A stretch of DNA of 64,000 bases, taken from contig NZ_CP159307.1 in assembly GCF_040448695.1 (NCBI RefSeq), positions 1,116,001-1,180,000 of the forward strand, written 5' to 3'. Of this stretch, positions 1 through 64,000 are shown in pieces. A program made the position numbers and the translations under genes. The notes under the pieces were generated by a model. The model did not search any database and was not told the DNA's origin. It worked only from the letters and a program-made list of their open reading frames with translations. The DNA is from Dehalogenimonas sp. 4OHTPN. Its GTDB lineage: Bacteria; Chloroflexota; Dehalococcoidia; Dehalococcoidales; Dehalococcoidaceae. Numbering within the stretch: the first letter of the stretch is position 1; each line of letters begins with the position of its first letter.

Positions 1-408
1 GAAGAGCCAAGGCTGGCATTTGTCCGGTCCAGCAATGGGTTGGTTGCCCTAAACTCGGTAATTGAGTTGATGAGAGACCTGGGACGACCGCGCAACGATA
101 TGTGGGAAGTTGCAGTATGGGAAGATGCCCTCGCGGCAGACGAGAAGGAAACATACATGGTATTTCAGGTTCATAATGAAGCCATCACGGTGCCTGAAAA
201 TATCGATGCCATACGCTCGCTTTGCGGTCTGGAAAAAGACGGCGCCAAATCGATCGCTAAAACCGACAAGGCTATGGGCATACTCAAATGCTTCCTGCCT
301 AAAACAATACCCGAAGCTGCCGTCCACGCCGAAATCGGAGCGGCTTTAAAGTTAGAGCGCCGCGAGTTCATCGAAGAAGGTTACAAGGGCGCCGAAGAAC
401 CTTTTTGA
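1..408 (+). CDS. gap: Type II (archaeal-type) glyceraldehyde-3-phosphate dehydrogenase, C-terminal part
   Basis: The reading frame is open from base 1, so the gene starts upstream of the window; a TTG at 40 is only an internal codon. The visible 135 residues carry the C-terminal signature of archaeal type II phosphorylating GAPDH: RDLGRPRNDMWEVAVWED, then a hydrophobic strand (TYMVFQVHNEAITVPENIDAIR) and a closing SIAKTDKAMGI stretch. The family interconverts glyceraldehyde 3-phosphate and 1,3-bisphosphoglycerate in cytosolic glycolysis/gluconeogenesis. It converges on the minus-strand kinase gene, 41 bases away. The family call rests on remembered motifs, and the catalytic Cys lies outside the window. 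Confidence 0.72.
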   Translation, partial: EEPRLAFVRSSNGLVALNSVIELMRDLGRPRNDMWEVAVWEDALAADEKETYMVFQVHNEAITVPENIDAIRSLCGLEKDGAKSIAKTDKAMGILKCFLPKTIPEAAVHAEIGAALKLERREFIEEGYKGAEEPF

Positions 409-449
409 TATTTACAGGTGAGGCCCTGTCCCGGGAGAAGGTTACGGCA

Positions 450-3400
450 TCAAATTCGGCGTTTAACGTCACAAAGGGTTTGTGCGACTGCGGTGGCGAG
501 TGCTGCGGGCTCAAAGGGTTTCACCAGACTGGGTAGACGGTGCGTCTCCAGGAACATTTTGACATCTTCACCCAGGGTATCGCCGGTGATAATTACGATA
601 CGTCCGGCCATCTCCGGCCGACGGTCAATAATTTCGGCGTAAAGCGCCATGCCGCTGGTCCCGGGCAATCGAAGATCCATGACGATAATGTCGTAGTCTT
701 TTTTGCTTAGTAGAATTAGTGCTTGCGCGGCAGAAGCCGCTGTGTCGACGTGCCGGTCTTCCCCGGAAAGAGATTCAACCGCAAGGTTGCGTATGCACTC
801 CTCGTCGTCTATCACCAAGATAACGGCCGCTGATTGATGTTCTAGGTTATTGACACTTGAGTCACGATTTTCGGCTGCCGAGACGGAAATCTGAACAATC
901 GGCAACAGGATGGTGAAAGCAGCCCCGCATCTGGGAGACGATGCCACCTCCAGAGTGCCGCCGTGTTCCTCAACGATTGAACGGGAAAGTGCTAACCCCA
1001 GACCGGTGCCTTCGCCGGGATTTTTGGTGGTGAAGAACGGCTGGAAAATCTTAGTTATAGTTACGTTGTCGATTCCCGGTCCGGAGTCGGCGAAAATCAA
1101 CCTGAGATATCTCGCCTCCAAAGCGGCGGTGATGGTGAGTTTCCCCGGGTTGCCAGTATGCTTGATGGCATATTCGGCATTGACTATGAGATTCAGGATA
1201 ACCTGCTGCATCTGGCCCGGATCAACGATTATCCACGGTAAATTTTCAGAGTACTTCTTAACAACCTCGATGCCGGAGGTCTTCAGCACGTATGCCCTGA
1301 GTTCGAGAGTATTATCTATCAACTCAGTAATATCCACGCGTGATTTCAACGGCTTGGTTTGGTGGGCAAAGGTCAGCATTCTTTTGACGATTTCGGCCAC
1401 TCTTCTGGAGCCATCAGCGATAACTTTCAAGTCGTCAGCGACTTCCGGCGCCAGATCGCTACGGGCAAGCAACAACTCCGAAAAACCAAGGACACCGGTG
1501 AGGGGATTGTTGATCTCATGCGCAATTCCGGCGGCCATTTCGCCAACGGCAGCCAAGCGGCTGGATAACTCCGCTTTTTCTTTTAACCGCTGTTGTTCAG
1601 CTTCGGCCTTTTTAACGGCAGTTATATCGCGGGCGATATGGACATATCTTCCGCTAGATTTACCGCCAATTTTAATTGGAGTGATGTTGACCTGATAGGT
1701 ATTATCACCCTGAACGATCTCATCACCCAGACCACACCGATTCCGGTCGCCGAGGCCAGGGCAAAAGCCGGGCAAGACACAGGTATCGTGCATTATTTGA
1801 TAGCATTTTTTACCTACTGCCTCGGCCGGAAGCATTCCGGTTTTGTCTGCCATAGAACGGTTGACGCGAATAATGTTATGGTCCTTGTCCATAATACAAA
1901 TCAGGTCTGGTATGGAGTCGAAGGTGCTTTCCCACTCCTGTTTCGCAATTAAGATTGCCTGATCGTTCTTGCGGCGTTCAAAGATATCACGTTCAGCGAT
2001 CAAAAGCCCCCGCAGGGATACTGCAGCCACCGATGTAAGCGAACGGATGAGGAAATGATCGCTGTTCGAGAACTCCTGGCGGCTGGCTTTACCCGAAAGG
2101 AACAAAACGCCAACGGTCTTGCCTGCAGCCGTGAGTGGAATCATATAAGCAACATCTTTTGAGCCCACAACGTTAGGGTATTCAGTCGAAGGCGTTCTCC
2201 GTTTGACAAAATCCATCAATTCCAATTCAAACGATCTATCGGCGTAAATACCTCGCGCGGCGGCGAACACAAAACTTGTTTCATCAGTCGCTACAAATAG
2301 GCAGGCGCCTGACAGGTTCATGGCCGTCATCGGGGCGTCAATGATCAATGAGGAAGCCACCTCAACGCTAGCAGTTGCGCTGAGCGATGCGCTCAAGCTT
2401 TGAATGATTTGCTGGTAGTCATGGCGGTCTTTGTAGAAGAATTTGTCAACCAATGCTTCTGTGGCGCTTCTGGCTGGACCTAAAAGGAGAACCGCTATAG
2501 CTGAAAGGAATAATGCCAGGATGAATTGCTGAGCGAAACCCGGAGCGACTCCACTTGATAATACCAATGCAAAGACACCGGCAAGGACCGCGGCCATCAA
2601 TAGAGTGATAAGGCCGTACACTACTCCTCTTCGAACTACGACATCAATATTCATCAATTGGCGCGCGATTACGGCATAACCAAGAGACAATGGTATGAAC
2701 GACAGGAAGGCTACCGTAATATTCGACTGTAAAAATACACCGTCATCCTGAACCCCGGGGAATACACTGAAAATTAAAAAAGGAAGCAAAGCAGCCATGC
2801 ATCCCAAAAGGATGATGACCATTTGGTGCCTTGTTCGCGAATCCGCCGCTCTTAATAGATTGAATACCACGACACCTATAACACCCAAGAAACCGACACC
2901 GTATCCGATCAGCCTGAAGGTCCGAAAATCCGGGAGAGGCTGCCCATTCGACTGGCCAATGAACGGATATGCAATCACAATCAACGCCGGCAATACATAA
3001 ACCAGGTATTGGTGGGGCCTGTGTCTCAACCAGGCGCGCTCCTCGGGGAGAATCAAAAAGAAATGGAGCAACAGCCAAGGACCGATGGTGGACGCAATAA
3101 CGGTGATATGCAAAGCCAAAGGGGCCAGACGATCTGAAGCCAGATTGGAGCTGAGAGCCAACCCGAACACCAAGCTGCAAGCCAATAACAGAACCGACGC
3201 CTCGTTTTTCGGATTACGGAGATAAACGTAAATTCCGACAACCCAAAACGCCAGGCAGGGAAGAAGCCACATAATGAGGTCTATTGTCGCGCTCGAAGCA
3301 GGTTGAGTCAGAGATGAATCCGCATCAAGAATTGTGCCGTTAGGATTTACCACTGTAATTTGTCGAACTACTCGGATCCAATCCGACTCTTTAAAAGATG

Positions 3401-3638
3401 ACAGGTATTGATCAGCTGGCAGTCCATCGATAACTAGTGGAATATCTCCTGGAGCGATACCTAGTTCACTGCCAATCCCAAATGGATCGACGCTCTCAAC
3501 AACCCATTGCTCTTTATCATTTTTAAGGGAAATGACCTGACCCCCTAAAACGAGTCCAGTTTGATAATATACTGGACCAAAAGAAAGGGGGAGAATATGC
3601 CGAGGAAGTCCTTCACTCCGGAGCAGATCATCAACCAT
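450..3638 (-). CDS. ComP-like sensor hybrid histidine kinase, 5' end replaced by IS sequence
   Basis: Only about residues 36-1062 (bases 450-3532) are native. The ATG at 3638 and the first 35 or so residues come from antisense reading of the insertion sequence. Order: a PDZ-like segment (about 36-110, VVESVDPFGIGSELGIAPGD), eight or nine hydrophobic helices (about 115-400), a GAF-like region (about 415-560), PAS (about 570-690), HisKA with H707 in HEINNPL, HATPase (DSGPGID, GTGLGLALS) and a C-terminal receiver with D988 in VMDLRLPG. Extracytoplasmic PDZ followed by many helices is the sensor layout of Bacillus ComP, and KNDKEQWVVESV lines up with the KNDKSQFMIEEI stretch of B. subtilis ComP. 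The kinase half is NtrB-like, unlike the HisKA_3 of ComP. It follows the comX/comQ-like genes on the same strand. The first transmembrane helix, the native start and the promoter are lost, so expression is doubtful. Confidence 0.8.
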   Translation of the reverse strand: MVDDLLRSEGLPRHILPLSFGPVYYQTGLVLGGQVISLKNDKEQWVVESVDPFGIGSELGIAPGDIPLVIDGLPADQYLSSFKESDWIRVVRQITVVNPNGTILDADSSLTQPASSATIDLIMWLLPCLAFWVVGIYVYLRNPKNEASVLLLACSLVFGLALSSNLASDRLAPLALHITVIASTIGPWLLLHFFLILPEERAWLRHRPHQYLVYVLPALIVIAYPFIGQSNGQPLPDFRTFRLIGYGVGFLGVIGVVVFNLLRAADSRTRHQMVIILLGCMAALLPFLIFSVFPGVQDDGVFLQSNITVAFLSFIPLSLGYAVIARQLMNIDVVVRRGVVYGLITLLMAAVLAGVFALVLSSGVAPGFAQQFILALFLSAIAVLLLGPARSATEALVDKFFYKDRHDYQQIIQSLSASLSATASVEVASSLIIDAPMTAMNLSGACLFVATDETSFVFAAARGIYADRSFELELMDFVKRRTPSTEYPNVVGSKDVAYMIPLTAAGKTVGVLFLSGKASRQEFSNSDHFLIRSLTSVAAVSLRGLLIAERDIFERRKNDQAILIAKQEWESTFDSIPDLICIMDKDHNIIRVNRSMADKTGMLPAEAVGKKCYQIMHDTCVLPGFCPGLGDRNRCGLGDEIVQGDNTYQVNITPIKIGGKSSGRYVHIARDITAVKKAEAEQQRLKEKAELSSRLAAVGEMAAGIAHEINNPLTGVLGFSELLLARSDLAPEVADDLKVIADGSRRVAEIVKRMLTFAHQTKPLKSRVDITELIDNTLELRAYVLKTSGIEVVKKYSENLPWIIVDPGQMQQVILNLIVNAEYAIKHTGNPGKLTITAALEARYLRLIFADSGPGIDNVTITKIFQPFFTTKNPGEGTGLGLALSRSIVEEHGGTLEVASSPRCGAAFTILLPIVQISVSAAENRDSSVNNLEHQSAAVILVIDDEECIRNLAVESLSGEDRHVDTAASAAQALILLSKKDYDIIVMDLRLPGTSGMALYAEIIDRRPEMAGRIVIITGDTLGEDVKMFLETHRLPSLVKPFEPAALATAVAQTLCDVKRRI
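3533..3544 (+). repeat. IS left terminal inverted repeat (outer 12 bp)
   Basis: TGACCTGACCCC matches the outer 12 bases of the right end with one mismatch. Weaker similarity continues inward for about 15 bases. Confidence 0.85.
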
Positions 3639-3875
3639 CTCCGGGAGGCCGAGATCCTCATCAGCCAGGGCACCAGTCTGGCCGTCGTGCTTAAGAAGAT
3701 CGGGGTCAGCAACTGCACCTACTACCGCTGGCGTCAGGAATACGGCGGCATGAAAGTCGAGCAGGCCAAACGCCTCAAGGCATTGGAGCAGGAAAACGCC
3801 AGACTGAAGAAGCTGGTAGCCGACATCACCCTGGACAATGCCATCCTCAAAGAAGCCGCCCGGGGAAACTTCTAA
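3597..3875 (+). CDS. IS3-family transposase OrfA
   Basis: 93 residues from ATG 3597 (MPRKSFTPEQIINHLREAE). The N-terminal helix-turn-helix (SLAVVLKKIGVSNCTYYRWRQ) would bind the IS ends. It is followed by a leucine-zipper-like stretch (RLKALEQENARLKKLVADI) that mediates OrfA/OrfAB oligomerisation. An upstream in-frame ATT at 3561 was rejected because the MPRK start is typical of the family. The frame ends at TAA 3873-3875, one codon after a G GGA AAC slippery heptamer, so part of the ribosomes should continue into OrfB. Confidence 0.92.
   Translation: MPRKSFTPEQIINHLREAEILISQGTSLAVVLKKIGVSNCTYYRWRQEYGGMKVEQAKRLKALEQENARLKKLVADITLDNAILKEAARGNF
3863..3869 (+). other. Programmed -1 frameshift slippery site of the IS
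   Basis: The heptamer G GGA AAC is in phase with OrfA (CGG GGA AAC TTC TAA). It fits the X XXY YYZ rule. After a -1 slip the next residues are GKLLSPHKRRQVITKIQD, running without a stop into OrfB, and this junction resembles OrfAB fusions of other IS3 elements. No experimental proof is available from sequence alone. Confidence 0.75.
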
Positions 3876-3949
3876 GCCCGCACAAGAGACGTCAGGTTAT
3901 CACCAAGATTCAGGACAAGCTGAAGGTCTCCCAGAGGCGGGCATGCCAG

Positions 3950-4711
3950 GTGCTCGGCCAGGCCAGGGCTACCCAGCGCCGTGATAAGGAGCCACCCGAT
4001 GAGGAAAAGCGCCTGGTGGCCGATGTCACTGCACTGGCCACCAAGTTTGGCCGCTACGGTTACCGGCGGATCACGGCACTACTCCGTGAAAGAGGCTGGC
4101 GGGTGAACCACAAGAGGGTAGAGAGGATCTGGCGCATGGAAGGACTCAAGGTGCCCCAGAAGCAACCTAAAAGAGGCAGGCTATGGCTTAATGACGGCTC
4201 GTGCATCCGGCTCAGGCCGGAGCATAAGGATCACGTCTGGAGCTATGACTTTGTCAGTGCCAGGACATCAGACGGCCGGGCTTTTCGGATGCTCAATATC
4301 ATCGATGAATACACCCGGGAATGCCTGGCCATCCTGGTCAAGAGACGGATCACGTCAGAGGATGTCATCGACCAGCTCTTCAATCTGTTCATCTTAAGGG
4401 GCATACCCGAGCACCTGAGGTCGGACAACGGACCGGAATTCACCGCCAGATCGATCAGGAAATGGCTGGCAGACATTGGCATCAAAACGCTGTTTATCGA
4501 GCCTGGGTCACCCTGGGAGAACGGCTACATCGAGTCATTCAACGGCAAGCTCAGGGATGAACTACTGAACCGGGAGATCTTCACCACGCTTTTTGAGGCT
4601 GAAGTATTGATTGCCGACTGGAGGAGGCAGTACAATCAGGTCCGGCCTCACAGCTCACTTGGTTATCTGCCACCGGCACCTGAGGCTATTATGGCTGCCA
4701 AAACTACTTAA
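3950..4711 (+). CDS. IS3-family transposase OrfB (DDE integrase domain)
   Basis: The GTG at 3950 is only the first in-frame start; the -1 frame is open from the slippery site at 3863 and encodes KVSQRRACQVLGQARATQRR, the usual OrfB beginning. The product is therefore probably an OrfAB fusion spanning 3597-4711. It has an HTH_21-like part (GYRRITALLRERGWRVNHKRVERIW) and then an rve catalytic core with the DDE triad: D in WSYDF, D in RSDNGPEF and E in NGYIESFNGKLRDE. It ends in the typical NQVRPHSSLGY tail. It catalyses excision and integration of this IS. No catalytic residue is missing. Confidence 0.94.
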   Translation: MLGQARATQRRDKEPPDEEKRLVADVTALATKFGRYGYRRITALLRERGWRVNHKRVERIWRMEGLKVPQKQPKRGRLWLNDGSCIRLRPEHKDHVWSYDFVSARTSDGRAFRMLNIIDEYTRECLAILVKRRITSEDVIDQLFNLFILRGIPEHLRSDNGPEFTARSIRKWLADIGIKTLFIEPGSPWENGYIESFNGKLRDELLNREIFTTLFEAEVLIADWRRQYNQVRPHSSLGYLPPAPEAIMAAKTT

Positions 4712-4723
4712 CAACTGGTACCA

Positions 4724-5341
4724 TCATTGGGGGCAGGTCACTCCTGGATCATTTGTGGAAAGAACGGCGCCAATATGGCATGCACATTGGATTTGAGACG
4801 CTGATGTTTTTTGGATATGAGAGATATATGCGGTCTCATCAAAACAAGAACTCAACGAACCGCATAAATCTTGATGTTGCCCGATGGAAGATTGAATAAA
4901 ATATCTGGTTAAAATTTCTAGGGCAGAATGAAATATCTGGTTAGAAACAAGATTATTCATTCGAGCGAAAGCAGCGTATGCGAGTAATATCATAGTCGAG
5001 CCGATATTCATCCGGATGGATTTGCTAAGGCCAGTAAAACCGGTTGGGATATGGTCGTCATCTTCAAGATCGTCGAATACATCGGCCGCTGTCAGCATGA
5101 ACTGAATTGCGGCAGCGAAAGGTAAAGTATGTGTCCATTCGCCGTTAATGCTCTGGGCAACATACAAAGGCAGCAATGGCCAGTGATTATTGTCTGACGA
5201 TGTTCCTAAAACTCTCCCTTCAACGGCCAGCGGGGCTCTAATATGAGAGACCAATTCGGTGTCATTAGAATAAGGAGCTAGAATTGCTTCTAGCTCCTTA
5301 TTGAGGGCTATACTTTTAATAACTAAGTCGCCCCGGTCCAT
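4724..5341 (-). pseudogene. comQ: ComQ-like isoprenyl transferase, 3' end removed by the IS
   Basis: ComQ is a cytosolic class 1 isoprenoid enzyme that prenylates a Trp of the ComX pre-pheromone. Counting from ATG 5341, the first Asp-rich motif DVFDDLEDDD lies at 87-96, like SSDIMDDLEDED in B. subtilis ComQ. GQHQD is at 154-158, matching the GQHDD site, and the following EtAYIshIqKTSASqIqcAchIGAvLsT tracks the ComQ helix IRLKCGSLIALANVAGVLLAT. After residue 200 the frame enters the IS (VTCPQ, stop). Intact ComQ is about 300 residues, so roughly the last third is missing and activity is doubtful. A GTG at 5368 overlapping the peptide gene is an alternative start that would allow translational coupling. 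It lies just downstream of the comX-like gene on the same strand. Confidence 0.82.
4729..4740 (-). repeat. IS right terminal inverted repeat (outer 12 bp)
   Basis: On the minus strand this reads TGACCTGCCCCC, matching the left end with one mismatch. The truncated comQ-like gene runs into it and stops 16 bases inside the IS. Confidence 0.85.
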
Positions 5342-5358
5342 AATTGAAAGATACCTTG

Positions 5359-5568
5359 TTAAAACCACCCACCCATGGGTCCAATTTGCGACTGAAGAGA
5401 GACACCATCAGCGGTGACTAAGCCCGTACGCCCTTGCAAGGAAAGGACCGCCTTTTTATCAACCGGGTTAAGTTCCAGTTTGGCGACATACGCTTCGGGA
5501 TTGGCTTCGAAATCCTTGCGGGCGGACTCATCTCTAAATATGGTCTGGACTAAGTCGGCCAAGTTCAT
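5359..5568 (-). CDS. ComX-like pre-pheromone peptide candidate
   Basis: 69 residues, MNLADLVQTIFRDES to QSQIGPMGGWF, with Trp68 next to last. ComX precursors are 50-75 residues, share little sequence and carry a conserved Trp near the C-terminus that ComQ prenylates. Size, Trp position and adjacency to a ComQ homologue fit. The N-terminal part (DFEANPEAYVAKLELNPVDKKAV) resembles a helical leader seen in some RiPP precursors, which is an alternative or complementary reading. It has a strong RBS (GGAGG, about 8 bases before ATG 5568) and a near-consensus promoter. The gene ends inside the possible GTG start of the transferase gene. Assignment rests on context and the C-terminus, not on strong similarity. 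Confidence 0.72.
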   Translation of the reverse strand: MNLADLVQTIFRDESARKDFEANPEAYVAKLELNPVDKKAVLSLQGRTGLVTADGVSLQSQIGPMGGWF

Positions 5569-5600
5569 AACCTTTCCTCCTTAATTAATTTTAGTTACGG

Positions 5601-5629
5601 ATTATAAACTCAGAATATCGACACGTCAA
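5601..5629 (-). promoter_or_regulatory. Sigma-70-type promoter of the comX/comQ-like genes
   Basis: On the minus strand: TTGACG at 5629-5624, a 17-base spacer, and TATAAT at 5606-5601. The predicted start near 5594 leaves a leader of about 25 bases with GGAGGAAAGG before the ATG at 5568. Confidence 0.75.
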
Positions 5630-5757
5630 TAGTTTTCAGACATATTGGTAATATTTATATGCAGTAACTGAAGGCATATTCGAAACGTCTCAATCATAAC
5701 TCTGTTAATGAAGGCTGACAATAGTACTATCGTCATGGGGGGATCGAAGAGGAAATC

Positions 5758-5834
5758 TGGTCGGGGTGGACGGATTTGAACCGTCGACCACCTGAACCCC
5801 ATTCAGGTGCGCTACCAGGCTGCGCTACACCCCG
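5758..5834 (-). tRNA. tRNA-Pro (anticodon GGG)
   Basis: A complete cloverleaf on the minus strand: acceptor CGGGGTG/CACCCCG, D stem GCGC/GCGC, anticodon stem CCTGA/TCAGG with loop ATGGGGT (anticodon GGG), T stem GACGG/CCGTC with loop TTCAAAT, discriminator A and an encoded CCA end. It separates the quorum-sensing-like locus from def. Confidence 0.95.
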
Positions 5835-5943
5835 ATTTGGAAAGCGCTAGAATGTTATCATAGACATCTGGGTGTCGCAAGCCGCGTTGCCAGCCAAACA
5901 TGAACCATATATAATAATCTTACATAACACTTGAGCGAAACGA

Positions 5944-6468
5944 ATGGCAAGACGAACTATCTGCAAATATCCTGATCCAGTACTCAGACAGAAGGCAAAA
6001 AAAATACCTCTGGTAGACAAGAGTATTCGAATTCTTGTCGAAGACATGATCGAGACAATGAAGGAAAATTGTGGCTGCGGCCTGGCAGCCCCACAGGTAG
6101 GGGTGTCCCTTCGATGTATCGTCATCGGAATGCCGGAAGAAGAACCGTATGCCATCATTAATCCTGAGTTTGTAAAACGAGACGGTGAGCGTGAAGTGGA
6201 AGAGGCTTGTCTTTCCGTTCCCGAACTTGCCGGGAGCATTAAACGTTCCGAGTCGGTGATCGTTAAAGGTTTAGATAAGAATGGTAAACCCATACGCGTT
6301 AAAGGAAGGGAACTCCTGAGTCAAGCGCTGGAACATGAAATAGATCATCTAAATGGCGTGCTGTTTATTGATCGGGTCGAGTCTCCTGAAAAACTTCGTA
6401 AACGGGAAAAAATTAAAGAAGAAACGGAGGCGACCGGGACAAGCACTTCCGTCTCACCGGATCAATAA
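5944..6468 (+). CDS. def: Peptide deformylase
   Basis: Removes the N-formyl group from nascent proteins in the cytosol. All three deformylase motifs are present: GCGLAAPQVG (44-53), EACLS (87-91, metal ligand C89) and HEIDH (131-135, two His ligands and the catalytic Glu). At 174 residues it is normal length with a charged, disposable tail. The second position of motif 1 is Cys and motif 2 is EACLS rather than EGCLS, both tolerated variations. ATG 5944 is the first start after the upstream tRNA gene. The HAD phosphatase gene follows after two bases, so they are probably co-transcribed. Confidence 0.95.
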   Translation: MARRTICKYPDPVLRQKAKKIPLVDKSIRILVEDMIETMKENCGCGLAAPQVGVSLRCIVIGMPEEEPYAIINPEFVKRDGEREVEEACLSVPELAGSIKRSESVIVKGLDKNGKPIRVKGRELLSQALEHEIDHLNGVLFIDRVESPEKLRKREKIKEETEATGTSTSVSPDQ

Positions 6469-6470
6469 AT

Positions 6471-7109
6471 ATGCAGAAAACACTGTTGCAATGTGATTTC
6501 GACGGGACGCTGACAGAAGAAGATGTCAGCTTTTTAATTCTGGACCGCTACGCTGAAGGTGATTGGCGGGCGATACTGAGAGAGTACCAAGCGGGCGCTA
6601 TCAGCGTCGGCGCATTTAATAACCGAGCTTTCTCTATGGTCAAGCAACAGAAAAAGACACTTGAAACGCTCGTCTGCAATGAAGCTAAGCTACGCCCCGG
6701 GTTGATCGAACTTGTTGAGTATTGCCGGTTAAACCAGATCGAAATGGTTATCGTTTCGAACGGATTAGACTTCTATATTCGGGCATTGCTTGAGAAAAGC
6801 AGATTGAATCACCTTAGAATAATCGCAGCCACTACCGCATTCACGCCATCAGGACTAGATTCACATTATATTGGATCAGATGGTGGTGAATTGATGGTTG
6901 CGTTCAAAGAGCACTACACAGAAAAATTCATTGAACAGGGATTTAGAGTGTTTTACGCCGGGAATGGTCCCTCCGATATACCAGCCTCAAAGCTTGCCGT
7001 ACACACTTTTGCGACAGACTCGCTACTGGATTATTATATTCAACATAGAGTTTGCCACACACCTTTTAAGGACCTGCACGATATTGTAGACGGCCTCAAA
7101 TTCTTCTAA
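6471..7109 (+). CDS. HAD-superfamily phosphatase (MtnX/phosphoserine-phosphatase-like)
   Basis: 212 residues. HAD motif I is DFDGTLT with nucleophile D9, motif II is the Ser of IVSNG, and motif IV appears as YAGNGPSDIPA. The helical cap between motifs I and II (EGDWRAILREYQAGAISVGAFNNRAF) is of the type seen in MtnX and SerB-like enzymes. It probably hydrolyses a small phosphomonoester; the substrate cannot be told. It starts two bases after def. Its TAA overlaps the stop codon of the convergent YggS gene. Confidence 0.82.
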   Translation: MQKTLLQCDFDGTLTEEDVSFLILDRYAEGDWRAILREYQAGAISVGAFNNRAFSMVKQQKKTLETLVCNEAKLRPGLIELVEYCRLNQIEMVIVSNGLDFYIRALLEKSRLNHLRIIAATTAFTPSGLDSHYIGSDGGELMVAFKEHYTEKFIEQGFRVFYAGNGPSDIPASKLAVHTFATDSLLDYYIQHRVCHTPFKDLHDIVDGLKFF

Positions 7110-7786
7110 AGCCGCGGCCCGAAAATAGCTTCCCCCAACCTTACCAGATTAGCACCTTCTTCAATGGCAACGCGGTAAGACCCGGTCGTACCCATTGATA
7201 GGTAGCGGATATCCGAGAAGCCTGCGCCCTCTTGTTTGATAGCATTGAACAAGCCTCTGGCTTCGGCAAAATATGGCCTCATCATTTCGCCCGGAAGATT
7301 CGGGCCGAGAGTCATGAGTCCTTTTAAGGTCAGGTTAGGCATTTTCCCGATCTCACGAGCCAAAGCGATGAGATTTTCAGGAGCAACACCAGATTTTCGC
7401 TGTTCTCGCGCGATGTTTACTTCAATGAATACGGGCATGATTTTCTGCGCTTCAAAAGCGCGTCGGTCGATTAAGCGGGCCAGATGGGGGCTGTCTACGG
7501 TCTCGATGACATCAAACAGTTCAACGGCTTTTTTGACTTTATTGGATTGCAGGTGGCCGATAAAGTGCCAGCAGCCGCGGGAGAGTAAATAGCGTCTGGC
7601 AGCTTCAGTATCCTGAATATAGTTTTCGCCAATTATCGAAATCCCGGCGTCTAATGCGGCTGCGATTTCCACCGGCGAGCGAGATTTAACCGCGGCTACG
7701 ATAGCGACATCTCTGGGGATCTCAGCCAACAGGCGACGGACATTATCGCCTATAGACTGCGAGGTTAAATCAGTCTGGTACCGCAT
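7106..7786 (-). CDS. yggS: YggS/PROSC-family pyridoxal-phosphate-binding protein
   Basis: A TIM-barrel alanine-racemase-like protein that binds PLP without a known enzyme activity and takes part in PLP homeostasis. Visible motifs: the PLP lysine in VAAVKSR, IIGENYIQD, HFIGHLQSNK, the EVNIAREQRKSG strand, GLMTLGP, SMGTTGSYRVAIEEGANLVRLGEAIFG. The frame is open back to 7828, but ATG 7786 gives the usual length (226 residues) and reduces overlap with the upstream zinc-ribbon gene to 22 bases. SMGTTGSY replaces the usual SMGMS(S/G)D, a mild deviation. Confidence 0.9.
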   Translation of the reverse strand: MRYQTDLTSQSIGDNVRRLLAEIPRDVAIVAAVKSRSPVEIAAALDAGISIIGENYIQDTEAARRYLLSRGCWHFIGHLQSNKVKKAVELFDVIETVDSPHLARLIDRRAFEAQKIMPVFIEVNIAREQRKSGVAPENLIALAREIGKMPNLTLKGLMTLGPNLPGEMMRPYFAEARGLFNAIKQEGAGFSDIRYLSMGTTGSYRVAIEEGANLVRLGEAIFGPRL

Positions 7787-8139
7787 TGAGGACAATACTT
7801 CATACCGGCATTCAACGATGATGAACATACTAAGCAGGAAGGCGTAGTCAACGGAGTACCACCTGAAAGTTCGCCGAGTACTTTATCTAGTTGATCTTTC
7901 GTCATCAGACGTTCGGCAATTTCAGTTTTTAGTTCCTCAGCAATTTCATATCGGGTTACGCAGCGGGTGCAGGTCATATATTGTTTGACGCGGTATTGAA
8001 TTGTAGGAACAAAATAGACAGTAAGCTTCCTGCGCTCTTGATGCACCGCGAAAACCTGGTCAGACCGACAGTTGGGACAGCGAGTTACTATAAAGCCCAG
8101 ATGATCGCCATAGTTCTTGTTACCGAAAAGCAAGACCAT
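7765..8139 (-). CDS. Double zinc-ribbon protein
   Basis: 124 residues from ATG 8139 (MVLLFGNKNYGDH), the usual beginning of zinc-ribbon proteins of this type; the frame extends to 8190 with no better start. The N-terminal ribbon is CPNC...CTRC with a hydrophobic strand between (TVYFVPTIQYRVKQYMTC). The C-terminal ribbon is CLVC...CPQCG. The middle is a charged helix with no recognised domain. No enzymatic function can be assigned; such proteins often bind metal or nucleic acid. It overlaps and precedes the yggS gene on the same strand. Confidence 0.75.
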   Translation of the reverse strand: MVLLFGNKNYGDHLGFIVTRCPNCRSDQVFAVHQERRKLTVYFVPTIQYRVKQYMTCTRCVTRYEIAEELKTEIAERLMTKDQLDKVLGELSGGTPLTTPSCLVCSSSLNAGMKYCPQCGTRLI

Positions 8140-8245
8140 AGACGAGTATAGCCGAAAGCCGGAGTCCATTGTCAAACTACCCGTCTTCAATACAACTTTT
8201 CTCAGTTAGTCGCTTTGGCCGGGCTATGTTAATATTATTCCCGTT

Positions 8246-8327
8246 GGGGGAGTGCCGGAACTGGCAGACGGGCATGACTTAGGATCATGTGCCGAAAGGC
8301 GTCGGGGTTCGAGTCCCCGCTTCCCCA
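8246..8327 (+). tRNA. tRNA-Leu (anticodon UAG)
   Basis: Acceptor GGGGGAG/CTTCCCC (one G-U pair), anticodon stem CATGA/TCATG around loop CTTAGGA (anticodon TAG), a short class II variable arm (GTGCCGAAAGGCGT), T stem CGGGG/CCCCG with loop TTCGAGT, discriminator A. CCA is not encoded, unlike the tRNA-Pro gene nearby. Confidence 0.93.
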
Positions 8328-8354
8328 TTATTACCTGATTACCCGCGTAAAGCC

Positions 8355-9290
8355 ATGAATGAAACCGCAGTCTTCGAACACCTTACAACCGAAATAAAGT
8401 CCATCGATTGCCAGTATGGATTTCTGGATATCAGAAGAGTTCCGGAATTGAAACGGGAACTTGAATCCCGGTTGCATAAAGGCCAACTTGATACTGCTTT
8501 CTATGCAAATAATCTTGAACGTCTGGAGGTTTCAGCGCCGATCCGTTTTACAGAAGTCAACTCTCTCATCATTATCGCCGCGCCGTTACCACTCACGAGG
8601 TTAATTTTCGAATATCAGGGCAGAGGGCGGCCGGTACAAATTCCTCCCTTTTATGTTTTCAAAGATAAATTAGCAGCCATCCGAAAAGCGCTCGGGAGAA
8701 GTTTAGGTGCCGCCGGGTATCAAATCGCGGACGCCCGCGTACCTTTGAAATTAGCGGCGGTACGCAGCGGCCTGGCAAGTTACGGCAGAAACAACCTGGC
8801 TTACATCGAGGGGATGGGCAGCTTCCATAGACTGGTGGCATTTTATACCGATTTACCCTCACCAGCCGACGCATGGTTTCGACTCAACGAGATGGAAGAA
8901 TGCACCAGTTGCGGCTTTTGTTTAGGTAACTGTCATACTGATTGCCTTATTCCGGATGTAGGCAACCGTTTTCTTGCACGAGCCGAAAAGTGTCTAACGC
9001 TTTACAATGAAGAACCAGGAGAACTGCCCAGCTGGATCACGCCCTGGCTTCACAACTCTTTGATAGGCTGCATGCGCTGCCAATCCAGTTGTCCAGTGAA
9101 CCGGACCTTTATTCGAAATGTTCCGATTTCTGACACGTTCAGCGAACAGGAAGCTATGGCAATTTTAGCAACGCCGGTATTCGACAACCTTCCTGGAGCC
9201 CTCCAGGAGAAGTTAGGTAAGTATGATCTTCAAGAATACTATGATCTGGTGCCGCGCAACCTCAAATTCTTACTGGAGTGGGAACTGTGA
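8355..9290 (+). CDS. QueG-like double [4Fe-4S] cluster protein 1
   Basis: 311 residues from ATG 8355; the open frame runs back into the tRNA-Leu gene, so earlier starts are not credible. The C-terminal half has two cluster motifs, CTSCGFCLGNCHTDC and CMRCQSSCPVN, arranged as in epoxyqueuosine reductase QueG, with LAAVRSGLASYGRNNLAYIEGMGSF resembling the QueG core. The first cluster lacks the usual Pro after its last Cys. Queuosine reduction is uncertain because a QueH is also encoded (22123). Possibly an iron-sulfur/corrinoid oxidoreductase of unknown substrate. It overlaps the paralogue downstream by four bases (GTGA). Confidence 0.72.
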   Translation: MNETAVFEHLTTEIKSIDCQYGFLDIRRVPELKRELESRLHKGQLDTAFYANNLERLEVSAPIRFTEVNSLIIIAAPLPLTRLIFEYQGRGRPVQIPPFYVFKDKLAAIRKALGRSLGAAGYQIADARVPLKLAAVRSGLASYGRNNLAYIEGMGSFHRLVAFYTDLPSPADAWFRLNEMEECTSCGFCLGNCHTDCLIPDVGNRFLARAEKCLTLYNEEPGELPSWITPWLHNSLIGCMRCQSSCPVNRTFIRNVPISDTFSEQEAMAILATPVFDNLPGALQEKLGKYDLQEYYDLVPRNLKFLLEWEL

Positions 9291-10216
9291 TTACCGCACT
9301 AGCGGAAAAGGTGACAGATGAACTGGCGCTGTCCGGCTATCGCGCGGCTGTCGCAAGCATTGACCGGCTGGCGTACATTGAACAAGAATTCCGTTCTACA
9401 GCCAACCGTGAAGAATGGCGCAAATCTCCTCATCTTTCACAGCACATATTCGATTTCACTTTGCCCCAAGAATATCAAGCTCAATCGATAATCGTCGTTG
9501 CAGCGCCGGTCGCACCGGTGAACATCGGTTTCGTATTTAGAGGGGAGTATTTTTCATTCGATGCTCCTCCCTTGTCGGAAGACTATGAGAAAGATGCCAC
9601 CAATATTCTTTCTGAGATTCAGAAGATAATCTCACCGCGGGGATATCGCCTGTCTGACTCTAATTTACCCACCAAGATTCTTGCCAGCCACTGCGGATTA
9701 ATTTCCAACGGCGTCAATAATATTGGCTACATAGACGGGATGGGCAGCTATTTCCGGTTGAGCGCGTATTTTTCGGATATTGAACCCGGGAAAGAAAAAT
9801 GGCTAATTAACCACCCGGTGAACCCAAAATGCGCCGGGTGCTCAAGGTGCATCGACACCTGCCCAACAAAATGCATTGAACGTTCCTCTTTTCGAGTAAA
9901 CCGGTGCCTTTCACTTCTTTCAAAGGAACCTACCGATTTTCCGGTTTGGATAAACAATAAATGGCATAATGCACTAATAGGATGCCGGATTTGCCAAAAA
10001 GTTTGTCCGCTAAATCAAGAGGTTTCGTTTAAGACAAGCATCGGCGCCGATTTCGATGAAACTGAGACCACGGCAATCCTTTCAGGTGATCCTCTGGAAA
10101 ATCTACACTCAGAAACCAGAGAAAAACTGCGATACTTCACTCTGGAGCCATTATACCCTGTTTTATCGCGCAATTTACGTTTACTATTCAAAAAATATGG
10201 ACTGACAGTAAATTGA
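9287..10216 (+). CDS. QueG-like double [4Fe-4S] cluster protein 2
   Basis: 309 residues from GTG 9287, chosen over GTG 9278 because GGAG at 9275 gives good spacing and a GTGA stop-start overlap. It is a tandem paralogue of the preceding gene: LASHCGLISNGVNNIGYIDGMGSYFRLSAYFSD aligns with its partner. Clusters are CAGCSRCIDTCPTKC and CRICQKVCPLN, here with the normal CP ending. The function is as uncertain as for its neighbour; the pair may form a complex or be diverged duplicates. Its end overlaps the Crp/Fnr gene. Confidence 0.72.
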   Translation: MITALAEKVTDELALSGYRAAVASIDRLAYIEQEFRSTANREEWRKSPHLSQHIFDFTLPQEYQAQSIIVVAAPVAPVNIGFVFRGEYFSFDAPPLSEDYEKDATNILSEIQKIISPRGYRLSDSNLPTKILASHCGLISNGVNNIGYIDGMGSYFRLSAYFSDIEPGKEKWLINHPVNPKCAGCSRCIDTCPTKCIERSSFRVNRCLSLLSKEPTDFPVWINNKWHNALIGCRICQKVCPLNQEVSFKTSIGADFDETETTAILSGDPLENLHSETREKLRYFTLEPLYPVLSRNLRLLFKKYGLTVN

Positions 10217-10884
10217 ACATATCTCAAGCGGTTGATGCACTTAGAGCCAGTTTTCTCTTCGGTAATATTGGTAAAGATGTTGCCTTTAAGCTGGTCAAGT
10301 CAGCCGAAGAGTTACGGATTGGTACGGGGGATTTCATATTCTGGGAGGGTGACCCTCCAGTACGATTCTATATTCTTACATCCGGCCGGATAAAAGTGAT
10401 AAAACACGGCTCACAGGGGCGAGAGACACTGGTAGCTGTTTTCAACCCAGGGGACATTTTTGGCGAAGTTGCGGTATTTGAAAATAAGCCTTACCCAGCC
10501 TCGGCAACAGCTTTAGAACCTTCAACTGTACTCGCCTTTAACCGCGACTCGTTCAGCTGTTTCCTGACCGAGCAGCCGGCAACAGCGATGGCGATGATTG
10601 GCATTTTATCTTCAAGATTGCGGGAAGCACAAAACCGGCTCCATGACTTATCCGGGGAGAGAGTAGAACAGCGGCTGGCACGAACTTTACAAAGATTGAC
10701 AGCCAAACTCGGAACTGAATTACCGTTCACGCGTCGAGATTTAGCGGATATGTCTGGAACTACCATTGAGACGGCGGTACGGGTCCTCAGCCGATTCAGT
10801 GAAATGGGGATAATTACTTCCAGCCGCGGGAAAGTTACAATCAGAGATCAAGCTCAGCTAAATGCTATATCAGACGATTTATAG
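10213..10884 (+). CDS. Crp/Fnr-family transcriptional regulator
   Basis: 223 residues from TTG 10213, whose last two bases begin the TGA of the preceding gene. An N-terminal cyclic-nucleotide-binding-type beta-roll (GDFIFWEGDPPVRFYILTSGRIKV, NPGDIFGEVAVFE) is followed by a long dimer helix and a C-terminal winged helix-turn-helix (FTRRDLADMSGTTIETAVRVLSRFSEMGII). There is no N-terminal Cys cluster as in Fnr, so the signal may be a bound ligand or another partner. Translational coupling to the QueG-like genes suggests shared control. The FNR-like box 38 bases downstream is its most obvious candidate target. Confidence 0.9.
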   Translation: MNISQAVDALRASFLFGNIGKDVAFKLVKSAEELRIGTGDFIFWEGDPPVRFYILTSGRIKVIKHGSQGRETLVAVFNPGDIFGEVAVFENKPYPASATALEPSTVLAFNRDSFSCFLTEQPATAMAMIGILSSRLREAQNRLHDLSGERVEQRLARTLQRLTAKLGTELPFTRRDLADMSGTTIETAVRVLSRFSEMGIITSSRGKVTIRDQAQLNAISDDL

Positions 10885-10921
10885 CGAACACAATAAACAG
10901 GTCCCCCCAATAGTTCGGACC

Positions 10922-10963
10922 TTGATCTAAATCATATAAATACCTCTAGCCCACTATTATAAT
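10922..10963 (+). promoter_or_regulatory. FNR/CRP-like box with promoter -10 element
   Basis: TTGATCTAAATCAT at 10922-10935 matches the FNR consensus TTGATNNNNATCAA at all but one base. TATAAT at 10958-10963 predicts a start near 10970, which places the box centre at about -41.5, the class II activator position. No good -35 hexamer is present, as expected for an activated promoter. It drives the zinc-ribbon/ferredoxin pair at 10991. Confidence 0.72.
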
Positions 10964-10990
10964 CGAGATGTACTCAGTCTGGAGGTCTAA

Positions 10991-11248
10991 ATGCCGAGCA
11001 GGTGCCCGGGGAACGATTTCCGTAAACTCAAGGTGCAGGTTATAAATTGCCCCGAGTGCAAGGCGGACGTCGAGATATTTTCTGATGAAGTAAGGGTGCG
11101 GTGCCAGAAATGCGGCTCGCAAGTACATATTGACCGCTTACCGTCTTGTATCGAATGGTGTGCTTCAGCGAACCACTGTTTGGGCGACCCCTGTTATCAG
11201 AGTATTCAAATTGGGCCTAATGAAAGGGAAACCGATGGCCGTACGTAA
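10991..11248 (+). CDS. Small zinc-ribbon/Cys-rich protein
   Basis: 85 residues from ATG 10991 with a good RBS (GGAGG at 10981). A CPEC...CQKC ribbon (about 19-44) is followed by a second Cys-rich stretch, SCIEWCASANHCLGDPC. It has the look of a small metal-binding or electron-transfer accessory protein; no family is recognised with certainty. It overlaps the next gene by 14 bases and shares its FNR-like promoter, so the two products probably act together. Confidence 0.68.
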   Translation: MPSRCPGNDFRKLKVQVINCPECKADVEIFSDEVRVRCQKCGSQVHIDRLPSCIEWCASANHCLGDPCYQSIQIGPNERETDGRT

Positions 11249-11954
11249 AATTGTTCGGATTGACGAAGAAAAATGTAATGGCTGCGGGGTATGCGTGCCA
11301 TCCTGCGCAGAAGGAGCTATTCGGGTTATCGACGGCAAAGCGAAGCTTGTATCCGAGGTTTATTGCGATGGATTAGGTGCTTGCCTGGGTGAATGCCCTC
11401 TCGATGCCATATCCATAGAAGAACGAGAAGCCCTGGACTTCGATGAAATTGAAGCGATGAAGCATGCCGCCAGAATAGAATCACAGAGAGAAACGGTACA
11501 TGCTTGCCCTTCTTCGCGAATGTTAATGTTTGACGGACCTAAAGATCTAGGAAATATTCAAACTCAAAGAACTCATTCGCCGTCAACCCTATGTAATTGG
11601 CCGGTTCAGCTGACATTAGTGCCGCCTCACGCTCCATTTCTGAAAGGAAGCGAAATCCTTTTGGCGGCGGACTGTGTGCCATTCGCGTACCCCGATTTCC
11701 ACAGTGACTTTCTTGAAGGAAAAAGTCTGCTGATAGCATGCCCTAAACTGGATGATTACGATTCACATCTGAATAAACTGGCACAAATACTGAAGCAGGC
11801 GAAACCCGTTGGTATTTCCGTGCTTCGAATGGAAGTCCCTTGCTGCGGCGGATTGACTCATCTGATAAATCAGGCATCCCGGATGGCCGGAGTAAATGTA
11901 CCGATCGACGAAATCACCATCGGCATTAGAGGGGAAGTGCTTACACGTGTGTAA
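11235..11954 (+). CDS. Ferredoxin-domain iron-sulfur protein
   Basis: 239 residues from ATG 11235 (MAVRKIVRIDEEKC); the frame extends to 11130 but the domain begins here. Two [4Fe-4S] motifs lie in the first 60 residues: CNGCGVCVPSC and CDGLGACLGEC. The C-terminal half (about 130-239) has ILLAADCVPFAYPDFH, LLIACPKLDD and a CCGG motif (MEVPCCGGLTHL) that could hold metal; its function is unknown. Such proteins occur in anaerobes beside Crp/Fnr regulators, and probably act in electron transfer or redox sensing in the cytosol. No signal peptide or membrane segment is seen. Confidence 0.78.
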   Translation: MAVRKIVRIDEEKCNGCGVCVPSCAEGAIRVIDGKAKLVSEVYCDGLGACLGECPLDAISIEEREALDFDEIEAMKHAARIESQRETVHACPSSRMLMFDGPKDLGNIQTQRTHSPSTLCNWPVQLTLVPPHAPFLKGSEILLAADCVPFAYPDFHSDFLEGKSLLIACPKLDDYDSHLNKLAQILKQAKPVGISVLRMEVPCCGGLTHLINQASRMAGVNVPIDEITIGIRGEVLTRV

Positions 11955-11992
11955 GTCATAATTACATAATTATCTGGTTCTTGATTATGATG

Positions 11993-12031
11993 TTGACAAC
12001 CACTTGGTATAAGTATATACTGAGTGGTTGT
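11993..12031 (+). promoter_or_regulatory. rpoBC promoter overlapped by an inverted repeat
   Basis: TTGACA (11993-11998), a 17-base spacer and TATACT (12016-12021) form a near-perfect sigma-70 promoter. The 9-base inverted repeat ACAACCACT (11996-12004) / AGTGGTTGT (12023-12031) flanks the -10 box and overlaps the -35 box and the predicted start, as an operator would. The untranslated leader to rpoB is about 110 bases. Confidence 0.75.
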
Positions 12032-12137
12032 TAATTATGCTTCCGAACCGCTTCTATCATATACAGGCTTTTCCCGGCACCATTTTTTCAAGGCTTTAGT
12101 CCGTTTTTCCTTAAGTAATCGCTTTTAAGGAGTAGAC

Positions 12138-15100
12138 ATGGTCTCATTACTGCCAGCTACCGGCATGCCGTCGGTAGCCGCTCCCCGCAAGTCATATTCA
12201 AAGATTCCGGATGTAGTTGAAGTCCCTAATCTCATCGACATCCAGTTAGCCTCGTTCCGCTGGTTCATGGAAGATGCCTTAAAGGATTTGATTGAAGAGA
12301 TCTCGCCAATCAAAGATTTTAACGGCAATCGTATGGAACTTGAATTCATAGGTTATGAATTCAGGGAGCCCCGCCTTTCCGAAGAGGATTGCCGTGAACG
12401 CGATCAGAGCTATTCCGTTCCGCTTTACGTAAAAGCCCGACTTATCATCAAGGCCACCGGAGAAATCAAAGAACCTTTTGAACTTTTCTTCGGAGATTTG
12501 CCGCTGATGACCCGCAACGGCACATTCATCACTTCCGGGACCGAAAGGGTTATCGTGAGCCAGCTTCTTCGTTCCCCGGGCGTATATTTTACCGTTCAGG
12601 AAGATACAGCGACAGGCCGACCTTTATGCCATACCTCTCTTATTCCTAGCCGAGGAGCCTGGTTAGAATTTGAAACCTCCAACCGTGATGTCATTTCAGT
12701 CAAGATCGATGGCAGACGAAAAATCCCTGTGACTAGTTTCTTGCGGGCAGTTGGATACGGATCCGATCAAGAACTGATCGATTTATTTTGCGATGTGGAT
12801 ACCGTTTCAGAACATTCGTACATCAGGGCATCGATCGAAAAGGATCAATTAATCCGGGACACCAACTCAGCCTTAATTGATATTTACGGCCGGCTGCGGC
12901 CTGGAGACCCCGCAAACGTGGAAAACGCGGGCAGGTTAGTCAACGACATGTTCTTCAGTCCAGAACACTACGACTTAGGCATGGTTGGCCGCTACAAAGT
13001 TAATCGCCGTCTCGGACTGAAAGATATTGTCGCCGAGGAAAACAGGGCTTTAACCAAACAAGATATCATTGCGATCATTAAACAAATCATCCGCATAAAT
13101 AATGGCATTGACCATAAAGATGATATTGACCACCTGGGCAACCGTCGAATCCGCACAGTAGGTGAGCTCATTCAGAACCAATTCCGTGTTGGCTTACTTC
13201 GATTGGAGCGGGTGGCGAAAGAGAGAATGAGCATCGTTGCGCTGGATCAGGTTACTCCCTCGGGCCTGGTCAACATCCGGCCGGTTGTAGCCGCTGTCCG
13301 AGAGTTTTTCGGCGGATCGCAACTCTCTTCGTTTATGGATCAGACAAACCCGCTTTCAGAATTGACGAATAAGCGGCGCCTTTCTGCGATGGGTCCTGGC
13401 GGTCTATCCAGAGAACGGGCCGGTTTCGATGTTCGCGACGTCCATTTCTCCCACTACGGGCGCATTTGTCCGATCGAAACCCCGGAAGGTCCAAATATCG
13501 GTCTCATAGGTTCACTTGCCACTTACGCCCGGGTCAATCGGTATGGTTTTATTGAAACTCCGTATCGCAAAGTATTTAAAGAACTACATAACCACGATTC
13601 CAGACTTGTGGGTCTTGCTGTCCGGGAGACAATCACCGATGAATCAGGGGAGACTATTCTTTCCGCGGGCAGCGTTGTTGACAGCAAGACATTTAAAGTC
13701 CTGGCCAAGCTACCCGAGCGCTTGATACCGGTGGAGCCGTTCGTTTCTGATGAGATCCCTTATCTCTCGGCCGACGAAGAGGATAAATACGTTATCGCAC
13801 AGGCTACAGCCCGACTGGATGAACGGGGACGCTTTTTAGATGAACGTATCGAATCCAGATTCGGCGAGCAATACCTCTACGAACCACCAATGAAAATCGA
13901 TTATATGGATGTCTCGCCCAAACAGATATTCTCTGTGGCGGCTTCTCTTATACCGTTCCTCGAACATGATGATGCCAACCGTGCATTAATGGGCGCCAAC
14001 ATGCAACGGCAGGCGGTTCCTTTGCTTCGACCCGAGGCACCCCTGGTCGCGACAGGTATGGAGATGGAGGCAGTCAGGTATTCCGGTCATGTCATTTTTG
14101 CCAGAAATTCCGGAACTGTTAAATCGGTAACCTCTGAAAAAATCGTTGTAAAGACCGATGGAAAAGGCGAAGACACCTACAAGCTAATAAAATTTATGCG
14201 TACCAACCAAGGTACCTGCATTAACCAGCGCCCTGTGGTGTCTGCCGGGGATGTTGTGATCGCCGGTCAGGTGCTGGCTGATTCTTCTGCTACTGAGAAC
14301 GGTGAACTGGCCCTTGGGCAGAATGTTATCTGTGCCTTTATGAGCTGGCACGGTTATAACTATGAAGATGCCATTATCATTTCCGATCGTCTGGTCAAAG
14401 CCGATAGGTTCACTTCAATTCATATCTCAAAGCATGAAGTTGAAGCCAGGGACACCAAACTTGGCCTGGAGGAGATAACACGAGACATACCTAACGTTGG
14501 TGAAGAATCGCTGCGCGAGCTCGACGAAGAAGGCATTATCCGCGTCGGCGCTGAAGTTGGACCTGATGACATTCTAGTCGGGAAAATTACCCCCAAAGGT
14601 GAAACCGAATTATCAGCCGAAGAAAAGCTGCTGAGAGCGATATTCGGCGAAAAAGCCCGCGAAGTTAAAGATACTTCACTCAGAATGCCGCATGGCGAGT
14701 GGGGAAAAGTCATTGCCGTTAAAGTCTTTTCACGCGACAACGGCGACGATTTGCCGGCAAGAGTAAACAAATGGGTACAAGTGTGGGTAGCCCAGAAGAG
14801 AAAAATATCAGTCGGCGATAAGCTGGCGGGACGTCACGGCAACAAAGGTGTGATTTCTATCGTCGCTCCATCCGAAGATATGCCGTTTTTACCCGACGGC
14901 ACGCCGGTTGATGTCGTATTAAATCCCATCGGCGTCCCCTCCCGCATGAACCTGGGCCAGATTCTGGAACTACACCTGGGTTGGGCCGGACATCTGCTCG
15001 GGTTTAAGGTGCGTACCCCGGTATTCGATGGCGCGACCGATGTAGCTATCGAAGATGATTTAGCCAGAGCATATGTTGCTCAAAGCGCCGGCTTGATAAA

Positions 15101-15899
15101 ACTGGACTATGAGGCGAAAGATGCCAAGACGGTCGCTACGAAAACAATCGAATGGCTGAATTCCAAGGGATGGGATGGGTCGCGTACTTTTGACGATAAC
15201 TATCCGGGTTTCGGTCGTGAAACTTGTCTCCGGCTTTGGCTTGAGGAGCATGGTGTTTCAGACGCAAGGAAAATCCCTGCCAACGAACTGGATGAACTCG
15301 TTTTTAAACTGGCAAAAGAACAGAATATTTCTTCCCCGATTGCGGGCAAGATGATTCTCCGAGATGGAAAAACCGGCGATTTCTTCGATCAGCCGATTAC
15401 CGTTGGCAACATGTACATCTTAAAGCTGATCCACCTTGTGGAAGATAAGGTGCATGCCCGCGCTACTGGCCCTTATTCTTTGATCAGCCAGCAGCCTTTA
15501 GGAGGTAAAGCCCAATTCGGCGGACAGCGTTTCGGCGAGATGGAGGTTTGGACCCTGGAGGCTTACGGGGCAGCCTATAACTTACAGGAAATGTTAACCA
15601 TAAAATCCGATGACGTAACCGGACGTGCTAAAGCTTATGAGTCTATCGTAAAAGGCGAGGATGTATCTCAACCAGGCGTACCGGAGTCATTCAAGGTGCT
15701 GGTAAAAGAGCTCCAATCCTTAGGTTTGGCGGTTGAAGTCATCAACGAAGAAGAAAAAGTATTACCCGCGGAACGGCTAAAAGAAACGCCGCTGCCGGAA
15801 GAGGAGTCGGAACTATCGGCATTAGCTAGCGAACTGACCTCACAACTTCTGGAAAGTAACGAAGACGAAGAAGAGGATACCGATAACCAAGATGAATGA
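12138..15899 (+). CDS. rpoB: DNA-directed RNA polymerase subunit beta
   Basis: 1253 residues, normal for the family. Beta subunit of the core polymerase; with beta' it forms the catalytic cleft and the rifampicin pocket. Recognisable blocks include the N-terminal lobe ([21 protein letters not shown]), the fork/rifampicin region ([34 protein letters not shown]), [35 protein letters not shown] and the C-terminal clamp contact ([38 protein letters not shown]). The tail is acidic. ATG 12138 follows AAGGAG. It overlaps rpoC by eight bases, and the two form an operon without ribosomal protein genes in front. Confidence 0.98.
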
Positions 15900-18800
15900 A
15901 GTCATTGATTTTGACGCCATTCGAATCTCGCTTGCCTCACCGGAGCAGATCCGGAGCTGGTCGTATGGTGAAGTCACTAAACCGGAGACTATCAATTACC
16001 GGACATTGAAGCCTGAACGAGACGGCTTGTTTTGCGAACGTATTTTTGGTCCTACAAAAGACTTCGAATGCTCCTGCGGCAAGTATAAGCGCATCCGGTA
16101 CAAGGGCATCATCTGCGATAAATGCGGCGTGGAGGTTGCCAGGGCTAAGGTCAGGCGCGAACGGATGGGGCATATTGAGCTCGCCTGCGCCGTTGGCCAC
16201 ATATGGTTCACAAGAGGTATTCCTTCACGAATTGGGTTGCTTCTAGATCTTTCAACCCGCAGTCTCGAGCGGATAGTATATTTCTCCCATTACGCGATTA
16301 CTTCCGTCAATGAAACTGCCCGATCTCAGGCAATAACCGGTCTTGAGAAAGGCCGCAATATTGAACTCGACGATCGTCAAGCAGAGCTTGAAAGTAGAGT
16401 TGCCACGCTCGAATCTTCCGGAGCCGACATTCAAGAAATAAATACCCTCAGGCGAGATTTCGAGACCGAACGAGCAGAATCAGAAGAACAAACACTCAAC
16501 CTGGTAGATCAACTAACCGGGTTGAGGCGAGGCAACCTTTTAACCGAAAGTCAGTACTATGATCTGAAAACACGGTACCCCGACGTTTTTGAAGCCAAGA
16601 TGGGTGCCGAAGCCATACTTGACCTGTTAAGAACTATTGACCTGGGCCAAATGCGTAACCACCTCATCCAGGAGACTCGTTCAAGTTCCGGGCAGCGGCG
16701 CAAGAAAGCCTCCAAACAGCTTCAGCTGGTTGAAGCGTTCCGCCGCTCCGGCAATAAACCTGAGTGGATGGTTTTGACGGTATTACCGGTGCTGCCGCCT
16801 GATCTCCGTCCCATGGTTCAACTTGACGGCGGGCGTTTCGCGACCTCTGACCTGAATGATCTATATCGTCGGGTCATCAACCGCAACAATCGGTTGCAGC
16901 ATCTCCTGGAGATTGGTGCGCCAGAGATCATCATTCGTAACGAAAAACGTATGCTGCAGGAGGCGGTAGATTCTCTCATAGACAACGGCCGCCGAGGCCG
17001 CAGTATCGCCGTTTCAGGCGATCATAAAGCCAAGTCAATTTCCGACCTGCTGCGTGGCAAACAGGGACGCTTCCGCCAGAATCTGTTAGGCAAGCGTGTT
17101 GATTACTCCGGGCGTTCTGTAATAGTTGTCGGACCTACCCTTCAGTTGCACCAGTGCGGATTGCCCAGAAGGATGGCTCTGGAGCTGTTCAAACCTTTCG
17201 TCATGCATAGATTGGTGACCGATGGTTTAGCTCCGAATATTAAAAGCGCCCGCCGGCTGGTAGAACGGGCTCGACCTGAGGTATACGATATTCTTGAGGA
17301 TGTTGTTAGAGACCGGCCGGTGATGCTCAATCGCGCACCCACTCTGCACCGATTGTCCATACAGGCCTTTGAACCAGTGCTGATCGACGGTTCAGCGATA
17401 CAAATCCACCCACTCGTTTGCTCAGCTTTTAATGCCGATTTCGACGGCGACCAAATGGCGGTACACCTTCCGCTTTCTAAAGCAGCCGTGAAGGAAGCGC
17501 GCGAAGCCATGCTTTCTATCCATAACATGCTGCTGCCTTCTTCTGGGGATCCAGTAGTAACACCCAGCCTGGATATGGTTTTCGGTTGTTACTATTTGAC
17601 GACAGTACGCTCCGGTTTGAAAGGCGAAGGCAAGCGTTTCGGCAATTTCGATGAAGTACAGCGCTATCTTGAATTAGGACTGATCGACCTTCGTGCGGAG
17701 ATCAGCGTTCGGACTTCTGAAGGGGAGACACTTAAGACCTCGGCCGGACGCATTATTTTCAATCGAGCCTTGCCTGCAGGACTTCCTTTCTTCAATAAAC
17801 CAGTTGATAAATCTACGATCCGAAAACTTATCGGCGAATTCAAGAAAATTGTCAGCGACCAAGAGATGGCACTGGCTTTAGATCGTATCAAACAGCTCGG
17901 CTTCAAGTATGCAACCAGAAGCGGTATCACCATCGCGATGAGTGACGTTGCAGTACCCGGAGCAAAAGCTGGCATTCTTTCAGCCGCCGAACACGAGACA
18001 ACAACCATCGAGCATCAATACGCCCAAGGGCTAATCACCGATGATGAGCGCTATCAAGGCGTCATCGAAATCTGGATGAAAGCTACTGAAGACGTAACCT
18101 CCGCCATCCAGAAAGGGCTTGACACGACCGGGAACGTTTATATGATGGCCACCTCAGGCGCCAAAGGTAACATCTCCCAGATTCGTCAGATGGCTGGTAT
18201 GCGCGGCTTAATGACCAACCCTTCCGGGCGAATTATAGACTTCCCCATCAAGTCTTCACTGCGGGAAGGATTGTCGGCCATTGAATACTTTATCTCCACT
18301 CATGGCGCCCGAAAAGGTTTGGCCGATACCGCTCTTCGTACCTCCGGTTCAGGTTACCTTACCCGGCGTTTGATAGATGTTACTCAAGACCTTATTATCT
18401 TCGAAGACGACTGCGGGACCATGGACGGGTTATGGATTGAAGAACCCAAAGAAAAGGGCATATTGCCGCCTCTGGCGGAACGTATTTCCGGGCGTTTAGC
18501 CGCGATGCCGGTAGCCCACCCGCAAACAGGCGAAATCCTGGTCGAGCGCAATGGTGAAATCGATGACGCCAAGGCCAGGGAAATCTCTGCCGCCGGGGTT
18601 ACTTCAGTATATGTTAGATCGCCTTTGTCTTGCGGCTCCAGGCGAGGCATCTGCCAGAAGTGTTATTGGCGAGACCTCGGCCGCGGTCATGCCGTTGAGC
18701 ACTATACCGCTGTCGGTATCGTTGCTGCTCAGAGTATCGGCGAGCCCGGTACCCAGCTCACTCTGCGGACATTCCACACCGGCGGCGTGGTCGGTATGGA

Positions 18801-19770
18801 TATTACTACCGGCTTGCCGCGCGTTGAAGAACTTTTTGAAGCCCGACCGCCTAAAGCCCAAGCTATCATTTCGGAGATAGATGGCATCGCTCAGGTAAAG
18901 GAATCTGAAGAGGGCAGAACAGTACAGGTTATCGCTCGGGAAACCTATCAGGACGAATATGATCTGCCCGAAGGATGGAATATCGAGGTAACAGAAGGGC
19001 AGCCAGTTGACATGGGGAGTGTCCTGGCCACCGCTCCCGACGCCGCTAAGAAATCAACGCATCTAACCGCCGGAGGATCTGTTCTCGTTGCCCGTGTCGG
19101 CGGACGCGTCGGTATCGAGAGCAATCGACTAGTGATTAAGTACGAAGATGTTGACGAACGCCATTACCAGGTCCCGGCTGCCTCCCATATCGCCATCAAA
19201 GACGGGGATTCGGTCAAGGCCGGGCAGAAACTAACTGATGGATCGGTGAATCCCCAGGACATCCTGGCGGTACTCGGGAAAGAGGCCGTTCAACGTTATA
19301 TAGTTGAAGAAGTACAGAAAGTGTACTTTTCCCAGGGTGTTCATATTAACGACAAGCACATCGAAGTAATCGTCCGACAGATGATGAATAGGGTGCGAAT
19401 CGATTCCTCTGGTGATACGGAACTCGTTCCGGGTGAGTTGGTTGACAGGTATCGTTATGAAGACAAAAATGCCAATATCTTGGCCGAGGGTGGTGAACCG
19501 GCAACGGCACACACGGTGCTACTGGGCATCACTAGAGCTTCCCTGTCAACCGAATCATGGCTGGCTGCCGCTTCCTTTCAGGAGACGACACGAGTGTTAA
19601 CCGATGCGGCGATCCATGGAAAGAAAGATAATCTGTCCGGCCTTAAAGAGAACGTGATCATTGGCAAACTGATTCCGGCACAGTGTAAGTCATGCCGTGA
19701 CGCCACCGCGGATAAAGCCGCCGAGTTAGAGGCTGCCAAATTGGTGCAACTAGAACAGCCAGTCATCTAA
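15892..19770 (+). CDS. rpoC: DNA-directed RNA polymerase subunit beta'
   Basis: 1292 residues, complete. The N-terminal zinc site is [20 protein letters not shown]. The catalytic loop NADFDGDQM at 514-522 holds the three Asp that bind the active-site Mg. The second zinc site ([19 protein letters not shown]), the trigger-loop/bridge-helix area ([20 protein letters not shown]) and the C-terminal [19 protein letters not shown] block are all present. Residues 160-210 form a charged helical insertion. Translation is probably coupled to rpoB by the eight-base overlap (ATGAATGA). A terminator follows 20 bases after the stop. Confidence 0.98.
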
Positions 19771-19789
19771 TACAAAATATGCTTTAATT

Positions 19790-19823
19790 AAGAGGGGAAG
19801 GCATCTGATGTCTTCCCCTCTTT
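19790..19823 (+). terminator. Rho-independent terminator of rpoBC
   Basis: Perfect 10-bp stem AGAGGGGAAG/CTTCCCCTCT with an 11-base loop and a short T run. Confidence 0.85.
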
Positions 19824-19962
19824 GGTGTATTCCAGATTCGCCGGGATATTCATTGCTGGGGTTTAATCCATTGTACCGGTTGTATTGAATTTGGGTATCG
19901 GTGTATTATGACTCGGAACATGACAAGGCTAATAATCGTTGAGTAATTAAGAACATTTCGAT

Positions 19963-21018
19963 ATGAAAAATAATAGAGCCAGAACAGTCCGACGATCAAA
20001 ATACTCATGGCTTACGGTTGCAACTCTGGTTATGATCGGTATTTCAGGATTATTCCCGACGGTGTCAAAGGCGCAGACGGCATCAGATTTTCAAGTCTTT
20101 GGCGTTAACCTGCAGGGCACGGCACCATGGATGAATCCAACAGGCAGAACCACAACTGACGGCCTGATGACCACACTTGATGGGGTACTGTCTATTAGCA
20201 TCCCTTCCGGTACCTTTATTAGAAACGCAGCAGGTCAGCCACAACCATTCATCTCCGCTTTGCCGGAAACATCACCTCCCTCTATTGAACCCCACCAGAG
20301 GATGATTTACGCGTATTCTTTAGGAACTCCAGGAGCGACTTTCAGCCCGACGGTGGGGATGACCTTCTTTTATAATGAAACTAGCATTCCCAAGGAAATT
20401 CTTGAATCTAATCTGTACATCGGCCAATGGGATGGTGCCCGATGGCATGCCTTGCCAAGTCTGGTCGATATCATAGCCAACAGTGTATCTGCATCAATTA
20501 CGAATTTCTCAACGTATGCGTTGTTGGGGTTCGTTCAAGTTCCCCCTGTTATAGCCATAACCAGCCCAGTAAACGGAGCCGTGTTCGGCACTGGAACGGT
20601 GACATTATCTATAGATGTCGAGAATTTAACATTGTTGACTGGCACCCGGCCCAATATTGCCGGCGAAGGCCGGGTGATCTACTATCTTGACGTAGAAATT
20701 CCGGTCGAGCAAGGCAAGACGGCGATTACAGCTCCGGGGACCTATACCGAAGGGGCGGTAACTTCAAAAACATGGACAAACCTGGCTCCGGGCACCCATT
20801 CTCTTGGGATTCAACTGGTACAAAATGATAGGACGCCATTCAACCCGCCGGTCACCGCGGTATTGAACGTGGTGGTGCAATCACCAGGAGGGACAGCAAC
20901 CCCAACTATTCCCGCCGACAATAACGGCGACTTGAACGACAATACAATTCCCGGTTTGATGATTGGCGGAGCCTTTGTAGTCATTCTTATACTGATCCTC
21001 GTGGCGCGAAACACGTGA
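19963..21018 (+). CDS. Secreted, membrane-anchored surface protein of unknown function
   Basis: 351 residues. A signal peptide (basic RRSKYSW, then a hydrophobic WLTVATLVMIGISGLF core and a VSKAQ cleavage region) starts the protein. A C-terminal transmembrane helix (GLMIGGAFVVILILILVA) ends it. Between them lie beta-rich segments, including ITSPVNGAVFGTGTVTLSIDVENL, which looks like an Ig-like repeat, and a Pro/Thr-rich linker before the anchor. The topology suggests an exposed domain on the outer face of a single membrane. No catalytic motif is seen and no partner gene is evident. Confidence 0.7.
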   Translation: MKNNRARTVRRSKYSWLTVATLVMIGISGLFPTVSKAQTASDFQVFGVNLQGTAPWMNPTGRTTTDGLMTTLDGVLSISIPSGTFIRNAAGQPQPFISALPETSPPSIEPHQRMIYAYSLGTPGATFSPTVGMTFFYNETSIPKEILESNLYIGQWDGARWHALPSLVDIIANSVSASITNFSTYALLGFVQVPPVIAITSPVNGAVFGTGTVTLSIDVENLTLLTGTRPNIAGEGRVIYYLDVEIPVEQGKTAITAPGTYTEGAVTSKTWTNLAPGTHSLGIQLVQNDRTPFNPPVTAVLNVVVQSPGGTATPTIPADNNGDLNDNTIPGLMIGGAFVVILILILVARNT

Positions 21019-21064
21019 TTTTTCATTCACCTTTAAATAGCGATAATTGCCGAGATTAATTTTG

Positions 21065-22111
21065 ATGCCTGAACGGATTGTTTCAACCAAATCCGGAGCC
21101 GATGAACCAAAGCTAGATATCAGCCTCAGGCCCAGGCGGCTAGAGGAGTTCATCGGTCAGGGTAAGATAAAAGACAACCTGGCAGTAACCATTGCCGCTG
21201 CCTGTGCCCGAAAAGAATCATTAGACCATATGCTCTTGTATGGTCCGCCGGGTTTGGGTAAGACAACACTGGCTTATATTATTGCCCATGCGATGGAAGT
21301 TAATATCCGCATTACCTCAGGTCCAGCTATCGAGCGCCCGGGCGACCTGGCGGCGATACTCACCGGACTTCAACCTCACGATGTCTTGTTCATTGACGAG
21401 ATCCACCGGCTTGGCCGGACCGTAGAAGAGATACTCTACCCCGCCATGGAAGACTTCGCGCTTGACATCGTCATTGGCAAAGGTCCAGGCGCTAAAAGTC
21501 TGCGTTTGAAACTGCCACCCTTTACTCTCATCGGAGCGACGACGCGCTACGCCATGTTATCCTCACCGCTTCGCGACCGTTTCGGCGCCGTATACCGCCT
21601 CAACTTTTACAACGATGGCGACATCGAGGCTGTATTACGGCGGTCGGCGTCTATCCTCGGCGTAGAGGCATCAAGCGACGGGCTTAAAGAGATCGCTTGC
21701 CGAGCCCGCGGCACACCGCGAGTCGCCAACCGCTTATTAAAAAGGGTTCGTGACTATGCCCAGGTGCGCGGCCGAGGTATTATTGACCATGACATCGCGG
21801 TGACGGCTCTTGGACGACTCGAGGTCGACGCTGCTGGCCTCGACAATATTGATCATCAACTGCTAAAAGCGATTATAGAAAAATTTTCCGGTGGACCGGT
21901 CGGCCTCGAGACATTGGCGGCAGCTATCTCTGAAGATGCAGACACTATCATGGATATATATGAGCCTTACTTGATGCAACTCGGCTTTCTGGAACGCACC
22001 CCCCGCGGCCGAGTCGCCACACCCCGCGCATACGACCATCTCAACCTGAAATCCCCCAAATCGCGTCCGACTTTGGAACCCGAATCACCACCACAAGGTT
22101 CGTTGTTGTGA
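21065..22111 (+). CDS. ruvB: Holliday junction branch migration helicase RuvB
   Basis: 348 residues. Hexameric AAA+ motor that drives branch migration with RuvA during recombination repair. Motifs: [13 protein letters not shown] at the N-terminus, Walker [10 protein letters not shown] (60-68), Walker [11 protein letters not shown] (D111), sensor 1 LIGATTR, arginine-finger region SSPLRDRFG, and a winged-helix C-terminus ([47 protein letters not shown]). ATG 21065 is preferred to TTG 21047. ruvA and ruvC are not nearby. Confidence 0.97.
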
Positions 22112-22122
22112 GTTGAGCGAAC

Positions 22123-22659
22123 TTGCCAAGTCTTCTCGTCCATTGCTGTTGCGTCCATTGTTCCGCCTACAGCCTTAAATTCTGGCGTCAGCAAGGCTTT
22201 CAAGTGACTGCCTTCTGGTATAATCCCAATATTCATCCCTACGCCGAGCATCAGCTAAGGCTGGAGGCCATTAAGACTCTCCTAAGCAGCACTGGTATTC
22301 CCGTTGTGATGTCACCAAGTTACGACACCGACCGCTACTTTAATACCAGCGGAACTGAAAGCAGATGCGAAAGGTGCTACCAGATGCGTTTGGAAGCTAC
22401 CGCGACTTGTGCCCAGGAGAATGGCTACGATGGTTTCACCAGCAGTCTGCTTATCAGTCCAAAGCAGCAGCACGATCGGTTAGCGTGTATTGGTATCGAA
22501 GCTGCTGACCGACACAAGGTCAGATTCTATTACGCCGACCTCCGCAAGCGGTATTCTGACAGCCGCATCCTTACCAAAGCACAGGCACTTTACCGGCAAC
22601 AGTACTGCGGCTGCGCTCACAGCAAACATCAGCAAAACGGTGGACAAACTGCTAATTAA
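22123..22659 (+). CDS. queH: Epoxyqueuosine reductase QueH
   Basis: 178 residues. QueH reduces epoxyqueuosine to queuosine in the wobble position of GUN tRNAs with a [4Fe-4S] cluster and no cobalamin. The family pattern is clear: VHCCCVHCSAYSL at the start, FWYNPNIHPYAEHQLRLEA, SRCERCYQMRLEATA, TSSLLISPKQ and the C-terminal QYCGCAHS. TTG 22123 is the only usable start because a TGA lies in frame just upstream. It follows ruvB by 11 bases. Two QueG-like genes occur at 8355 and 9287. Confidence 0.93.
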   Translation: MPSLLVHCCCVHCSAYSLKFWRQQGFQVTAFWYNPNIHPYAEHQLRLEAIKTLLSSTGIPVVMSPSYDTDRYFNTSGTESRCERCYQMRLEATATCAQENGYDGFTSSLLISPKQQHDRLACIGIEAADRHKVRFYYADLRKRYSDSRILTKAQALYRQQYCGCAHSKHQQNGGQTAN

Positions 22660-22701
22660 TATCGAATTTACAGGTTTTGCCGCCTGTAATAGAATGTGAT
22701 C

Positions 22702-23304
22702 ATGCTTTACAAAGTGCGGCCGATGAGTCGCGATGATGTAACTCAAGTAACGGCAATCGACCGGGAAGCCTTCCCGACAATGTGGCCTCCTATAAACTAC
22801 CACCGCGAACTTGAAAACCAGATGGCTTTTTATATAGTTGCCGTATATTCGCCACCACAAGGAAATGGGACCATGGTGTTTCCCCCGGATCCAAAGCCAT
22901 TTAACTGGCTTAAGAATAAGCTTTCTAGGCACGATGTTACCGGTCCCGTCGAAACGATTGCCGGGTTCGCTGGTTTCTGGATGATGGCCGGCGAAGCCCA
23001 TATCATAAGTCTGGCAGTAAAAAAGGAACACCGTCGGAGAGGCCTTGGGAACCTATTACTGGTTAATGTCGTTATTGAAGCGATTCAAAGAGATGCGGAG
23101 ATTGTCACCCTAGAAGTCAGGACATCGAACTTTGAAGCCCAAAACCTCTATTTCAAACATGGTTTCATCAGCAAGGGCGTACGTCGGGCTTATTATACCG
23201 ATAATCGCGAGGATGCTTTGATAATGACCCTTGACAATGTTAATTCGCAAGACTGCAGCCAACGGTTTGATTCAGCCAGGAGGGCGTTGGAGACGGTTTT
23301 TTAA
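22702..23304 (+). CDS. GNAT-family N-acetyltransferase (RimI-like)
   Basis: 200 residues from ATG 22702 (a GTG lies six bases earlier). The acetyl-CoA binding motif is HIISLAVKKEHRRRGLGNLLL (the R/QxxGxG/A signature as RRRGLGN), followed by TLEVRTSNFEAQNLYFKHGFISKGVRRAYYTDNREDALIM, which is very close to ribosomal-protein N-acetyltransferase RimI. A 40-residue insertion near the N-terminus (about 45-85) is not part of the classic fold. It probably acetylates a protein N-terminus; the target is unknown. It converges on the tautomerase gene, whose stop it overlaps. Confidence 0.88.
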   Translation: MLYKVRPMSRDDVTQVTAIDREAFPTMWPPINYHRELENQMAFYIVAVYSPPQGNGTMVFPPDPKPFNWLKNKLSRHDVTGPVETIAGFAGFWMMAGEAHIISLAVKKEHRRRGLGNLLLVNVVIEAIQRDAEIVTLEVRTSNFEAQNLYFKHGFISKGVRRAYYTDNREDALIMTLDNVNSQDCSQRFDSARRALETVF

Positions 23305-23498
23305 AGAGGTTTTGCCAGAGTCTCCGCCGCCAATCGCCCTCCGGTCGACCAGTTGTATTTAGGAACATCACGAAAGATAATCGTAACTTTCTCCGGGGCA
23401 GTGCCGATTTTCTCAAATTCGCGGGTGATACCCTCAGAAAGCTGTTTTTTCTGGGCTACTGTGCGCCCCTCGTGCATCTCGACGATGACTACCGGCAT
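23301..23498 (-). CDS. 4-oxalocrotonate tautomerase family protein
   Basis: 65 residues with Met-Pro at the start; Pro1 is the catalytic base after Met removal. The pattern MPVVIVEMHEGRTVAQKKQLSEGITREFEKIG followed by VTIIFRDVPKYNWSTGG fits small hexameric tautomerases, including the Arg of the family. The natural substrate is not known. The 110-residue hypothetical gene ends one base before it on the same strand, so they are probably co-transcribed. Confidence 0.88.
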   Translation of the reverse strand: MPVVIVEMHEGRTVAQKKQLSEGITREFEKIGTAPEKVTIIFRDVPKYNWSTGGRLAAETLAKPL

Positions 23499-23499
23499 T

Positions 23500-23832
23500 C
23501 TATACCTCCCGGACGAATTTCTTTAACACCAGCGGGCATGTCTGCCAATCGCCATGAACATCAGGAGCGGCGATGACAAGACCCCAAAGAGCATCGTCAC
23601 TGCTCCTGGCCAGGTGCCACCAATGAGTGAAACTCGGCGGGATGCCGCGGGTACGAAACACAGCTTCTTCGACACCGACGGTCTGTACCATTAACCCGGG
23701 CCACTGGGAAAAGCCGCCCTCAGGATGAGTGAACTTAATAGAAACCACCTTACTGATCCAGTCGATTTCCAGAGTCATATCCGTTGTATGGTCAGAACCG
23801 GGCAAGTGTATCTGCCCGTTGAAGGTTTCCAA
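23500..23832 (-). CDS. Hypothetical protein
   Basis: 110 residues, METFNGQIHLPGSD at the start. Beta-rich and Trp/His-rich (FTHWWHLARSSDDALWGLVIAAPD), cytosolic in appearance, no signal or membrane segment, no family recognised. Tight packing with the zinc-finger gene upstream (eight bases) and the tautomerase gene downstream (one base) supports a real gene in a three-gene operon. Confidence 0.6.
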   Translation of the reverse strand: METFNGQIHLPGSDHTTDMTLEIDWISKVVSIKFTHPEGGFSQWPGLMVQTVGVEEAVFRTRGIPPSFTHWWHLARSSDDALWGLVIAAPDVHGDWQTCPLVLKKFVREV

Positions 23833-23840
23833 TTGAACTG

Positions 23841-24062
23841 TTACCGACCGCCCCGGGAACGTCGCTTCATTTCCTGTTCCTGTTCAAACCGCGCAGCTTC
23901 TTCATCTGACATTGCTTCACAGCTGACAAGGCGATTGTTATCCATGTTGATCTTAAGAACCGCACGGCATTTCCAGCATTTATATGGTCCTATATAATAG
24001 GCGTCAGTAATCGAGAATCCGCCCGAAGTATTGCATTTGGGACAAACTATGTTTACCAGCAT
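23841..24062 (-). CDS. Small zinc-finger protein
   Basis: 73 residues. A single ribbon, CPKC (7-10) and CWKC (about 29-32), separated by SGGFSITDAYYIGPYK, then a basic, Arg-rich tail (EMKRRSRGGR). It could bind nucleic acid or metal; no specific role can be given. First gene of a likely operon with the 110-residue protein and the tautomerase. Confidence 0.65.
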   Translation of the reverse strand: MLVNIVCPKCNTSGGFSITDAYYIGPYKCWKCRAVLKINMDNNRLVSCEAMSDEEAARFEQEQEMKRRSRGGR

Positions 24063-24131
24063 AACTACTCCTCATAGACCAGACTATAATAAACTGGAAT
24101 AATGTTAGCAGTTTGAACGCTCGCAAACAAA

Positions 24132-24791
24132 TCAATCAGCACGTTTGATTATGAGACAAATATTGCGAGAGAAATGTTTAACCGGCAGCCCATAACGGGC
24201 CTCCGGTACTGATTTGATAATGATGAACCCGGCTGATCTCACTAGCTTCTCCATCTCACCGTAGGTGAACAGGTGGTAGAAGCGTTGGGTAATTTCAGCG
24301 CCTGACCTCCAGGGAATATAAGTGTCTCGCCGCCGTAGCCAAAAACGTGGCTGACAAGCGTTCCAAACCGTGATAAAGGCCTCAGCTTTCGGCTTCATGA
24401 CCCGGTGCATCTCCCTGAGTGCCCTCAACTGCTCCTCTCTTCCTTCGATGTGATGCAGACTGGCAACGGCGATAGCGTTATCGAAGTAAGCTTCGGGATA
24501 GGGTATAGCCCGCATATCAGCCTGTTTTAACTCCGCGATGAAGTTATATTTTTTTTTATATTTTGCGGCAAATTTCAGCATTTCAGGTGATTCATCGATA
24601 CCAAATAACTCGAATATATCTCTGAAGGGCAGGAAATCGGCGCCGTGGCCGCAGCCAATATTGATAAGCCGGCCACCCTGCCAGCGACTGGCCAGTTCAT
24701 CGAGTTCGGTTTTAAAAATTGTATGGTGACGGGAACCGTACCAGCCGGCGGCTATTTTATCGAAGGTAGGGGAATTAATGCTATTTGACAT
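24132..24791 (-). CDS. SAM-dependent methyltransferase, Trm9/ALKBH8-like
   Basis: 219 residues, class I methyltransferase. FDKIAAGWYGSRH at the start, SAM motif I INIGCGHGAD (44-52), acidic FGIDESPEM, then the post-II region AVASLHHIEGREEQLRAL. The stretch YIPWR and the C-terminal FYHLFTYGEMEKLVRSAGF resemble yeast Trm9 (YYHLYREGELEEDCRQAGA), which methylates cm5U34 to mcm5U34 in tRNA. It is divergent from elp3, separated by 45 bases. Elp3 makes the cm5 group that Trm9 methylates, so the two may form one wobble-uridine pathway. A generic methyltransferase remains possible. Confidence 0.75.
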   Translation of the reverse strand: MSNSINSPTFDKIAAGWYGSRHHTIFKTELDELASRWQGGRLINIGCGHGADFLPFRDIFELFGIDESPEMLKFAAKYKKKYNFIAELKQADMRAIPYPEAYFDNAIAVASLHHIEGREEQLRALREMHRVMKPKAEAFITVWNACQPRFWLRRRDTYIPWRSGAEITQRFYHLFTYGEMEKLVRSAGFIIIKSVPEARYGLPVKHFSRNICLIIKRAD

Positions 24792-24821
24792 AACTCACTT
24801 CAAAGTTTGACTAGCTTAAGG

Positions 24822-24827
24822 TATAAT
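24822..24827 (+). promoter_or_regulatory. -10 box of elp3, implying a near-leaderless mRNA
   Basis: TATAAT at 24822-24827 would start transcription at about 24834-24836, immediately before ATG 24837. No RBS precedes this ATG. The -35 region (TTCAAA, 24799-24804) is weak. Confidence 0.5.
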
Positions 24828-24836
24828 TGAGTATAA

Positions 24837-26255
24837 ATGAAAAAGCTGACCCGAACAATTTCCGGAGTGACACCGGTGGCCGTCATGAGCAGACCAGCGC
24901 CCTGTCCCGGCCAATGCGTTTACTGCCCGGACTTCAAAAATACCCCCCGCAGCTATACACCTCATTCCCCGGCGGTGATTCGGGCGGCCACCTGCGGTTA
25001 CGACGCGGCTGAGCAGGTCAAACTCCGACTCCACATCCTATCTAAAATGGAACATCCGACGGATAAGATCGAGCTTATTGTCATGGGCGGCACTTTCCTG
25101 GCGACTCCGGCCGGATACCAGGAATCTTTTATCAAAGACTGTTTCGACGCGCTCAACAGCACCATAAGCGAAACGCTAGAACAAGCCCAGCAAATAAATG
25201 AGACGGCATCCCACCGAGCCGTAGGCCTCTGCATCGAGACCCGGCCGGATATTTGCGGTGAGGAAGAGATTGCCCGCATGGTCGGCTGGGGCGTTACCAG
25301 GGTGGAACTGGGCGTTCAAACGCTCGACGACGATGTTTACCGTATAGTCAATAGAGGCCACACCGCCGCTGATGTCGCCTCGGCCACCGCCAGGCTGCGG
25401 CGGTCCGGGCTCAAGGTCCACTACCACTGGATGCCGGGACTGCCGGGATCGACACCGGGAAACGACCTCGCGTTGACGCGCGAACTCTTCGACAATCCGG
25501 CCTATCGACCGGACGGGCTGAAGATCTATCCGACGATGGTGGTCGACAACACCGAACTCCAGCGCTGGCACCTCGACGGCCGTTACACGCCGTACCCCGA
25601 TGAGGTGATGACTGACCTGATCGCCGAAATGAAAAGACTGGTGCCGCCATATGTCCGCATCTCACGCGTACTACGGGACATCCCGGCTGAATACATCACC
25701 GGCGGCCTGAAAAATTCGCTTCGGGACGGGGTGCAGCAGCGCCTCTCCGAACAGGGCGCCTCATGCCTCTGCATCCGCTGTCGGGAGTTGGGCCATCGTC
25801 AACGCCGCTCGTTGAAATCGGGGCTGCCTTCGCAGCGTCGACTGGATTACGAGGCATCCGGTGGCCGAGAGATATTCTTGTCCTTTGAAGACGACAACGG
25901 CACCCTCTATGGCCTGCTGCGGTTGAGGATTCAGCAGGGCGGGCCTGCCTTGTTCGATGGCATTGGCACCTCTGCTATGATCCGAGAGTTGCATGTCTAC
26001 GGTCAAGAACTCGAGATAGGTAAACGCGATTATGCCTCAGCCCAGCACCGGGGATTCGGCCGGGAGCTGGTACGGGAGGCGGAACGGATCGCCCGCGACG
26101 AATTTAACTCTCCGGTTATCATCGTATTGTCCGGCGTTGGCGCCCGCGCTTATTACCGCGACCAAGGGTACGGGCTCGAATCTGGCTACATGGTCAAGCT
26201 TCTTAAACCGCTAGTAACCGGTGTTTCAATTGACAAAAGGGTTAACTTGAGCTAG
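24837..26255 (+). CDS. elp3: tRNA uridine-34 modification radical SAM/acetyltransferase Elp3
   Basis: 472 residues. Elp3 uses acetyl-CoA and a SAM radical to add the carboxymethyl group to wobble uridine. The radical SAM cluster is CPGQCVYCP (C23, C27, C30), followed by TRPDICGEEEI, GVTRVELGVQTLDDDVYRIVNRGH and HYHWMPGLPGSTP. A zinc-binding-type linker (CLCIRCRELGH) leads to the C-terminal GNAT domain (IRELHVYGQEL, AQHRGFGRELVREAERIA, YYRDQGYGLESGYMVK). The homologue from Dehalococcoides mccartyi has a published crystal structure, consistent with this lineage. A standalone bacterial Elp3 lacks the other Elongator subunits. It is divergent from the Trm9-like gene. Confidence 0.96.
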   Translation: MKKLTRTISGVTPVAVMSRPAPCPGQCVYCPDFKNTPRSYTPHSPAVIRAATCGYDAAEQVKLRLHILSKMEHPTDKIELIVMGGTFLATPAGYQESFIKDCFDALNSTISETLEQAQQINETASHRAVGLCIETRPDICGEEEIARMVGWGVTRVELGVQTLDDDVYRIVNRGHTAADVASATARLRRSGLKVHYHWMPGLPGSTPGNDLALTRELFDNPAYRPDGLKIYPTMVVDNTELQRWHLDGRYTPYPDEVMTDLIAEMKRLVPPYVRISRVLRDIPAEYITGGLKNSLRDGVQQRLSEQGASCLCIRCRELGHRQRRSLKSGLPSQRRLDYEASGGREIFLSFEDDNGTLYGLLRLRIQQGGPALFDGIGTSAMIRELHVYGQELEIGKRDYASAQHRGFGRELVREAERIARDEFNSPVIIVLSGVGARAYYRDQGYGLESGYMVKLLKPLVTGVSIDKRVNLS

Positions 26256-26258
26256 TAT
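26230..26258 (+). promoter_or_regulatory. Upstream promoter candidate for the hdr-mvh operon
   Basis: TTGACA (26230-26235), 17 bases, TAGTAT (26253-26258). It overlaps the last codons of elp3. Confidence 0.55.
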
Positions 26259-26264
26259 CGTAGT

Positions 26265-26293
26265 GTATCGTACTAAAGATATAGTACTGATAC
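26265..26293. repeat. Inverted repeat between two promoter-like boxes
   Basis: GTATCGTACTA (26265-26275) pairs with TAGTACTGATAC (26282-26293) apart from one bulged base, with a 6-base loop. It could be an operator or an RNA hairpin in the hdrC leader. Confidence 0.5.
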
Positions 26294-26348
26294 TTACGGC
26301 AAGTATTGCCGGCTTCATGCGCAGATGCATCTTCGCGCTGCATTTCGA

Positions 26349-26378
26349 TTGACAAAGGTACTAGGTCTAAGCTACGAT
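26349..26378 (+). promoter_or_regulatory. Proximal promoter candidate for the hdr-mvh operon
   Basis: TTGACA (26349-26354), 18 bases, TACGAT (26373-26378). The surrounding bases repeat parts of the upstream promoter (TTGACAAA, AGCTA, ACTAAAGATA), so the control region looks duplicated. Confidence 0.55.
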
Positions 26379-26423
26379 AAACCGCCCCGGACTTATGACT
26401 AAAGATACAAAGGCATAACGTTC

Positions 26424-27014
26424 ATGACTGAAATGCAGGCCGTTGCTGAATACGAACTAGTCCCGGGACACATCAGTGAGTTCGCCTCCGGAATCAAAGC
26501 CCTCCACGGCGTAGACGTCAACCTGTGCTACCAGTGCCGTAAGTGTACCTCCGGCTGCCCGCTGGCCGAATTCATGGACATGACACCCACCCAGGTCATC
26601 CATGCCGTCCGCCTCGGCCTAAAAGACCTGGTGCTCAATACCAACACCTACTGGCTGTGTGTTGCCTGCGGCACCTGCACCGCCCGCTGCCCCCAGGAGA
26701 CCGGCTTACTCAAGGTCATGGACGCATTGGCGAACGTGGCTATTAAGGAAGGCGTGCCCCCCAGGGAACCGGCAATCTCCGAGTTCTATAAGGCAGGCCT
26801 TTCGATCATCAAGAATTTTGGCATGATGTATGAGGCAGGGGTCGCTGGCCTGCTCAGTCTTAAGACCGGCAACATAGGCCGAGATGCCGGCATGGGTCTC
26901 CGAATGTTGAAGAAGGGCAAGTTGGACGTCATGCCCCATTTCCAAAACTCTCGAGAAATGAAAAAACTGTTCAAGAAGGTAGCCAAGAAAGAACAGGAGT
27001 TAGCCCGGTCTTGA
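26424..27014 (+). CDS. hdrC: Heterodisulfide reductase subunit C-like iron-sulfur protein
   Basis: 196 residues, soluble. Two [4Fe-4S] motifs, CYQCRKCTSGCP (about 35-46) and CVACGTCTARCP (about 79-90), typical of HdrC, which relays electrons from HdrA to the HdrB active site. The C-terminal third is helical and Lys-rich. In methanogens HdrABC reduces CoM-S-S-CoB; bacteria lack those thiols, so the acceptor here is unknown. First gene of a tightly packed operon; its TGA overlaps the TTG start of hdrB. Confidence 0.92.
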   Translation: MTEMQAVAEYELVPGHISEFASGIKALHGVDVNLCYQCRKCTSGCPLAEFMDMTPTQVIHAVRLGLKDLVLNTNTYWLCVACGTCTARCPQETGLLKVMDALANVAIKEGVPPREPAISEFYKAGLSIIKNFGMMYEAGVAGLLSLKTGNIGRDAGMGLRMLKKGKLDVMPHFQNSREMKKLFKKVAKKEQELARS

Positions 27015-27874
27015 AATACGCCTATTACAACAGTTGCTCGCTCCGGGCCACCGGCAAAGAATACTCTCATTCCGTACGCCGGGTTTTTGGCCTTCTTGGT
27101 CTTGAACTCCAGGAACCCAAGAACTGGGTCTGCTGCGGCTCAACTCTGGCTCACAACGCTTCGGTGCTGTTGGCCGACACTCTGCCATTAAAGAATTTGG
27201 CCGAGATCCAGAAGATGGGTCTGAACGAAGTGGTGGTGCCCTGCACCGCCTGCTACAACCGGTTCAAGGTAGCCCAGGCCGAAGATAAAAGTGACCTGCG
27301 TCTAAAACACGAGATCGAAAACATCATCGGCCACAAATTCGAACAGCCTGTTGCGGTGACCCACCCGCTAGAGATGCTCTCCACCGACGAGAACCTGGCG
27401 AAACTCAGAAGCCTAGTGAAACGTGATCTGTCTCATATGAAGGTCGTTTCCTATTACGGCTGCCTGCTGGTGCGTCCACACAAGGAGACCGGATTCCGCG
27501 ACAACCCGGAGTACCCTGTGACGATGGATAAGATACTGGGCGCCGTCGGCATCAAGACGCTAGACTGGTCGCACAAGGTGGAATGCTGCGGCGGATCGCT
27601 GTCCATCACCCGGCCTGATGCGGTACTGAAGTTGACTTCCAGAATTCTCGATGACGCCAGGGCTGTCGGTGCCGCGGCTGTCTCCGTGCCCTGCACCTTC
27701 TGCCAGTTGAACCTGGACCTTCGCCAGGAAGACCTGAAGGTCCAGGGTAAGACCTACAATCTGCCGATATTCTATTTTACCGAACTCATCGCTTTAGCCT
27801 TGGGCGTACCGGAGAAGGAACTCATGCTCAATAAGCATTTCGTCGAAGGCGAAAAACTGCTGGTGAAAGCTTAA
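27011..27874 (+). CDS. hdrB: Heterodisulfide reductase subunit B-like protein
   Basis: 287 residues from TTG 27011, overlapping the hdrC stop (TTGA). Two CCG domains hold the non-cubane clusters of HdrB: NWVCCGSTLAHN with VVPCTACYNR, and VECCGGSLSITRP with SVPCTFCQLNLDLRQ. In HdrB these clusters do the disulfide chemistry. Full length, no transmembrane helix. It works with HdrC and the HdrA encoded next. Confidence 0.93.
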   Translation: MKYAYYNSCSLRATGKEYSHSVRRVFGLLGLELQEPKNWVCCGSTLAHNASVLLADTLPLKNLAEIQKMGLNEVVVPCTACYNRFKVAQAEDKSDLRLKHEIENIIGHKFEQPVAVTHPLEMLSTDENLAKLRSLVKRDLSHMKVVSYYGCLLVRPHKETGFRDNPEYPVTMDKILGAVGIKTLDWSHKVECCGGSLSITRPDAVLKLTSRILDDARAVGAAAVSVPCTFCQLNLDLRQEDLKVQGKTYNLPIFYFTELIALALGVPEKELMLNKHFVEGEKLLVKA

Positions 27875-27876
27875 TA

Positions 27877-30800
27877 GTGGATAAGATTAAGATCGGGGCA
27901 GCCCTCGTCGTCGGCGGCGGCGTCGGCGGCATGCAGACAGCCCTGGACCTGGCAGAGGCCGGCATCAAGGTCTATCTGTTGGACGAAGCGCCGGCCATCG
28001 GCGGTAAGATGGTGCAGCTGGACAAGACCTTCCCCACCAACGACTGCGCCATGTGCACCGTGTCGCCCCGGTTAGTGTCCATTGACCGCCATCTCAATAT
28101 CGAACTATTGACCAACTCCAAAGTTCTTGGGTGCGAAGGTGAGGCCGGTAATTTCCGGGTCAAAGTCCTTAAAAAAGCCCGCTGCGTCGATACCTCCAAA
28201 TGCACCGGTTGCAACGTCTGCATCGAGAAATGTCCGGCCAAAACAACCAGCGAGTTCGACCGCGGGCTGGCCAAACGCAAAGCGATCTACATCCCTTACG
28301 CCCAGGCGGTGCCCAACGTCCCGGTCATCGACAAAGGCAATTGCATCTACTTCAAGAAGGGCAAGGGTTGCAAGGCCTGCGAGAAGTTCTGCGAAGCCGG
28401 CGCCATCCTGCTGGACCAGCAGGATGAGACAGTCGAAATCAATGTCGGCGCCGTCGTCCTGGCCCCGGGCTACGACCTGTTCGATGCTGCGGAAAAGCCG
28501 CAACTGGGTTTTGGCCGCTACCCGGACGTCCTGACCAGCCTCCAATTCGAACGCATGCTCTCGGCCTCTGGGCCGTTCGCTGGTAAGGTGATACGGCCAT
28601 CCAGCGGCCAATTGCCCAAGAAAGTCGCCTTCATCCAGTGCGTCGGCTCGCGGGAGACCTCGGCTGATTTCTGTTCCGCCGTCTGCTGCATGTACGCCAC
28701 CAAGGAAGCCCTCATCCTCAAGGAACACCACCCGGAGATAGATGTTGCCGTCTTCTATATCGATATCCGCGCCTACGGTAAAGGTTTCGAGGCCTACTAC
28801 GAAAGAGCCAAGAAGGCCGGGGTGCGTTATATCCGCTGCCAGCCATCGTCCCTGAAACAAATACCATCGAGCAAAGATATTGTCGTCCGTTACCAGGACG
28901 AGCAGGGCCGCCTGCAAGAAGAAAACTTCGAGATGGTGATGCTGTCCTGCGGCCTTAGACCGTCGAAAGCCGGCCAATTGGTGTCCGATACCTTTGGCGT
29001 CAGGCTGAACGGCGACGGCTTCTGCGTCACCGAAGGATTGGACCCGGTGGCCACCAACATCGAGGGCATCTACGCCGTGGGCGCCTTCACCGGGCCAAAG
29101 GACATACCGGAGACGGTCATCCAGGCCGGCGCCGCGGCGTCCCGAGTGCTGGCGCTGCTTTCGGAGAAACGCGGCGAACTGCTCCAGGAGCGGACCTATC
29201 CCGGTGAAAGGTCTGTCGACGGCGCCGAGCCGCGCACCGGCGTCTTTGTCTGCCACTGCGGCAAGAACATTGCCTCGGTGGTCAGCATTCCTGAGGTCGT
29301 CGAATACGCCAAAACGCTGCCTAACGTCGCCTACGTCACCGATACCCTCTTCGCCTGCGCCACCGACGCCGGGGAAAAGATTAAAGAAGCCATCATCGAG
29401 CACGATTTGAACCGGGTAATCATCGCCGCCTGCACGCCGCGTACCCACGAAGGCCTTTTCCAGGACACGCTTCGCGAGGCCGGCCTCAACCCATATCTCT
29501 TAGAGATCGCCAACATCCGCAACCAGTGCTCCTGGGTGCACATGCACCAGCCGGCCGAGGCCACCGCCAAGGCCAGGGACATTATCCGTCTGGCGGCGGT
29601 CAAGGTGTCCCACCTCCGGCCGCTGCACCCCGGCCACGTCGCGGTCAGCCATGACGGGCTCGTCATCGGCGGCGGACTTGCCGGCATGACGGCTGCCCTG
29701 GGGCTGGCCGACGCCGGCTACAAGACCTACCTGCTGGAGAAGAGCCGCGAACTCGGCGGCAACCTGCGGCGGGTAAAATTCGGCGAACCCGGCGAAGAAC
29801 CTCAAGCCAAACTTAAAGAACTCGTCGAGCGGATTAAGATCCATCCCAACATCGAGCTTCACCTCGAATCGAAGGTCACCGCTTTCGACGGCGCCGCCGG
29901 CAATTTTATCGTAGATTTCGAGACCGACGGCGAGACTCGGCAGGTCAAGGCCGGCGCCGTCATCGTCGCCACCGGCGCCGCTGAATACAAGCCGGTGGAA
30001 TACCTCTACGGCCAGAGCCCAAAGGTGATCACCCAGCTCGACCTGGAGGAACGTATCTCTCTTGAGAGGATCGACGCCCGCACCGTGGTCATGATCCAGT
30101 GCGTCGGCTCCCGGGACGAAAAGCACCCTTACTGCAGCCGCCTGTGCTGCGTCCAGGCAATCAAAAACGCCATCAAGCTCAAGGCCCGCCAGCCGAAGAC
30201 CGAGGTGTTCATCCTGTACCGCGATATCCGCGCCTACAGCCTCCACGAAGCTGAATACACCCGCGCCCGCAAACTGGGGGTGCGCTTCATCCGCTATGAA
30301 CAGGACCAGCCGCCGGCGGCCAGCCGGAACGGCACCGACCTGGTGGTTTCGGTCATCGACCCGATCCTCCATGCCCGTCTGAACATCCCCACCGACCTCC
30401 TGGTGCTTTCGACCGGCGTCGTGCCGGACGGGGACCAGGAACTGGCCCGGATGCTGAAGCTGCCCCAGTCCGAAGACGGCTTCTTGATGGAGGCTCATAT
30501 CAAGCTGCGGCCGGTGGATTCTCCGGTGGAAGGCGTCTTCCTGGCCGGCCTGGCCCATGGCCCGAAACTGGCCGACGAGTCCATCGCCCAGGCGGGCGCC
30601 GCCGCCGCCAAAGCCGCCGCCATCCTGTCTAAGGAAGAGATCAAGCTCGAGGCCTGCGTCTCGGAGGTGAAGGACGAAAATTGCGACGGCTGCGCCTACT
30701 GCGTCGATCCTTGTCCCTTCAAGGCCATCACCCTGGTGGAGTACATGTCCGGCGACGCCGTCAAGAAGACCGCCGAGACGGACCCGGCCAAGTGCCAGGG

Positions 30801-30906
30801 CTGCGGCGTCTGCATGGCCACCTGCCCCAAGAAGGGCATCATGGTCAAGAATTTCAACCTGGACGAACTGTCCGACATGGTGGCGGCGGTGCTGTCCCCG
30901 GTATAA
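27877..30906 (+). CDS. hdrA: Heterodisulfide reductase subunit A-like flavoprotein, double length
   Basis: 1009 residues from GTG 27877. Residues 1-430 form one FAD module (ALVVGGGVGGMQTALDLAEAG, CAMCTVSPRL, ferredoxin motif CTGCNVCIEKCP, and CKACEKFCEAG). Residues 458-950 form a second (FVCHCGKNIASVV, LVIGGGLAGMTAALGLADAG, QCVGSRDEKHPYCSRLCC). Two ferredoxin clusters close the protein (CDGCAYCVDPCP, CQGCGVCMATCP). HdrA is the electron-bifurcating flavin subunit that receives electrons from the hydrogenase through MvhD. Methanogen HdrA is about 650 residues; two fused FAD modules in one chain, here lacking an N-terminal thioredoxin-reductase insert, are known from bacterial forms. GC-rich, with long shadow frames on the other strand. 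Confidence 0.93.
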   Translation: MDKIKIGAALVVGGGVGGMQTALDLAEAGIKVYLLDEAPAIGGKMVQLDKTFPTNDCAMCTVSPRLVSIDRHLNIELLTNSKVLGCEGEAGNFRVKVLKKARCVDTSKCTGCNVCIEKCPAKTTSEFDRGLAKRKAIYIPYAQAVPNVPVIDKGNCIYFKKGKGCKACEKFCEAGAILLDQQDETVEINVGAVVLAPGYDLFDAAEKPQLGFGRYPDVLTSLQFERMLSASGPFAGKVIRPSSGQLPKKVAFIQCVGSRETSADFCSAVCCMYATKEALILKEHHPEIDVAVFYIDIRAYGKGFEAYYERAKKAGVRYIRCQPSSLKQIPSSKDIVVRYQDEQGRLQEENFEMVMLSCGLRPSKAGQLVSDTFGVRLNGDGFCVTEGLDPVATNIEGIYAVGAFTGPKDIPETVIQAGAAASRVLALLSEKRGELLQERTYPGERSVDGAEPRTGVFVCHCGKNIASVVSIPEVVEYAKTLPNVAYVTDTLFACATDAGEKIKEAIIEHDLNRVIIAACTPRTHEGLFQDTLREAGLNPYLLEIANIRNQCSWVHMHQPAEATAKARDIIRLAAVKVSHLRPLHPGHVAVSHDGLVIGGGLAGMTAALGLADAGYKTYLLEKSRELGGNLRRVKFGEPGEEPQAKLKELVERIKIHPNIELHLESKVTAFDGAAGNFIVDFETDGETRQVKAGAVIVATGAAEYKPVEYLYGQSPKVITQLDLEERISLERIDARTVVMIQCVGSRDEKHPYCSRLCCVQAIKNAIKLKARQPKTEVFILYRDIRAYSLHEAEYTRARKLGVRFIRYEQDQPPAASRNGTDLVVSVIDPILHARLNIPTDLLVLSTGVVPDGDQELARMLKLPQSEDGFLMEAHIKLRPVDSPVEGVFLAGLAHGPKLADESIAQAGAAAAKAAAILSKEEIKLEACVSEVKDENCDGCAYCVDPCPFKAITLVEYMSGDAVKKTAETDPAKCQGCGVCMATCPKKGIMVKNFNLDELSDMVAAVLSPV

Positions 30907-30927
30907 CGAACAACGGGATTAGAGACG

Positions 30928-31371
30928 ATGACAATGACCGAGGCTATCGAAAACACCGCTGAAGCCGGCTACCAGCCGCTGATAATCTGCTTTGCCTGCA
31001 ACTGGTGCTCCTACGCCGCCGCCGACCTGGCCGGGGTGTCGCGTATCCAGTACCCACCCAACGTACGCATTATCCGGGTGATGTGCTCCGGCATGGTCCA
31101 CCCCAATCTGGTTATCGACGCTCTGACCAAAGGCGCCGACGGCGTACTGATGTGCGGCTGCCACCCCGGAGACTGCCACTACCGGGAAGGCAACCTCCGA
31201 GCGGAGTCCCGGGCCGAGGCTATCAAGCTGATGCTCCAGGACTTCGGGCTGGAGGAAGAGCGCTACCGGTTAGAGTGGGTCTCGGCTTCGGAGGGCGCCC
31301 GTTTCGCTAAAGTGGTGACCGACATGGTCAATGAACTCAAGACTCTAGGCCCCAGCCCGTATAAGATGTAA
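30928..31371 (+). CDS. mvhD: MvhD-family hydrogenase delta subunit
   Basis: 147 residues. MvhD carries a [2Fe-2S] cluster and connects the F420-non-reducing hydrogenase to HdrA. Visible Cys: IICFACNWCSYAAAD, RVMCSGMVHP and VLMCGCHPGDCHYREGN, all in family order. It lies 21 bases after hdrA, confirming a hydrogenase-Hdr complex. An ATG two codons in (30934) is possible. Confidence 0.94.
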   Translation: MTMTEAIENTAEAGYQPLIICFACNWCSYAAADLAGVSRIQYPPNVRIIRVMCSGMVHPNLVIDALTKGADGVLMCGCHPGDCHYREGNLRAESRAEAIKLMLQDFGLEEERYRLEWVSASEGARFAKVVTDMVNELKTLGPSPYKM

Positions 31372-31379
31372 GGAGAACG

Positions 31380-31565
31380 ATGGAACTCGCCCGCCTCTTC
31401 GACGGCAAGAAATTCATGTGGGATGGGAAGAAGTACGACACTGAAGCCGATAGCCTGGAGCAGGAGCAGCATTACCGCTCGCTCGGCTTCGAGGTGCGAT
31501 CGGCGTCCGAGGACGATGGCCACTACCTGTTCACCCGCCGCGTCGTCGCCAGCACCGCGGGATAA
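31380..31565 (+). CDS. Small hypothetical protein of the hydrogenase operon
   Basis: 61 residues, MELARLFDGKKFMWDGKKYD at the start, acidic and with no Cys or membrane segment. It sits between mvhD and mvhG, with AAGGAGAACG just before the ATG and only eight bases after mvhD. Position and RBS support a translated gene. No family is recognised; it could be an assembly factor or a small subunit. Confidence 0.62.
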   Translation: MELARLFDGKKFMWDGKKYDTEADSLEQEQHYRSLGFEVRSASEDDGHYLFTRRVVASTAG

Positions 31566-31628
31566 TCACTCCGCCGGCACCCGTTTACCGGCTATAGCAG
31601 CAACCCGAAAATAAAAGGAGGAAATGGC

Positions 31629-32546
31629 ATGGTACGTGTAGCGGAAGAATGGTTTGCCGTCTGCGGCGGCTGCGAGGTGTCCATCCTGGACATTGGCGAG
31701 CCGCTTCTGGACCTCTTGCCCAGCCTGGAATTCGTCCATATGCCGGTGCTGATGGACCACAAACTCTTCGGCCAGACCGGTGAAAAGAAACACATGGAAA
31801 TCCCCGAGGCTGATGTCGGCATCGTCACCGGCAGCATCCGCAACCAGGAGAACAAGGAACTGGCTGAAGAGATGCGCCGCAAGTGCAAAATAATCATCTC
31901 CCTGGGCTCCTGCGCCAACTTCGGCGGTGTTCCGGCACTGGGCAATATGTACAACAACGCCGAAATCTTCGATATGGCCTACCGCAAGACGACCAGCACC
32001 GAAGCAGGCGACAACCCGTCTCAGGGCCTGCCGGCCCTGACCGACCGCGTATATTCGGTCAACGAGATTATCAAGGTGGATGTCTCCATCCCAGGGTGCC
32101 CGCCTACTCCGGAATGGATCGCCGGTGCCCTGACATCACTCCTCCAGGGGAAGAGTTTCTCCCTGCCTGAGAAAAGCGTCTGCGATGATTGCCCCACTGT
32201 TCGCGAGAAAAAAGCCAAAGTGGCCATCCGCCGCCCGCTGCAGCCCGCCGAGTTCACGCCCGGCCGCTACGACAACATGCGTTGCATGAACGAGCAGGGC
32301 ATCCTTTGCCTGGGCCCGGCCACCCGCACCGGCTGCGGCGGTTCAGAGAAGACGCCTCGCTGCATCAAGGCTTACATGCCCTGCCGAGGCTGCTACGGCC
32401 CCATCAGGGCCGGCGCCAATCCTATGGTAGACATGATGGGCGCGCTTTCGTCGGTCGGTCTGGACCCCAAGCAGATCGAAGACCGCATGGCCACTTTCAA
32501 CCGCTTCATCGGTGCCGGGCGCCTGCGCCCCATGCCGGCCCGCTAG
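31629..32546 (+). CDS. mvhG: F420-non-reducing-type [NiFe] hydrogenase small subunit
   Basis: 305 residues, no Tat signal peptide, so cytosolic. It holds the iron-sulfur relay. CGGCEVSILD (C12, C15) is the proximal cluster start, ISLGSCANFGGVP and IPGCPPTPEWIAGAL follow, and the Cys-rich C-terminal half has CDDCP, CLGPATRTGCGG and CIKAYMPCRGCYGP. ATG 31629 is preceded by AAAGGAGG. It pairs with the large subunit encoded 23 bases downstream. Confidence 0.95.
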   Translation: MVRVAEEWFAVCGGCEVSILDIGEPLLDLLPSLEFVHMPVLMDHKLFGQTGEKKHMEIPEADVGIVTGSIRNQENKELAEEMRRKCKIIISLGSCANFGGVPALGNMYNNAEIFDMAYRKTTSTEAGDNPSQGLPALTDRVYSVNEIIKVDVSIPGCPPTPEWIAGALTSLLQGKSFSLPEKSVCDDCPTVREKKAKVAIRRPLQPAEFTPGRYDNMRCMNEQGILCLGPATRTGCGGSEKTPRCIKAYMPCRGCYGPIRAGANPMVDMMGALSSVGLDPKQIEDRMATFNRFIGAGRLRPMPAR

Positions 32547-32569
32547 CACAGGGATAAGGAGAGAGAAAG

Positions 32570-34012
32570 ATGAAAGAAATTGTCATACAGCCCGTGTCCC
32601 GTATCGAAGGCGGGGCTAAGATCACCATTCAACTTGATGACGCCGGGAACGTCGCTGATTCCCGTGTAAGCGTTCTCGAACTCCGCGGATTCGAGCGCTT
32701 CTGCATTGGTCGACCAGTAGAAGAAATGCCGCGTATTACCACCCGTATCTGCGGCGTCTGCCCATGGTCCCACCACCTTGCGGCCGCTAAAGCCTGTGAC
32801 GCTGTCTTCGGCGTCACTCCACCACCTGCCGGTCGCAAGCTACGCGAGTTGTGCAACAGTGTAGCCTACATGGAAGAACATATCCTGCACTTCTATTTCC
32901 TGGGTGGCGGCGACTTCGTCATGGGCCCCGGCGCAGCGTACGAGATCCGCAACGTCTTCGGCATCGCCCAGAAGCTCCCGGATGTCGCCCGCAACGTGGT
33001 CAAGGTGCGCCACATGTGCGCCCACATGCTGGAGATGATCGCCGGCAAGTCCATCCACCCGGTGGCCGCGGTACCCGGCGGTTTCTCCAAGCCGCTGACC
33101 GAGGCGGAGCGCAAGGAACTTATACCCATGGCCCAGCAGGCTCTGGAATTGGCCAAGTTCTCCATGGAATACGCCAAGAAGAATATCTTCCCGGCTTACC
33201 TCGACGTCGTCAAAACCGTCGGCGTCATCAAGACCGGCTTCCTGGGCACGGTCAAGGCCGACGGCACCATGGACCTCTACGACGGCAAGCTCAGGATGAT
33301 GGACCCGGACGGCAAGTATGAGGACTTCGAGGCCAAGGACTACCTGGACTACATCTCGGAGCACGTAGAGCCGTGGTCTTTCGTCAAATTCCCCTACAAC
33401 AAGAAGTGGGGCGGCTTCTCCATGGACCCGGACAATCCTTCCGGCATCTACCGCGTCAATACCCTGGCCCGCCTCAACGTTGCTGATAGAATCTCCACGC
33501 CGTTGGCTCAGGCCGAACTGGAAGAGTTCCGCGCTACCTTCGGCCGTCCCGTCCAGGCAACTCTCCTCTTCCACTGGGCGCGCCTGATCGAACTTCTCTA
33601 CAACGCCGAAAAAGCCCTGGAACTGCTGAACGACCCGGAGATCACCTCCACCAACACCCGCGTCGCCGTGACGCCGCGGGCGGCCCGGGGCGTCGGCTGC
33701 ACCGAGGCGCCGCGCGGCACCCTGATCCACGACTACACCACCGACGAAAAGGGCCTGGTGACCGCCGCCAACCTGATCGTAGCCACCTGCCAGAACAACG
33801 CCCCCATCAACATGTCGGTCAAGCAGGCGGCCAAACTCCTCATCAAGGACGGCAAATACGACGAGGCCATTCTGAACACGGTGGAGATGACAATCCGCGC
33901 CTATGACCCCTGTCTGTCCTGCGCCAGCCATGACCTCAACGGCCAGCTGGCCTGCAAGGTAGACATCGTCAGCGCTGACGGTGAGCTTATCGAGACGCTG
34001 TCCAACCAGTAA
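32570..34012 (+). CDS. mvhA: F420-non-reducing-type [NiFe] hydrogenase large subunit
   Basis: 480 residues. It holds the NiFe site: RICGVCPWSHH at 59-69 and DPCLSCASH at 446-454 supply the four Cys ligands. The 26-residue tail after His454 is of the kind removed by a maturation protease, which is encoded next. The N-terminus (IVIQPVSRIEGGAKITIQLDDAG) is the usual family start. Oxidises H2 in the cytosol for MvhD/HdrA. The RBS is GGAGAGA just before ATG 32570. Codon use is strongly GC-biased, as in hdrA, suggesting high expression. Confidence 0.96.
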   Translation: MKEIVIQPVSRIEGGAKITIQLDDAGNVADSRVSVLELRGFERFCIGRPVEEMPRITTRICGVCPWSHHLAAAKACDAVFGVTPPPAGRKLRELCNSVAYMEEHILHFYFLGGGDFVMGPGAAYEIRNVFGIAQKLPDVARNVVKVRHMCAHMLEMIAGKSIHPVAAVPGGFSKPLTEAERKELIPMAQQALELAKFSMEYAKKNIFPAYLDVVKTVGVIKTGFLGTVKADGTMDLYDGKLRMMDPDGKYEDFEAKDYLDYISEHVEPWSFVKFPYNKKWGGFSMDPDNPSGIYRVNTLARLNVADRISTPLAQAELEEFRATFGRPVQATLLFHWARLIELLYNAEKALELLNDPEITSTNTRVAVTPRAARGVGCTEAPRGTLIHDYTTDEKGLVTAANLIVATCQNNAPINMSVKQAAKLLIKDGKYDEAILNTVEMTIRAYDPCLSCASHDLNGQLACKVDIVSADGELIETLSNQ

Positions 34013-34016
34013 AAAA

Positions 34017-34514
34017 ATGGAATACCTGCCGGATTACTACCGCAAAGATCTCTTAGTGCTGGGGGTAGGCAATCCGCTCTTCGGTGACGACGGATACGGC
34101 CCGGCCGTGGCGGAGGAACTCACCCGCCGCGACCGGGTCCCGTCTTTTGCGGCGGTGCTGGATGTCGGCACCGGCGTGCGGGAAATCTTATTCGACCTGA
34201 TCCTGAGCCCGGAACGGCCCAAAGAGGTGGTCATCGTCGACGCCCTGGACTGCGGCCGGCAGCCGGGCGAGGTCTTCAGGGTGAAGGTCGATGAGGTGCC
34301 CAAGATCAAGAGCCACGATTTCTCGTTGCACCTGGCGCCGTCGCTCAACCTTCTCCAGGAACTGCGTGACAACGCCGGGGTGGCGGTGACCATCATCGCG
34401 GCCCAGCCGAAGCCGATCCCGGAGATCGTCACCGCCGGGCTGTCGGAGCCGATGCGGAAGGCCGTCGCCGAGACGGCGGACTACATCGAAGAGACTTGTT
34501 TCAGGCCTGAATGA
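34017..34514 (+). CDS. [NiFe] hydrogenase maturation protease
   Basis: 165 residues from ATG 34017; the frame extends back to 33981 inside mvhA, but the domain begins here. LVLGVGNPLFGDDGYGPAVAEEL holds the first Ni-probe acidic residue and EVVIVDALDCGRQPGEVFRV the second. It clips the C-terminal tail of the large subunit after nickel insertion. The third usual ligand would be the His of SHDFSLHLAP. Last gene of the hdr-mvh operon. Confidence 0.92.
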   Translation: MEYLPDYYRKDLLVLGVGNPLFGDDGYGPAVAEELTRRDRVPSFAAVLDVGTGVREILFDLILSPERPKEVVIVDALDCGRQPGEVFRVKVDEVPKIKSHDFSLHLAPSLNLLQELRDNAGVAVTIIAAQPKPIPEIVTAGLSEPMRKAVAETADYIEETCFRPE

Positions 34515-34602
34515 CACAACCTGAATCCCGAGAGCCCGAACGCTAGCGAACTGCCCGAAGCGTCACTCGCAACTCAAGACTCATGACTCGCGGCCCGCGG
34601 CG

Positions 34603-34914
34603 CTAGGCGTTCTCGTCGGACCAGTTCTGCATGATGCGCTTGATGCGCTCGGCCAGCTTGGGGCTGGAGCGCAAGCGCTGGATGAAGACCGGGCAGGCCT
34701 CCACCATTGAGTTCTGCACCGCCTGGGCCATGCTGCCGATAAGGTTCTGCATATTGCTGTCGTCTTGTGCAGTGAAGGTCACCCCCTGCTGCGCCTCGAT
34801 CTGCCGCCGGATGTCGTCGGCGGTGAAGCGCATCGGCACGGTGCAGGACTTGTACCACATGCACTCGCGGCACTGGGCTATGTTACTGGCTTCCCTGAGA
34901 ATATCGTCGGTCAT
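34603..34914 (-). CDS. Small Cys-motif protein of unknown function
   Basis: 103 residues from ATG 34914. CRECMWYKSCTVPMRFTADDIRRQIE near the N-terminus could bind a cluster or zinc; a later Cys sits in EACPVFIQRL. The rest is helical. It lies just after the hydrogenase operon on the opposite strand. The coding frame has normal codon use, but no family is recognised. Confidence 0.6.
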   Translation of the reverse strand: MTDDILREASNIAQCRECMWYKSCTVPMRFTADDIRRQIEAQQGVTFTAQDDSNMQNLIGSMAQAVQNSMVEACPVFIQRLRSSPKLAERIKRIMQNWSDENA

Positions 34915-34997
34915 TTCTTTTCCTTTTGAGTGCCCGCCCTGAAGGCGAAACTATTGAATGCGCGACTTTTCCGCGCCCTAGTATTATACAATATCCT

Positions 34998-35498
34998 TCA
35001 ATCGATTTTCCCGATAGCTTGCGCCAATTCGGCTGCGCTGGTGAAAGCCCCGGTCTTGATCTCGGCTACCCGGCCGCGGCTGTCGATGAAAAAAGTCGTC
35101 GGCGTGAAGCGGATGCCGTACCTGGCGGCCACCGCGGCGTTGGCGTCGCGGAGCACGGCAAAGGTGTAGTTGTTCGACGCCATGAATGATTCAAGCGCCG
35201 CCGCCGAATCGCGTATGGCGATGGTCAGTATAACGGCGCCGGTGTTGCCCGCGGCATGCACGGCCTGAAAGTAGGGCAGTTCCTCGATGCACGGCGGGCA
35301 GCTCAACTGCCAAAAGTTGATGACCACCGGCTGGCCGGAGAAATCCTCCAGGGACACTCCCTGGCCGGACAGGTTGCCCAGGGTGAAGCCTGGGGCTTCG
35401 GCCTTCGGTGAGCAGCCGGCCACGGCCAGCACCATGGCGACGGACAGCATGGCGGCGATACATCGGGCAAATGCTCGTTGAATCACTAGTATCCTCAT
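34998..35498 (-). CDS. TlpA-like thioredoxin-fold lipoprotein
   Basis: 166 residues. The signal peptide ends in a lipobox (VLAVAGC, lipid-modified C29). The thioredoxin fold has SCPPC (C67, C70) in NFWQLSCPPCIEELPYF and the cis-Pro loop FTPTTFFID. Exported and membrane-anchored, it should reduce or exchange disulfides outside the membrane. Its start overlaps the end of ccdA by four bases, so CcdA probably supplies its electrons from cytosolic thioredoxin. Confidence 0.92.
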   Translation of the reverse strand: MRILVIQRAFARCIAAMLSVAMVLAVAGCSPKAEAPGFTLGNLSGQGVSLEDFSGQPVVINFWQLSCPPCIEELPYFQAVHAAGNTGAVILTIAIRDSAAALESFMASNNYTFAVLRDANAAVAARYGIRFTPTTFFIDSRGRVAEIKTGAFTSAAELAQAIGKID

Positions 35499-36187
35499 AT
35501 CGACAACAGGTTCAAATTACCGGTGAGTATCAGCACTCCCACCCCAACCATGGCGATACCGCCAATGATGTAGAACCAGATGGTGAAGCGGGTTATGCGC
35601 CTCAGCAGCGGTAACGCGGAGCCGATGGCCAGCCCAATAGCTAGGAACGGTATGCCCAACCCTAGGGAATAAACCAGGAGCAGCCCGCTGCCCTGCCAAA
35701 CCGTCTCGCTGGCCAGCGACAGCGTCAGGATGCTACCCAGGATGGGGCTGACGCAGGGTGTCCAGGCGAAGGTGAAGATGGCGCCGGTTAGGAAAGATCG
35801 GGCATAGTTTCCGGTCCCGGCCGATATGTGCAGGCGCTTTTCGAAGTTGAGCTGGGGGAAACGGGTTGCCGCCAGCATGTAGGCACCCAGAAGCAACAGC
35901 AGCGATCCCGTGCCCCACCGCACCGCCGCCGAGTCTGGGCTGATGAATGTTCCAGTTAAACCAGCAAGTGCGCCTAGCCCGGCGAAAACAACAGTAAATC
36001 CAAGGACGAAGCTCAGCGAGTGAAGAAAGAACCTTGATCTTTTTAATGAATGAACCTTCTCAGGATCCAGGAAGTCAGCTCCGGCCAACGCAGCCAGGTA
36101 AACCGGCACCATCGGAAGAACACACGGGGATAGGAACGAAAGTATGCCGCCGCCAAAGGCAGTCAAAATATCTACGTTCTCCATCAA
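35495..36187 (-). CDS. ccdA: CcdA-type thiol-disulfide electron carrier
   Basis: 230 residues with six hydrophobic helices. The first conserved Cys is in GGGILSFLSPCVLPMVPVYLAALAG, the second in IFTFAWTPCVSPILGSIL. CcdA passes electrons across the membrane to extracytoplasmic TlpA/CcsX-like proteins, here the adjacent lipoprotein. It is the first gene of a two-gene operon with an extended -10 promoter just upstream. Confidence 0.93.
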   Translation of the reverse strand: MMENVDILTAFGGGILSFLSPCVLPMVPVYLAALAGADFLDPEKVHSLKRSRFFLHSLSFVLGFTVVFAGLGALAGLTGTFISPDSAAVRWGTGSLLLLLGAYMLAATRFPQLNFEKRLHISAGTGNYARSFLTGAIFTFAWTPCVSPILGSILTLSLASETVWQGSGLLLVYSLGLGIPFLAIGLAIGSALPLLRRITRFTIWFYIIGGIAMVGVGVLILTGNLNLLSI

Positions 36188-36195
36188 GGACTCTA

Positions 36196-36204
36196 ATTAT
36201 AACA
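36196..36204 (-). promoter_or_regulatory. Extended -10 promoter of ccdA
   Basis: The minus strand reads TGTTATAAT, with no recognisable -35. The same nine bases occur upstream of the hdrD-like gene at 54162-54170. Confidence 0.5.
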
Positions 36205-36346
36205 CAGTGAAAACTTCATCCTCCGGCGTCGTAGTTTGCCGGTTGGTTTGTCATGCTTTCACTTATCCAGGATGACAGGTGATGTTTGTTCGTGTATACT
36301 TCCATAACTGCTCAATAGTGTCCTTGTGTTGGGAGGATTTAAAGAT

Positions 36347-37090
36347 TTGAAGGTTTATCACATAGCATATGAGCCATCGTATGAATCGGTGGATATCCAC
36401 ATCTGGACCAAGTGTACGCTGGATTGCCGGGCGTGTTATACGAACTGGGAACTCTATGATTTCAGTCTTTACGATGACGCGACCACAGAGATTATGAACC
36501 GGGAGCGCCAGACGCCTCCAGATAAATTCCTCACATATGACGAGGTGATTAATCTTCTCACACCTCTTAAGATCAAGTATGCGGTATTCATGGGTACAGA
36601 AGCGGCGCTGGATCCTGAATTACCCAGGCTGACAAAAGAGCTTCATGAGAAGTGGCGTTCTTATAACATCCTGCTCACTAACGGGATCGTGATGCCCGAC
36701 TTAACCGATATCGATCAAGTGATCTTTAGTATCAAGGCTTTCTCCGAAGAAATTTATCGAAAATATACCGGGCGAAACAATAAGTCAGCGTTGAAGAACT
36801 TCGCCGAAATCGCCCGAATGGGCAAGAACCTGCACGCAGAAGTAGTTCTGATACCAGAACTTATAGAAGCTGGAGAAATTGAAAAAGTTGCTGAATTTGT
36901 CGCCTCTATTGATCCAAATATCCCCTTCCGAATCGATGCATATTTTCCTGTTCCGGAATGCCCGTGGCGGGCTGCTTCGAATACCGAGGTGGAATATGCG
37001 GCTGAATTGGCTAAAAAGCATATGAAGCAGGTGACAATCCTCACATTGGATATGAAGCGGATCGGCGATAAAGCGGTGCGTATTTTTTAG
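36347..37090 (+). CDS. Radical SAM protein of unknown function
   Basis: 247 residues from TTG 36347, placed 10 bases after a strong GGGAGG RBS; the TTG at 36326 lies before that RBS and is rejected. The CX3CX2C cluster motif is CTLDCRACYTNW near the N-terminus, followed by FMGTEAALDPELPRLTKEL, NILLTNGIV, QVIFSIKAF and EVVLIPELIEAGEIEKV, the order of an anaerobic ribonucleotide-reductase/pyruvate-formate-lyase activase-like core. No SPASM domain. The substrate is unknown, and no adjacent target protein is seen. A strong terminator follows, so it is probably monocistronic. Confidence 0.8.
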   Translation: MKVYHIAYEPSYESVDIHIWTKCTLDCRACYTNWELYDFSLYDDATTEIMNRERQTPPDKFLTYDEVINLLTPLKIKYAVFMGTEAALDPELPRLTKELHEKWRSYNILLTNGIVMPDLTDIDQVIFSIKAFSEEIYRKYTGRNNKSALKNFAEIARMGKNLHAEVVLIPELIEAGEIEKVAEFVASIDPNIPFRIDAYFPVPECPWRAASNTEVEYAAELAKKHMKQVTILTLDMKRIGDKAVRIF

Positions 37091-37113
37091 GTACAGTTAC
37101 CCTGAAATAAGTC

Positions 37114-37147
37114 AAGCGTGAGGCACGATAAATCGTGCCTCACGCTT
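37114..37147 (+). terminator. Terminator after the radical SAM gene
   Basis: A perfect 16-bp stem, AAGCGTGAGGCACGAT and its complement, around an AA loop. The T run after it is short, so it may also act as a boundary hairpin before the riboswitch. Confidence 0.72.
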
Positions 37148-37299
37148 ATTTAGAGCGTTATTTTTCTTCGACTTCCTTGACAGGGGATCATAACCAGCGT
37201 ATCATTGTAATCAAGTATACAGTATTGTAGTTAAGGCAGATTGATTGTGAACCGTCCAGTATGAATGACCCAATCATGTGAACCAGGGTAGTCCGAAAA

Positions 37300-37430
37300 C
37301 GTTTCGAACTAACGGGTGCAAGTCCGGTGAAAGTCCGGCACAGTACCGCCTGCTGTAACTTCGATGTACTCGGAGGAGTCAGAACCCCGGCTCTGGGCAA
37401 AGGTTCTCCGCGGATGAAGGAGGCAGGAAA
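37300..37430 (+). promoter_or_regulatory. Cobalamin riboswitch upstream of btuF
   Basis: The conserved core is AGTCCGGTGAAAGTCCGG followed by GCACAGTACCGCCTGCTGTAAC (about 37321-37359). A B12-box-like GAGTCAGAACCCCGGCTC (37376-37393) is diverged from the consensus. No terminator hairpin follows, so control may act on translation of btuF, whose start is 70 bases away. The edges are approximate. Confidence 0.75.
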
Positions 37431-37500
37431 TGTTTGACGCAAAATAAGCAAACTTGTCGGCAGTGAGTATAGATGATTCTTGAAATATTTGAGGTAATTA

Positions 37501-38526
37501 ATGTTCATGGGTAAGATATTTTCTAAACGACTTAACGAAATAAGAATCAGCACAGGTTTCCTCCTAATCTCCATTATCCTTGCTCTAAGTATTTTACCGG
37601 GGTGCGCAGAACCCGGCAGTGCAACAACACCTTCAACTACGCCTGCGACCCAAGAACCAGCAGTTACATACCCTCTGACCATAAAAGATGGAACTCGCGA
37701 TTCAAAAGGAGTGACAGTCGGACGCGAGATGACTTTCACGAGCGCCCCGCAGCGCATCGTTTCACTAGCCCCTTCAAATACAGAGATTGTCTATGCGCTT
37801 GGACTCGGTGATAAACTAGTAGGTAACACCACATACTGCGATTATCCCGAAGCAGCTAAGAGTATCGCCAAAGTCGGCGGTTACTCTACTGTAGAAGTGG
37901 AGAAGATTGTTGCTCTAAAGCCTGACTTAATTCTGGCGGCTAATATTCATGCAGCCAAGGTTGTGCCACAGTTGATCAGCCTTAATCTTCCGGTTTTCGT
38001 TGTCGATCCCAGAAGTCTGCAGGACGTCCTCGATTCCATCACCCTTGTTGGCAGGGTAACGAATGTTCAGGCCAAAGCGGCTGATGTTGTTAAAACCATG
38101 AACGATAGGATAAACGCGGTCAAAGCTAAGACTGCAATCCTGCCAGATGCTCAAAGAGTGCGCACACTGATGCTGATTTGGCACGACCCGCCGATGACCG
38201 TTGGTCCAAACACCTTTATGTTTGAACTTATTCAACTGGCAGGGGGAACATCAGTCTCAAAAGGTATGGCAGATGGTTTTCCGACGATGGGGCTTGAATC
38301 GATTATCTCAGCCGATCCACAAGTGGTAATCACCACTGGTATGGGCGGAGCTGAGAACCTAACATTACAGTACATCAAGAATGAGCCAAGGCTAAAAGAT
38401 ATCCCGGCCCGCAAAGATGGCCGGGTTTATGAGGTTAACCAGGACTGGACGAACCGCATGGGACCGCGTGTCGTCGATGGCTTGGAAGCCATGGCGAAAT
38501 TGATCCATCCAGAACTCTTCAAGTGA
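37501..38526 (+). CDS. btuF: Corrinoid ABC transporter substrate-binding lipoprotein
   Basis: 341 residues; ATG 37507 is an equal alternative. The signal peptide has a lipobox (SILPGC) and a Thr/Pro-rich linker. The binding domain is of the PBP type III (BtuF/FhuD) family: QRIVSLAPSNTEIVYALGLGDKLVGNTTYCDYPEAA, VEKIVALKPDLILA, and a C-terminal ADPQVVITTGMGG...NEPRLKDIPA. It captures corrinoids outside the cell for BtuCD. The cobalamin riboswitch upstream means it should be repressed when corrinoid is plentiful. It is the first gene of an operon running to cobD. Confidence 0.93.
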   Translation: MFMGKIFSKRLNEIRISTGFLLISIILALSILPGCAEPGSATTPSTTPATQEPAVTYPLTIKDGTRDSKGVTVGREMTFTSAPQRIVSLAPSNTEIVYALGLGDKLVGNTTYCDYPEAAKSIAKVGGYSTVEVEKIVALKPDLILAANIHAAKVVPQLISLNLPVFVVDPRSLQDVLDSITLVGRVTNVQAKAADVVKTMNDRINAVKAKTAILPDAQRVRTLMLIWHDPPMTVGPNTFMFELIQLAGGTSVSKGMADGFPTMGLESIISADPQVVITTGMGGAENLTLQYIKNEPRLKDIPARKDGRVYEVNQDWTNRMGPRVVDGLEAMAKLIHPELFK

Positions 38527-38534
38527 ATCACATA

Positions 38535-38570
38535 GGTTGGATGGCCAGCTTCGAAGCTGGCTATCCAACC
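38535..38570 (+). repeat. Intercistronic hairpin between btuF and btuC
   Basis: A 36-base nearly perfect palindrome: GGTTGGATGGCCAGCTTC and its complement, one mismatch, and no T run. In ABC operons such hairpins often stabilise the upstream binding-protein message. That role here is inferred. Confidence 0.65.
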
Positions 38571-38581
38571 CCTCCGGGAGT

Positions 38582-39670
38582 ATGATGGTTTCTAGCGAGG
38601 CGACCGGCATAAAAGAAAAGCATAATTCGCCAACATTAGCCGTGAAATGGCGCAGCCGCCTAATCAGTATGGGAATTTTGTTGAGCGGGTTATTACTACT
38701 CGCGGCGTTCGCCACTACTATCGGCAGCGTTAAAATACCGCTTGGTACTACATTCGGTATTCTTCTCGACAAACTACCGTTCATTAATATTGACCAGACC
38801 TGGTCCGATTCGACGGCGACCATCATCAGCCAGATCCGTTTACCAAGGGTAATACTCGCCGGGGTTGTCGGTATAGCTTTATCGGTAGCCGGAGCGACCT
38901 ATCAAGGACTTTTCCGAAATCCCCTTGCCGACCCCTACCTGATTGGAGTAGCTCAAGGAGCAGCTCTTGGCGCCGCGGTGGGCTTTGTAATACCAACGGT
39001 TTTTCCAGGTCTAGAGTTCAGCATTGTTCCCATTTTTGCCGCTTTGGGCGCTTTGATAACGGTATTGATCGTCTATACCCTTGCTCGCGTCGGTGCAGCC
39101 ATTCCCGTAACGACGTTAATTTTAGCCGGTGTCGCTGTCGGTTCGCTTCTAATGGCTTTGGTGTCATATGTCATCACTATCAGCGGCGATAAAATCCAGG
39201 GAATTGTCTTTTGGATGATGGGGAGTTTTTCGCTATCCCAATGGAGTGAAGTTCAAATAGCTTTGCCAGTAGTTATCGCCGGCAGCGCTTTTATCTTCCT
39301 GTTCGCACGCTCTTTAAACATAATCCAGCTTGGTGAAGACCAGGCAAAACAACTCGGGGTGGACGTCGAGAAGCTAAAGTTGCTCCTGCTAACCGCGGCG
39401 ACTCTAATCACCGCCGCGGCGGTGTCTTTTGTCGGCATCATCGGCTTTGTCGGTATTATTATTCCTCATGCTGTACGTCTAATTTGGGGAGCCGATTACC
39501 GTTTTCTACTGCCTTTTTCGGCTCTTGTGGGGGCTATATTTCTAATCACTGCCGATATCATCTCCCGGACCATAGCGCCATCTGAAATACCAATAGGCAT
39601 TATTACCGCATTATGCGGCGCCCCATTTTTCCTCTATCTATTACGAAAACGGACCCAGGTACTTTTTTAA
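38582..39670 (+). CDS. btuC: Corrinoid ABC transporter permease
   Basis: 362 residues from ATG 38582 (or 38585), after GGGAG. The frame open from 38537 overlaps the hairpin and is rejected. A FecCD-family permease with about ten helices: ISQIRLPRVILAGVVGIALSVAGATYQGLFRNPLADPYLIG near the N-terminus, the GQAKQLGV-like coupling loop (LGEDQAKQLGVDVEKLK), and FVGIIGFVGIIIPHAVRLIWGADYRFLLP. With BtuD and BtuF it imports corrinoids. It is translated just before btuD, with a single base between. Confidence 0.94.
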   Translation: MMVSSEATGIKEKHNSPTLAVKWRSRLISMGILLSGLLLLAAFATTIGSVKIPLGTTFGILLDKLPFINIDQTWSDSTATIISQIRLPRVILAGVVGIALSVAGATYQGLFRNPLADPYLIGVAQGAALGAAVGFVIPTVFPGLEFSIVPIFAALGALITVLIVYTLARVGAAIPVTTLILAGVAVGSLLMALVSYVITISGDKIQGIVFWMMGSFSLSQWSEVQIALPVVIAGSAFIFLFARSLNIIQLGEDQAKQLGVDVEKLKLLLLTAATLITAAAVSFVGIIGFVGIIIPHAVRLIWGADYRFLLPFSALVGAIFLITADIISRTIAPSEIPIGIITALCGAPFFLYLLRKRTQVLF

Positions 39671-39671
39671 G

Positions 39672-40481
39672 ATGAAAACTCTTGAAGCCCATAACCTGAC
39701 TTTAGCTTATGGAACTAAAGAAGTAGTCCATAACATGAGCTTCCAGGCAGTTCCCGGCGAAATGGTCGGCCTTGTTGGACCGAATGGATCCGGCAAATCC
39801 ACCATAATCAAAGCATTGTGCCGTGTTCTTAACCCCAGAGAAGGATGGGTCAAAGCGAATGGGCACGATATCGCTAAAATGCACCGGCGAGAAATGGCTA
39901 AACTAATCAGCGTTGTGCCGCAGACACCAGTACTTCCCAGCGCCTTCACCGCATTTGAAATCGTACTTATGGGCCGCAATCCTCACCTGGGGACGTTCCA
40001 ATATGAAAGTAGCCGCGACCTATCCATTGCGTGGCAGGCAATGGAACGTTGCGGTGTACAGCAGTTTGCCGACCGCCGTATTTCTGAACTCTCCGGCGGA
40101 GAAATCCAGTCTGTAGTCATCGCACGAGCGCTAGCCCAGGAAACTGAATGTATTCTCCTTGACGAGCCTACAGCTAATTTGGATATCGGGCGTCAGATTG
40201 AAGTGCTCGATCTGCTGAAAGAAGAATGTCATCGAAGGAATCTTACCGTCATCGCCGCAATCCATGATCTGAATTTAGCAGCCCATTATTGCGAAAAACT
40301 GGTACTTATCAAAAAAGGAACTCTCTTCGCTTTCGGCAACCCCCGAGAGGTAATTACCACGGATAATATTTGTCAGGTCTACGGTCAGGGCAGCTACGTT
40401 CATACTCATCCATTGTCCGGCCTGCCGGCAGTCTTGCCCAAGGTCAGTAATCTCAAGGACAACAATAAATGCGCGATTTAG
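39672..40481 (+). CDS. btuD: Corrinoid ABC transporter ATPase
   Basis: 269 residues. Walker A GPNGSGKST (36-44), Q-loop VVPQTPVLP, signature LSGGEIQSV, Walker B CILLDEPTANLD and the H-loop His in AAIHDLN. It energises BtuC. At its C-terminus a short extension (QVYGQGSYVHTHPLSGLPAVLPKV) is common in this iron/corrinoid subfamily. cbiZ follows 11 bases later. Confidence 0.95.
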   Translation: MKTLEAHNLTLAYGTKEVVHNMSFQAVPGEMVGLVGPNGSGKSTIIKALCRVLNPREGWVKANGHDIAKMHRREMAKLISVVPQTPVLPSAFTAFEIVLMGRNPHLGTFQYESSRDLSIAWQAMERCGVQQFADRRISELSGGEIQSVVIARALAQETECILLDEPTANLDIGRQIEVLDLLKEECHRRNLTVIAAIHDLNLAAHYCEKLVLIKKGTLFAFGNPREVITTDNICQVYGQGSYVHTHPLSGLPAVLPKVSNLKDNNKCAI

Positions 40482-40492
40482 AGAGTACATAA

Positions 40493-41239
40493 ATGACATC
40501 TGAACACCGGAACGAAATCATAGGCTGCCTCCACGGCATCTCTGCCGAGATAATTCATCACCATGCCTGGGGAGTGTCATCCAACGCTTTACTTCTTCAC
40601 CTCCCCGAACCCGCGAGAACGCTTTCCGGGCTCCAGGGCTACCGTAAAGTATCCGTGGTAGCTAACTATCATATACCACAACCGCTCTGGACAAAGCTGC
40701 ATGATCCATCAATTGATTGGAGGGGTTATTTCCGCCAAGTCTTGAAAGCCAACTCCTGCGGCAAAAATTTGTCATTGGACAACGCCACAATTTTATCCAC
40801 AGGCGTCACCATGGAGCATTTGACCTGGAGCGAAGCTACAGATGGCGATCTCTGGGCTTTGGCATTTGTTACTGCTGGAGTTGAAGGAAATGCCCTAAGA
40901 GTTGGCGTTGACAGCGGCCGTCACCATAACCCGGTGGGTACTATAAACACTATCGTTTTCTGCAGTACCGAACTGACTCAGGCGGCAATGGCCGCGTCTT
41001 TCATCACGATCACAGAAGCTAAAGTGGTTGCTTTAGAAGACCTGGGAATACGCAGCAGTTATACCCCAGCCCTTCAAGCCACCGGCACCGGCACCGACCA
41101 AATTGTTACGGTTTCAGGCAAGACGGTAAAGTGTACATATGTCAGCGGACATACTAAAATAGGCGCGCTGATAGCCCGGGCGGTGACCGCCGCCACTAAA
41201 GAAGCCATCGTCAAGCGCCGCAAGGCCCTGTACAGCTAG
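40493..41239 (+). CDS. cbiZ: Adenosylcobinamide amidohydrolase CbiZ
   Basis: 248 residues. CbiZ hydrolyses the aminopropanol linkage of adenosylcobinamide or a corrinoid with an unsuitable lower ligand, giving adenosylcobyric acid for rebuilding. Family marks: NATILSTGVTMEHLTW, VTAGVEGNALRVGVDSG, GTINTIVF, ALQATGTGTDQIVTV and YVSGHTKIGALIARAV. Its place between the importer and cbiB/cobD is that expected for remodelling of scavenged corrinoids. No signal peptide. Confidence 0.94.
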   Translation: MTSEHRNEIIGCLHGISAEIIHHHAWGVSSNALLLHLPEPARTLSGLQGYRKVSVVANYHIPQPLWTKLHDPSIDWRGYFRQVLKANSCGKNLSLDNATILSTGVTMEHLTWSEATDGDLWALAFVTAGVEGNALRVGVDSGRHHNPVGTINTIVFCSTELTQAAMAASFITITEAKVVALEDLGIRSSYTPALQATGTGTDQIVTVSGKTVKCTYVSGHTKIGALIARAVTAATKEAIVKRRKALYS

Positions 41240-41248
41240 GAGTCCGCT

Positions 41249-42199
41249 TTGGACATTGTACTCATTTTGCTGGTGGCCCTCCTCATCGAGTTCGCCATCG
41301 GTGACCCGCCAAATGCTGTCCACCCAACGGCATGGTTCGGCAAGGCAATATATTTCTTTGAGAGATTCGGCTTCCGGGGCGGTAAAACCTACCAGTTTGT
41401 TTACGGCACGGTAGCAACGTTGTTCCTGGCAGCTGGCGGGGCCATGGCCGCCTGGTTTCTGACCGACTGGCTGAGAGAGATTAATTACGCCCTTTATATT
41501 ATCGTCAGCGGTGTCCTACTCAAGATGACCTTCAGTTTCGTTTATCTCCGTAAGACGGCGCTTCATATCAAGCGGCTGATAGAAAAAGACGAGACGCTGG
41601 ATAAGGCTCGCTTCGAGCTTCGGGCGCTGGTCTCCCGCGACACTTCGAAATTGCCGCGGCCGTATCTGGTCTCGGCCACCGTCGAATCCGTCTCGGAGAG
41701 CCTGTGCGACAGCCTGGTGTCGCCGCTGTTTTTTTTCGTGGTGGGCAGCCTGTTCGGAACGCTCGGCCTAGCGGCGGCCTTCGGCTTCCGGGTTGTTTCC
41801 ACCTTCGACAGCATGATCGGCTATCATGGCAAATACGAATATTTCGGCAAATTCCCGGCGCGGCTGGACGACGTCCTGAACTATATTCCAGCACGGCTTT
41901 CGGCGTTAGCCATCATCGCCGGTGCCTGGCTGACCAAGATGGAGGCCCGGCGGGCTTGGCGAGTCGCCAAGATTGACCACTTGAAGACCGAAAGCCCCAA
42001 CGCTGGCTGGCCGATGGCGGCGGCTGCCGGGGCCTTGGGCGTACAATTCGAGAAAATTGATCACTACCGGTTAGGCCGTATTGACCGCCCTATGACACCA
42101 GGGGTAATAGATGACTCGCTTCGGTTAATCAACTCCGCCACCCTGGTTTGGTTCATCATTTGCTTCGCCATCGGGGGGGTGCATATTGCTCTCTCCTAG
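41249..42199 (+). CDS. cbiB: Adenosylcobinamide-phosphate synthase CbiB
   Basis: 316 residues from TTG 41249. An integral membrane enzyme that attaches aminopropanol phosphate to adenosylcobyric acid. It starts VALLIEFAIGDPPNAVHPTAWFGKAI, the usual GDP.....HPV-like motif. It has four or five helices and contains the FRVVSTFDSMIGYHGKYEYFGKFPARLDDVLNYIPARLSA block that is strongly conserved. It undoes the CbiZ step using the product of the next gene, which it overlaps by 14 bases. Confidence 0.95.
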   Translation: MDIVLILLVALLIEFAIGDPPNAVHPTAWFGKAIYFFERFGFRGGKTYQFVYGTVATLFLAAGGAMAAWFLTDWLREINYALYIIVSGVLLKMTFSFVYLRKTALHIKRLIEKDETLDKARFELRALVSRDTSKLPRPYLVSATVESVSESLCDSLVSPLFFFVVGSLFGTLGLAAAFGFRVVSTFDSMIGYHGKYEYFGKFPARLDDVLNYIPARLSALAIIAGAWLTKMEARRAWRVAKIDHLKTESPNAGWPMAAAAGALGVQFEKIDHYRLGRIDRPMTPGVIDDSLRLINSATLVWFIICFAIGGVHIALS

Positions 42200-43259
42200 G
42201 CCTGAGGTCGCCGCGCTCAAATCCTGCTACCACGGCGGGCCGAATTATGCTGAGTTCGAGCGCCTGGGCATCCGTCCAGAAGAGGTCATCGATTTCAGTT
42301 CCAACTCAAACCCGTACCCCTTTAGGTTGGATTTTTCTATCGATGACGTGGTCATTGACCATTACCCCGATTCTGACTCAACAGACCTGCGCCGCCTCAT
42401 AGCCGCGGAAAATGGCGTCAAACCATCAAACGTCATCGTGGGCAGCGGCAGCATGGAGGTGATCAGGCTTATCGCTCAAGCATATTTGAGTCAGAGCGAC
42501 AGAGTCCTGATTTGCAAGCCAACTTTCGGCGAATACGAAATCGCTTGCCGAATCGCTGGTGCCCAAGTTATCGACTTATGGGCAGAAGAACGCTTCTGTT
42601 TTCGATTTGATGCCAGGCGCGTTGCAGCGCTGATTCAAAACCTTCAAACAAAAGCCGTATTTATTTGTAATCCCAACAACCCAACAGGACAATATCTTTC
42701 GCTTTCAGAAATTGAACATGTATTGGAAGTGAACCCTTCTTGTCTTTTAGTTCTTGATGAGGCGTATATAGCGTTCACCAAAAACTCATGGGACTCCATG
42801 GATTTGCATTCTCACCGCAATCTGGTAATCATACGCAGCATGACCAAAGATTACGCTTTAGCCGGCTTACGTCTAGGGTATGCTATCGCCGATGAGTCGA
42901 TTATTGCCAATTTAGAAAAGGTTAAACCGCCTTGGAATGTAAATGCGATCGCCCAGCGCGCCGGAATTCAAGCATTACGCGACAAAAGATATTTGAATAG
43001 GAGCGAGCGTTTGGTGAAGCGAGGGCGGGACTACTTGATTAACGAATTATCTGCTATGGGATTTCACATCGTACCAACAATGACAAATTTCTTTCTTATG
43101 GGTGTTGATGACGCGAAAATATTCAGATCAAAATTATTAATAAAAGGACTTATTGTACGCGACTGCACCTCTTTTGGGTTACCTCAGTATGTACGAATTG
43201 CTCCCCGAACTTTGCCAGAATGCCGACGTTTAGTTCATGCGATCAAATCCAGGGATTGA
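42186..43259 (+). CDS. cobD: L-threonine-O-3-phosphate decarboxylase-like aminotransferase (CobD)
   Basis: 357 residues from TTG 42186. A fold type I PLP enzyme related to HisC. SSNSNPYPF at the start, GSGSMEVIRLIAQAYL, NPNNPTGQY, LVLDEAYIAF and the PLP lysine in RSMTKDYALAGLRLGYAI. CobD makes (R)-1-aminopropan-2-ol phosphate for CbiB from threonine phosphate. HisC itself is the alternative, but overlap with cbiB decides for CobD. The last gene of the first corrinoid operon; a second riboswitch follows. Confidence 0.9.
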   Translation: MLSPRPEVAALKSCYHGGPNYAEFERLGIRPEEVIDFSSNSNPYPFRLDFSIDDVVIDHYPDSDSTDLRRLIAAENGVKPSNVIVGSGSMEVIRLIAQAYLSQSDRVLICKPTFGEYEIACRIAGAQVIDLWAEERFCFRFDARRVAALIQNLQTKAVFICNPNNPTGQYLSLSEIEHVLEVNPSCLLVLDEAYIAFTKNSWDSMDLHSHRNLVIIRSMTKDYALAGLRLGYAIADESIIANLEKVKPPWNVNAIAQRAGIQALRDKRYLNRSERLVKRGRDYLINELSAMGFHIVPTMTNFFLMGVDDAKIFRSKLLIKGLIVRDCTSFGLPQYVRIAPRTLPECRRLVHAIKSRD

Positions 43260-43297
43260 CATCATCCATCGAAAACGTTACAATAACTAACAATTGA

Positions 43298-43470
43298 ATA
43301 TGGGCTTACGGCGCTCGAATAGAGCTTAATTGGGAAGTCCGAGAGAATCGGACGCGGTCCCGCCGCTGTAACTGGTAACGAAACCGGCATTTAGCCACTG
43401 TTCCTAATCAGGATGGGAAGGCGCCGGGAATAGGCTTGAACCAGAAGCCAGAAGACCTGCCGTAGAAACA
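43298..43470 (+). promoter_or_regulatory. Cobalamin riboswitch upstream of the cobT-cobU operon
   Basis: Classic core ACGCGGTCCCGCCGCTGTAACT (43352-43373) and a textbook B12 box AGAAGCCAGAAGACCTGCC (43443-43461). The following GGTTCGGGA can pair with the left arm of the terminator at 43501, so ligand binding should decide between antiterminator and terminator. Confidence 0.92.
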
Positions 43471-43500
43471 ACGCCCTCGAGGAAGGGTTCGGGAGATGGT

Positions 43501-43538
43501 AAATCCCTGAACCGGTGCCGGTTCGGGGATTTGTTTTT
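43501..43538 (+). terminator. Riboswitch-controlled intrinsic terminator
   Basis: AAATCCCTGAACCGG pairs with CCGGTTCGGGGATTT around a TG loop, one mismatch, followed by GTTTTTTG. Confidence 0.85.
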
Positions 43539-43542
43539 TGAT

Positions 43543-43577
43543 TCCTCGGACTAGCATATGGTCCGGGGATTTTTATT
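43543..43577 (+). terminator. Second, weaker terminator hairpin in the same leader
   Basis: CCTCGGAC and GTCCGGGG pair around a TAGCATATG loop, and ATTTTTATTTT follows. It ends nine bases before the ATG at 43587. Confidence 0.62.
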
Positions 43578-43586
43578 TTACTAAAA

Positions 43587-44621
43587 ATGAAAACTGCAGT
43601 CTTGATACAACCTGGAAACTTGAGAGTCCTAAGGACAAAACGCCCTACCTGTCCTCAGCGAGGTCTTGTTGTCAAGGTTACCTGTTGCGCTATTTGTTCC
43701 AGTGATGCCCGCATGGTTTTAAACGGGCATCAAGGCTTAGTTTACCCTAGAGTCCCCGGCCACGAAATCGCCGGCGTGGTATTTGAGAGTAAGAACCCGG
43801 CATATAACATCGGAGACCGCGTTCAAATCTATCCCGGCATTAACTGCGGGTATTGCACGGCGTGTCTGAGAGGCGACACGCGAAGGTGTGCTTCCCTAAA
43901 AACCCTTGGGTTTTCAGAAGACGGCGGCTTCTCTGAATACCTGTCAGTGACAGATACCTCGATTCTGTCCGGCGGATTGAACTTGATCCCTCAAAATATC
44001 ACTGATGAAGAAGCCACCCTGACCGAACCACTTGCTAGCTGTATCAACGCGCAGGAAAAAACCAGAGTAAATAAAGGCGACATCGTATTGATTATCGGCG
44101 GAGGGCCGTTAGGATTATTGAACAGCTTCATAGCCCGAAAAATGGGTGCGGAGAAGGTGCTGATCAGCGAAAGGAACGAGAAACGTCTCGCTTTGGTTAA
44201 GAAGCTTGGTCGAGCAGACAGGGTTATCGACGCCGGTCTAGAACGATTGCCGAAGGTTGTCAGTGACGAGACCGGAGGCCGGGGAACCGACGTCGTAATT
44301 CTCGCATCAAACCATTCAAATATCTCAAACGTGCTTCCTCTTTTAGCCGCCGGCGGGAGGCTGTCGTTATTTTCCAGCCTCTCGAGAGAGTCCGCAGCTG
44401 TTTGGTTTGACGTCAATCACCTCCATTACCGGGAGTTAGAAGTCTCCGGGGCTTATGGATCTACCGCCACCCAGAATGCCGCCGCCCTCAAACTGATTGG
44501 GGAAGGTCTCCCGGTCGGGGAGTTAGTCACAAAACGGATAGGTTTAGAAGAGATCATGGACGGAATTCGATATACAAGCGATTGCGAGGGTCTCAAAGCA
44601 GTGATCCACCACAGTCAATAG
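43587..44621 (+). CDS. Zinc-containing medium-chain dehydrogenase in the corrinoid operon
   Basis: 344 residues. The catalytic zinc site is built from the Cys of CCAICSSD and the GHEIAG His/Glu. The structural zinc lobe is CGYCTACLRGDTRRC. The Rossmann motif is IGGGPLGLL, followed by acidic ISERNEK, which suggests NAD preference. It resembles threonine or sugar alcohol dehydrogenases. It is the first gene under the second cobalamin riboswitch, so a role in aminopropanol or lower-ligand metabolism is possible but unproved. Function is therefore given only at family level. Confidence 0.85.
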   Translation: MKTAVLIQPGNLRVLRTKRPTCPQRGLVVKVTCCAICSSDARMVLNGHQGLVYPRVPGHEIAGVVFESKNPAYNIGDRVQIYPGINCGYCTACLRGDTRRCASLKTLGFSEDGGFSEYLSVTDTSILSGGLNLIPQNITDEEATLTEPLASCINAQEKTRVNKGDIVLIIGGGPLGLLNSFIARKMGAEKVLISERNEKRLALVKKLGRADRVIDAGLERLPKVVSDETGGRGTDVVILASNHSNISNVLPLLAAGGRLSLFSSLSRESAAVWFDVNHLHYRELEVSGAYGSTATQNAAALKLIGEGLPVGELVTKRIGLEEIMDGIRYTSDCEGLKAVIHHSQ

Positions 44622-44692
44622 ATTTAAGCGAGAGGAGACAATGAACAAATAAAACAATCACCCACTGAATTTACGAAAGGAAAGGGAACAAT

Positions 44693-45817
44693 ATGAAAGA
44701 CAATCTTAAAGACTTCGGAGCTGGCGTAGCTTTGCTTATCAGTAAAGGCAACCTGACACGGCAGGAAACGAAGGAAATGTTTGATCAACTGATGGCTAAT
44801 ACGCAGCCGGACTTACAGCAAGGGGCATTCCTCGCCGCCTTGACGGCAAAAGGTGAAACCGCTGAAGAGATTGCCGGAGCCTGGCAATCCATCTACGAGG
44901 GAGATACCGTTAGAGTCAGTGTAAAGACACCGAGACCTATCATTGACAATAGCGGAACTGGCATGGACAGCTTAAAGACCTTCAACGTCAGTACTGCTGC
45001 CGCGGTTATCGCCGCTGCGGGCGGCAATTATATGGCCCGGCATGGAGCCAGAGCACTGACTTCAACTTGCGGCACGATTGACATCTGCGAAGCTCTCGGC
45101 GTTGACGTTGAGTGCGATATCGATGTGGTGAAGAAATCCATCGAAGCGACCGGAATAGGCGTTTTCAATGGTATGAGCGCAAAGGTTCATCCCCAGGCAC
45201 TTTTTAGGATCCTATCTCAGATCAGGTTCGGCACTACACTTAACATCTCGGCATCATTGTCCAACCCGGCGCTTCCACGTTATGGCGTCCGGGGTGTGTA
45301 TACTCGCAGCCTTGTTGAACCGGTTGCCAGAGTCATGCGGGAGATCGGTTATAAAAGAGCTCTAGTATTCCATGGTTCCAATGGTTGCGGCCGGGGCATG
45401 GATGAAGTGTCTATCTTCGGCGAGACATATGTCGCAGAACTTTTAGATACTTCTGAAATCGTTACCTACACTATTACTCCAGAGGTCTTTGGTGTCAACA
45501 GCGCTGCCGAAACCGAAGTTTATCCGCTGCAAGATCGTCAGGCTGAGGCAAGAAGGTTGGTGGAAATTCTCGCCGGCAAAAGGACAACATCAGATTACCA
45601 GATGGTTTGCGCCAATGCCGCCCCCATATTCTGCGTAGGGGGACAGGTGAACGATATTGCACAGGGGCACCGACTGGCTCAGGACGTTGTTCGATCTGGC
45701 AAAGCGATCAAGAAACTTCGCGATTGGGTGGCTTCGCAAAACACCGTGCCCGAGTCCGGACTCAGTAAGCTTGATGAAATTATTAGTTCTATACAAAAAG
45801 TAAAATCTAAATCATAA
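44693..45817 (+). CDS. TrpD-like phosphoribosyltransferase in the corrinoid operon
   Basis: 374 residues, from ATG 44693 after GAAAGG. It follows the fold of anthranilate phosphoribosyltransferase: PRPP loop NSGTGMDSLKTFNVSTAAA (GTGMD at 88-92) and the Mg-binding DE in GRGMDEVS (237-238). Residues that contact anthranilate in true TrpD are altered: HGNR is HGAR (117-120) and the Arg of the RTxxN motif is Thr in RFGTTLN. The enzyme therefore probably uses another base. It sits directly before cobT, which makes the lower-ligand nucleotide from a base, so a link to cobamide lower ligands is plausible. No trp genes are nearby. Confidence 0.82.
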   Translation: MKDNLKDFGAGVALLISKGNLTRQETKEMFDQLMANTQPDLQQGAFLAALTAKGETAEEIAGAWQSIYEGDTVRVSVKTPRPIIDNSGTGMDSLKTFNVSTAAAVIAAAGGNYMARHGARALTSTCGTIDICEALGVDVECDIDVVKKSIEATGIGVFNGMSAKVHPQALFRILSQIRFGTTLNISASLSNPALPRYGVRGVYTRSLVEPVARVMREIGYKRALVFHGSNGCGRGMDEVSIFGETYVAELLDTSEIVTYTITPEVFGVNSAAETEVYPLQDRQAEARRLVEILAGKRTTSDYQMVCANAAPIFCVGGQVNDIAQGHRLAQDVVRSGKAIKKLRDWVASQNTVPESGLSKLDEIISSIQKVKSKS

Positions 45818-45838
45818 TATACGGAAAGGAAGAGTAGT

Positions 45839-46900
45839 ATGTCACAGCTTTTAACGAATACCATAGCGGCCATCAAACCTCTGGACAAGACAGCCATGGA
45901 GAAAGCTGCAGCGAGGCAGGATCTACTTACCAAGCCGCAAGGCGCACTCGGACGACTGGAAGAGATATCCATCAGGCTGGCTGGGATCCAGAGTAAAGCT
46001 ATACCTGTTATCAAAACAAAAGCAGTGATAACTATGGCCGGGGATCACGGTGTAGTAGCGGAAAAAGTTGGGAACTACCCTCAGGAAGTTACCCCTCAAA
46101 TGGTTTTGAACTTCGTCCGCGGAGGTGCAGCTATCAATGTCATCGCCCGACAGATCGGTGCCCGTGTCGTCGTTGTAAACATGGGTGTTGCAGGTGATCT
46201 GCCGGCTGATATCCCGGTGGTCGACAAGCGGGTCGCGAGGGGTACCAAGAACATCGCTCGAGGGCCGGCGATGACCGAAGCCCAGGCCATTCAGTCAATA
46301 GAAGCCGGCATTGAAGTGGTCAACACAGAGATCGATAAAGGGCTCGACATTGTCGGTACCGGCGACATGGGCATCGGCAATACCACACCTTCCGCTGCCA
46401 TCTGCGCCGTCATGAGCGGCCAGTCGGTAGACAAGGTTACAGGTCGCGGCACCGGCCTGTCAGACGAGCAACTCCAGCACAAGATCAAGGTCATCGAAAA
46501 AGCCATTGCCGTCAACAAGCCGGATGCTAAAAACGGTGTTGATGTCTTGTCGAAAATAGGTGGGTTTGAGATCGGCGGCATAGCCGGAGTCATTCTTGGG
46601 GCTGCTGCTCGCGGCGTGCCGGTTGTAGTCGACGGCTTCATCTCGGGTGCCGGTGCCCTGATCGCCGAGGCTTTGGCACCCCAGGCTAGAGAATACATGT
46701 TCCTGGGCCACCTGTCAGTTGAACCTGGCCACCGTATCATGGCCGACAAGCTGGGCCTGAAGCCCATAGTCACCCTCGATTTACGGCTGGGCGAGGGTAC
46801 CGGCGCGGCAATCGGCATTTTCATCGCCGAGACATCGGCCAGAATCCTAGCGGAGATGGCTACTTTCGGCGAGGCGGGCGTATCGGAGAAGGAAGAGTAA
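45839..46900 (+). CDS. cobT: Nicotinate-nucleotide-dimethylbenzimidazole phosphoribosyltransferase
   Basis: 353 residues. CobT activates a benzimidazole base to its alpha-ribotide for cobamide assembly. Motifs: TKPQGALGRLEEISIRLAGIQ, TMAGDHGVVAEKVGNYPQEVTPQMVLNFVRGGAAINV, DIVGTGDMGIGNTTPSAAI, GGFEIGGIAGVILGAA and FLGHLSVEPGHRIM. The catalytic Glu is expected near the C-terminus (LRLGEGTGAA). ATG 45839 follows GGAAAGGAAGAG. Full length, with riboswitch control shared with its neighbours. Confidence 0.97.
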   Translation: MSQLLTNTIAAIKPLDKTAMEKAAARQDLLTKPQGALGRLEEISIRLAGIQSKAIPVIKTKAVITMAGDHGVVAEKVGNYPQEVTPQMVLNFVRGGAAINVIARQIGARVVVVNMGVAGDLPADIPVVDKRVARGTKNIARGPAMTEAQAIQSIEAGIEVVNTEIDKGLDIVGTGDMGIGNTTPSAAICAVMSGQSVDKVTGRGTGLSDEQLQHKIKVIEKAIAVNKPDAKNGVDVLSKIGGFEIGGIAGVILGAAARGVPVVVDGFISGAGALIAEALAPQAREYMFLGHLSVEPGHRIMADKLGLKPIVTLDLRLGEGTGAAIGIFIAETSARILAEMATFGEAGVSEKEE

Positions 46901-46967
46901 CGAAGATCGAGAATCGGGAATTGAAAATAGAAACGCACGGCCTTGTCCGTGGAGCGCTGTAGCCCAG

Positions 46968-47732
46968 ATGTCCTTTTTAGCCGCTCTTCGCTTTTTAACC
47001 ACCATTCCTATCCCTTTCAGGAGGGAAGAATGGGACCGGCCGTTGACCCAGCAGCAGTTTGCCAGGTCACTGGTGTACTACCCGCTTGTGGGCCTGATCA
47101 TCGGCGGCATACTATGTGGGTTGTACTGGCTTTTCTCCACGTTTTTACCTCCGATTCTGACCAATGCCCTCATTATCGGTTCTCTGGCTTACCTGACCGG
47201 GGCGCTTCACCTCGACGGGTTGATCGATACCTTTGACGGGTTAGCCGGCGGGCATCGCTCGCCGGAGCGGCGCAAGCAGATCATGAAAACACCGGATGTC
47301 GGCGCCATAGGCGTGGTGACGGGTGTGGTGGCGCTGCTGCTCAAGTTTGCGGCGATAGCCTCAATCCCGGAGAGCCACACCTATTCGGCCCTTATCCTCA
47401 TGCCGGTGCTGTCCCGCTGGGCAATGGCCTACGCCGTTTTCCGCTATCCCTACGGCAGAGACGCAGGCATGGGCAAAGAACTTAAGAGCGGCTCCAACGC
47501 CTGGGTGCTGCCGACGGCCAGTGTCGTCGCGGTTGTGTTTGTTGCCGCGGCCGGCGGATGGCTGGGCGTGGTCTCCATGGCCTTTATCTGGCTGCTGACG
47601 GCGACGCTAGCCGGATTTTTTCAGGGCAAGTTCCAAGGCCTTACCGGCGACACCTACGGCGCCATCAATGAGATCAGCGAGTTTGCCGTGCTTCTTTTGG
47701 TCGTGCTATTCTCTTTCAACAATTGGCTGTAA
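46968..47732 (+). CDS. cobS: Cobalamin synthase (adenosylcobinamide-GDP ribazoletransferase)
   Basis: 254 residues, a membrane protein with six or seven helices. CobS joins the alpha-ribazole to adenosylcobinamide-GDP. It starts MSFLAALRFLTTIPIP, contains GALHLDGLIDTFDGLAGGHRSPERRKQIMKTPDVGAIGVV, the metal-binding Asp-rich family motif, and ends with GLTGDTYGAINEISEFAVLL. ATG 46968 is clear. Expressed with cobT under the second riboswitch. Confidence 0.96.
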   Translation: MSFLAALRFLTTIPIPFRREEWDRPLTQQQFARSLVYYPLVGLIIGGILCGLYWLFSTFLPPILTNALIIGSLAYLTGALHLDGLIDTFDGLAGGHRSPERRKQIMKTPDVGAIGVVTGVVALLLKFAAIASIPESHTYSALILMPVLSRWAMAYAVFRYPYGRDAGMGKELKSGSNAWVLPTASVVAVVFVAAAGGWLGVVSMAFIWLLTATLAGFFQGKFQGLTGDTYGAINEISEFAVLLLVVLFSFNNWL

Positions 47733-47790
47733 TCGACACATACAAATTTTATAGCCACTTCAGATTGACTGTGCCATTTCCCCACGGGTG

Positions 47791-47814
47791 GAATCCCGCT
47801 CTTGCGGGAATGAC
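47791..47814. repeat. dRS3-like dispersed palindrome
   Basis: The minus strand reads GTCATTCCCGC, a short spacer and GCGGGATTC. The family of ATTCCCGC-N-GCGGGAAT palindromes is widely dispersed in many bacteria. Here it lies between cobS and cobC. Only one copy is seen in this window. Confidence 0.55.
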
Positions 47815-47836
47815 AAAACAGAAATAAGGAACACTT

Positions 47837-48439
47837 GTGAAACTGATACTGATACGCCACGGCAAGACGGCCACAGATAACCCGGAAAAATGCCATGGTT
47901 CGACGGATATCGACCTGTCCGAAGAAGGATACCAGCAAGCTGCCAGGCTGGCGAACCGCTTCAAGGACCAGCAGATAGATGCCATGTACGCCTCCACGCT
48001 GCGGCGGGGCGCCGCAACCGCCGGCACCATCGCTGCGGCCCACAACATAGATGTCGTGTCCGCGCCTGAGCTAAACGAGGTTGATTTCGGCCGGATCGAG
48101 GGCATCACCTTCGAAGAAGCCTGCGGGCTATATCCTGACGTCACCGAGTTGTGGCGGTGCGGCAGCACCCAGTTATGCTTCCCGGCAGGTGAAACATTCA
48201 CCGACTTTGCCGCCAGAGTCAACAGTTTCCTTCCGAGGCTCCAGGCACACCGAGATGACGAAACGATCATGCTGGTGGGCCACGGCGGGCCGTACAAGGT
48301 TTTGGTCTGCAGCCTGTTGGGACTGCCGATGGAACACTACTGGAAATTCAGGTTCGACATGGCGTCCGTAAGCATAATCGACATCTACCCGACGGGGGCA
48401 ATGCTGGGCAAGCTGAGCGACACCTCTCATTTGGTTTAG
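47837..48439 (+). CDS. cobC: Histidine phosphatase family protein, probable alpha-ribazole phosphatase
   Basis: 200 residues. The phosphatase signature is LIRHGKT (catalytic His11 region), with the second Arg/His in YASTLRRGAATA and VGHGGPYKVLV. CobC removes phosphate from alpha-ribazole phosphate or adenosylcobalamin phosphate. Family members are generalists; the assignment rests on position between cobS and cobU. ATG is not used; the start is GTG 47837 after AAGGAAC. Confidence 0.87.
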   Translation: MKLILIRHGKTATDNPEKCHGSTDIDLSEEGYQQAARLANRFKDQQIDAMYASTLRRGAATAGTIAAAHNIDVVSAPELNEVDFGRIEGITFEEACGLYPDVTELWRCGSTQLCFPAGETFTDFAARVNSFLPRLQAHRDDETIMLVGHGGPYKVLVCSLLGLPMEHYWKFRFDMASVSIIDIYPTGAMLGKLSDTSHLV

Positions 48440-48455
48440 AGCGAAAGGGTAAGTG

Positions 48456-49019
48456 ATGGAGAAACGGACCGTATTACTTATCGGCGGAGCGCGCTCTGGT
48501 AAGAGCAGCTACGCCGAGGACTTAGCACGGCAGATTGGCGGTGAAGTACTGTTTGTGGCCACGGCAGAAGCCCGTGACGAGGAGATGCAGCGCCGCATCA
48601 AAGTCCATCAGAAGTCGCGACCGACACACTGGCACACTCTGGAGGCGCCGTGCCGGGTGGGTAGTTGCATCTCCCAGGACGACCGCCAGATTAATGTGGT
48701 CGTCCTCGACTGTGTCACACTGCTGGTGAACAACATTCTCTGCCAGCACATGGCGATCCACGACGAAAACGTGGATGAGAAAGCGGTGGAAACCGACGTG
48801 AAGGCCGAGGTCAACGCCATTATCGACTGCATGGAAAAAAGCCCGGCGACCTACATTCTCGTCACCAATGAAGTAGGGGAGGGTATCATTCCGCTGGGGG
48901 CAACCACCCGCATCTACCGCGACGTGCTGGGACGGGCCAACCAGATGCTGGCGCGGGCGGTCGATGAGGTGTATTTGATGGTGGCGGGCATACCGCTGCG
49001 GGTTAAGCCGCAGGGTTAG
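48456..49019 (+). CDS. cobU: Adenosylcobinamide kinase/guanylyltransferase
   Basis: 187 residues from ATG 48456 (a GTG lies one codon upstream). P-loop LLIGGARSGKSSYAEDLA, then VATAEARDEEMQRRIKVHQKSRPTHWHTLEAP with the guanylylated His region, VVLDCVTLLVNN and LVTNEVGEGIIPLGATTRIYRDVLGRANQMLA. CobU phosphorylates adenosylcobinamide and adds GMP to make the CobS substrate. Last gene of the second corrinoid operon, followed by a terminator. Confidence 0.96.
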   Translation: MEKRTVLLIGGARSGKSSYAEDLARQIGGEVLFVATAEARDEEMQRRIKVHQKSRPTHWHTLEAPCRVGSCISQDDRQINVVVLDCVTLLVNNILCQHMAIHDENVDEKAVETDVKAEVNAIIDCMEKSPATYILVTNEVGEGIIPLGATTRIYRDVLGRANQMLARAVDEVYLMVAGIPLRVKPQG

Positions 49020-49104
49020 CCACCGGTCGATAGCCGGGAGCAACCATTGTTGTCCCGGGTTCCAAGGTGTTGGCTCTGCCGATTCGCTCGGTCCGGCATA
49101 AGAC

Positions 49105-49139
49105 TAAAAAGAGGCGGCTCTTCCGAGCTGCCTCTTTTC
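49105..49139. terminator. Bidirectional terminator between cobU and trx
   Basis: AAAAGAGGCGGCTC pairs with GAGCTGCCTCTTTT around TTCC (one mismatch), with A and T runs on both sides. It suits both converging genes. Confidence 0.85.
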
Positions 49140-49156
49140 GCTATCGCTGTTCAAAG

Positions 49157-49474
49157 CTAAACAAGCTTGTCGATCTTGGCCTGGAGCGAGCTCTCCGGGA
49201 CGGCGCCGACGACGGTCTCGGCGACTTTGCCTTCCTTGAAGAACATGAGGGTGGGTATGGACATCACCCGGTACTGGCCGGCGGTCTTCTGGTTTTGGTC
49301 TACATTAATCTTGCAGAACTTGAATTTATCTTTGTGCTTCTCTTCCAGTTTGTCGATGACCGGGGCCACCATGCGGCAGGGGCCGCACCACGGCGCCCAA
49401 AAGTCCACCAGGACGGGCAGCATGGATTTCATCACCTCGGCGTCAAAGTTATCGTCGGTAACTTCCAGCGGCAT
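49157..49474 (-). CDS. trxA: Thioredoxin
   Basis: 105 residues, normal length. VLVDFWAPWCGPCRMVAPVIDKL holds the active-site WCGPC (C30, C33), with the cis-Pro at MSIPTLMFF. Cytosolic protein-disulfide reductant. It may also feed electrons to CcdA (35495). The first gene after the cobU terminator on the opposite strand; probably transcribed alone. Confidence 0.97.
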   Translation of the reverse strand: MPLEVTDDNFDAEVMKSMLPVLVDFWAPWCGPCRMVAPVIDKLEEKHKDKFKFCKINVDQNQKTAGQYRVMSIPTLMFFKEGKVAETVVGAVPESSLQAKIDKLV

Positions 49475-49597
49475 AGTTCAACTCCTTCTGAAGACTATAT
49501 CTAAAGTGTAACCTGTTGCCCGGGATAGGTCAACAAATAATTAGCTATCATCAGGCGTTCGCGGTGGCTTGTCGAACCTCGAACTTTTTTCAGCAGC

Positions 49598-52500
49598 TCA
49601 GGCACAGCCGATCAGAGCGTCGACCATGGCCCGCAACTGGTCCGAGGTGAAGCCCTTGATGACGATGCCGGCCTTGGGGCAGGTAGCCATGCAGACTCCG
49701 CAACCGCGGCATTTAACGGCGTCCGACTCGACGATCTTTTTCAATTCGCCGTCTTTCATGTATTCGACCAGGGTCAAGGCATTGAACGGACAGGGTTCGA
49801 CACAGTAGGCGCAGCCGTCGCAGTTGGCCTCGACCACCTCGGACACCCGGGGCTCCAGCTCGATGCGGCCCTTGGCGATGGTCGCCAACACCCGCGCTGC
49901 CGCCGCTTGGGCCTGGGCGACAGTCTGAGGGATGTCCTTTGGTCCCTGGGCGCAACCGGCGATGAAGACGCCGTCGTTCATGGTGGCCACCGGATCCAGC
50001 TTGGGATGGCGCTCCAGGAAGAAGCCGTCGGCGCTGCGCGACAGGCCGAAGAGACGGCCAACGGCCTCGGCGTCTTTTTGCGGCTCGGCGGCCACGGCCA
50101 GCACCACCATGTCCACCGGTACCCGCAGCACGGCGCCCTGGAGGGTGTCCTCGACGATGACGATCAGTTTGCCGGCGGTTTCTTCGCCGATGGTCCGGTC
50201 GGTGATCTCGGCTACCTTGCCGCGGACGAAATTGACCCCTTCATCGCCGACGCGCTTGTAGAACTCCTCGTAGCCTTTGCCGGCGCAGCGCAGGTCGATA
50301 TACATCTGGTACACGCTGGCCCCGGTGCGTTCCTGGATGAGATGGGCCTGTTTCAGGGAGTACATGCAGCATATCTGGGAGCAGTATTCGTGGTAATTCT
50401 TGTCGCGGCTGCCGACGCAGTGGACGATAGCCACGGACTCCGGCTTGCGGCCGTCCGAGAGCCTGATCTCGCCGCTGGTGGGGCCGGAGGCGTTGGCCAG
50501 CCGCTCAAACTCCAGGCTGGTAATGATGTTGTCGAATTTGCCGTAGCCGTAGTGCGAAATCGATGACGGGTCGAACGTGTCGTAACCGGTGGCCACGACG
50601 ATATTGCCGACCTGGATCTCTACGTTATCGGCTTCCTGCTCGAAATCGATGCATTTTGCTTCGCAGGCCTCGACGCACTGGCGGCAGTCTGAGCAGCCGG
50701 CGCAGTTGAGGCAGCGGGCGGCCTCCGCTATCGCCTGAGCCTGGCTGAGGGTGAGTTCGGTCTCGGAGAACGAACCGGCGACGATAGGTGCGTGGGGAAT
50801 CTCGACCCTCGGCAACCTGGCGACGCCCTTCAGCGACGGCCGGACCACGTTCTGTTGCGGTTTGCGGTCGACCCCGAGGCCCTTGCCGTTAAGGTAACGA
50901 TCGATGGAGACGGCGGCTTCCTTGCCAGCGGCAATGGCTTCGATAACTGTAGCCGGGCCGGTGACGACATCGCCGCCGGAGAAGACACCCTCAATGCCGG
51001 TCGCCAGGGTCACCGGGTCGGCTTCGATGGCGCCGTTGGGACGCCGCGACAGTTCGGCGAAGCTACTCGCAGCAACGGACTGGCCGACGGCGACTATGAC
51101 GTTATCAGTCTCTATGTCGAACTCGCTGCCGGTGATGGGCACGGGCCTGCGGCGGCCGGAGGCGTCCGGTTCGCCCAGATCCATGCGGACGCAACTCAAT
51201 CCGGCGACCTTGCCACCTTTTTCAATGACGGCTACCGGCGCGGCAAGCAGGTGAAACTTTACACACTCGGACTCGGCGGCGGCGACTTCTTCGCTGATGG
51301 CAGGCATTTCCCCCCGGGAACGGCGGTAGACGATAGTCACATTTGGGGCTCCGAGGCGGATAGCGGTCCGGGCGACGTCGATGGCGGCGTTACCGCCGCC
51401 GATGACGGCGACTTTGCTGCCTAGCGGCGGCGCATTCCCTTGCCTAACCTTCTTGAGGAAACCGAGCGCATCATATACGCCTCCGGCCAATTCGCCGGGA
51501 ATGCCAAGCTTCTGGCTCTGCCAGGCGCCGCAGGCGACGAAGACAGAGTGGTAACCCGCGTCTTTGAGCTGCTCAATAGAATCGACTTGAATACCGGTCT
51601 TGATTTCAGCGCCGAGTTCCTTGAGATAGTCGATATCGTTGTTCAAAGCCGCCTCCGGCAGCCTATAAGTCGGAATGCCGTAGCGCAGCATGCCGCCGGC
51701 CTTATCATCGGCCTCGAACACGGTCACAGGGTAGCCGAGCTTTAGCAAGTCATAAGCGCAGGCCAGGCCGGCCGGGCCGGAACCGACTACCGCCACTTTC
51801 TCGGCGCGACTGATTGACGGCGTCCCCGGGGTTCGGCCGTGCTCTATCTCGTATTCGGCTATGAAACGCTTCAGGGCACGGACGGACACGGCTTCATCGA
51901 AATCGCTGCGGCCGCATTCGGCCTCGCAGGGATGGGTGCAGACCCGGCCGCAGACGGCGGCAAAGGGCATAGTCCGCCGCACCACCTCGAGGGCTTCGGC
52001 GAATTTACCCTGGGCGATGAGGGCGATATAACCTTGGGCATTGACCCCGGCGGGACAGGCGGCGCGGCAGGGCGGCGTGCCGCGGCGGTCAATGGTATAG
52101 GTATTGGGCACGGACTGGGGGAAGGGACGGTAGGCAGCCTTGCGATCAACCAGCCCCAAGTCGAACTCCGATGGGATCGATACCGGGCAGACGGCGGCAC
52201 AGTCGCCACAGCCCTTGCAGTCTTTCTCACGGATATACCGTGTCTTGCGGTTGACCGTCACCTTGAAGTTGCCGGCGTGGCCGGATACTGCGGAAACCTC
52301 GCTGTAAGATAACAGGTCGATGTTGGGATGCTGGCCGGCCTGGCTCATCCGGGGCGTGGAGATGCAGGCGGCGCAGTCCAGGGTGGGGAAGGTCTTGTCC
52401 AGTTGCGCCATGTGGCCGCCGATGGTGGGGGATTTTTCAACCAGGTAGACCCTCCGGCCGGAATCGGCGATCTCCAGAGCGGCCGTGATGCCGGCGATGC

Positions 52501-52957
52501 CGCCGCCGACTACCAAGGTCGCCGGGTTGACCTCGATGCTTCGGGGCACCAGTGGCTCCTGCAGGCCGACGCGGCGGACGGCGGCGCGGACGGCGTCCTT
52601 GGCCTTTTGAGTGGCGGCGGCCGGGTTTTCCCGGTTGACCCAGGCGCAGTGCTCCCGAATATTGGCCATCTCCAGGAGGTAAGGGTTGAGGCCGGCGGCC
52701 TGCAGCACGCGGCGGTAGGTCTTCTCGTGCATGGTCGGGGAGCAGGCAGCGACGACGATGCGGTTGAGACCGAACTCGGCGATGTCTTTCTTAATGATGT
52801 CCTGGCCGGGATCGGAGCAGGTGTACTTGTTGGCGCGGGCGATGACCACGCCGGGCAGGGTCCCGGCGTACTCGGCGACGGCGGCGACATCGACGACGCT
52901 GGCGATGTTGATGCCGCAGTGGCAGATATAAACGCCGGTCCTGATTTCTTCGGCCAT
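49598..52957 (-). CDS. HdrA-like flavoprotein with an inserted GltD-type NAD(P)H oxidoreductase module
   Basis: 1119 residues. Residues 1-290 and 690-1119 are HdrA: YICHCGINIASVVD, LVVGGGIAGITAALEIADSG, CKGCGDCAAVCP, AIVHCVGSRDKNYHEYCSQICC and the terminal ferredoxin clusters CDGCAYCVEPCP and CRGCGVCMATCP. Between about 290 and 690 lies a complete GltD/glutamate-synthase-small-subunit-like module: CRAACPAGVNAQGYI with further Cys, the FAD motif VAVVGSGPAGLACAYDLLKLG, the NAD(P) motif VAVIGGGNAAIDVARTAIRLG, and GVFSGGDVVTGPATVIEAIAAGKEAA. The protein likely moves electrons between NAD(P)H and Hdr clusters. It is co-transcribed with the HdrD-like gene. Confidence 0.9.
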   Translation of the reverse strand: MAEEIRTGVYICHCGINIASVVDVAAVAEYAGTLPGVVIARANKYTCSDPGQDIIKKDIAEFGLNRIVVAACSPTMHEKTYRRVLQAAGLNPYLLEMANIREHCAWVNRENPAAATQKAKDAVRAAVRRVGLQEPLVPRSIEVNPATLVVGGGIAGITAALEIADSGRRVYLVEKSPTIGGHMAQLDKTFPTLDCAACISTPRMSQAGQHPNIDLLSYSEVSAVSGHAGNFKVTVNRKTRYIREKDCKGCGDCAAVCPVSIPSEFDLGLVDRKAAYRPFPQSVPNTYTIDRRGTPPCRAACPAGVNAQGYIALIAQGKFAEALEVVRRTMPFAAVCGRVCTHPCEAECGRSDFDEAVSVRALKRFIAEYEIEHGRTPGTPSISRAEKVAVVGSGPAGLACAYDLLKLGYPVTVFEADDKAGGMLRYGIPTYRLPEAALNNDIDYLKELGAEIKTGIQVDSIEQLKDAGYHSVFVACGAWQSQKLGIPGELAGGVYDALGFLKKVRQGNAPPLGSKVAVIGGGNAAIDVARTAIRLGAPNVTIVYRRSRGEMPAISEEVAAAESECVKFHLLAAPVAVIEKGGKVAGLSCVRMDLGEPDASGRRRPVPITGSEFDIETDNVIVAVGQSVAASSFAELSRRPNGAIEADPVTLATGIEGVFSGGDVVTGPATVIEAIAAGKEAAVSIDRYLNGKGLGVDRKPQQNVVRPSLKGVARLPRVEIPHAPIVAGSFSETELTLSQAQAIAEAARCLNCAGCSDCRQCVEACEAKCIDFEQEADNVEIQVGNIVVATGYDTFDPSSISHYGYGKFDNIITSLEFERLANASGPTSGEIRLSDGRKPESVAIVHCVGSRDKNYHEYCSQICCMYSLKQAHLIQERTGASVYQMYIDLRCAGKGYEEFYKRVGDEGVNFVRGKVAEITDRTIGEETAGKLIVIVEDTLQGAVLRVPVDMVVLAVAAEPQKDAEAVGRLFGLSRSADGFFLERHPKLDPVATMNDGVFIAGCAQGPKDIPQTVAQAQAAAARVLATIAKGRIELEPRVSEVVEANCDGCAYCVEPCPFNALTLVEYMKDGELKKIVESDAVKCRGCGVCMATCPKAGIVIKGFTSDQLRAMVDALIGCA

Positions 52958-52974
52958 GAGAGCCTCCTAAGGTA

Positions 52975-54117
52975 TTAAAGCGCGCGGGCGATCAGTTCAC
53001 TGATATCAATTACCGAGAAATTTTCGGATAAAGACAAGTTTAGGGCGGTGTCCCGGAAATTGGACAGGCAATAGGGACAGGCGGTAACCAGGGTGTCGGC
53101 GCCGGTGGCCGCGGCCTGCTTCAGGCGCTCCTCGCAGAAGCGTTCGCTCCGAGGCGTTTCCATCCAGATGCGCCCGCCGCCGCCGCCGCAGCACAGGCTG
53201 TCGGTTCCGGCGGGTTCCATCTCGACGAGCTCGGCGCCGGAAGCGGCGATCAACCGCCTCGGCTCATCATATATGTCGTTGTGGCGGCCCAGGTAGCATG
53301 GATCGTGGTAGGTGATTTTCCCCGTTATGGCTGCGGGGAGGAGCAATCGTCCCTGGTCGACGAGCCGGGCCATGAGCTGGCTGGTATGAATAATTTCGAA
53401 ACTCCCGTCGAGCTCGGGGTACTCGTTGACCAGCGTGTGATAGCAGTGTGGCGAGTTGACGACAATCCTACGGACGCCGCTGTCCTTGAAAAGTTGGATA
53501 TTGCCGCTGGCAAGCTGCATGAAAAGCTCCTCGTCGCCGCTTTTGCGGGCTGATTCGCCGCAGCAGGAAATGCCTTCAAGGATACCAAAATCGACACCGG
53601 CGGCGGAGAGAACCCTGGCCGTTGAGAGGCCGATGTTTTTCATCGCCGGGTCGAAGGCGGTATAGCAGCAGGGGAACAAGAGGTATTCGGTCGCTTCATC
53701 AAATGCCTTGACACCGAGGTTTTCCGCCCAGGCGTTGCGGTTCTCGCCGGCTTCACCCATGGGGTTGCGGGCGGCGGACAGGTTGCGTAGGGCCCCGGAT
53801 AGCGCGGCGGGGGCCTCGGCGATGCCCATGCCGATGACTGAACGCCGCAGGGCGCGCATCAGCTCGATGATGGGTACACCGCGAGGGCAGCGCTGGACGC
53901 ACTTGTTACAGGTGACGCAGCGCCATATGGCGTCGGATTCGAAACCGGTCAGTCCCAGCCGGGCTTCCTGGAACATCTTCCGGGGCAGGAATGAAATGTA
54001 GTCCCGCCACGGGCAGGTGGCGGAGCAGGTGCCACATTGGAAACATTCGGCAAGGGCGGATCCCCCGCTTTCCTTTATCAGTTCTACTACTTCTTGAAAA
54101 GGCGCCCTAGCAGTCAA
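52975..54117 (-). CDS. HdrD-like iron-sulfur/CCG-domain protein
   Basis: 380 residues from TTG 54117 after GGAGGTG. Two ferredoxin clusters near the N-terminus (CFQCGTCSATCP and CVTCNKCVQRCP) are followed by two CCG domains (FPCCYTAF with ISCCGESARKSG; HDPCYLGRHN with DSLCCGGGGGRIW). This is the HdrC-HdrB fusion arrangement of HdrD/GlcF-like proteins. It has no membrane helix. Its partner is the HdrA-GltD fusion 17 bases downstream. The thiol or other substrate is unknown. Confidence 0.92.
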   Translation of the reverse strand: MTARAPFQEVVELIKESGGSALAECFQCGTCSATCPWRDYISFLPRKMFQEARLGLTGFESDAIWRCVTCNKCVQRCPRGVPIIELMRALRRSVIGMGIAEAPAALSGALRNLSAARNPMGEAGENRNAWAENLGVKAFDEATEYLLFPCCYTAFDPAMKNIGLSTARVLSAAGVDFGILEGISCCGESARKSGDEELFMQLASGNIQLFKDSGVRRIVVNSPHCYHTLVNEYPELDGSFEIIHTSQLMARLVDQGRLLLPAAITGKITYHDPCYLGRHNDIYDEPRRLIAASGAELVEMEPAGTDSLCCGGGGGRIWMETPRSERFCEERLKQAAATGADTLVTACPYCLSNFRDTALNLSLSENFSVIDISELIARAL

Positions 54118-54137
54118 TAGACACCTCCATATAAAGT

Positions 54138-54170
54138 TGAACGTTCATTCAATATTTCCGGATTATAACA
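54138..54170 (-). promoter_or_regulatory. Extended -10 promoter and palindrome before the hdrD-like gene
   Basis: The minus strand has TGTTATAAT at 54170-54162, without a clear -35. About eight bases after the predicted start lies the perfect palindrome TGAACGTTCA (54138-54147), placed like a repressor site. The remaining sequence up to 54310 shows nothing recognisable. Confidence 0.5.
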
Positions 54171-54309
54171 CACGATGTGGAAGGAACAAAACAGGTCACC
54201 AAGAGTAATAAGCTAACTCAAGAGTGGACAAATTATACACAGCCTGATCAACAACCACGTCATGCCGCCAACCGCGTCAAGTTAACTAAAAAAACAACGA
54301 TCACGCCGT

Positions 54310-55455
54310 TTAATAGGAATGTTCCGGTTGCTCGGTGGTGGTAGGTACCTCAACAGTCACCGTTGTTCCCTCGCCAGGGTTAGACTTAATGGCAAGTCGA
54401 GCGCCTATGAGCTGGGCTCTCTCCTGCATACCAGTAAGGCCTAGCTTCCCGCTGACAGCCAAATCACCGATGCGATCCGGAGGATGGAAACCGCGGCCGT
54501 TATCCCTGATGGTGACAACAGTGATTTCCGGAGTAAAATCAACGGTAACCACGGCGCGACTGGCCATGGCATGCTTTCCAATGTTACGTAGCGATTCTTG
54601 AACAATGCGGAAAAGGACGAGTTCCACCTCCGGTGCGAATCTGCGCTGCTCACCATTTACCTGAAGTCCTATCTTGAGTTTGTAATGTTTAGCCAGTTCC
54701 GGAACAAGCCAGTCTATGGCAGGGATGAGACCCAAATCATCGAGAACTGATGGTCTTAGGTCCTGACTGAAACGACGGACACCGGATAAGGTGCGGTTGA
54801 CATGTTGGTGCATATCCTCAAGGTAAGCTTCATCGCTTGACGCTAACGCAGGGTGGAGAGACATGAATCCGTCGATTTTACGGGAAATAGCGATCAAGTC
54901 CTGAGCCGTTTCATCGTGAAGTTCTTGAGCAATTCTGCGGCGTTCTTCTTCCTGAGCGATGGTTATCTGCTTAAGATAAAACCGTAAATTTTGCTGCATC
55001 CGTTGAAGTTCGCGTTGGGCGTTCTCCAGCCGCAGATAGGCGACCTGGCGATGTTTCTTGTCCGTTTCATAGCTTTCCAGCCACAAATTGACCACCAAAC
55101 CGATAATAATTATGCCGACAACCTCTATGATCTCATCGGGATATGAAGTTACTTCACCAATGAAAATATTTGGCACGATAATCGCCACAGCGACTAGCAG
55201 CGCCAGCAGCCCGACGCGCATGCCGAAAACCAAGGCGGCATAAGTTACCGGCAGCAGCATGATTAGCCGGCCGAACGAGTGTCGGGTTAACGACAGAAAA
55301 GAGTCAGGATCAAGAATATCAATGAAGGGAATTAATTGCGGGTATTGCAATAAAAAGCCGCCGGTAAATAGCAACACTAGCAGCCAGAAATGGAAATTCA
55401 GGAATATCCTGGGCAAGCGGCGACGCCGTCTGACAGGTTTTTCAGCGGTCTTCAC
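54310..55455 (-). CDS. DegS/NarX-type sensor histidine kinase
   Basis: 381 residues. Residues 15-120 hold four hydrophobic helices with short loops and no large sensor domain (FLNFHFWLLVLLFTGGF, LIMLLPVTYAALVFGMRVGLLALLVAVAIIVP, IIEVVGIIIIGLVVNLWL). A coiled coil follows, then HisKA_3 with H180 in RRRIAQELHDETAQDL. The HATPase has VTIRDNGRGFHP and GKLGLTGMQERAQLIGARLAIKS. It would sense a membrane-associated signal and phosphorylate the NarL-type regulator encoded just upstream. This is also the kinase type of Bacillus ComP, although no PDZ is present. Confidence 0.93.
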   Translation of the reverse strand: MKTAEKPVRRRRRLPRIFLNFHFWLLVLLFTGGFLLQYPQLIPFIDILDPDSFLSLTRHSFGRLIMLLPVTYAALVFGMRVGLLALLVAVAIIVPNIFIGEVTSYPDEIIEVVGIIIIGLVVNLWLESYETDKKHRQVAYLRLENAQRELQRMQQNLRFYLKQITIAQEEERRRIAQELHDETAQDLIAISRKIDGFMSLHPALASSDEAYLEDMHQHVNRTLSGVRRFSQDLRPSVLDDLGLIPAIDWLVPELAKHYKLKIGLQVNGEQRRFAPEVELVLFRIVQESLRNIGKHAMASRAVVTVDFTPEITVVTIRDNGRGFHPPDRIGDLAVSGKLGLTGMQERAQLIGARLAIKSNPGEGTTVTVEVPTTTEQPEHSY

Positions 55456-55475
55456 AGTCCAAGCAGGGACGGCGC

Positions 55476-56162
55476 TTACGGCAATTCCTCCATGTAGAAC
55501 CAGCCACGTTTAAGGCCGTAAAGGATTGCTTCGGTTCGCGAAGCTACAGCCAACTTCTTGAAGATGTTTGATAGGTGGGTCTGCACAGTCCGGTTACTTA
55601 CGAAAAGCTGCTCGGCGATATCACGGTTGCTAACGCCTTTTGCCGCAAGTTTCAGCACTTCCATTTCCCGCTCGGTCAATGTGTTGACTGGAGATTCTTC
55701 CTCCAATTTAACAGCTTTGGTTTTTAGGTGATCAATGACACGGCGAGTAGTAGACGGCTGTAAAATCGATTCGCCGGAAAACACTGCTCTAATGGCGTCA
55801 ATAAGTTGATTACCGCGGACATTTTTAAGAAGATAACCGGCTGCGCCAGCTTCGAGCAAGGCCATAATGTATTGGTCGCTGTCATAGGCAGTCAGGATCA
55901 GTACTGCGGTGGTCGGCAGAAATTTCTTTATTTGCTTGGTGGCCTCGATGCCATTCATATTGGGCATCGCAATATCCATGACTATAACATCGGGCCGGTA
56001 GATACGAGCTAGTTCCACCGCCTCTACACCGTCGGAGGCTTCTGCCACAACCTTCATGTCAGGCTGGCGCTCTACCATCTCCTTGGTGCCCTCCCGGACA
56101 ATTACGTGATCATCGGCCAGGAGGACCTTGATCTTTTCAATACTTTCCATAATATCTGCCAT
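55476..56162 (-). CDS. NarL/LuxR-type response regulator
   Basis: 228 residues. The receiver domain has LLADDHVIVREG (acidic pair D17, D18), D63 in VIVMDIAMPNMNG, T/S switch ILTAYDS and the Lys in GYLLKN. The LuxR helix-turn-helix is LTEREMEVLKLAAKGVSNRDIAEQLFVSNRTVQTHLSNIFKKL. It partners the kinase gene 20 bases downstream. Location next to the acs cluster suggests, without proof, control of nearby genes. Confidence 0.95.
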   Translation of the reverse strand: MADIMESIEKIKVLLADDHVIVREGTKEMVERQPDMKVVAEASDGVEAVELARIYRPDVIVMDIAMPNMNGIEATKQIKKFLPTTAVLILTAYDSDQYIMALLEAGAAGYLLKNVRGNQLIDAIRAVFSGESILQPSTTRRVIDHLKTKAVKLEEESPVNTLTEREMEVLKLAAKGVSNRDIAEQLFVSNRTVQTHLSNIFKKLAVASRTEAILYGLKRGWFYMEELP

Positions 56163-56192
56163 GGTAATTATATTCCGGGATCGGACCGATGT

Positions 56193-56834
56193 CTATCGTT
56201 TGACACACTGGGAGGCTGACAAGAAGGCAGCGATAGACTGGCATAAGACGGCGATGTCTTCGGTGGGCAAGTAGTGAGAAATCGAACTATCGAACAATAC
56301 GGCACCTTCGGCCTCGAAGTCACCGTCCCCAATCCACACTACCCAGTAAATAACCGCCTGAGGTAAAGCCTGGATGGACACCGCAGCGTCCCCGAAAACA
56401 GCCGGTTCGCCTCCTAAAGCTTCGGCCGAAATAACGAGGTTCTCGGGTTCATCCCCGTATCGGGCGAGAACCGGGGCGACGGTCCGCCTGCCGAATGTAG
56501 GGTAGTAAGCACGGCCGCCCGGCAGTTCTTTGAATGTTATCAGGTTCCCGGTAGCTGCGGTACCGTCAGCAGTCACCAAGTAGTGTAAAATGACTAGTTT
56601 ATCGGTTATGGACAAAGTCCGCTCCGCTGATTCAACTGTTCGGTGTTGGAGATCAATGACTACCTCGGCACCGATGAAAGTAAGTTGCAGAGTCAGATCG
56701 CCCTTTCTGATGGCTCCGGTACTGCGGCAGACCACATCTAAGTCGAACTTCGATAGTCTGTCGAAAGCCAAACGGTAAGACTGATTATACGCTCGGTCGT
56801 AACCGCCGGGAGATGGTAGCGTGGGAACATCCAT
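56193..56834 (-). CDS. DUF3786-like protein
   Basis: 213 residues. The central KELPGGRAYYPTFGRRTVAPVLARYG segment and FGDAAVSIQALPQAVIYWVVWIGDGDFEAEGAVLFDSSISHYLPTEDIAVL fit the DUF3786 family, which is often found beside acetyl-CoA-pathway genes in anaerobes. No catalytic motif or signal. It follows acsE by seven bases in the same direction, so it is likely part of the acs operon. Its function is not known. Confidence 0.75.
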   Translation of the reverse strand: MDVPTLPSPGGYDRAYNQSYRLAFDRLSKFDLDVVCRSTGAIRKGDLTLQLTFIGAEVVIDLQHRTVESAERTLSITDKLVILHYLVTADGTAATGNLITFKELPGGRAYYPTFGRRTVAPVLARYGDEPENLVISAEALGGEPAVFGDAAVSIQALPQAVIYWVVWIGDGDFEAEGAVLFDSSISHYLPTEDIAVLCQSIAAFLSASQCVKR

Positions 56835-56841
56835 CCAGCCA

Positions 56842-57723
56842 CTATACCTCGAGCCAAGAGTGGGAGTAAAGCGTGCGCCCGGTAAGGACTTTCACTGTCT
56901 TGACGTAATCCTGCTGCCATTTAGGTAAGGAAGACATGTTTAAAACCTCACCCTCTAATGCTTGGTGAACAATATCAACAATATCCGGCCGCCGGCCCCG
57001 AGCGATGTCGAGAAGTTCTTTATCGAAGGCATCGACGATAGCGCCGTATAAACCATGGCGCATCAGCATGATGAGGTAAGTCCGGTTAAGTATTGGGCGC
57101 AGGGGTGCCGGCGTGCCGTTGGAGATGTTCGACAGGCCAACGACCGATTTACAGCCGGGAGCGATCTCGGTCAGTATGGCCAGGAACTCGGCGCAGGCGT
57201 TGACCTGGGAAATCTCTCCGGAGACCGGGGTGACAATAGGGTCGATCCAAATATCCTCGTTGGGAATGCCTCGCTCATTAGCCTCGTAGACGAGTTCGAC
57301 AGCCAACAGGCAGCGCTCATTGGCGTCCCGCGGCATACCCTCAATACCCCAGAGCAAGCCGACCATTTCGGCGCCATATTGTTTGACTAACGGCAAAAGC
57401 GTTTCCAGGCGCTCAGGCTGCAACGACACTGAGTTGACCAAGGCGCGCTGGCGACACAATCGCAGTCCATCTTCGATAGCCATTGAATTAGTGGTGTCTA
57501 GCGACAGCGGCAGGCAGGAAACCTCCTGAACGATATTTACCAGCCATGACATCAACTCGGCTCCGGTCTTTTTGGCCGGACCGATATTCAGGTCGAGCAT
57601 ATCCATCCCGGCTCTGGTCTCGAAAGCGGCCAATGACTTTACAGGCTCGCTTCGACGCTCTTTTAACGCAGGCCCGATGGTCTGCGACATGACATTAATA
57701 TTCTCGCCGATGAGAATTACCAT
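56842..57723 (-). CDS. acsE: Methyltetrahydrofolate:corrinoid iron-sulfur protein methyltransferase
   Basis: 293 residues from ATG 57723 (MVILIGENINVMSQ); the frame runs back to 57891 inside acsC, but the domain starts here. A TIM-barrel pterin-binding enzyme: ILIGENINV, MLDLNIGPAKK, PLSLDTTNSMAIEDGL, SVSLQPERLE, WIDPIVTPVS and VVGLSNISNGTP. It moves the methyl group of CH3-THF to the corrinoid protein AcsCD, the entry to acetyl-CoA synthesis or, in reverse, to C1 supply from acetyl-CoA. Located between DUF3786 and acsC. Confidence 0.95.
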   Translation of the reverse strand: MVILIGENINVMSQTIGPALKERRSEPVKSLAAFETRAGMDMLDLNIGPAKKTGAELMSWLVNIVQEVSCLPLSLDTTNSMAIEDGLRLCRQRALVNSVSLQPERLETLLPLVKQYGAEMVGLLWGIEGMPRDANERCLLAVELVYEANERGIPNEDIWIDPIVTPVSGEISQVNACAEFLAILTEIAPGCKSVVGLSNISNGTPAPLRPILNRTYLIMLMRHGLYGAIVDAFDKELLDIARGRRPDIVDIVHQALEGEVLNMSSLPKWQQDYVKTVKVLTGRTLYSHSWLEV

Positions 57724-57733
57724 CGCCGATCCC

Positions 57734-59083
57734 TTAGCTCTTCCAATTGGTCTTGAGAAAAGACAGCAGATGGGCTGCTTCCCTGGGACCGACCATGATC
57801 TCCCAGCCGGGAAGTTCCTCTTCCAAACCCCCACTCTCCATGGCGATGTACCCAGGAATGATGATCTTTCGATGTTTGACTTTATCGGCAATCCCTGATT
57901 TTTTGATAAAGCCGGCGATATTGTCGGCGCCGAATTTCCCCGCCGCCCAAGCGGTCATGACCGAAAGCCCCTCGGTATCCTTGATCAGCAAGTGGGCTGG
58001 AACACGGGTGTTCTCAATCTCGCCGGAGACGATAAAATAGGTCAGCGAGAAGTTGCAGGTGATGGCTACGGGCGAGTTCTCGTCCGGCCCGTTGATTTCG
58101 TAGACCCCTTCAGCGGTGGTTTGCGGACGCTGAGGATCGGCGTAAAGGTTCATACGAGCGACCATAAGGGGGAACAACGTTTCGCCCTTGAAATCAGACA
58201 GGACGATGATACCAGCGTATTTGGCGACCATGACCGAGGCTATCAGTGCCTCCTTGAGTAGGTCACCCGTCATTTCACACGGGAAAGTGATGGCAGGATA
58301 GCCCAGCAAACGGAATTTCTTCATCAAAGCCAGGCGTCGGATAGCCACCTGATCGGCCAGGGCTTGTTTGAGGTTTCTCGCGCCTGAATCCAGGATGATA
58401 TCCCTGACGCCTAATTTGACCAGCCGGTCGGTCAATTCCGCCAGGCCGTCAAGGTCGTTGCTCCGCGCCACAACCGGCAAGGCCATGTCAATGGCGATCG
58501 GAGCGACTAGATCGAAGTTGGCGGCAGTAACGGCACACAAAACCGGCTTGCGTTCAGCACAGGCTTCGGCGGCGGCCAGGCAGCCGTCAACATCCTCACA
58601 CTGTAATATTATGCCGGCGTCGGACTCAGTCCGAGCACGGTGGGCAAGGGCAGCGTACGCCCCTGGGTTACCCGACTGGTATTTTAAAGTTACCAGCTCC
58701 GGCTTAAGAGTTGCGCCAACCCGATTGAAGACATACTCCTTCAAGCTTCTCAACCTGCGCCCGATCTCGGTATCGGACATGGTGTCGCTTATAACCACGG
58801 CCAGTCCCGGAGGGTTTTCAAATCGCTTCTCATGGCGGTAAAGCACCGTCTCGCCACCGATCTTCAGTGGTTTGCCGCCGGTGGCGATAGAGATAGGCCG
58901 GATGGGCGGCGCCGATGCTTCTTCCAGCTTACCCTTGGATTCGGCGCTGACGAAGGGGCAGGCTGCCAGTTCAGCCTTACCAGCTGCCAGACTCATGGCG
59001 AAAGCCAGACAGGTAGGCACGCCGCACTTACCGCAATTGGTTTTGGGTAGATACTTAAATATTTCGATACCAGACAAAGCCAT
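57734..59083 (-). CDS. acsC: Corrinoid iron-sulfur protein large subunit
   Basis: 449 residues. The N-terminal [4Fe-4S] domain is NCGKCGVPTCLAFAMSLAAGKAELAACP (C17, C20, C25, C42). The middle TIM-barrel contacts the corrinoid together with AcsD. The C-terminal Rossmann-like corrinoid-binding part covers the last 120 residues (HRKIIIPGYIAMESGGLEEELPGWEIMVGPREA). It carries the methyl-cobamide between AcsE and acetyl-CoA synthase, so it depends on the corrinoid salvage system encoded at 37501-49019. In order with acsB and acsE. Confidence 0.96.
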   Translation of the reverse strand: MALSGIEIFKYLPKTNCGKCGVPTCLAFAMSLAAGKAELAACPFVSAESKGKLEEASAPPIRPISIATGGKPLKIGGETVLYRHEKRFENPPGLAVVISDTMSDTEIGRRLRSLKEYVFNRVGATLKPELVTLKYQSGNPGAYAALAHRARTESDAGIILQCEDVDGCLAAAEACAERKPVLCAVTAANFDLVAPIAIDMALPVVARSNDLDGLAELTDRLVKLGVRDIILDSGARNLKQALADQVAIRRLALMKKFRLLGYPAITFPCEMTGDLLKEALIASVMVAKYAGIIVLSDFKGETLFPLMVARMNLYADPQRPQTTAEGVYEINGPDENSPVAITCNFSLTYFIVSGEIENTRVPAHLLIKDTEGLSVMTAWAAGKFGADNIAGFIKKSGIADKVKHRKIIIPGYIAMESGGLEEELPGWEIMVGPREAAHLLSFLKTNWKS

Positions 59084-59099
59084 CAGGTGTCTCCTTTGG

Positions 59100-61283
59100 T
59101 TATATCAAGGGTTCAAGGGACAGGGCCGGGTGGTTCTTTGCGGTCAAGAAAGGCAGGATTTCTTCTTCAGTAGTGCCGACAGTTTCGTCAGCGATGCGGT
59201 CAAGGAGATCCGGAATGCCAACCTCGTTCGCCCTTTCGTTGAAGAGTTCAGCGACTTCCTCTTTCAACGACCGAGGCATCCATACGAGCCTTTTGATGCC
59301 GCCTTCAGCGGCTAAATATTTTCGCTGGGTAATATTGTACTTGGAATGCCCGACGAAGCCAGGTGTGGTGACGCCGCCGCCGATCGTACCGGCCAAGGTT
59401 GTAAATTTCATGCCGCAGGGCGTCATGTCGGTGAACTCCCGATTGACGGTCATCACCCCATTACACATAGGCAGAATGGAAGAGATACATTCCATACAGC
59501 CACAGGCGGTCATGGGATCAGAGATTATTGAGTAGAAATTATAATGGTCAACCTTACCGCGCGACGCCTTGAATACATATTCGTTGACACCCTTCCATTG
59601 ACCGAGCCGGGCGTCGATGGTCTGGCCTTTTGGCACAGGTTGATTTGGACCGGTTGGAGCTATGTCGAACGAGGCTTTGCAGTCCATCCAATTATAGGAG
59701 CCGCACAATCCAGTGCGCTCCGGGCTGATAACGCAGACATGCGACGGGGCGAAGGACTGGCATAACAGACAAGAGTAGAAAGTTTCGGTTGTTTCATCGG
59801 TCATGCCCTCGATGCGAGCGTCGCGCGCAGCATAGATCTCCCTAGCCTTGGAGGCTACAGCAGATACATCATCTTTATTGGTGAATATCTTGACCTGGAC
59901 TTTATCGAAAATACGGCCAAAATCCTGGTGCAGTTTCGCGTGGAGCAACTTGCCTATGTGCGCCAATCGGAAGCCTTTCTCTACGGCTGCTTTGCTCACG
60001 CGTAGCCAGCCGATGTCGCGCTGGCCAAGGTGCATCACCCCCTGGGCGTAGTTTATGAGATGGTGTATCTGGCGTTCGAGAATAGGCTCGTAGTCTTCCT
60101 GCATCTGCCGCCCGGCCACCTCAATTACGATAGCTAAGGGCAGCCTGCTGCCGGCCGGCACATCGGTTATCTCTGGACCAATAACTTCTACCAAACCGTC
60201 AATGACTTCATCTATCGGTTGAGAGGTGACCCATTCCACCATGGATGTCCGTCCTCCACCGCACTCCAAATATACCTTTTCTCCCCTGACGCGTTCGCCT
60301 TCGAAAGCCGGCCCGTAGGCTACTGGTACAGGGACCTGCGTGACAACTACTTTAACGCCGCGAACGTCGGCAGCACGAGCCACGATAGTATCATGCCGAA
60401 CTCCAGAGATTATGCTAGGCGGAATCTCAGGTATCGGTGTGTCGGCGATAATCGGAAAACCGAAGTTAAGTGCACCGGCGGCAGTAGCGTACCATTCGTC
60501 GCTAAGGTCACCGAGGGCAATGACAAATGCTGCAACCCGGGTCTTGCAATATTCAAACAATTTGCGGTAATCGCCGGGAGCAACACCGCCAAACGAGAGA
60601 GCAACACGGACGGCGAAACCGATGGCAAATATTGTCGCAGATACATCCGGACCAAATGGTACTAACCGGGTCGACCAGCCGACTTGCGTACCAGCGCTGA
60701 CCAGTTGCTCAGACAAACATCGGCCATCATTTGATGCACTCATAAAAGAGAAGAAATTGCGCTGTTGCAAATCAGCGGCGATGGAGGCAGCGATTTTTTC
60801 ATCAGGCGCCGAGCCGAGAATCGCGGCGAAACCCGGAACACTTCCATCCACGAACTCTACACCACGTTTTCGGAGAATAACATCATCAGCAGCTCCGAGC
60901 CAGAGAGTGTCCTGTGTCGGGTCTTCGCTTTGTGTATAAATGTGGGGCGTTTCCAAGTACCGGATAGCTTCTAGCAATTCTTCGGCGAACAATGCCGCCA
61001 GTCCGGCGTCAAGAGTTGGACCAAGATAGGCCAACAGGTTGTTTCCGGGAGCCTTGGGCGGCAATAAGGCGCGACTGCGAATAAGGACCGTTTCCATGTC
61101 AGCGAGGGTCTCGACTTTTAGTCCCGTAACAGCGTAGATAACCGGTAGAAAATAGGCGGTATTGGGGAACCCCACTTGTTTAACATCCCCCCAACGCTTT
61201 TTTGCTTGTCGCCAGGCGTTTTCGGCGTCTTCAACAAGCCTGTAAGCCCCTCTGATAACAGCAAGATATATTATCTTCGACAT
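59100..61283 (-). CDS. acsB: CO dehydrogenase/acetyl-CoA synthase subunit beta (acetyl-CoA synthase)
   Basis: 727 residues from ATG 61283; TTG 61301 is less likely. Full length, including the N-terminal domain that in acetogens contacts the CODH subunit. The A-cluster region is complete: CLLCQSFAPSHVCVISPERTGLCGSYNW, and DPMTACGCMECISSILPMCNGVM supply Cys for the [4Fe-4S] cube and the Ni-Ni site. It joins methyl, CO and CoA to acetyl-CoA, or cleaves acetyl-CoA. No CODH catalytic subunit (acsA) occurs in the window. Dehalococcoides mccartyi is known to have an incomplete pathway used to cleave acetyl-CoA, releasing CO. Confidence 0.96.
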   Translation of the reverse strand: MSKIIYLAVIRGAYRLVEDAENAWRQAKKRWGDVKQVGFPNTAYFLPVIYAVTGLKVETLADMETVLIRSRALLPPKAPGNNLLAYLGPTLDAGLAALFAEELLEAIRYLETPHIYTQSEDPTQDTLWLGAADDVILRKRGVEFVDGSVPGFAAILGSAPDEKIAASIAADLQQRNFFSFMSASNDGRCLSEQLVSAGTQVGWSTRLVPFGPDVSATIFAIGFAVRVALSFGGVAPGDYRKLFEYCKTRVAAFVIALGDLSDEWYATAAGALNFGFPIIADTPIPEIPPSIISGVRHDTIVARAADVRGVKVVVTQVPVPVAYGPAFEGERVRGEKVYLECGGGRTSMVEWVTSQPIDEVIDGLVEVIGPEITDVPAGSRLPLAIVIEVAGRQMQEDYEPILERQIHHLINYAQGVMHLGQRDIGWLRVSKAAVEKGFRLAHIGKLLHAKLHQDFGRIFDKVQVKIFTNKDDVSAVASKAREIYAARDARIEGMTDETTETFYSCLLCQSFAPSHVCVISPERTGLCGSYNWMDCKASFDIAPTGPNQPVPKGQTIDARLGQWKGVNEYVFKASRGKVDHYNFYSIISDPMTACGCMECISSILPMCNGVMTVNREFTDMTPCGMKFTTLAGTIGGGVTTPGFVGHSKYNITQRKYLAAEGGIKRLVWMPRSLKEEVAELFNERANEVGIPDLLDRIADETVGTTEEEILPFLTAKNHPALSLEPLI

Positions 61284-61307
61284 ATGGTTGTTATATTCCA
61301 ATTCCCG

Positions 61308-62252
61308 TTAGATACTGAGGTCACTTATGATTCCCTTGACCAACTTGATTGCTTCCGGGTGGCGCATTATCAAAATATCGGCCCCGGCTAGCAGCAGGAT
61401 GGTAGCGCTCATTGCTTCCAGCGTGATGCCTCGCCTGCCCGGGTCACCCATGCGCGGATCATCCGCTTCTGAGACCTTAGCCTCTTTTGATTTCCATATC
61501 TCGCGAGCGATGTTGCAGATTAGGGGGAGCTGCAGCTTGTCGTCCTGCTGAGTAAGCGCTGCCGTGCGAATACGCTCCATCACCGAATAGGCATATTCTA
61601 TTCCATAGCCAATAGCACTGACTGTGGGGTCCATGATCATATTGCCGGGATTGACCCCCAGGTTGCCCATCAGAATATTGAGTTGCTTGGCCAGATTGAT
61701 ATCGATCGGGCTTGAGGCGATAACGGTGTGTCCGTAAGCCATCGCCGCGGCGCTTATCTTCTTGTAGTCTCCTTCTTCGACTGGTCCAAGGACTAAACGG
61801 CGGTTCTGTATCGTTTCGGCTATTGCCTTCAGCACTTCGGTGTCTTTATCATGGTTAGCGGTGCCCCAGACGATCAACGGCACATCGACGGCAGCGGCGA
61901 CTTTTTGGACCACCCGAGTAGCTTCTGGGGTGCTGCGGTTACTGCCGTTGGGATCGGTGCTCTCGAGTTGAAGGCAGATCATTTCCGCACCGTAGACTTC
62001 AATGCATTTCTGAGCCCATGCCACTGGATCGTCGAGTACATCAGCAAATGGGGAGGCCGCTGCTTCAGGCCAATCAACAGGAGCTCCGTCGTAAACTTCC
62101 ATGGCGATTCTGGGTCGGTAAGGCATGGCACCTTCGAAGGTATAAAAAGGGAAGCAGGTCTCACCCCCGACGGTAATGGTATTGTCACTCCCGCCCAACG
62201 AGACAGAGCGAATGCTGCCAGTGTAGTTGAACTTTGGGATTTCGATGACCAT
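61308..62252 (-). CDS. acsD: Corrinoid iron-sulfur protein small subunit
   Basis: 314 residues from ATG 62252 (MVIEIPKFNYTGSI) after GAGGTAAC; the frame is open to 62318 without a better start. TIM-barrel subunit that forms the CFeSP with AcsC: ITVGGETCFPFYTFEGAMPYRPRIAMEVYD, AEMICLQLESTDPNGSN, LVLGPVEEGDYKKISAAAMAYGHTVIASSPIDINLAKQLNI, DPTVSAIGYGIEYAYSVMERIR and IWKSKEAKVSEADDPRMGDPGRRGITLEAMSA. Directly upstream of acsB. The 190 bases between it and folD hold a possible TATACT -10 box (62277-62272) but no clear -35. Confidence 0.95.
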   Translation of the reverse strand: MVIEIPKFNYTGSIRSVSLGGSDNTITVGGETCFPFYTFEGAMPYRPRIAMEVYDGAPVDWPEAAASPFADVLDDPVAWAQKCIEVYGAEMICLQLESTDPNGSNRSTPEATRVVQKVAAAVDVPLIVWGTANHDKDTEVLKAIAETIQNRRLVLGPVEEGDYKKISAAAMAYGHTVIASSPIDINLAKQLNILMGNLGVNPGNMIMDPTVSAIGYGIEYAYSVMERIRTAALTQQDDKLQLPLICNIAREIWKSKEAKVSEADDPRMGDPGRRGITLEAMSATILLLAGADILIMRHPEAIKLVKGIISDLSI

Positions 62253-62441
62253 GTTACCTCGCTTGTAATCCAGTATATATTTTCGGAGTCTTAAGGGTTG
62301 CCCCGGATAGAGAACCAAAGTGTTATGAGATTCCGGTACCAGCTTAAACAGAGTACGAACTCACAGGCGGTAAACACCAGTTCTCAAATACAATTCGAAG
62401 CCGAGGCCGCCTGATCTGCAATCCCAAATTAAGCCGCGCTG

Positions 62442-63329
62442 CTACGAAATTCCGTGCGCGAGTTTGGCAGCCTTTACCGTGTTGGCCATCAGCATAACGA
62501 TAGTCATCGGGCCGACACCGCCCGGAACCGGGGTAATGGCACCTGCTACAGCCTTAACATTATCAAAATCGACATCGCCGCACAAGATACGCTTCCCTTC
62601 AGCTGTTTTGCCAATTTCGTTGGTGCCGACATCGATCACCACGGCACCCGGTTTAACCATATCGGCGGTAATGAAGCGAGGTTTGCCGATGGCGGCGATG
62701 AGGATGTCAGCCCGGCGGGTGTGGGCGGCTATATTGCGGGTGGCCGAGTGACAGATGGTCACAGTAGCATTAGCTCCTTGTGCCTTTTGCATCAGGATAT
62801 TAGCCACAGGCTTGCCAACAATGTTTGAGCGGCCGACGATGACCACCTCGGAGCCGGATGTCTTGATACCGCTGCGTAACAGTAATTGCTGGATGCCAGC
62901 TGGAGTGCAGGACAGGAAGCCGGGCTGCCCGATAACCATGCGGCCGACGCTAATAGGATGAAAACCATCGACGTCCTTTTCCGGACTTATGCCAACCAGC
63001 ACCTTGCTCTCATCAATATGTTTAGGTAGGGGCACCTGGACTAGAATACCGCTGATGCGGTGGTCTCGATTCAAAGTATCAACTAACGCCAGCAGTTCGG
63101 ACTCCGAGGTCGACTCCGGCAACGGATGGTTTGATGAAAATATTCCGAGCGCCTGGCATGCCTTGACCTTCGAATTGACGTATGATTGAGACGCTGGGTC
63201 TTCGCCTACGATGATAGTAGCTAGTCCCGGTACAATTCCATATCGCTCCTTCAACCCGGCGACCTCTGTTTTCAGTTCTTCACGGATTTGACCGGCGATC
63301 TCTACGCCGCTGATAATCCTGGCCGTCAT
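62442..63329 (-). CDS. folD: Bifunctional methylene-tetrahydrofolate dehydrogenase/cyclohydrolase
   Basis: 295 residues. It interconverts methylene-, methenyl- and formyl-THF. PGLATIIVGEDPASQSYVNSKVKACQALGI has the catalytic Lys of the family (YVxxKxKA). It is followed by GILVQVPLPKHID, KDVDGFHPISVGRM, CTPAGIQQLLLRSG, VVIVGRSNIVGKPVANIL and the C-terminal TPVPGGVGPMTIVMLMANTV. It provides C1 units for AcsE through the folate branch. It overlaps the preceding cooC-like gene by four bases (ATGA). Confidence 0.97.
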   Translation of the reverse strand: MTARIISGVEIAGQIREELKTEVAGLKERYGIVPGLATIIVGEDPASQSYVNSKVKACQALGIFSSNHPLPESTSESELLALVDTLNRDHRISGILVQVPLPKHIDESKVLVGISPEKDVDGFHPISVGRMVIGQPGFLSCTPAGIQQLLLRSGIKTSGSEVVIVGRSNIVGKPVANILMQKAQGANATVTICHSATRNIAAHTRRADILIAAIGKPRFITADMVKPGAVVIDVGTNEIGKTAEGKRILCGDVDFDNVKAVAGAITPVPGGVGPMTIVMLMANTVKAAKLAHGIS

Positions 63330-64000
63330 ATCTCAACCTCGTTAAAACGAATCGAACCAATCTTGTCCATCAGAACGGAGACAGCCTCGACCGCAAGAGA
63401 ATCCCCAGGCATTTCTAACAAGGATCGGCGGTGCCAATCGAACTCTATGACTAAGCGGTCCTCCGGAATGGTGGCGTCAATACCGATGCCAAGCCGGTCG
63501 AGTTCGGCTGCCACCAGCGGATCGACCTCGGCCGGACACTGGTTCAAAACCACCCATTTTCGCCTGACGTTAAGTTTGAGTTCGCCGACCAGACCGACGA
63601 TAGTGCCGACGGTGCGAACCCCTTTAACCGAATGGTTGGACATGATAATTAAATCGTCAACACTCTCGGTCGTGCCACGGCTTAAGTGTTCCAGCCCTGC
63701 CTCATTGTCCATAACCAAGTGACGGTAATTAGGCAGCAGGCGGTCTATAAAGCTCTTCAGTACGTGATTGGGAAAGCAGTAACAGCCGGCGCCCTCGCCT
63801 CGACCCATTGTAACCAGATCGACATCGCGGCTCTCAACGATGGTTTCATTGAGTCTGATGTTTAGAGAAGCCTCTTTAGACAGCCCGGGTGGTATCAACA
63901 GCTTGTTCTCGTTGAAACCGGCAAGTACCTGGCCAACCGTTTTCCCGACGTCTAAACCGAGCCCCAATCCCAGGTTGGCTGCTGGGTCGGCATCTACCGC
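63326..64000 (-). CDS. CooC/AcsF-like nickel-insertion ATPase, C-terminal part
   Basis: The frame is open to the window edge, so the N-terminus with the P-loop lies beyond 64000. The visible 224 residues begin AVDADPAANLGLGLG, the switch I-type DADP of MinD/CooC proteins. They continue with MGRGEGAGCYCFPNHVL (two Cys, as in the dimer-bridging CXC of CooC) and HLVMDNEAGLEHLSRG, a second family motif. CooC-type ATPases help nickel insertion into CODH or ACS. It overlaps folD in the acs operon. Confidence 0.88.
   Translation of the reverse strand, partial: AVDADPAANLGLGLGLDVGKTVGQVLAGFNENKLLIPPGLSKEASLNIRLNETIVESRDVDLVTMGRGEGAGCYCFPNHVLKSFIDRLLPNYRHLVMDNEAGLEHLSRGTTESVDDLIIMSNHSVKGVRTVGTIVGLVGELKLNVRRKWVVLNQCPAEVDPLVAAELDRLGIGIDATIPEDRLVIEFDWHRRSLLEMPGDSLAVEAVSVLMDKIGSIRFNEVEI

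Follow-up and report, generated by a model that had tools for sequence, protein, structure and literature searches.

Does prenyl-peptide signalling of the kind encoded by ComQXPA in Bacillus extend beyond the Firmicutes? The question is raised by three adjacent minus-strand genes, here called X, Q and P, in the window, a 64,000-nucleotide stretch of the genome of Dehalogenimonas sp. 4OHTPN. Firmicutes were the only phylum with ComQXPA-like loci in a census of 2,620 complete and 6,970 draft genomes (PMC4008528). The available portion of a later KEGG-based survey mentions only a kinase-regulator pair in Chloroflexi (PMC8895600); among the literature matches listed (main texts without supplements), this remark is the nearest to a Chloroflexota X-Q-P locus, and none reports an X-Q-P-type system in that phylum. 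The window probably contains the remains of a prenyl-peptide signalling locus comprising a precursor (X), a Trp prenyltransferase (Q) and a receptor (P). The likeliest reading has Q attach a prenyl group to the Trp of X and P respond to the modified peptide; prenylation, export, sensing and density dependence are what we infer from the genes and their relatives. Linked X, Q and P genes with an enzyme that groups with ComQ would extend prenyl-peptide signalling to another phylum, and also to organohalide-respiring bacteria.

The three open reading frames, their motifs and their coordinates are as the original prediction described, in the order X-Q-P rather than Q-X-P. X (5359..5568, minus strand) encodes a 69-residue precursor peptide with an NHLP-like leader and the C-terminus GPMGGWF, in which the presumed acceptor Trp is next to last, as had been claimed. 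It is preceded on the same strand by a likely ribosome-binding site, AAGGAGG (5576..5582), and by a sigma-70-type promoter-like pair (5601..5629; TTGACG, 17 bp, TATAAT) with 11 of 12 consensus matches. Q (4724..5341, minus strand; ATG at 5341, stop at 4724) encodes a truncated ComQ-like prenyltransferase with the first aspartate-rich motif DVFDDLEDDD (5054..5083) and the motif GQHQD (4868..4882), which corresponds to GQHxDL in ComQ. P (450..3524, minus strand) encodes a ComP-like sensor joined to a hybrid histidine kinase. Its sensor contains nine membrane helices predicted by a simple hydrophobicity scan (2481..3278) and a putative PDZ-like segment (3417..3503) that rests on a weak model match (E 0.17) and is clearer in several relatives; HisKA (1362..1547), HATPase_c (897..1223) and receiver (486..821) domains follow.

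An IS3-type insertion sequence (3533..4740, plus strand; ORFs 3561-3875 and 3950-4711) breaks both Q and P. The element is bounded by inverted terminal repeats beginning TGACCTG (3533-3545 and 4729-4740), and its transposase belongs to the IS3 family (NF033516, 227 bits against a cut-off of 160). The genome carries three copies that do not differ over 1,191 bp, and none of them shows an evident target duplication. In the closest relative, G083, whose Q is 88–89% identical to that of the window, 481 bp lie between the positions matching window 3534 and 4740; this segment, which covers the 3' part of Q and the 5' part of P, has been replaced by the element. About 200 of 324 residues of Q are left, the final few codons being insertion sequence, and the protein ends before its second motif. 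P has lost ~39 N-terminal residues, the first membrane helix among them, and the first ~35 residues of its extended ORF (450-3638, 1062 aa) are insertion sequence. The window copy is thus a remnant. X may still be made in this strain, but with Q cut short and P lacking its N-terminus, the peptide is probably neither modified nor sensed here.

Intact X-Q-P loci, which the prediction proposed to seek in relatives, are present in 13 other Chloroflexota genomes, some of them single-contig. In 245 genomes of the class, the best matches to X, Q and P fall in the same 11. X is matched in 11 genomes at E≤1.1e-12 (next match 2.1e-7), Q beside X or P in 11 at E≤4.8e-15 (next 7.8e-13, canonical by context), and the P sensor in 10 at E≤5.9e-123 (next 1.4e-35); in the sole genome of the 11 without P, a contig end falls inside Q. 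A short ORF whose product has a Trp close to its end lies upstream of Q in all 15 Dehalococcoidia-type relatives that have this stretch on the same contig. The X of G032, which was not part of the profile, turned up at the edge of a contig and likewise has a Trp close to its end. The distribution is patchy: the locus is absent from four of eight sampled genomes of the genus, and in four congeners that lack X-Q-P other genes occupy the stretch adjoining the deformylase gene. Between this genome and G083, dN/dS is 0.15 for X (69 codons), 0.20 for Q (195 codons) and 0.10 for P (1024 codons), indicating purifying selection on each; the neighbouring deformylase gives 0.12 for comparison. TTGAC[GT]-N17-TATAAT and AAGGAGG sit at matching positions ahead of X in four congeners (with G083, G189 and G200 as the relatives), although by number alone the promoter consensus is not above shuffles (6 found versus 3.5 expected, sd 2.1). 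The purifying selection, the conserved promoter-like pair and ribosome-binding site, and the sharing of all three genes by the same 11 genomes confirm that the X-Q-P locus in the window is real and not a product of chance.

A scan for Q across 84,980 genomes, based on two peptide patterns, yielded 29 loci, 10 in Dehalococcoidia or Chloroflexi and 19 in Bacillus or Metabacillus; no Paenibacillus locus was among these hits, nor were those of G007, G032 and G039. Nine wider, more divergent candidate loci were also identified, some of them arrays with LuxR-type regulators. An origin from a virus or plasmid was rejected. None of 278 viral-contig stretches that fit a search pattern encoded a Q relative. 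In a plasmid collection, 35 records matched Q, all at <60% identity, and the annotated ones among 20 of these are polyprenyl or octaprenyl synthases; the P sensor had no match in that collection.

In the intact relatives, X would be a short precursor whose NHLP-type leader docks on Q. Q, with a trans-prenyl-synthase fold, would use geranyl or farnesyl diphosphate to prenylate the Trp close to the C-terminal end of X; the tail of X would be cut and exported, and the lipid-modified peptide would bind the PDZ/ten-helix sensor of P and change the activity of its cytoplasmic output. The match to the Bacillus pheromone module that had been claimed holds for Q and for the sensor of P, but is not shown for X. 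No ComA gene is seen beside the Dehalococcoidia-type loci; in the window, neither ComA nor an exporter is seen beside X-Q-P. Both systems place a short precursor with Trp near its C-terminus in adjacent genes on one strand. By profile comparison, the X leader is of the NHLP/Os1348 type and not detectably ComX: hhalign of X against 12 ComX sequences found no homology (probability 1.6%). The ComX family PF05952 had no match in this genome at E≤1, a test that is insensitive, since B. subtilis itself matched only below the cut-off.

Because of this leader type, the PalX-PalQ-PalP genes of Paenibacillus alvei are as close a precedent as ComQXPA of B. subtilis. As the accessible part of PMC10853753 describes them, these three genes comprise an NHLP-type precursor with a C-terminal Trp, PalQ, a proven prenyltransferase for C-terminal Trp that, like Q, falls in the isoprenoid-synthase superfamily, and a histidine kinase. 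By that paper's residue numbers, PalQ has Q197, D200 and D204 where Q has QxxND, and it accepts Trp as the last residue only, whereas the window X ends in WF and Trp is the very last residue in only one of 16 X (that of G039); in most X at least one residue follows it. A transferase acting on a next-to-last Trp could be useful in peptide chemistry.

Leaders of the NHLP type are characteristic of RiPP natural products, which lends some weight to a different role, in which the X-Q product would be a prenylated RiPP with an antimicrobial or other main function and P a self-inducing regulator or immunity sensor, not a receptor of population density. That the available text of PMC10853753 assigns PalX neither a function nor a signalling role points the same way. 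We regard this role as unlikely, since gene maps inspected by eye show no recurring transporter or immunity gene beside X-Q-P, and the constant partner of X-Q is a ComP-like receptor. A gene for a presumed ClpP-like protease lies close to X-Q-P in the three congeners.

The X leader weakly matches LigA and nitrile hydratase alpha, so X might be a small protein of another pathway with a leader like theirs rather than a precursor. This is very improbable, as such resemblance is a known trait of NHLP precursors, the Os1348-type NHLP model NF038399 matches nine of 10 X at E≤0.1 (best 6.2e-12; G083 X reaches 16 bits against a cut-off of 40, and window X E 0.13), and the Trp is invariant in all 16 aligned X while the residues around it vary.

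The identity of Q is addressed by profiles, motifs and phylogeny. First, a ComQ profile scores 93–117 bits on all 13 Q, against 32–65 bits on 15 canonical Dehalococcoidia synthases and 17–37 bits on six canonical synthases from other phyla; the nine wider Q-like rows score 17–82 bits, overlapping the canonical synthases. Second, FDDxEDxD, GQHxDL and QxxND are common to Q and ComQ with single-row exceptions. The second motif is QxxND, not DDxxD, in all nine Q rows that cover the stretch in alignment A1, whereas canonical synthase rows retain DDxxD. Third, a branch with 100/100 support splits 27 rows (Q, ComQ and the wider set) from 14 canonical prenyl synthases, with ComQ itself on a long branch. 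The truncated Q of the window was left out of the trees, and L046, L047, L049 and L051 from the 84,980-genome scan were added; for the tree with this branch, two long-branch rows (L105 and L139) were dropped and eight of the 15 Dehalococcoidia synthases were kept. Thus, the Q proteins of the intact relatives fit a putative ComQ-type transferase, as originally proposed. The opposite outcome, an ordinary synthase with no small Trp-ending ORF in relatives, is not what was found, because Q groups with ComQ, the P sensor is homologous to that of ComP and a small Trp-containing ORF precedes Q.

A reading of Q as a conventional polyprenyl diphosphate synthase with unrelated neighbours is hardly credible given the replaced DDxxD motif, the tree and the linkage to X and P, although raw scores lean that way (hhalign 420 against canonical synthases and 258 against ComQ; on a Q profile, eight canonical rows at 157–223 bits above seven ComQ at 116–140), the predicted fold best matches GGPP synthases (Z 34.1), and Q falls in PF00348 and NCBIfam prenyl synthase families, of which PF00348 does not discriminate since Pfam gives the same for ComQ. 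Ord1 (PDB 9v4g-9v4j), not known to us to be linked with any precursor peptide or receptor, has the same predicted fold as Q (Z 29.4–30.4). It differs in being a farnesyltransferase of free tryptophan, according to the available part of PMC13290415.

The sensor of P matches that of ComP at E 1.1e-22 over 336 columns, against E 0.17–0.82 for one reversed and five column-shuffled controls. The hydrophobicity scan predicts ten membrane helices in the intact P of G083, 10, 10 and 9 in three relatives' P, and 10 and 9 in two ComP. Among the matches listed, a structure search with the sensor returned general seven-helix receptors (Z 11.7–14.3). The proposed likeness to ComP stands for the sensor region but not for the kinase, which is a hybrid (PAS, HisKA, HATPase and receiver) of the HisKA class and not of the HisKA_3 class (PF07730) found in ComP. 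A sensor of this kind need not signify a prenyl peptide, because nine others of like architecture, with neither X nor Q seen adjacent, also match ComP (E 7e-13).

Receptor outputs in 23 relatives comprise 18 kinases and five c-di-GMP-type enzymes. Where ComP has its HisKA_3 core, these receptors carry a HisKA kinase, often a hybrid, or a c-di-GMP-type enzyme. Some relatives' loci thus seem to feed into another internal messenger, and such a swap would be new wiring for a signal of this kind. It is possible, though we hold this tentatively, that Chloroflexota harbor an old and diverse prenyl-peptide signalling family with one conserved receptor front end and interchangeable outputs (hybrid kinase, kinase with LuxR-type regulator, HD-GYP phosphodiesterase, HD-GYP with GGDEF, and GGDEF-EAL), that in some species the lipidated peptide directly sets cyclic-di-GMP, and that Bacillus ComQXPA is one branch whose precursor was replaced or diverged beyond recognition. 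HisKA_3 is matched at E≤1e-3 only in the wider loci, by three of their seven kinases, one of them above the cut-off, and a LuxR-type (ComA-like) regulator was identified in all five scanned of the seven regulators in these loci.

The three minus-strand open reading frames lie where the original prediction placed them. X (5359–5568) codes for a 69 residue precursor peptide ending in GPMGGWF, with tryptophan next to last. Q, the ComQ-like prenyltransferase, is a truncated ORF running from an ATG at 5341 to a stop at 4724, with an in-frame GTG at 5368 that would overlap X, and the ORF of the sensor P, as read, spans 3638 down to 450. Q and P are separated by a plus-strand IS3-type element (3533–4740; ORFs 3561–3875 and 3950–4711; NF033516, 227 bits). 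Relative to the intact locus of G083, the closest relative and a member of the same genus, 481 bp are gone at the element; Q therefore lacks ~125 of 324 residues, the second motif among them, and P lacks ~39, including the first membrane helix. The window copy of X-Q-P is a remnant. The insertion is probably recent, because three copies of the element in the 1.75-Mb single-contig genome are identical over 1,191 bp; a fourth copy is partial (72%). No obvious target duplication is present at any of the three identical copies. The other two lie at genome positions 1427602–1428792 and 1443177–1444367, and one copy adjoins a reductive-dehalogenase match (1426514–1427440). The genome contains 38 such matches (some are fragments of a single gene), against none in 14 controls, and by gene content the host is an organohalide respirer.

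The gene set itself is real and conserved. The original prediction looked to relatives for intact loci, and 13 were found in other Chloroflexota genomes, alongside four truncated at contig ends and the disrupted copy in the window. Searched with Q, 134 of the 245 class genomes gave some match at E≤1e-4; the best 11 (E≤4.8e-15), the window's own among them, were all mapped, and the matches mapped beyond them (L041–L044) are canonical synthases by context. X-Q-P is intact in eight (G083, G189, G200, G219, G220, G039, G018 and G007), and at contig edges the G040 locus ends, and the G032 locus starts, within Q. When the Q alignment was run against 84,980 species genomes, 29 loci were returned, 10 in Dehalococcoidia/‘Chloroflexi’ and 19 in Bacillus/Metabacillus. 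Three of the 10 were taken as the same records as G219, G220 and G018; L046, L047, L049, L050 and L051 are further X-Q-P loci, and L052 and L054 are interrupted by contig ends. In six of seven mapped Bacillus/Metabacillus loci the transferase gene is followed in turn by those for a ComP-like kinase and a ComA-like regulator, and L057 has the first and last of these without the kinase; a ComX-like ORF is present in five of the seven and, by a simple pattern, in 7/13 loci (12 loci altogether).

Across the 245 genomes, the best X and P genomes coincide with the best Q set. The P-sensor profile finds 10 genomes at E≤5.9e-123, the next at 1.4e-35 (some match at 1e-5 in 60), and the X profile finds 11 at E≤1.1e-12, the next at 2.1e-7, a result that is partly circular because this profile was built from 10 of the same loci. 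The gap for Q is narrow (4.8e-15 vs 7.8e-13). The X of G032, which is outside the X profile, turned up at a contig edge elsewhere (L155 204–431), its Trp followed by five residues. Between the window genome and G083, dN/dS is 0.15 for X (69 codons), 0.20 for the Q remnant (195 codons) and 0.10 for P (1024 codons), compared with 0.12 for the neighbouring deformylase; for X of G189 vs G200 it is 0.07. Upstream of X, a TTGAC[GT]-N17-TATAAT pair and AAGGAGG occur at equal spacing in the window genome, G083, G189 and G200. The conservation of this promoter-like pair is remarkable; the number of such matches in the stretch is not (6 found vs 3.5 expected, sd 2.1).

Trp is the invariant tail residue of all 16 aligned X peptides; taking the last Trp of each, 13 have it next to last, that of G039 has it at the very end, and those of L046 and L047 carry four and five more residues after it. 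An Os1348-type NHLP model hits the leader of nine of the 10 X scanned (E≤0.1; best 6.2e-12), LigA hits seven and Frankia_peptide three; the window X alone matches weakly (LigA 1.4e-4, NHLP 0.13). No homology to 12 ComX of Bacillus and Metabacillus was found by hhalign (probability 1.6%). The leader thus resembles that of PalX from Paenibacillus alvei, not that of ComX; several of the 12 ComX have Trp next to last, as do most X. According to PMC10853753, PalQ, whose precursor is of the NHLP kind, has been proven to prenylate a C-terminal Trp and tolerates no residue beyond it. Since most X have residues there, Q would have to differ from PalQ in this respect and would be more like ComQ, whose target Trp is internal. 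Three small proteins (L156 1501–1899, L172 1396–1653 and L170 1426–1791) start like the X leader and have a different C-terminal part.

Following the sensor led to nine further candidate loci (G058, G181, G203, G011, G548, G394, G422, G317 and G450), four of them within the class and the other five from the rest of the phylum. In every case genes like Q and P are accompanied by a small ORF whose last 13 residues include a Trp; because these ORFs were selected on that feature or by visual inspection, they are less securely supported than those of the first set. Such loci were present in four of five class regions fetched and in five of 19 phylum regions, with none seen in the other 14, some of which are cut by contig ends. 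In G450 (L139 7067–8381) the order is Q-X-P, as in Bacillus, and Pfam finds no match for the Q-like gene of L139. L105, L106, L107, L108, L133, L134 and L137, from other Chloroflexota, are candidate X-Q-P-A arrays that combine a small ORF bearing a Trp close to the C-terminus, a divergent Q-like enzyme, a kinase and a response regulator.

The assignment of the transferase to the ComQ type is supported, with a reservation from direct profile scores. The ComQ profile scores all 13 Q at 93–117 bits, compared with 32–65 for 15 canonical Dehalococcoidia synthases, 17–37 for six from other phyla and 17–82 for the nine wider Q-like proteins, which overlap the canonical range. A 100/100 branch parts 13 Q, seven wider homologues and seven ComQ from 14 canonical sequences (Chloroflexota, Proteobacteria, Actinobacteria), L105 and L139 being excluded for their long branches; ComQ is nested within the Chloroflexota sequences, but this placement is weakly supported (85/74, branch length 2). 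Q shares the motifs FDDxEDxD, Asn112 (G083 numbering), GQHxDL, [KT]S[AG] and QxxND with ComQ, apart from exceptions in single rows, and Thr replaces Lys in [KT]S[AG] in the lineage of the window genus. The 15 canonical Dehalococcoidia synthases all keep DDxxD; the six from other phyla all have QxxDD at the second motif, four with full DDxxD, and QxxDD is also found in the Q-like proteins of G058, G181, G203 and G011. Contrary to the ComQ grouping, direct profile comparison scores Q at 420 against canonical synthases and 258 against ComQ, and the Q profile gives eight canonical sequences 157–223 bits and seven ComQ 116–140 bits. Intact Q has a predicted trans-prenyl-synthase fold (pLDDT 87.5) whose best structure match is a GGPP synthase (Z 34.1); Ord1, a farnesyltransferase of free tryptophan, gives Z 29.4–30.4. 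The Gln just before the second motif, a likely Trp-recognising residue according to section 2.4 of PMC13290415, is kept in Q but is not decisive, because canonical synthases carry it too.

The predicted relationship of the sensor to ComP is well supported. Aligned over 336 columns, the N-terminal 420 residues of 14 P match the N-terminal 400 of six ComP with a probability of 99.5% (E 1.1e-22), and a repeat with 12 and six sequences gave E 3.3e-23, compared with E 0.17–0.82 for one reversed and five column-shuffled profiles. A simple hydrophobicity scan gives ten helices for G083 P, spaced almost like the ten of B. spizizenii ComP, ten for G219 P, and nine each for G039 P and L055 ComP; Pfam detects PDZ in several P and in L055 ComP, and the P model places strands between helices one and two. 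Sensors of eight wider loci match ComP (E 1.1e-9), as do nine Chloroflexota sensors built like ComP near which neither X nor Q was seen (E 7e-13; L123, L124, L128, L130, L131, L132, L135, L136 and L104, with a contig end close upstream in L123 and L130). As judged from these matches, the sensor family is therefore broader than the prenyl-peptide loci.

Under the proposed mechanism, Q would recognise the leader of X and prenylate its Trp, and the modified tail would be released, exit the cell and reach the PDZ/multi-helix domain of P, which would sense it. What the data show is homology, linkage and selection; the signalling scheme, taken whole, is likely. As a new variant, X-Q-P stands between the ComQXPA and PalXQP systems. 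The available text of PMC4008528 reports no comQXPA-like loci outside Firmicutes among 2,620 complete and 6,970 draft genomes, PMC8895600 notes a kinase-regulator pair in Chloroflexi from KEGG, and no description of X-Q-P in Chloroflexota was found in the literature searched.

Pfam scans of 23 relatives' P proteins (9 + 8 + 6; L052 P left out) reveal varied outputs, which the parts of the literature examined do not report for ComQXPA or PalXQP. Six are hybrid HisKA-HATPase-receiver proteins, the type of the window P, and five are HisKA-HATPase. Another seven are HATPase kinases near a response regulator, with HisKA_3 detected in three (one above cut-off); of these seven regulators, the five scanned are all LuxR/GerE-type, as is the ComA-like regulator of L055. 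The remainder carry an HD-GYP-type HD domain with HHExxxGxGYP (G039, G032, G018), HD plus GGDEF (G548) or GGDEF plus EAL (G450). The corresponding ComP-like sensors, with HD-GYP, HD-GYP plus GGDEF or GGDEF-EAL outputs, adjoin Q in L036 (6463–8868), L038 (787–3147), L039 (9505–11748), L129 (4373–7711) and L139 (3701–7051); X also adjoins in all except L038, whose X is on another contig. This domain content suggests that in these loci the peptide signal may feed straight into cyclic-di-GMP.

Follow-up and report, generated by a model that had tools for sequence, protein, structure and literature searches.

X, a 69-residue peptide encoded in the window (the whole 64,000-nt stretch of DNA that was analysed, positions 1116001-1180000 of a complete 1.75-Mb single-contig genome, G000), is likely the precursor of a signal. 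With its two neighbours it would form a signalling unit of Dehalococcoidia, X-Q-P, which is related to ComQ/ComX/ComP and in which X would be prenylated by Q and sensed by P. In the window genome, this unit is broken by an insertion sequence (IS). The initial annotation had also read X as a pheromone precursor, with a tail Trp and a ComQ-type neighbour. Both of these observations stand, and the reading becomes more than a guess because the unit contains a ComP-related receptor, P, which that annotation had omitted. The features of the locus are collected in Table 1.

Table 1. Coordinates of the X-Q-P unit, the insertion sequence and the locus boundary in the window.
Feature	Position	Strand	Basis
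X, 69-aa peptide precursor, C-terminal GPMGGWF	5359..5568	-	ORF
X leader, predicted helical, residues about 1-50, LigA/NHLP/SonA-like	5419..5568	-	sub-threshold profiles and AlphaFold2 model
X tail, residues 63-69, GPMGGWF	5362..5382	-	Trp invariant in alignments
Trp68 codon, proposed prenylation site	5365-5367	-	Trp invariance, 18/18 peptides
X ribosome-binding site, AAGGAGG	5576..5582	-	sequence; invariant in four congeners
X promoter, sigma-70-type, TTGACG-17-TATAAT	5601..5629	-	11/12 match
Q remnant, N-terminal ~208 of 333 residues, ComQ-type prenyltransferase	4741..5368	-	
P remnant, ComP-related membrane sensor with PAS, HisKA, HATPase and receiver	450..3532	-	
IS3-type insertion sequence, 1208 bp, ends TGACCTG(A/C)CCCC	3533..4740	.	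three identical copies
IS orfA, HTH_Tnp_1	3597-3875	+	
IS orfB, HTH_21 and rve	3950-4711	+	
tRNA-Pro(ggg), locus boundary marker, upstream of X	5758..5834	-	

The peptide gene X and its homologues

The ORF of X (5359-5568, minus strand) translates to MNLADLVQTIFRDESARKDFEANPEAYVAKLELNPVDKKAVLSLQGRTGLVTADGVSLQSQIGPMGGWF. The strong promoter and ribosome-binding site originally ascribed to it were borne out. The best promoter within 3400-5900 is that of X (5629-5601, 11/12), and TTGAC, TATAAT, and AAGGAGG are unchanged across four congeneric genomes, while the surrounding upstream DNA has diverged. Relative to the nearest homologue (G007), 9 codons of X carry synonymous and 4 non-synonymous changes, none of them within codons 59-69. 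Homologues were found in 11 of 101 related genomes, including the window genome, three congeners (94%, 58%, and 54% identity) and seven members of other families in the same order (30-36%). Judged from these homologues in congeners and in the same order, X is more than a chance ORF. The X profile also matched sequences from other classes of Chloroflexota (E 1e-3 to 1e-6); these matches covered mostly the leader only, often within longer frames, and were not counted.

X is followed by Q and then P on one strand in every X-bearing genome where the contig continues, and the same order recurs in further loci of GTDB genomes from other families of the class. X and P co-occur in nine shared genomes, with 11 positives each among the 101 (Fisher p 1e-9). 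Of the four exceptions, the X-only genomes G085 and G096 and the P-only genome G093 are contig ends; the fourth is G047, in which a P-type receptor (L190:3492-5927) lies without X or Q nearby, possibly as an orphan or eavesdropping receptor. Weaker P-domain matches in G901 and G1163 likewise have neither X nor Q nearby. X, Q, and P are present in the congeners G003, G004, and G007 and absent from G001, G002, G005, and G006, a patchiness within one genus that suggests loss or gain. The window genome holds no second copy of Q or X.

A tail Trp in a single ORF is uninformative, since a Trp falls within the last 8 residues in 38 of the window's 296 stop-to-stop frames of 60-120 aa; it is the conservation that counts. 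Each of the 18 X-type peptides examined has a Trp among its last six residues, at the penultimate position in 14, exactly at the C-terminus in one (the L058 peptide, ...QPMGGW) and elsewhere in the last six in three. Only one other Trp occurs in the 1,143 residues of these peptides. The Trp is the sole invariant residue of the variable tail; several leader positions are also invariant. The tail Trp that ComQXPA requires within 5-10 residues of the precursor C-terminus was found in 18/18. The homologue alignment and neighbourhood survey proposed with the initial annotation therefore turned out in its favour, as the Trp is kept with varying flanking residues and each X adjoins a ComQ-type gene as far as the contig extends. 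In G1159, a peptide ending GSLPWV (L208:2590-2865) directly precedes a Q-like gene (QxxDD) plus a P match, and its leader is not recognised by the X profile.

The AlphaFold2 model of the window X contains four main helices (residues 3-12, 14-22, 24-30, and 35-47; pLDDT about 75), in agreement with the helical leader that had been proposed, and residues 63-69 are disordered (pLDDT 66 for the peptide model). The few structural matches of the leader model include the LigA-like domain of DesB (VIA Z 4.8, rmsd 2.3 over 52) and the borosin precursor SonA (VIA Z 4.8, rmsd 2.1 over 49 residues), although Z values such as 4.8 can arise by chance between helical bundles and the Foldseek E for the borosin-type leader was 2.9. 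The SonA leader bundle itself resembles domains capping dioxygenases, according to its authors (PMC8429565). In single-sequence scans, Pfam LigA matched 11/11 X members, all below cut-off; NCBIfam NF038399 (Os1348-type NHLP) matched 10/11 and TIGR03793 (nitrile-hydratase-type leader) 4/11, also below cut-off. The leader profile aligned with PalX at an hhalign E of 7e-5, over 25 columns only. The leader thus resembles helical LigA/NHLP/SonA-type RiPP leaders, with scores that are no proof of homology; the RiPP-like character claimed for it is favoured by profiles and predicted fold and falls short of proof.

No significant relation to the ComX family was detected by hhalign against 16 ComX (E 0.017), and Pfam ComX (PF05952) at E<=1 matched none of the 11 X members. 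A search of the window genome with PF05952 gave no match, but the control gave none either, so this search is uninformative. The X profile found nothing meaningful in B. spizizenii and B. haynesii (E 0.4). By these comparisons the leader is not demonstrably ComX-like, as the initial annotation had held.

The sensor P

The N-terminal PDZ-plus-transmembrane domain of P aligned with that of ComP over 336 columns (hhalign prob 99.6, E 2.1e-23), and the control alignment of the P sensor with PalP gave an E of 0.076 over 6 columns. On this profile comparison, the sensor of P is homologous to that of ComP. A class-wide search found the domain in 20/393 genomes, the weaker ones often being partial. 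The output part differs from that of ComP. P consists of PAS-HisKA-HATPase-receiver in the genus and in G044 and of HisKA-HATPase with or without GAF in others; its kinase type is HisKA (PF00512), with or without receiver, or is replaced by HD_5, and is not HisKA_3 (PF07730), which the ComP control scan yields. In two loci (L058:6946-9357 and L059:6840-9077), the P beside X and Q ends in GAF-HD_5 with the motif HHExxxGxGYP. The predicted HD-GYP-type output suggests a direct link from peptide to cyclic-di-GMP.

No LuxR-type ComA adjoins the congener loci. Regulators with an N-terminal excisionase-type HTH_17 and a C-terminal receiver (L017:5828-6430, L016:526-1095, and L190:2797-3363) were observed next to the locus in two genomes, G034 and G096, and adjacent to P, on its upstream side, in G047. 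They are candidate response regulators, analogous to ComA.

The homology of the P sensor bears on what the product of X and Q might be for. X and Q could yield a prenylated RiPP with a chief role other than signalling, for instance a membrane-active lipopeptide, with P sensing the product or stress for self-regulation. The X leader is indeed nearer to RiPP leaders (NHLP/Os1348, SonA) than to ComX, and prenylated Trp peptides can be membrane-active (PMC13290415). We consider this unlikely, as none of the loci inspected shows an evident gene for immunity or dedicated export, and the sensor that co-occurs with X is a specific relative of the pheromone receptor ComP.

The insertion sequence in the window genome

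Alignment with the sister genome G007 (92% DNA identity) showed homology up to 3534 that resumes from 4740, and about 480 bp of G007 are absent at the IS site. The missing stretch codes for the final third of Q, with the second Asp-motif region, and for the first 36-39 residues of P. The remaining Q ORF overlaps X by 10 bp, runs to 4724 and stops after 214 residues; it keeps the first Asp-rich motif, DVFDDLEDDD, and lacks the C-terminal 125 or so residues with QxxND. The P remnant has lost the first transmembrane segment, and its frame now opens inside the IS (ORF 450-3638, 1,062 aa, histidine kinase). No target-site duplication was seen in the IS flanks, as would be expected if a deletion accompanied the insertion or two copies recombined. 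Two other full-length copies lie at genome positions 1427597-1428804 and 1443165-1444372. Since all three are 100% identical, the break looks recent and the IS recently mobile. Between the window and G007, the synonymous/non-synonymous codon changes number 28/22 in the Q fragment and 159/61 in P.

With both Q and P truncated, the local circuit is probably dead and the unit non-functional in this strain, whereas X-Q-P loci are intact in sister genomes, such as G007. The ComQ-type neighbour probably does not modify the window X; X is here probably an orphan precursor, made yet unmodified. That the locus is still active, with the IS-opened P frame and the Q fragment keeping some function, is improbable. 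The promoter and ribosome-binding site of X are intact, the kinase part of P is in frame, and ComP proteins lacking the N-terminal transmembrane part have been recorded (PMC4008528), but the losses from Q and from the membrane part of P described above argue against it.

The enzyme Q and comparison with known systems

The Q remnant ORF matches polyprenyl synthetase (PF00348, E 2e-8). A maximum-likelihood tree of 59 rows joined Q and ComQ in a single clade (100/100), outside which fell 24 canonical synthases from Chloroflexota, Bacillus, and Paenibacillaceae, with the proviso that the ComQ rows were gathered with a pattern built on Q's own motif and that long branches are present. The clade was unchanged on removing the very long PalQ branch. 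A grouping of ComQ with Bacillus IspA was rejected (p-AU 0.00012), and one of Q with Chloroflexota synthases without ComQ was disfavoured (p 0.02). DxFDDxEDxD, GQ, KS, and QxxND are invariant in the full-length Q and ComQ sequences of the tree; the canonical counterpart of QxxND is QxxDD. A Q profile score was rejected as proof of this kinship; canonical Chloroflexota synthases (157-177 bits) outscore ComQ (87-111), so the kinship rests on the tree and the common motif. By these two lines, Q is a homologue of ComQ. Two further proteins were noted in passing. One, of G522 in class Bacilli (L172:5124-5840), is ComQ-like with DDLQD and QIKNDIKD and is sister to Bacillus ComQ; the other, of G417 (L176:4217-5281), is polyprenyl-synthase-like with QxxND, yet groups with canonical enzymes and has no X adjoining.

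The PDB sequences that Q matched were all prenyl synthases, apart from the Trp farnesyltransferase Ord1, and the AlphaFold2 model predicted for a Q (pLDDT 89) matched both at similar scores. In trans-IDS-like peptide prenyltransferases, the second-motif region is repurposed for Trp recognition, with a key Gln, according to a 2026 review (PMC13290415). Two further, canonical polyprenyl synthases are encoded elsewhere in the window genome and can, by their sequences, serve as donor source for Q. It is highly improbable that Q is an ordinary polyprenyl diphosphate synthase with X as a small protein partner or regulator and the C-terminal Trp as a structural residue: the Pfam match and the nearest PDB folds, prenyl diphosphate synthases, would fit, but Q groups with ComQ, its second motif has Asn for the first Asp, the Trp is in a tail predicted to be disordered, and the genome already has two canonical synthases.

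Returning to X as the precursor of a prenylated signal, we infer the following course for the intact relatives, from prenylation and its donor length to cleavage, export, binding, output, and signalling. Q would bind the helical leader of X and prenylate the conserved near-C-terminal Trp, with a prenyl diphosphate as donor. A short C-terminal lipopeptide would then be cut from X, exported and sensed by the PDZ-plus-multi-transmembrane domain of P, and P would pass it on to its own histidine kinase/receiver output or, in some relatives, to an HD-GYP domain. In the window genome, the IS3-type element has taken the place of the 3' portion of Q and the 5' terminus of P, which would leave X an orphan.

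If the intact loci work, they would offer a directly testable signalling system in a phylum without any of such kind, a second enzyme lineage that prenylates Trp close to a peptide C-terminus, and one pheromone sensor domain coupled to both kinase and HD-GYP outputs. The Dehalococcoidia are organohalide respirers, and a search of the open-licence literature found no peptide quorum sensing in Dehalococcoidia and, for quorum sensing in Dehalogenimonas/Dehalococcoidia generally, just passing mentions; an earlier report elsewhere is possible. The IS break here and the absence of the locus in other congeners would point to signal loss, or patchy gain, inside a genus. More broadly, it seems fairly probable that Chloroflexota hold an unrecognised branch of Trp-prenylated signalling, combining a ComQ-related enzyme, a ComP-related sensor and a LigA/SonA-like RiPP leader, in which the sensor is joined to HisKA kinases or, in some lineages, to HD-GYP (cyclic-di-GMP) and the common origin of ComQ and Q predates or crosses the phylum boundary.

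In the census of Dogsa et al. (PMC4008528), comQXPA-like loci occurred only in Firmicutes, and a later survey reported the kinase-regulator pair alone in Chloroflexi (PMC8895600). From its sequences, X-Q-P looks like a ComQXPA relative outside Firmicutes, in Chloroflexota. In common with the Bacillus ComQ-ComX-ComP-ComA system (PMC4008528), it has an enzyme of the ComQ clade with QxxND, a homologous PDZ-plus-multi-transmembrane sensor, a short precursor (68-76 aa) with a near-C-terminal Trp, and tightly packed genes on one strand. A ComQ-type enzyme lies beside the precursor, broken in the window and intact in G007. The unit differs in gene order (X-Q-P here, Q-X-P in Bacillus), in a leader that is not detectably ComX, in the HisKA of P, often with its own receiver, or HD-GYP output in place of HisKA_3, and in that no LuxR-type ComA adjoins it, the HTH_17-receiver proteins of G034, G096, and G047 notwithstanding.

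The combination of a RiPP leader with Trp prenylation had been put forward as a possible new precursor family, but as a concept it is already present in PalX-PalQ-PalP of Paenibacillus alvei (PMC10853753), which has a RiPP-type leader, as X may have, and shares with X-Q-P a C-terminal Trp and an adjoining prenyltransferase and histidine kinase. The peptide ends are also alike (PMGTW, KPMGSW, and KPAGAWF in Pal; GPMGGWF and QPMGGW in X). PalX/PalQ-type units were observed in many Bacilli genomes (L116-L145), where the W of some peptide ends is followed by one or two residues (GPWRS, AGAWF). The enzyme and the sensor are not detectably related to Q and P. PalQ lies far from Q (hhalign E 0.037, no hmmsearch match, separate in the tree) and has DDxxD as its second motif instead of QxxND, and the PalP sensor is unrelated to that of P (E 0.076). 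P. alvei PalQ reportedly requires a terminal Trp (PMC10853753), whereas X mostly has one residue after it. With the borosin SonA (PMC8429565) and the LigA/DesB domains, the likeness lies in the predicted fold of the X leader; borosins have an alpha-N-methyltransferase partner, and none is evident among the ORFs beside X, where the neighbours were read by eye.
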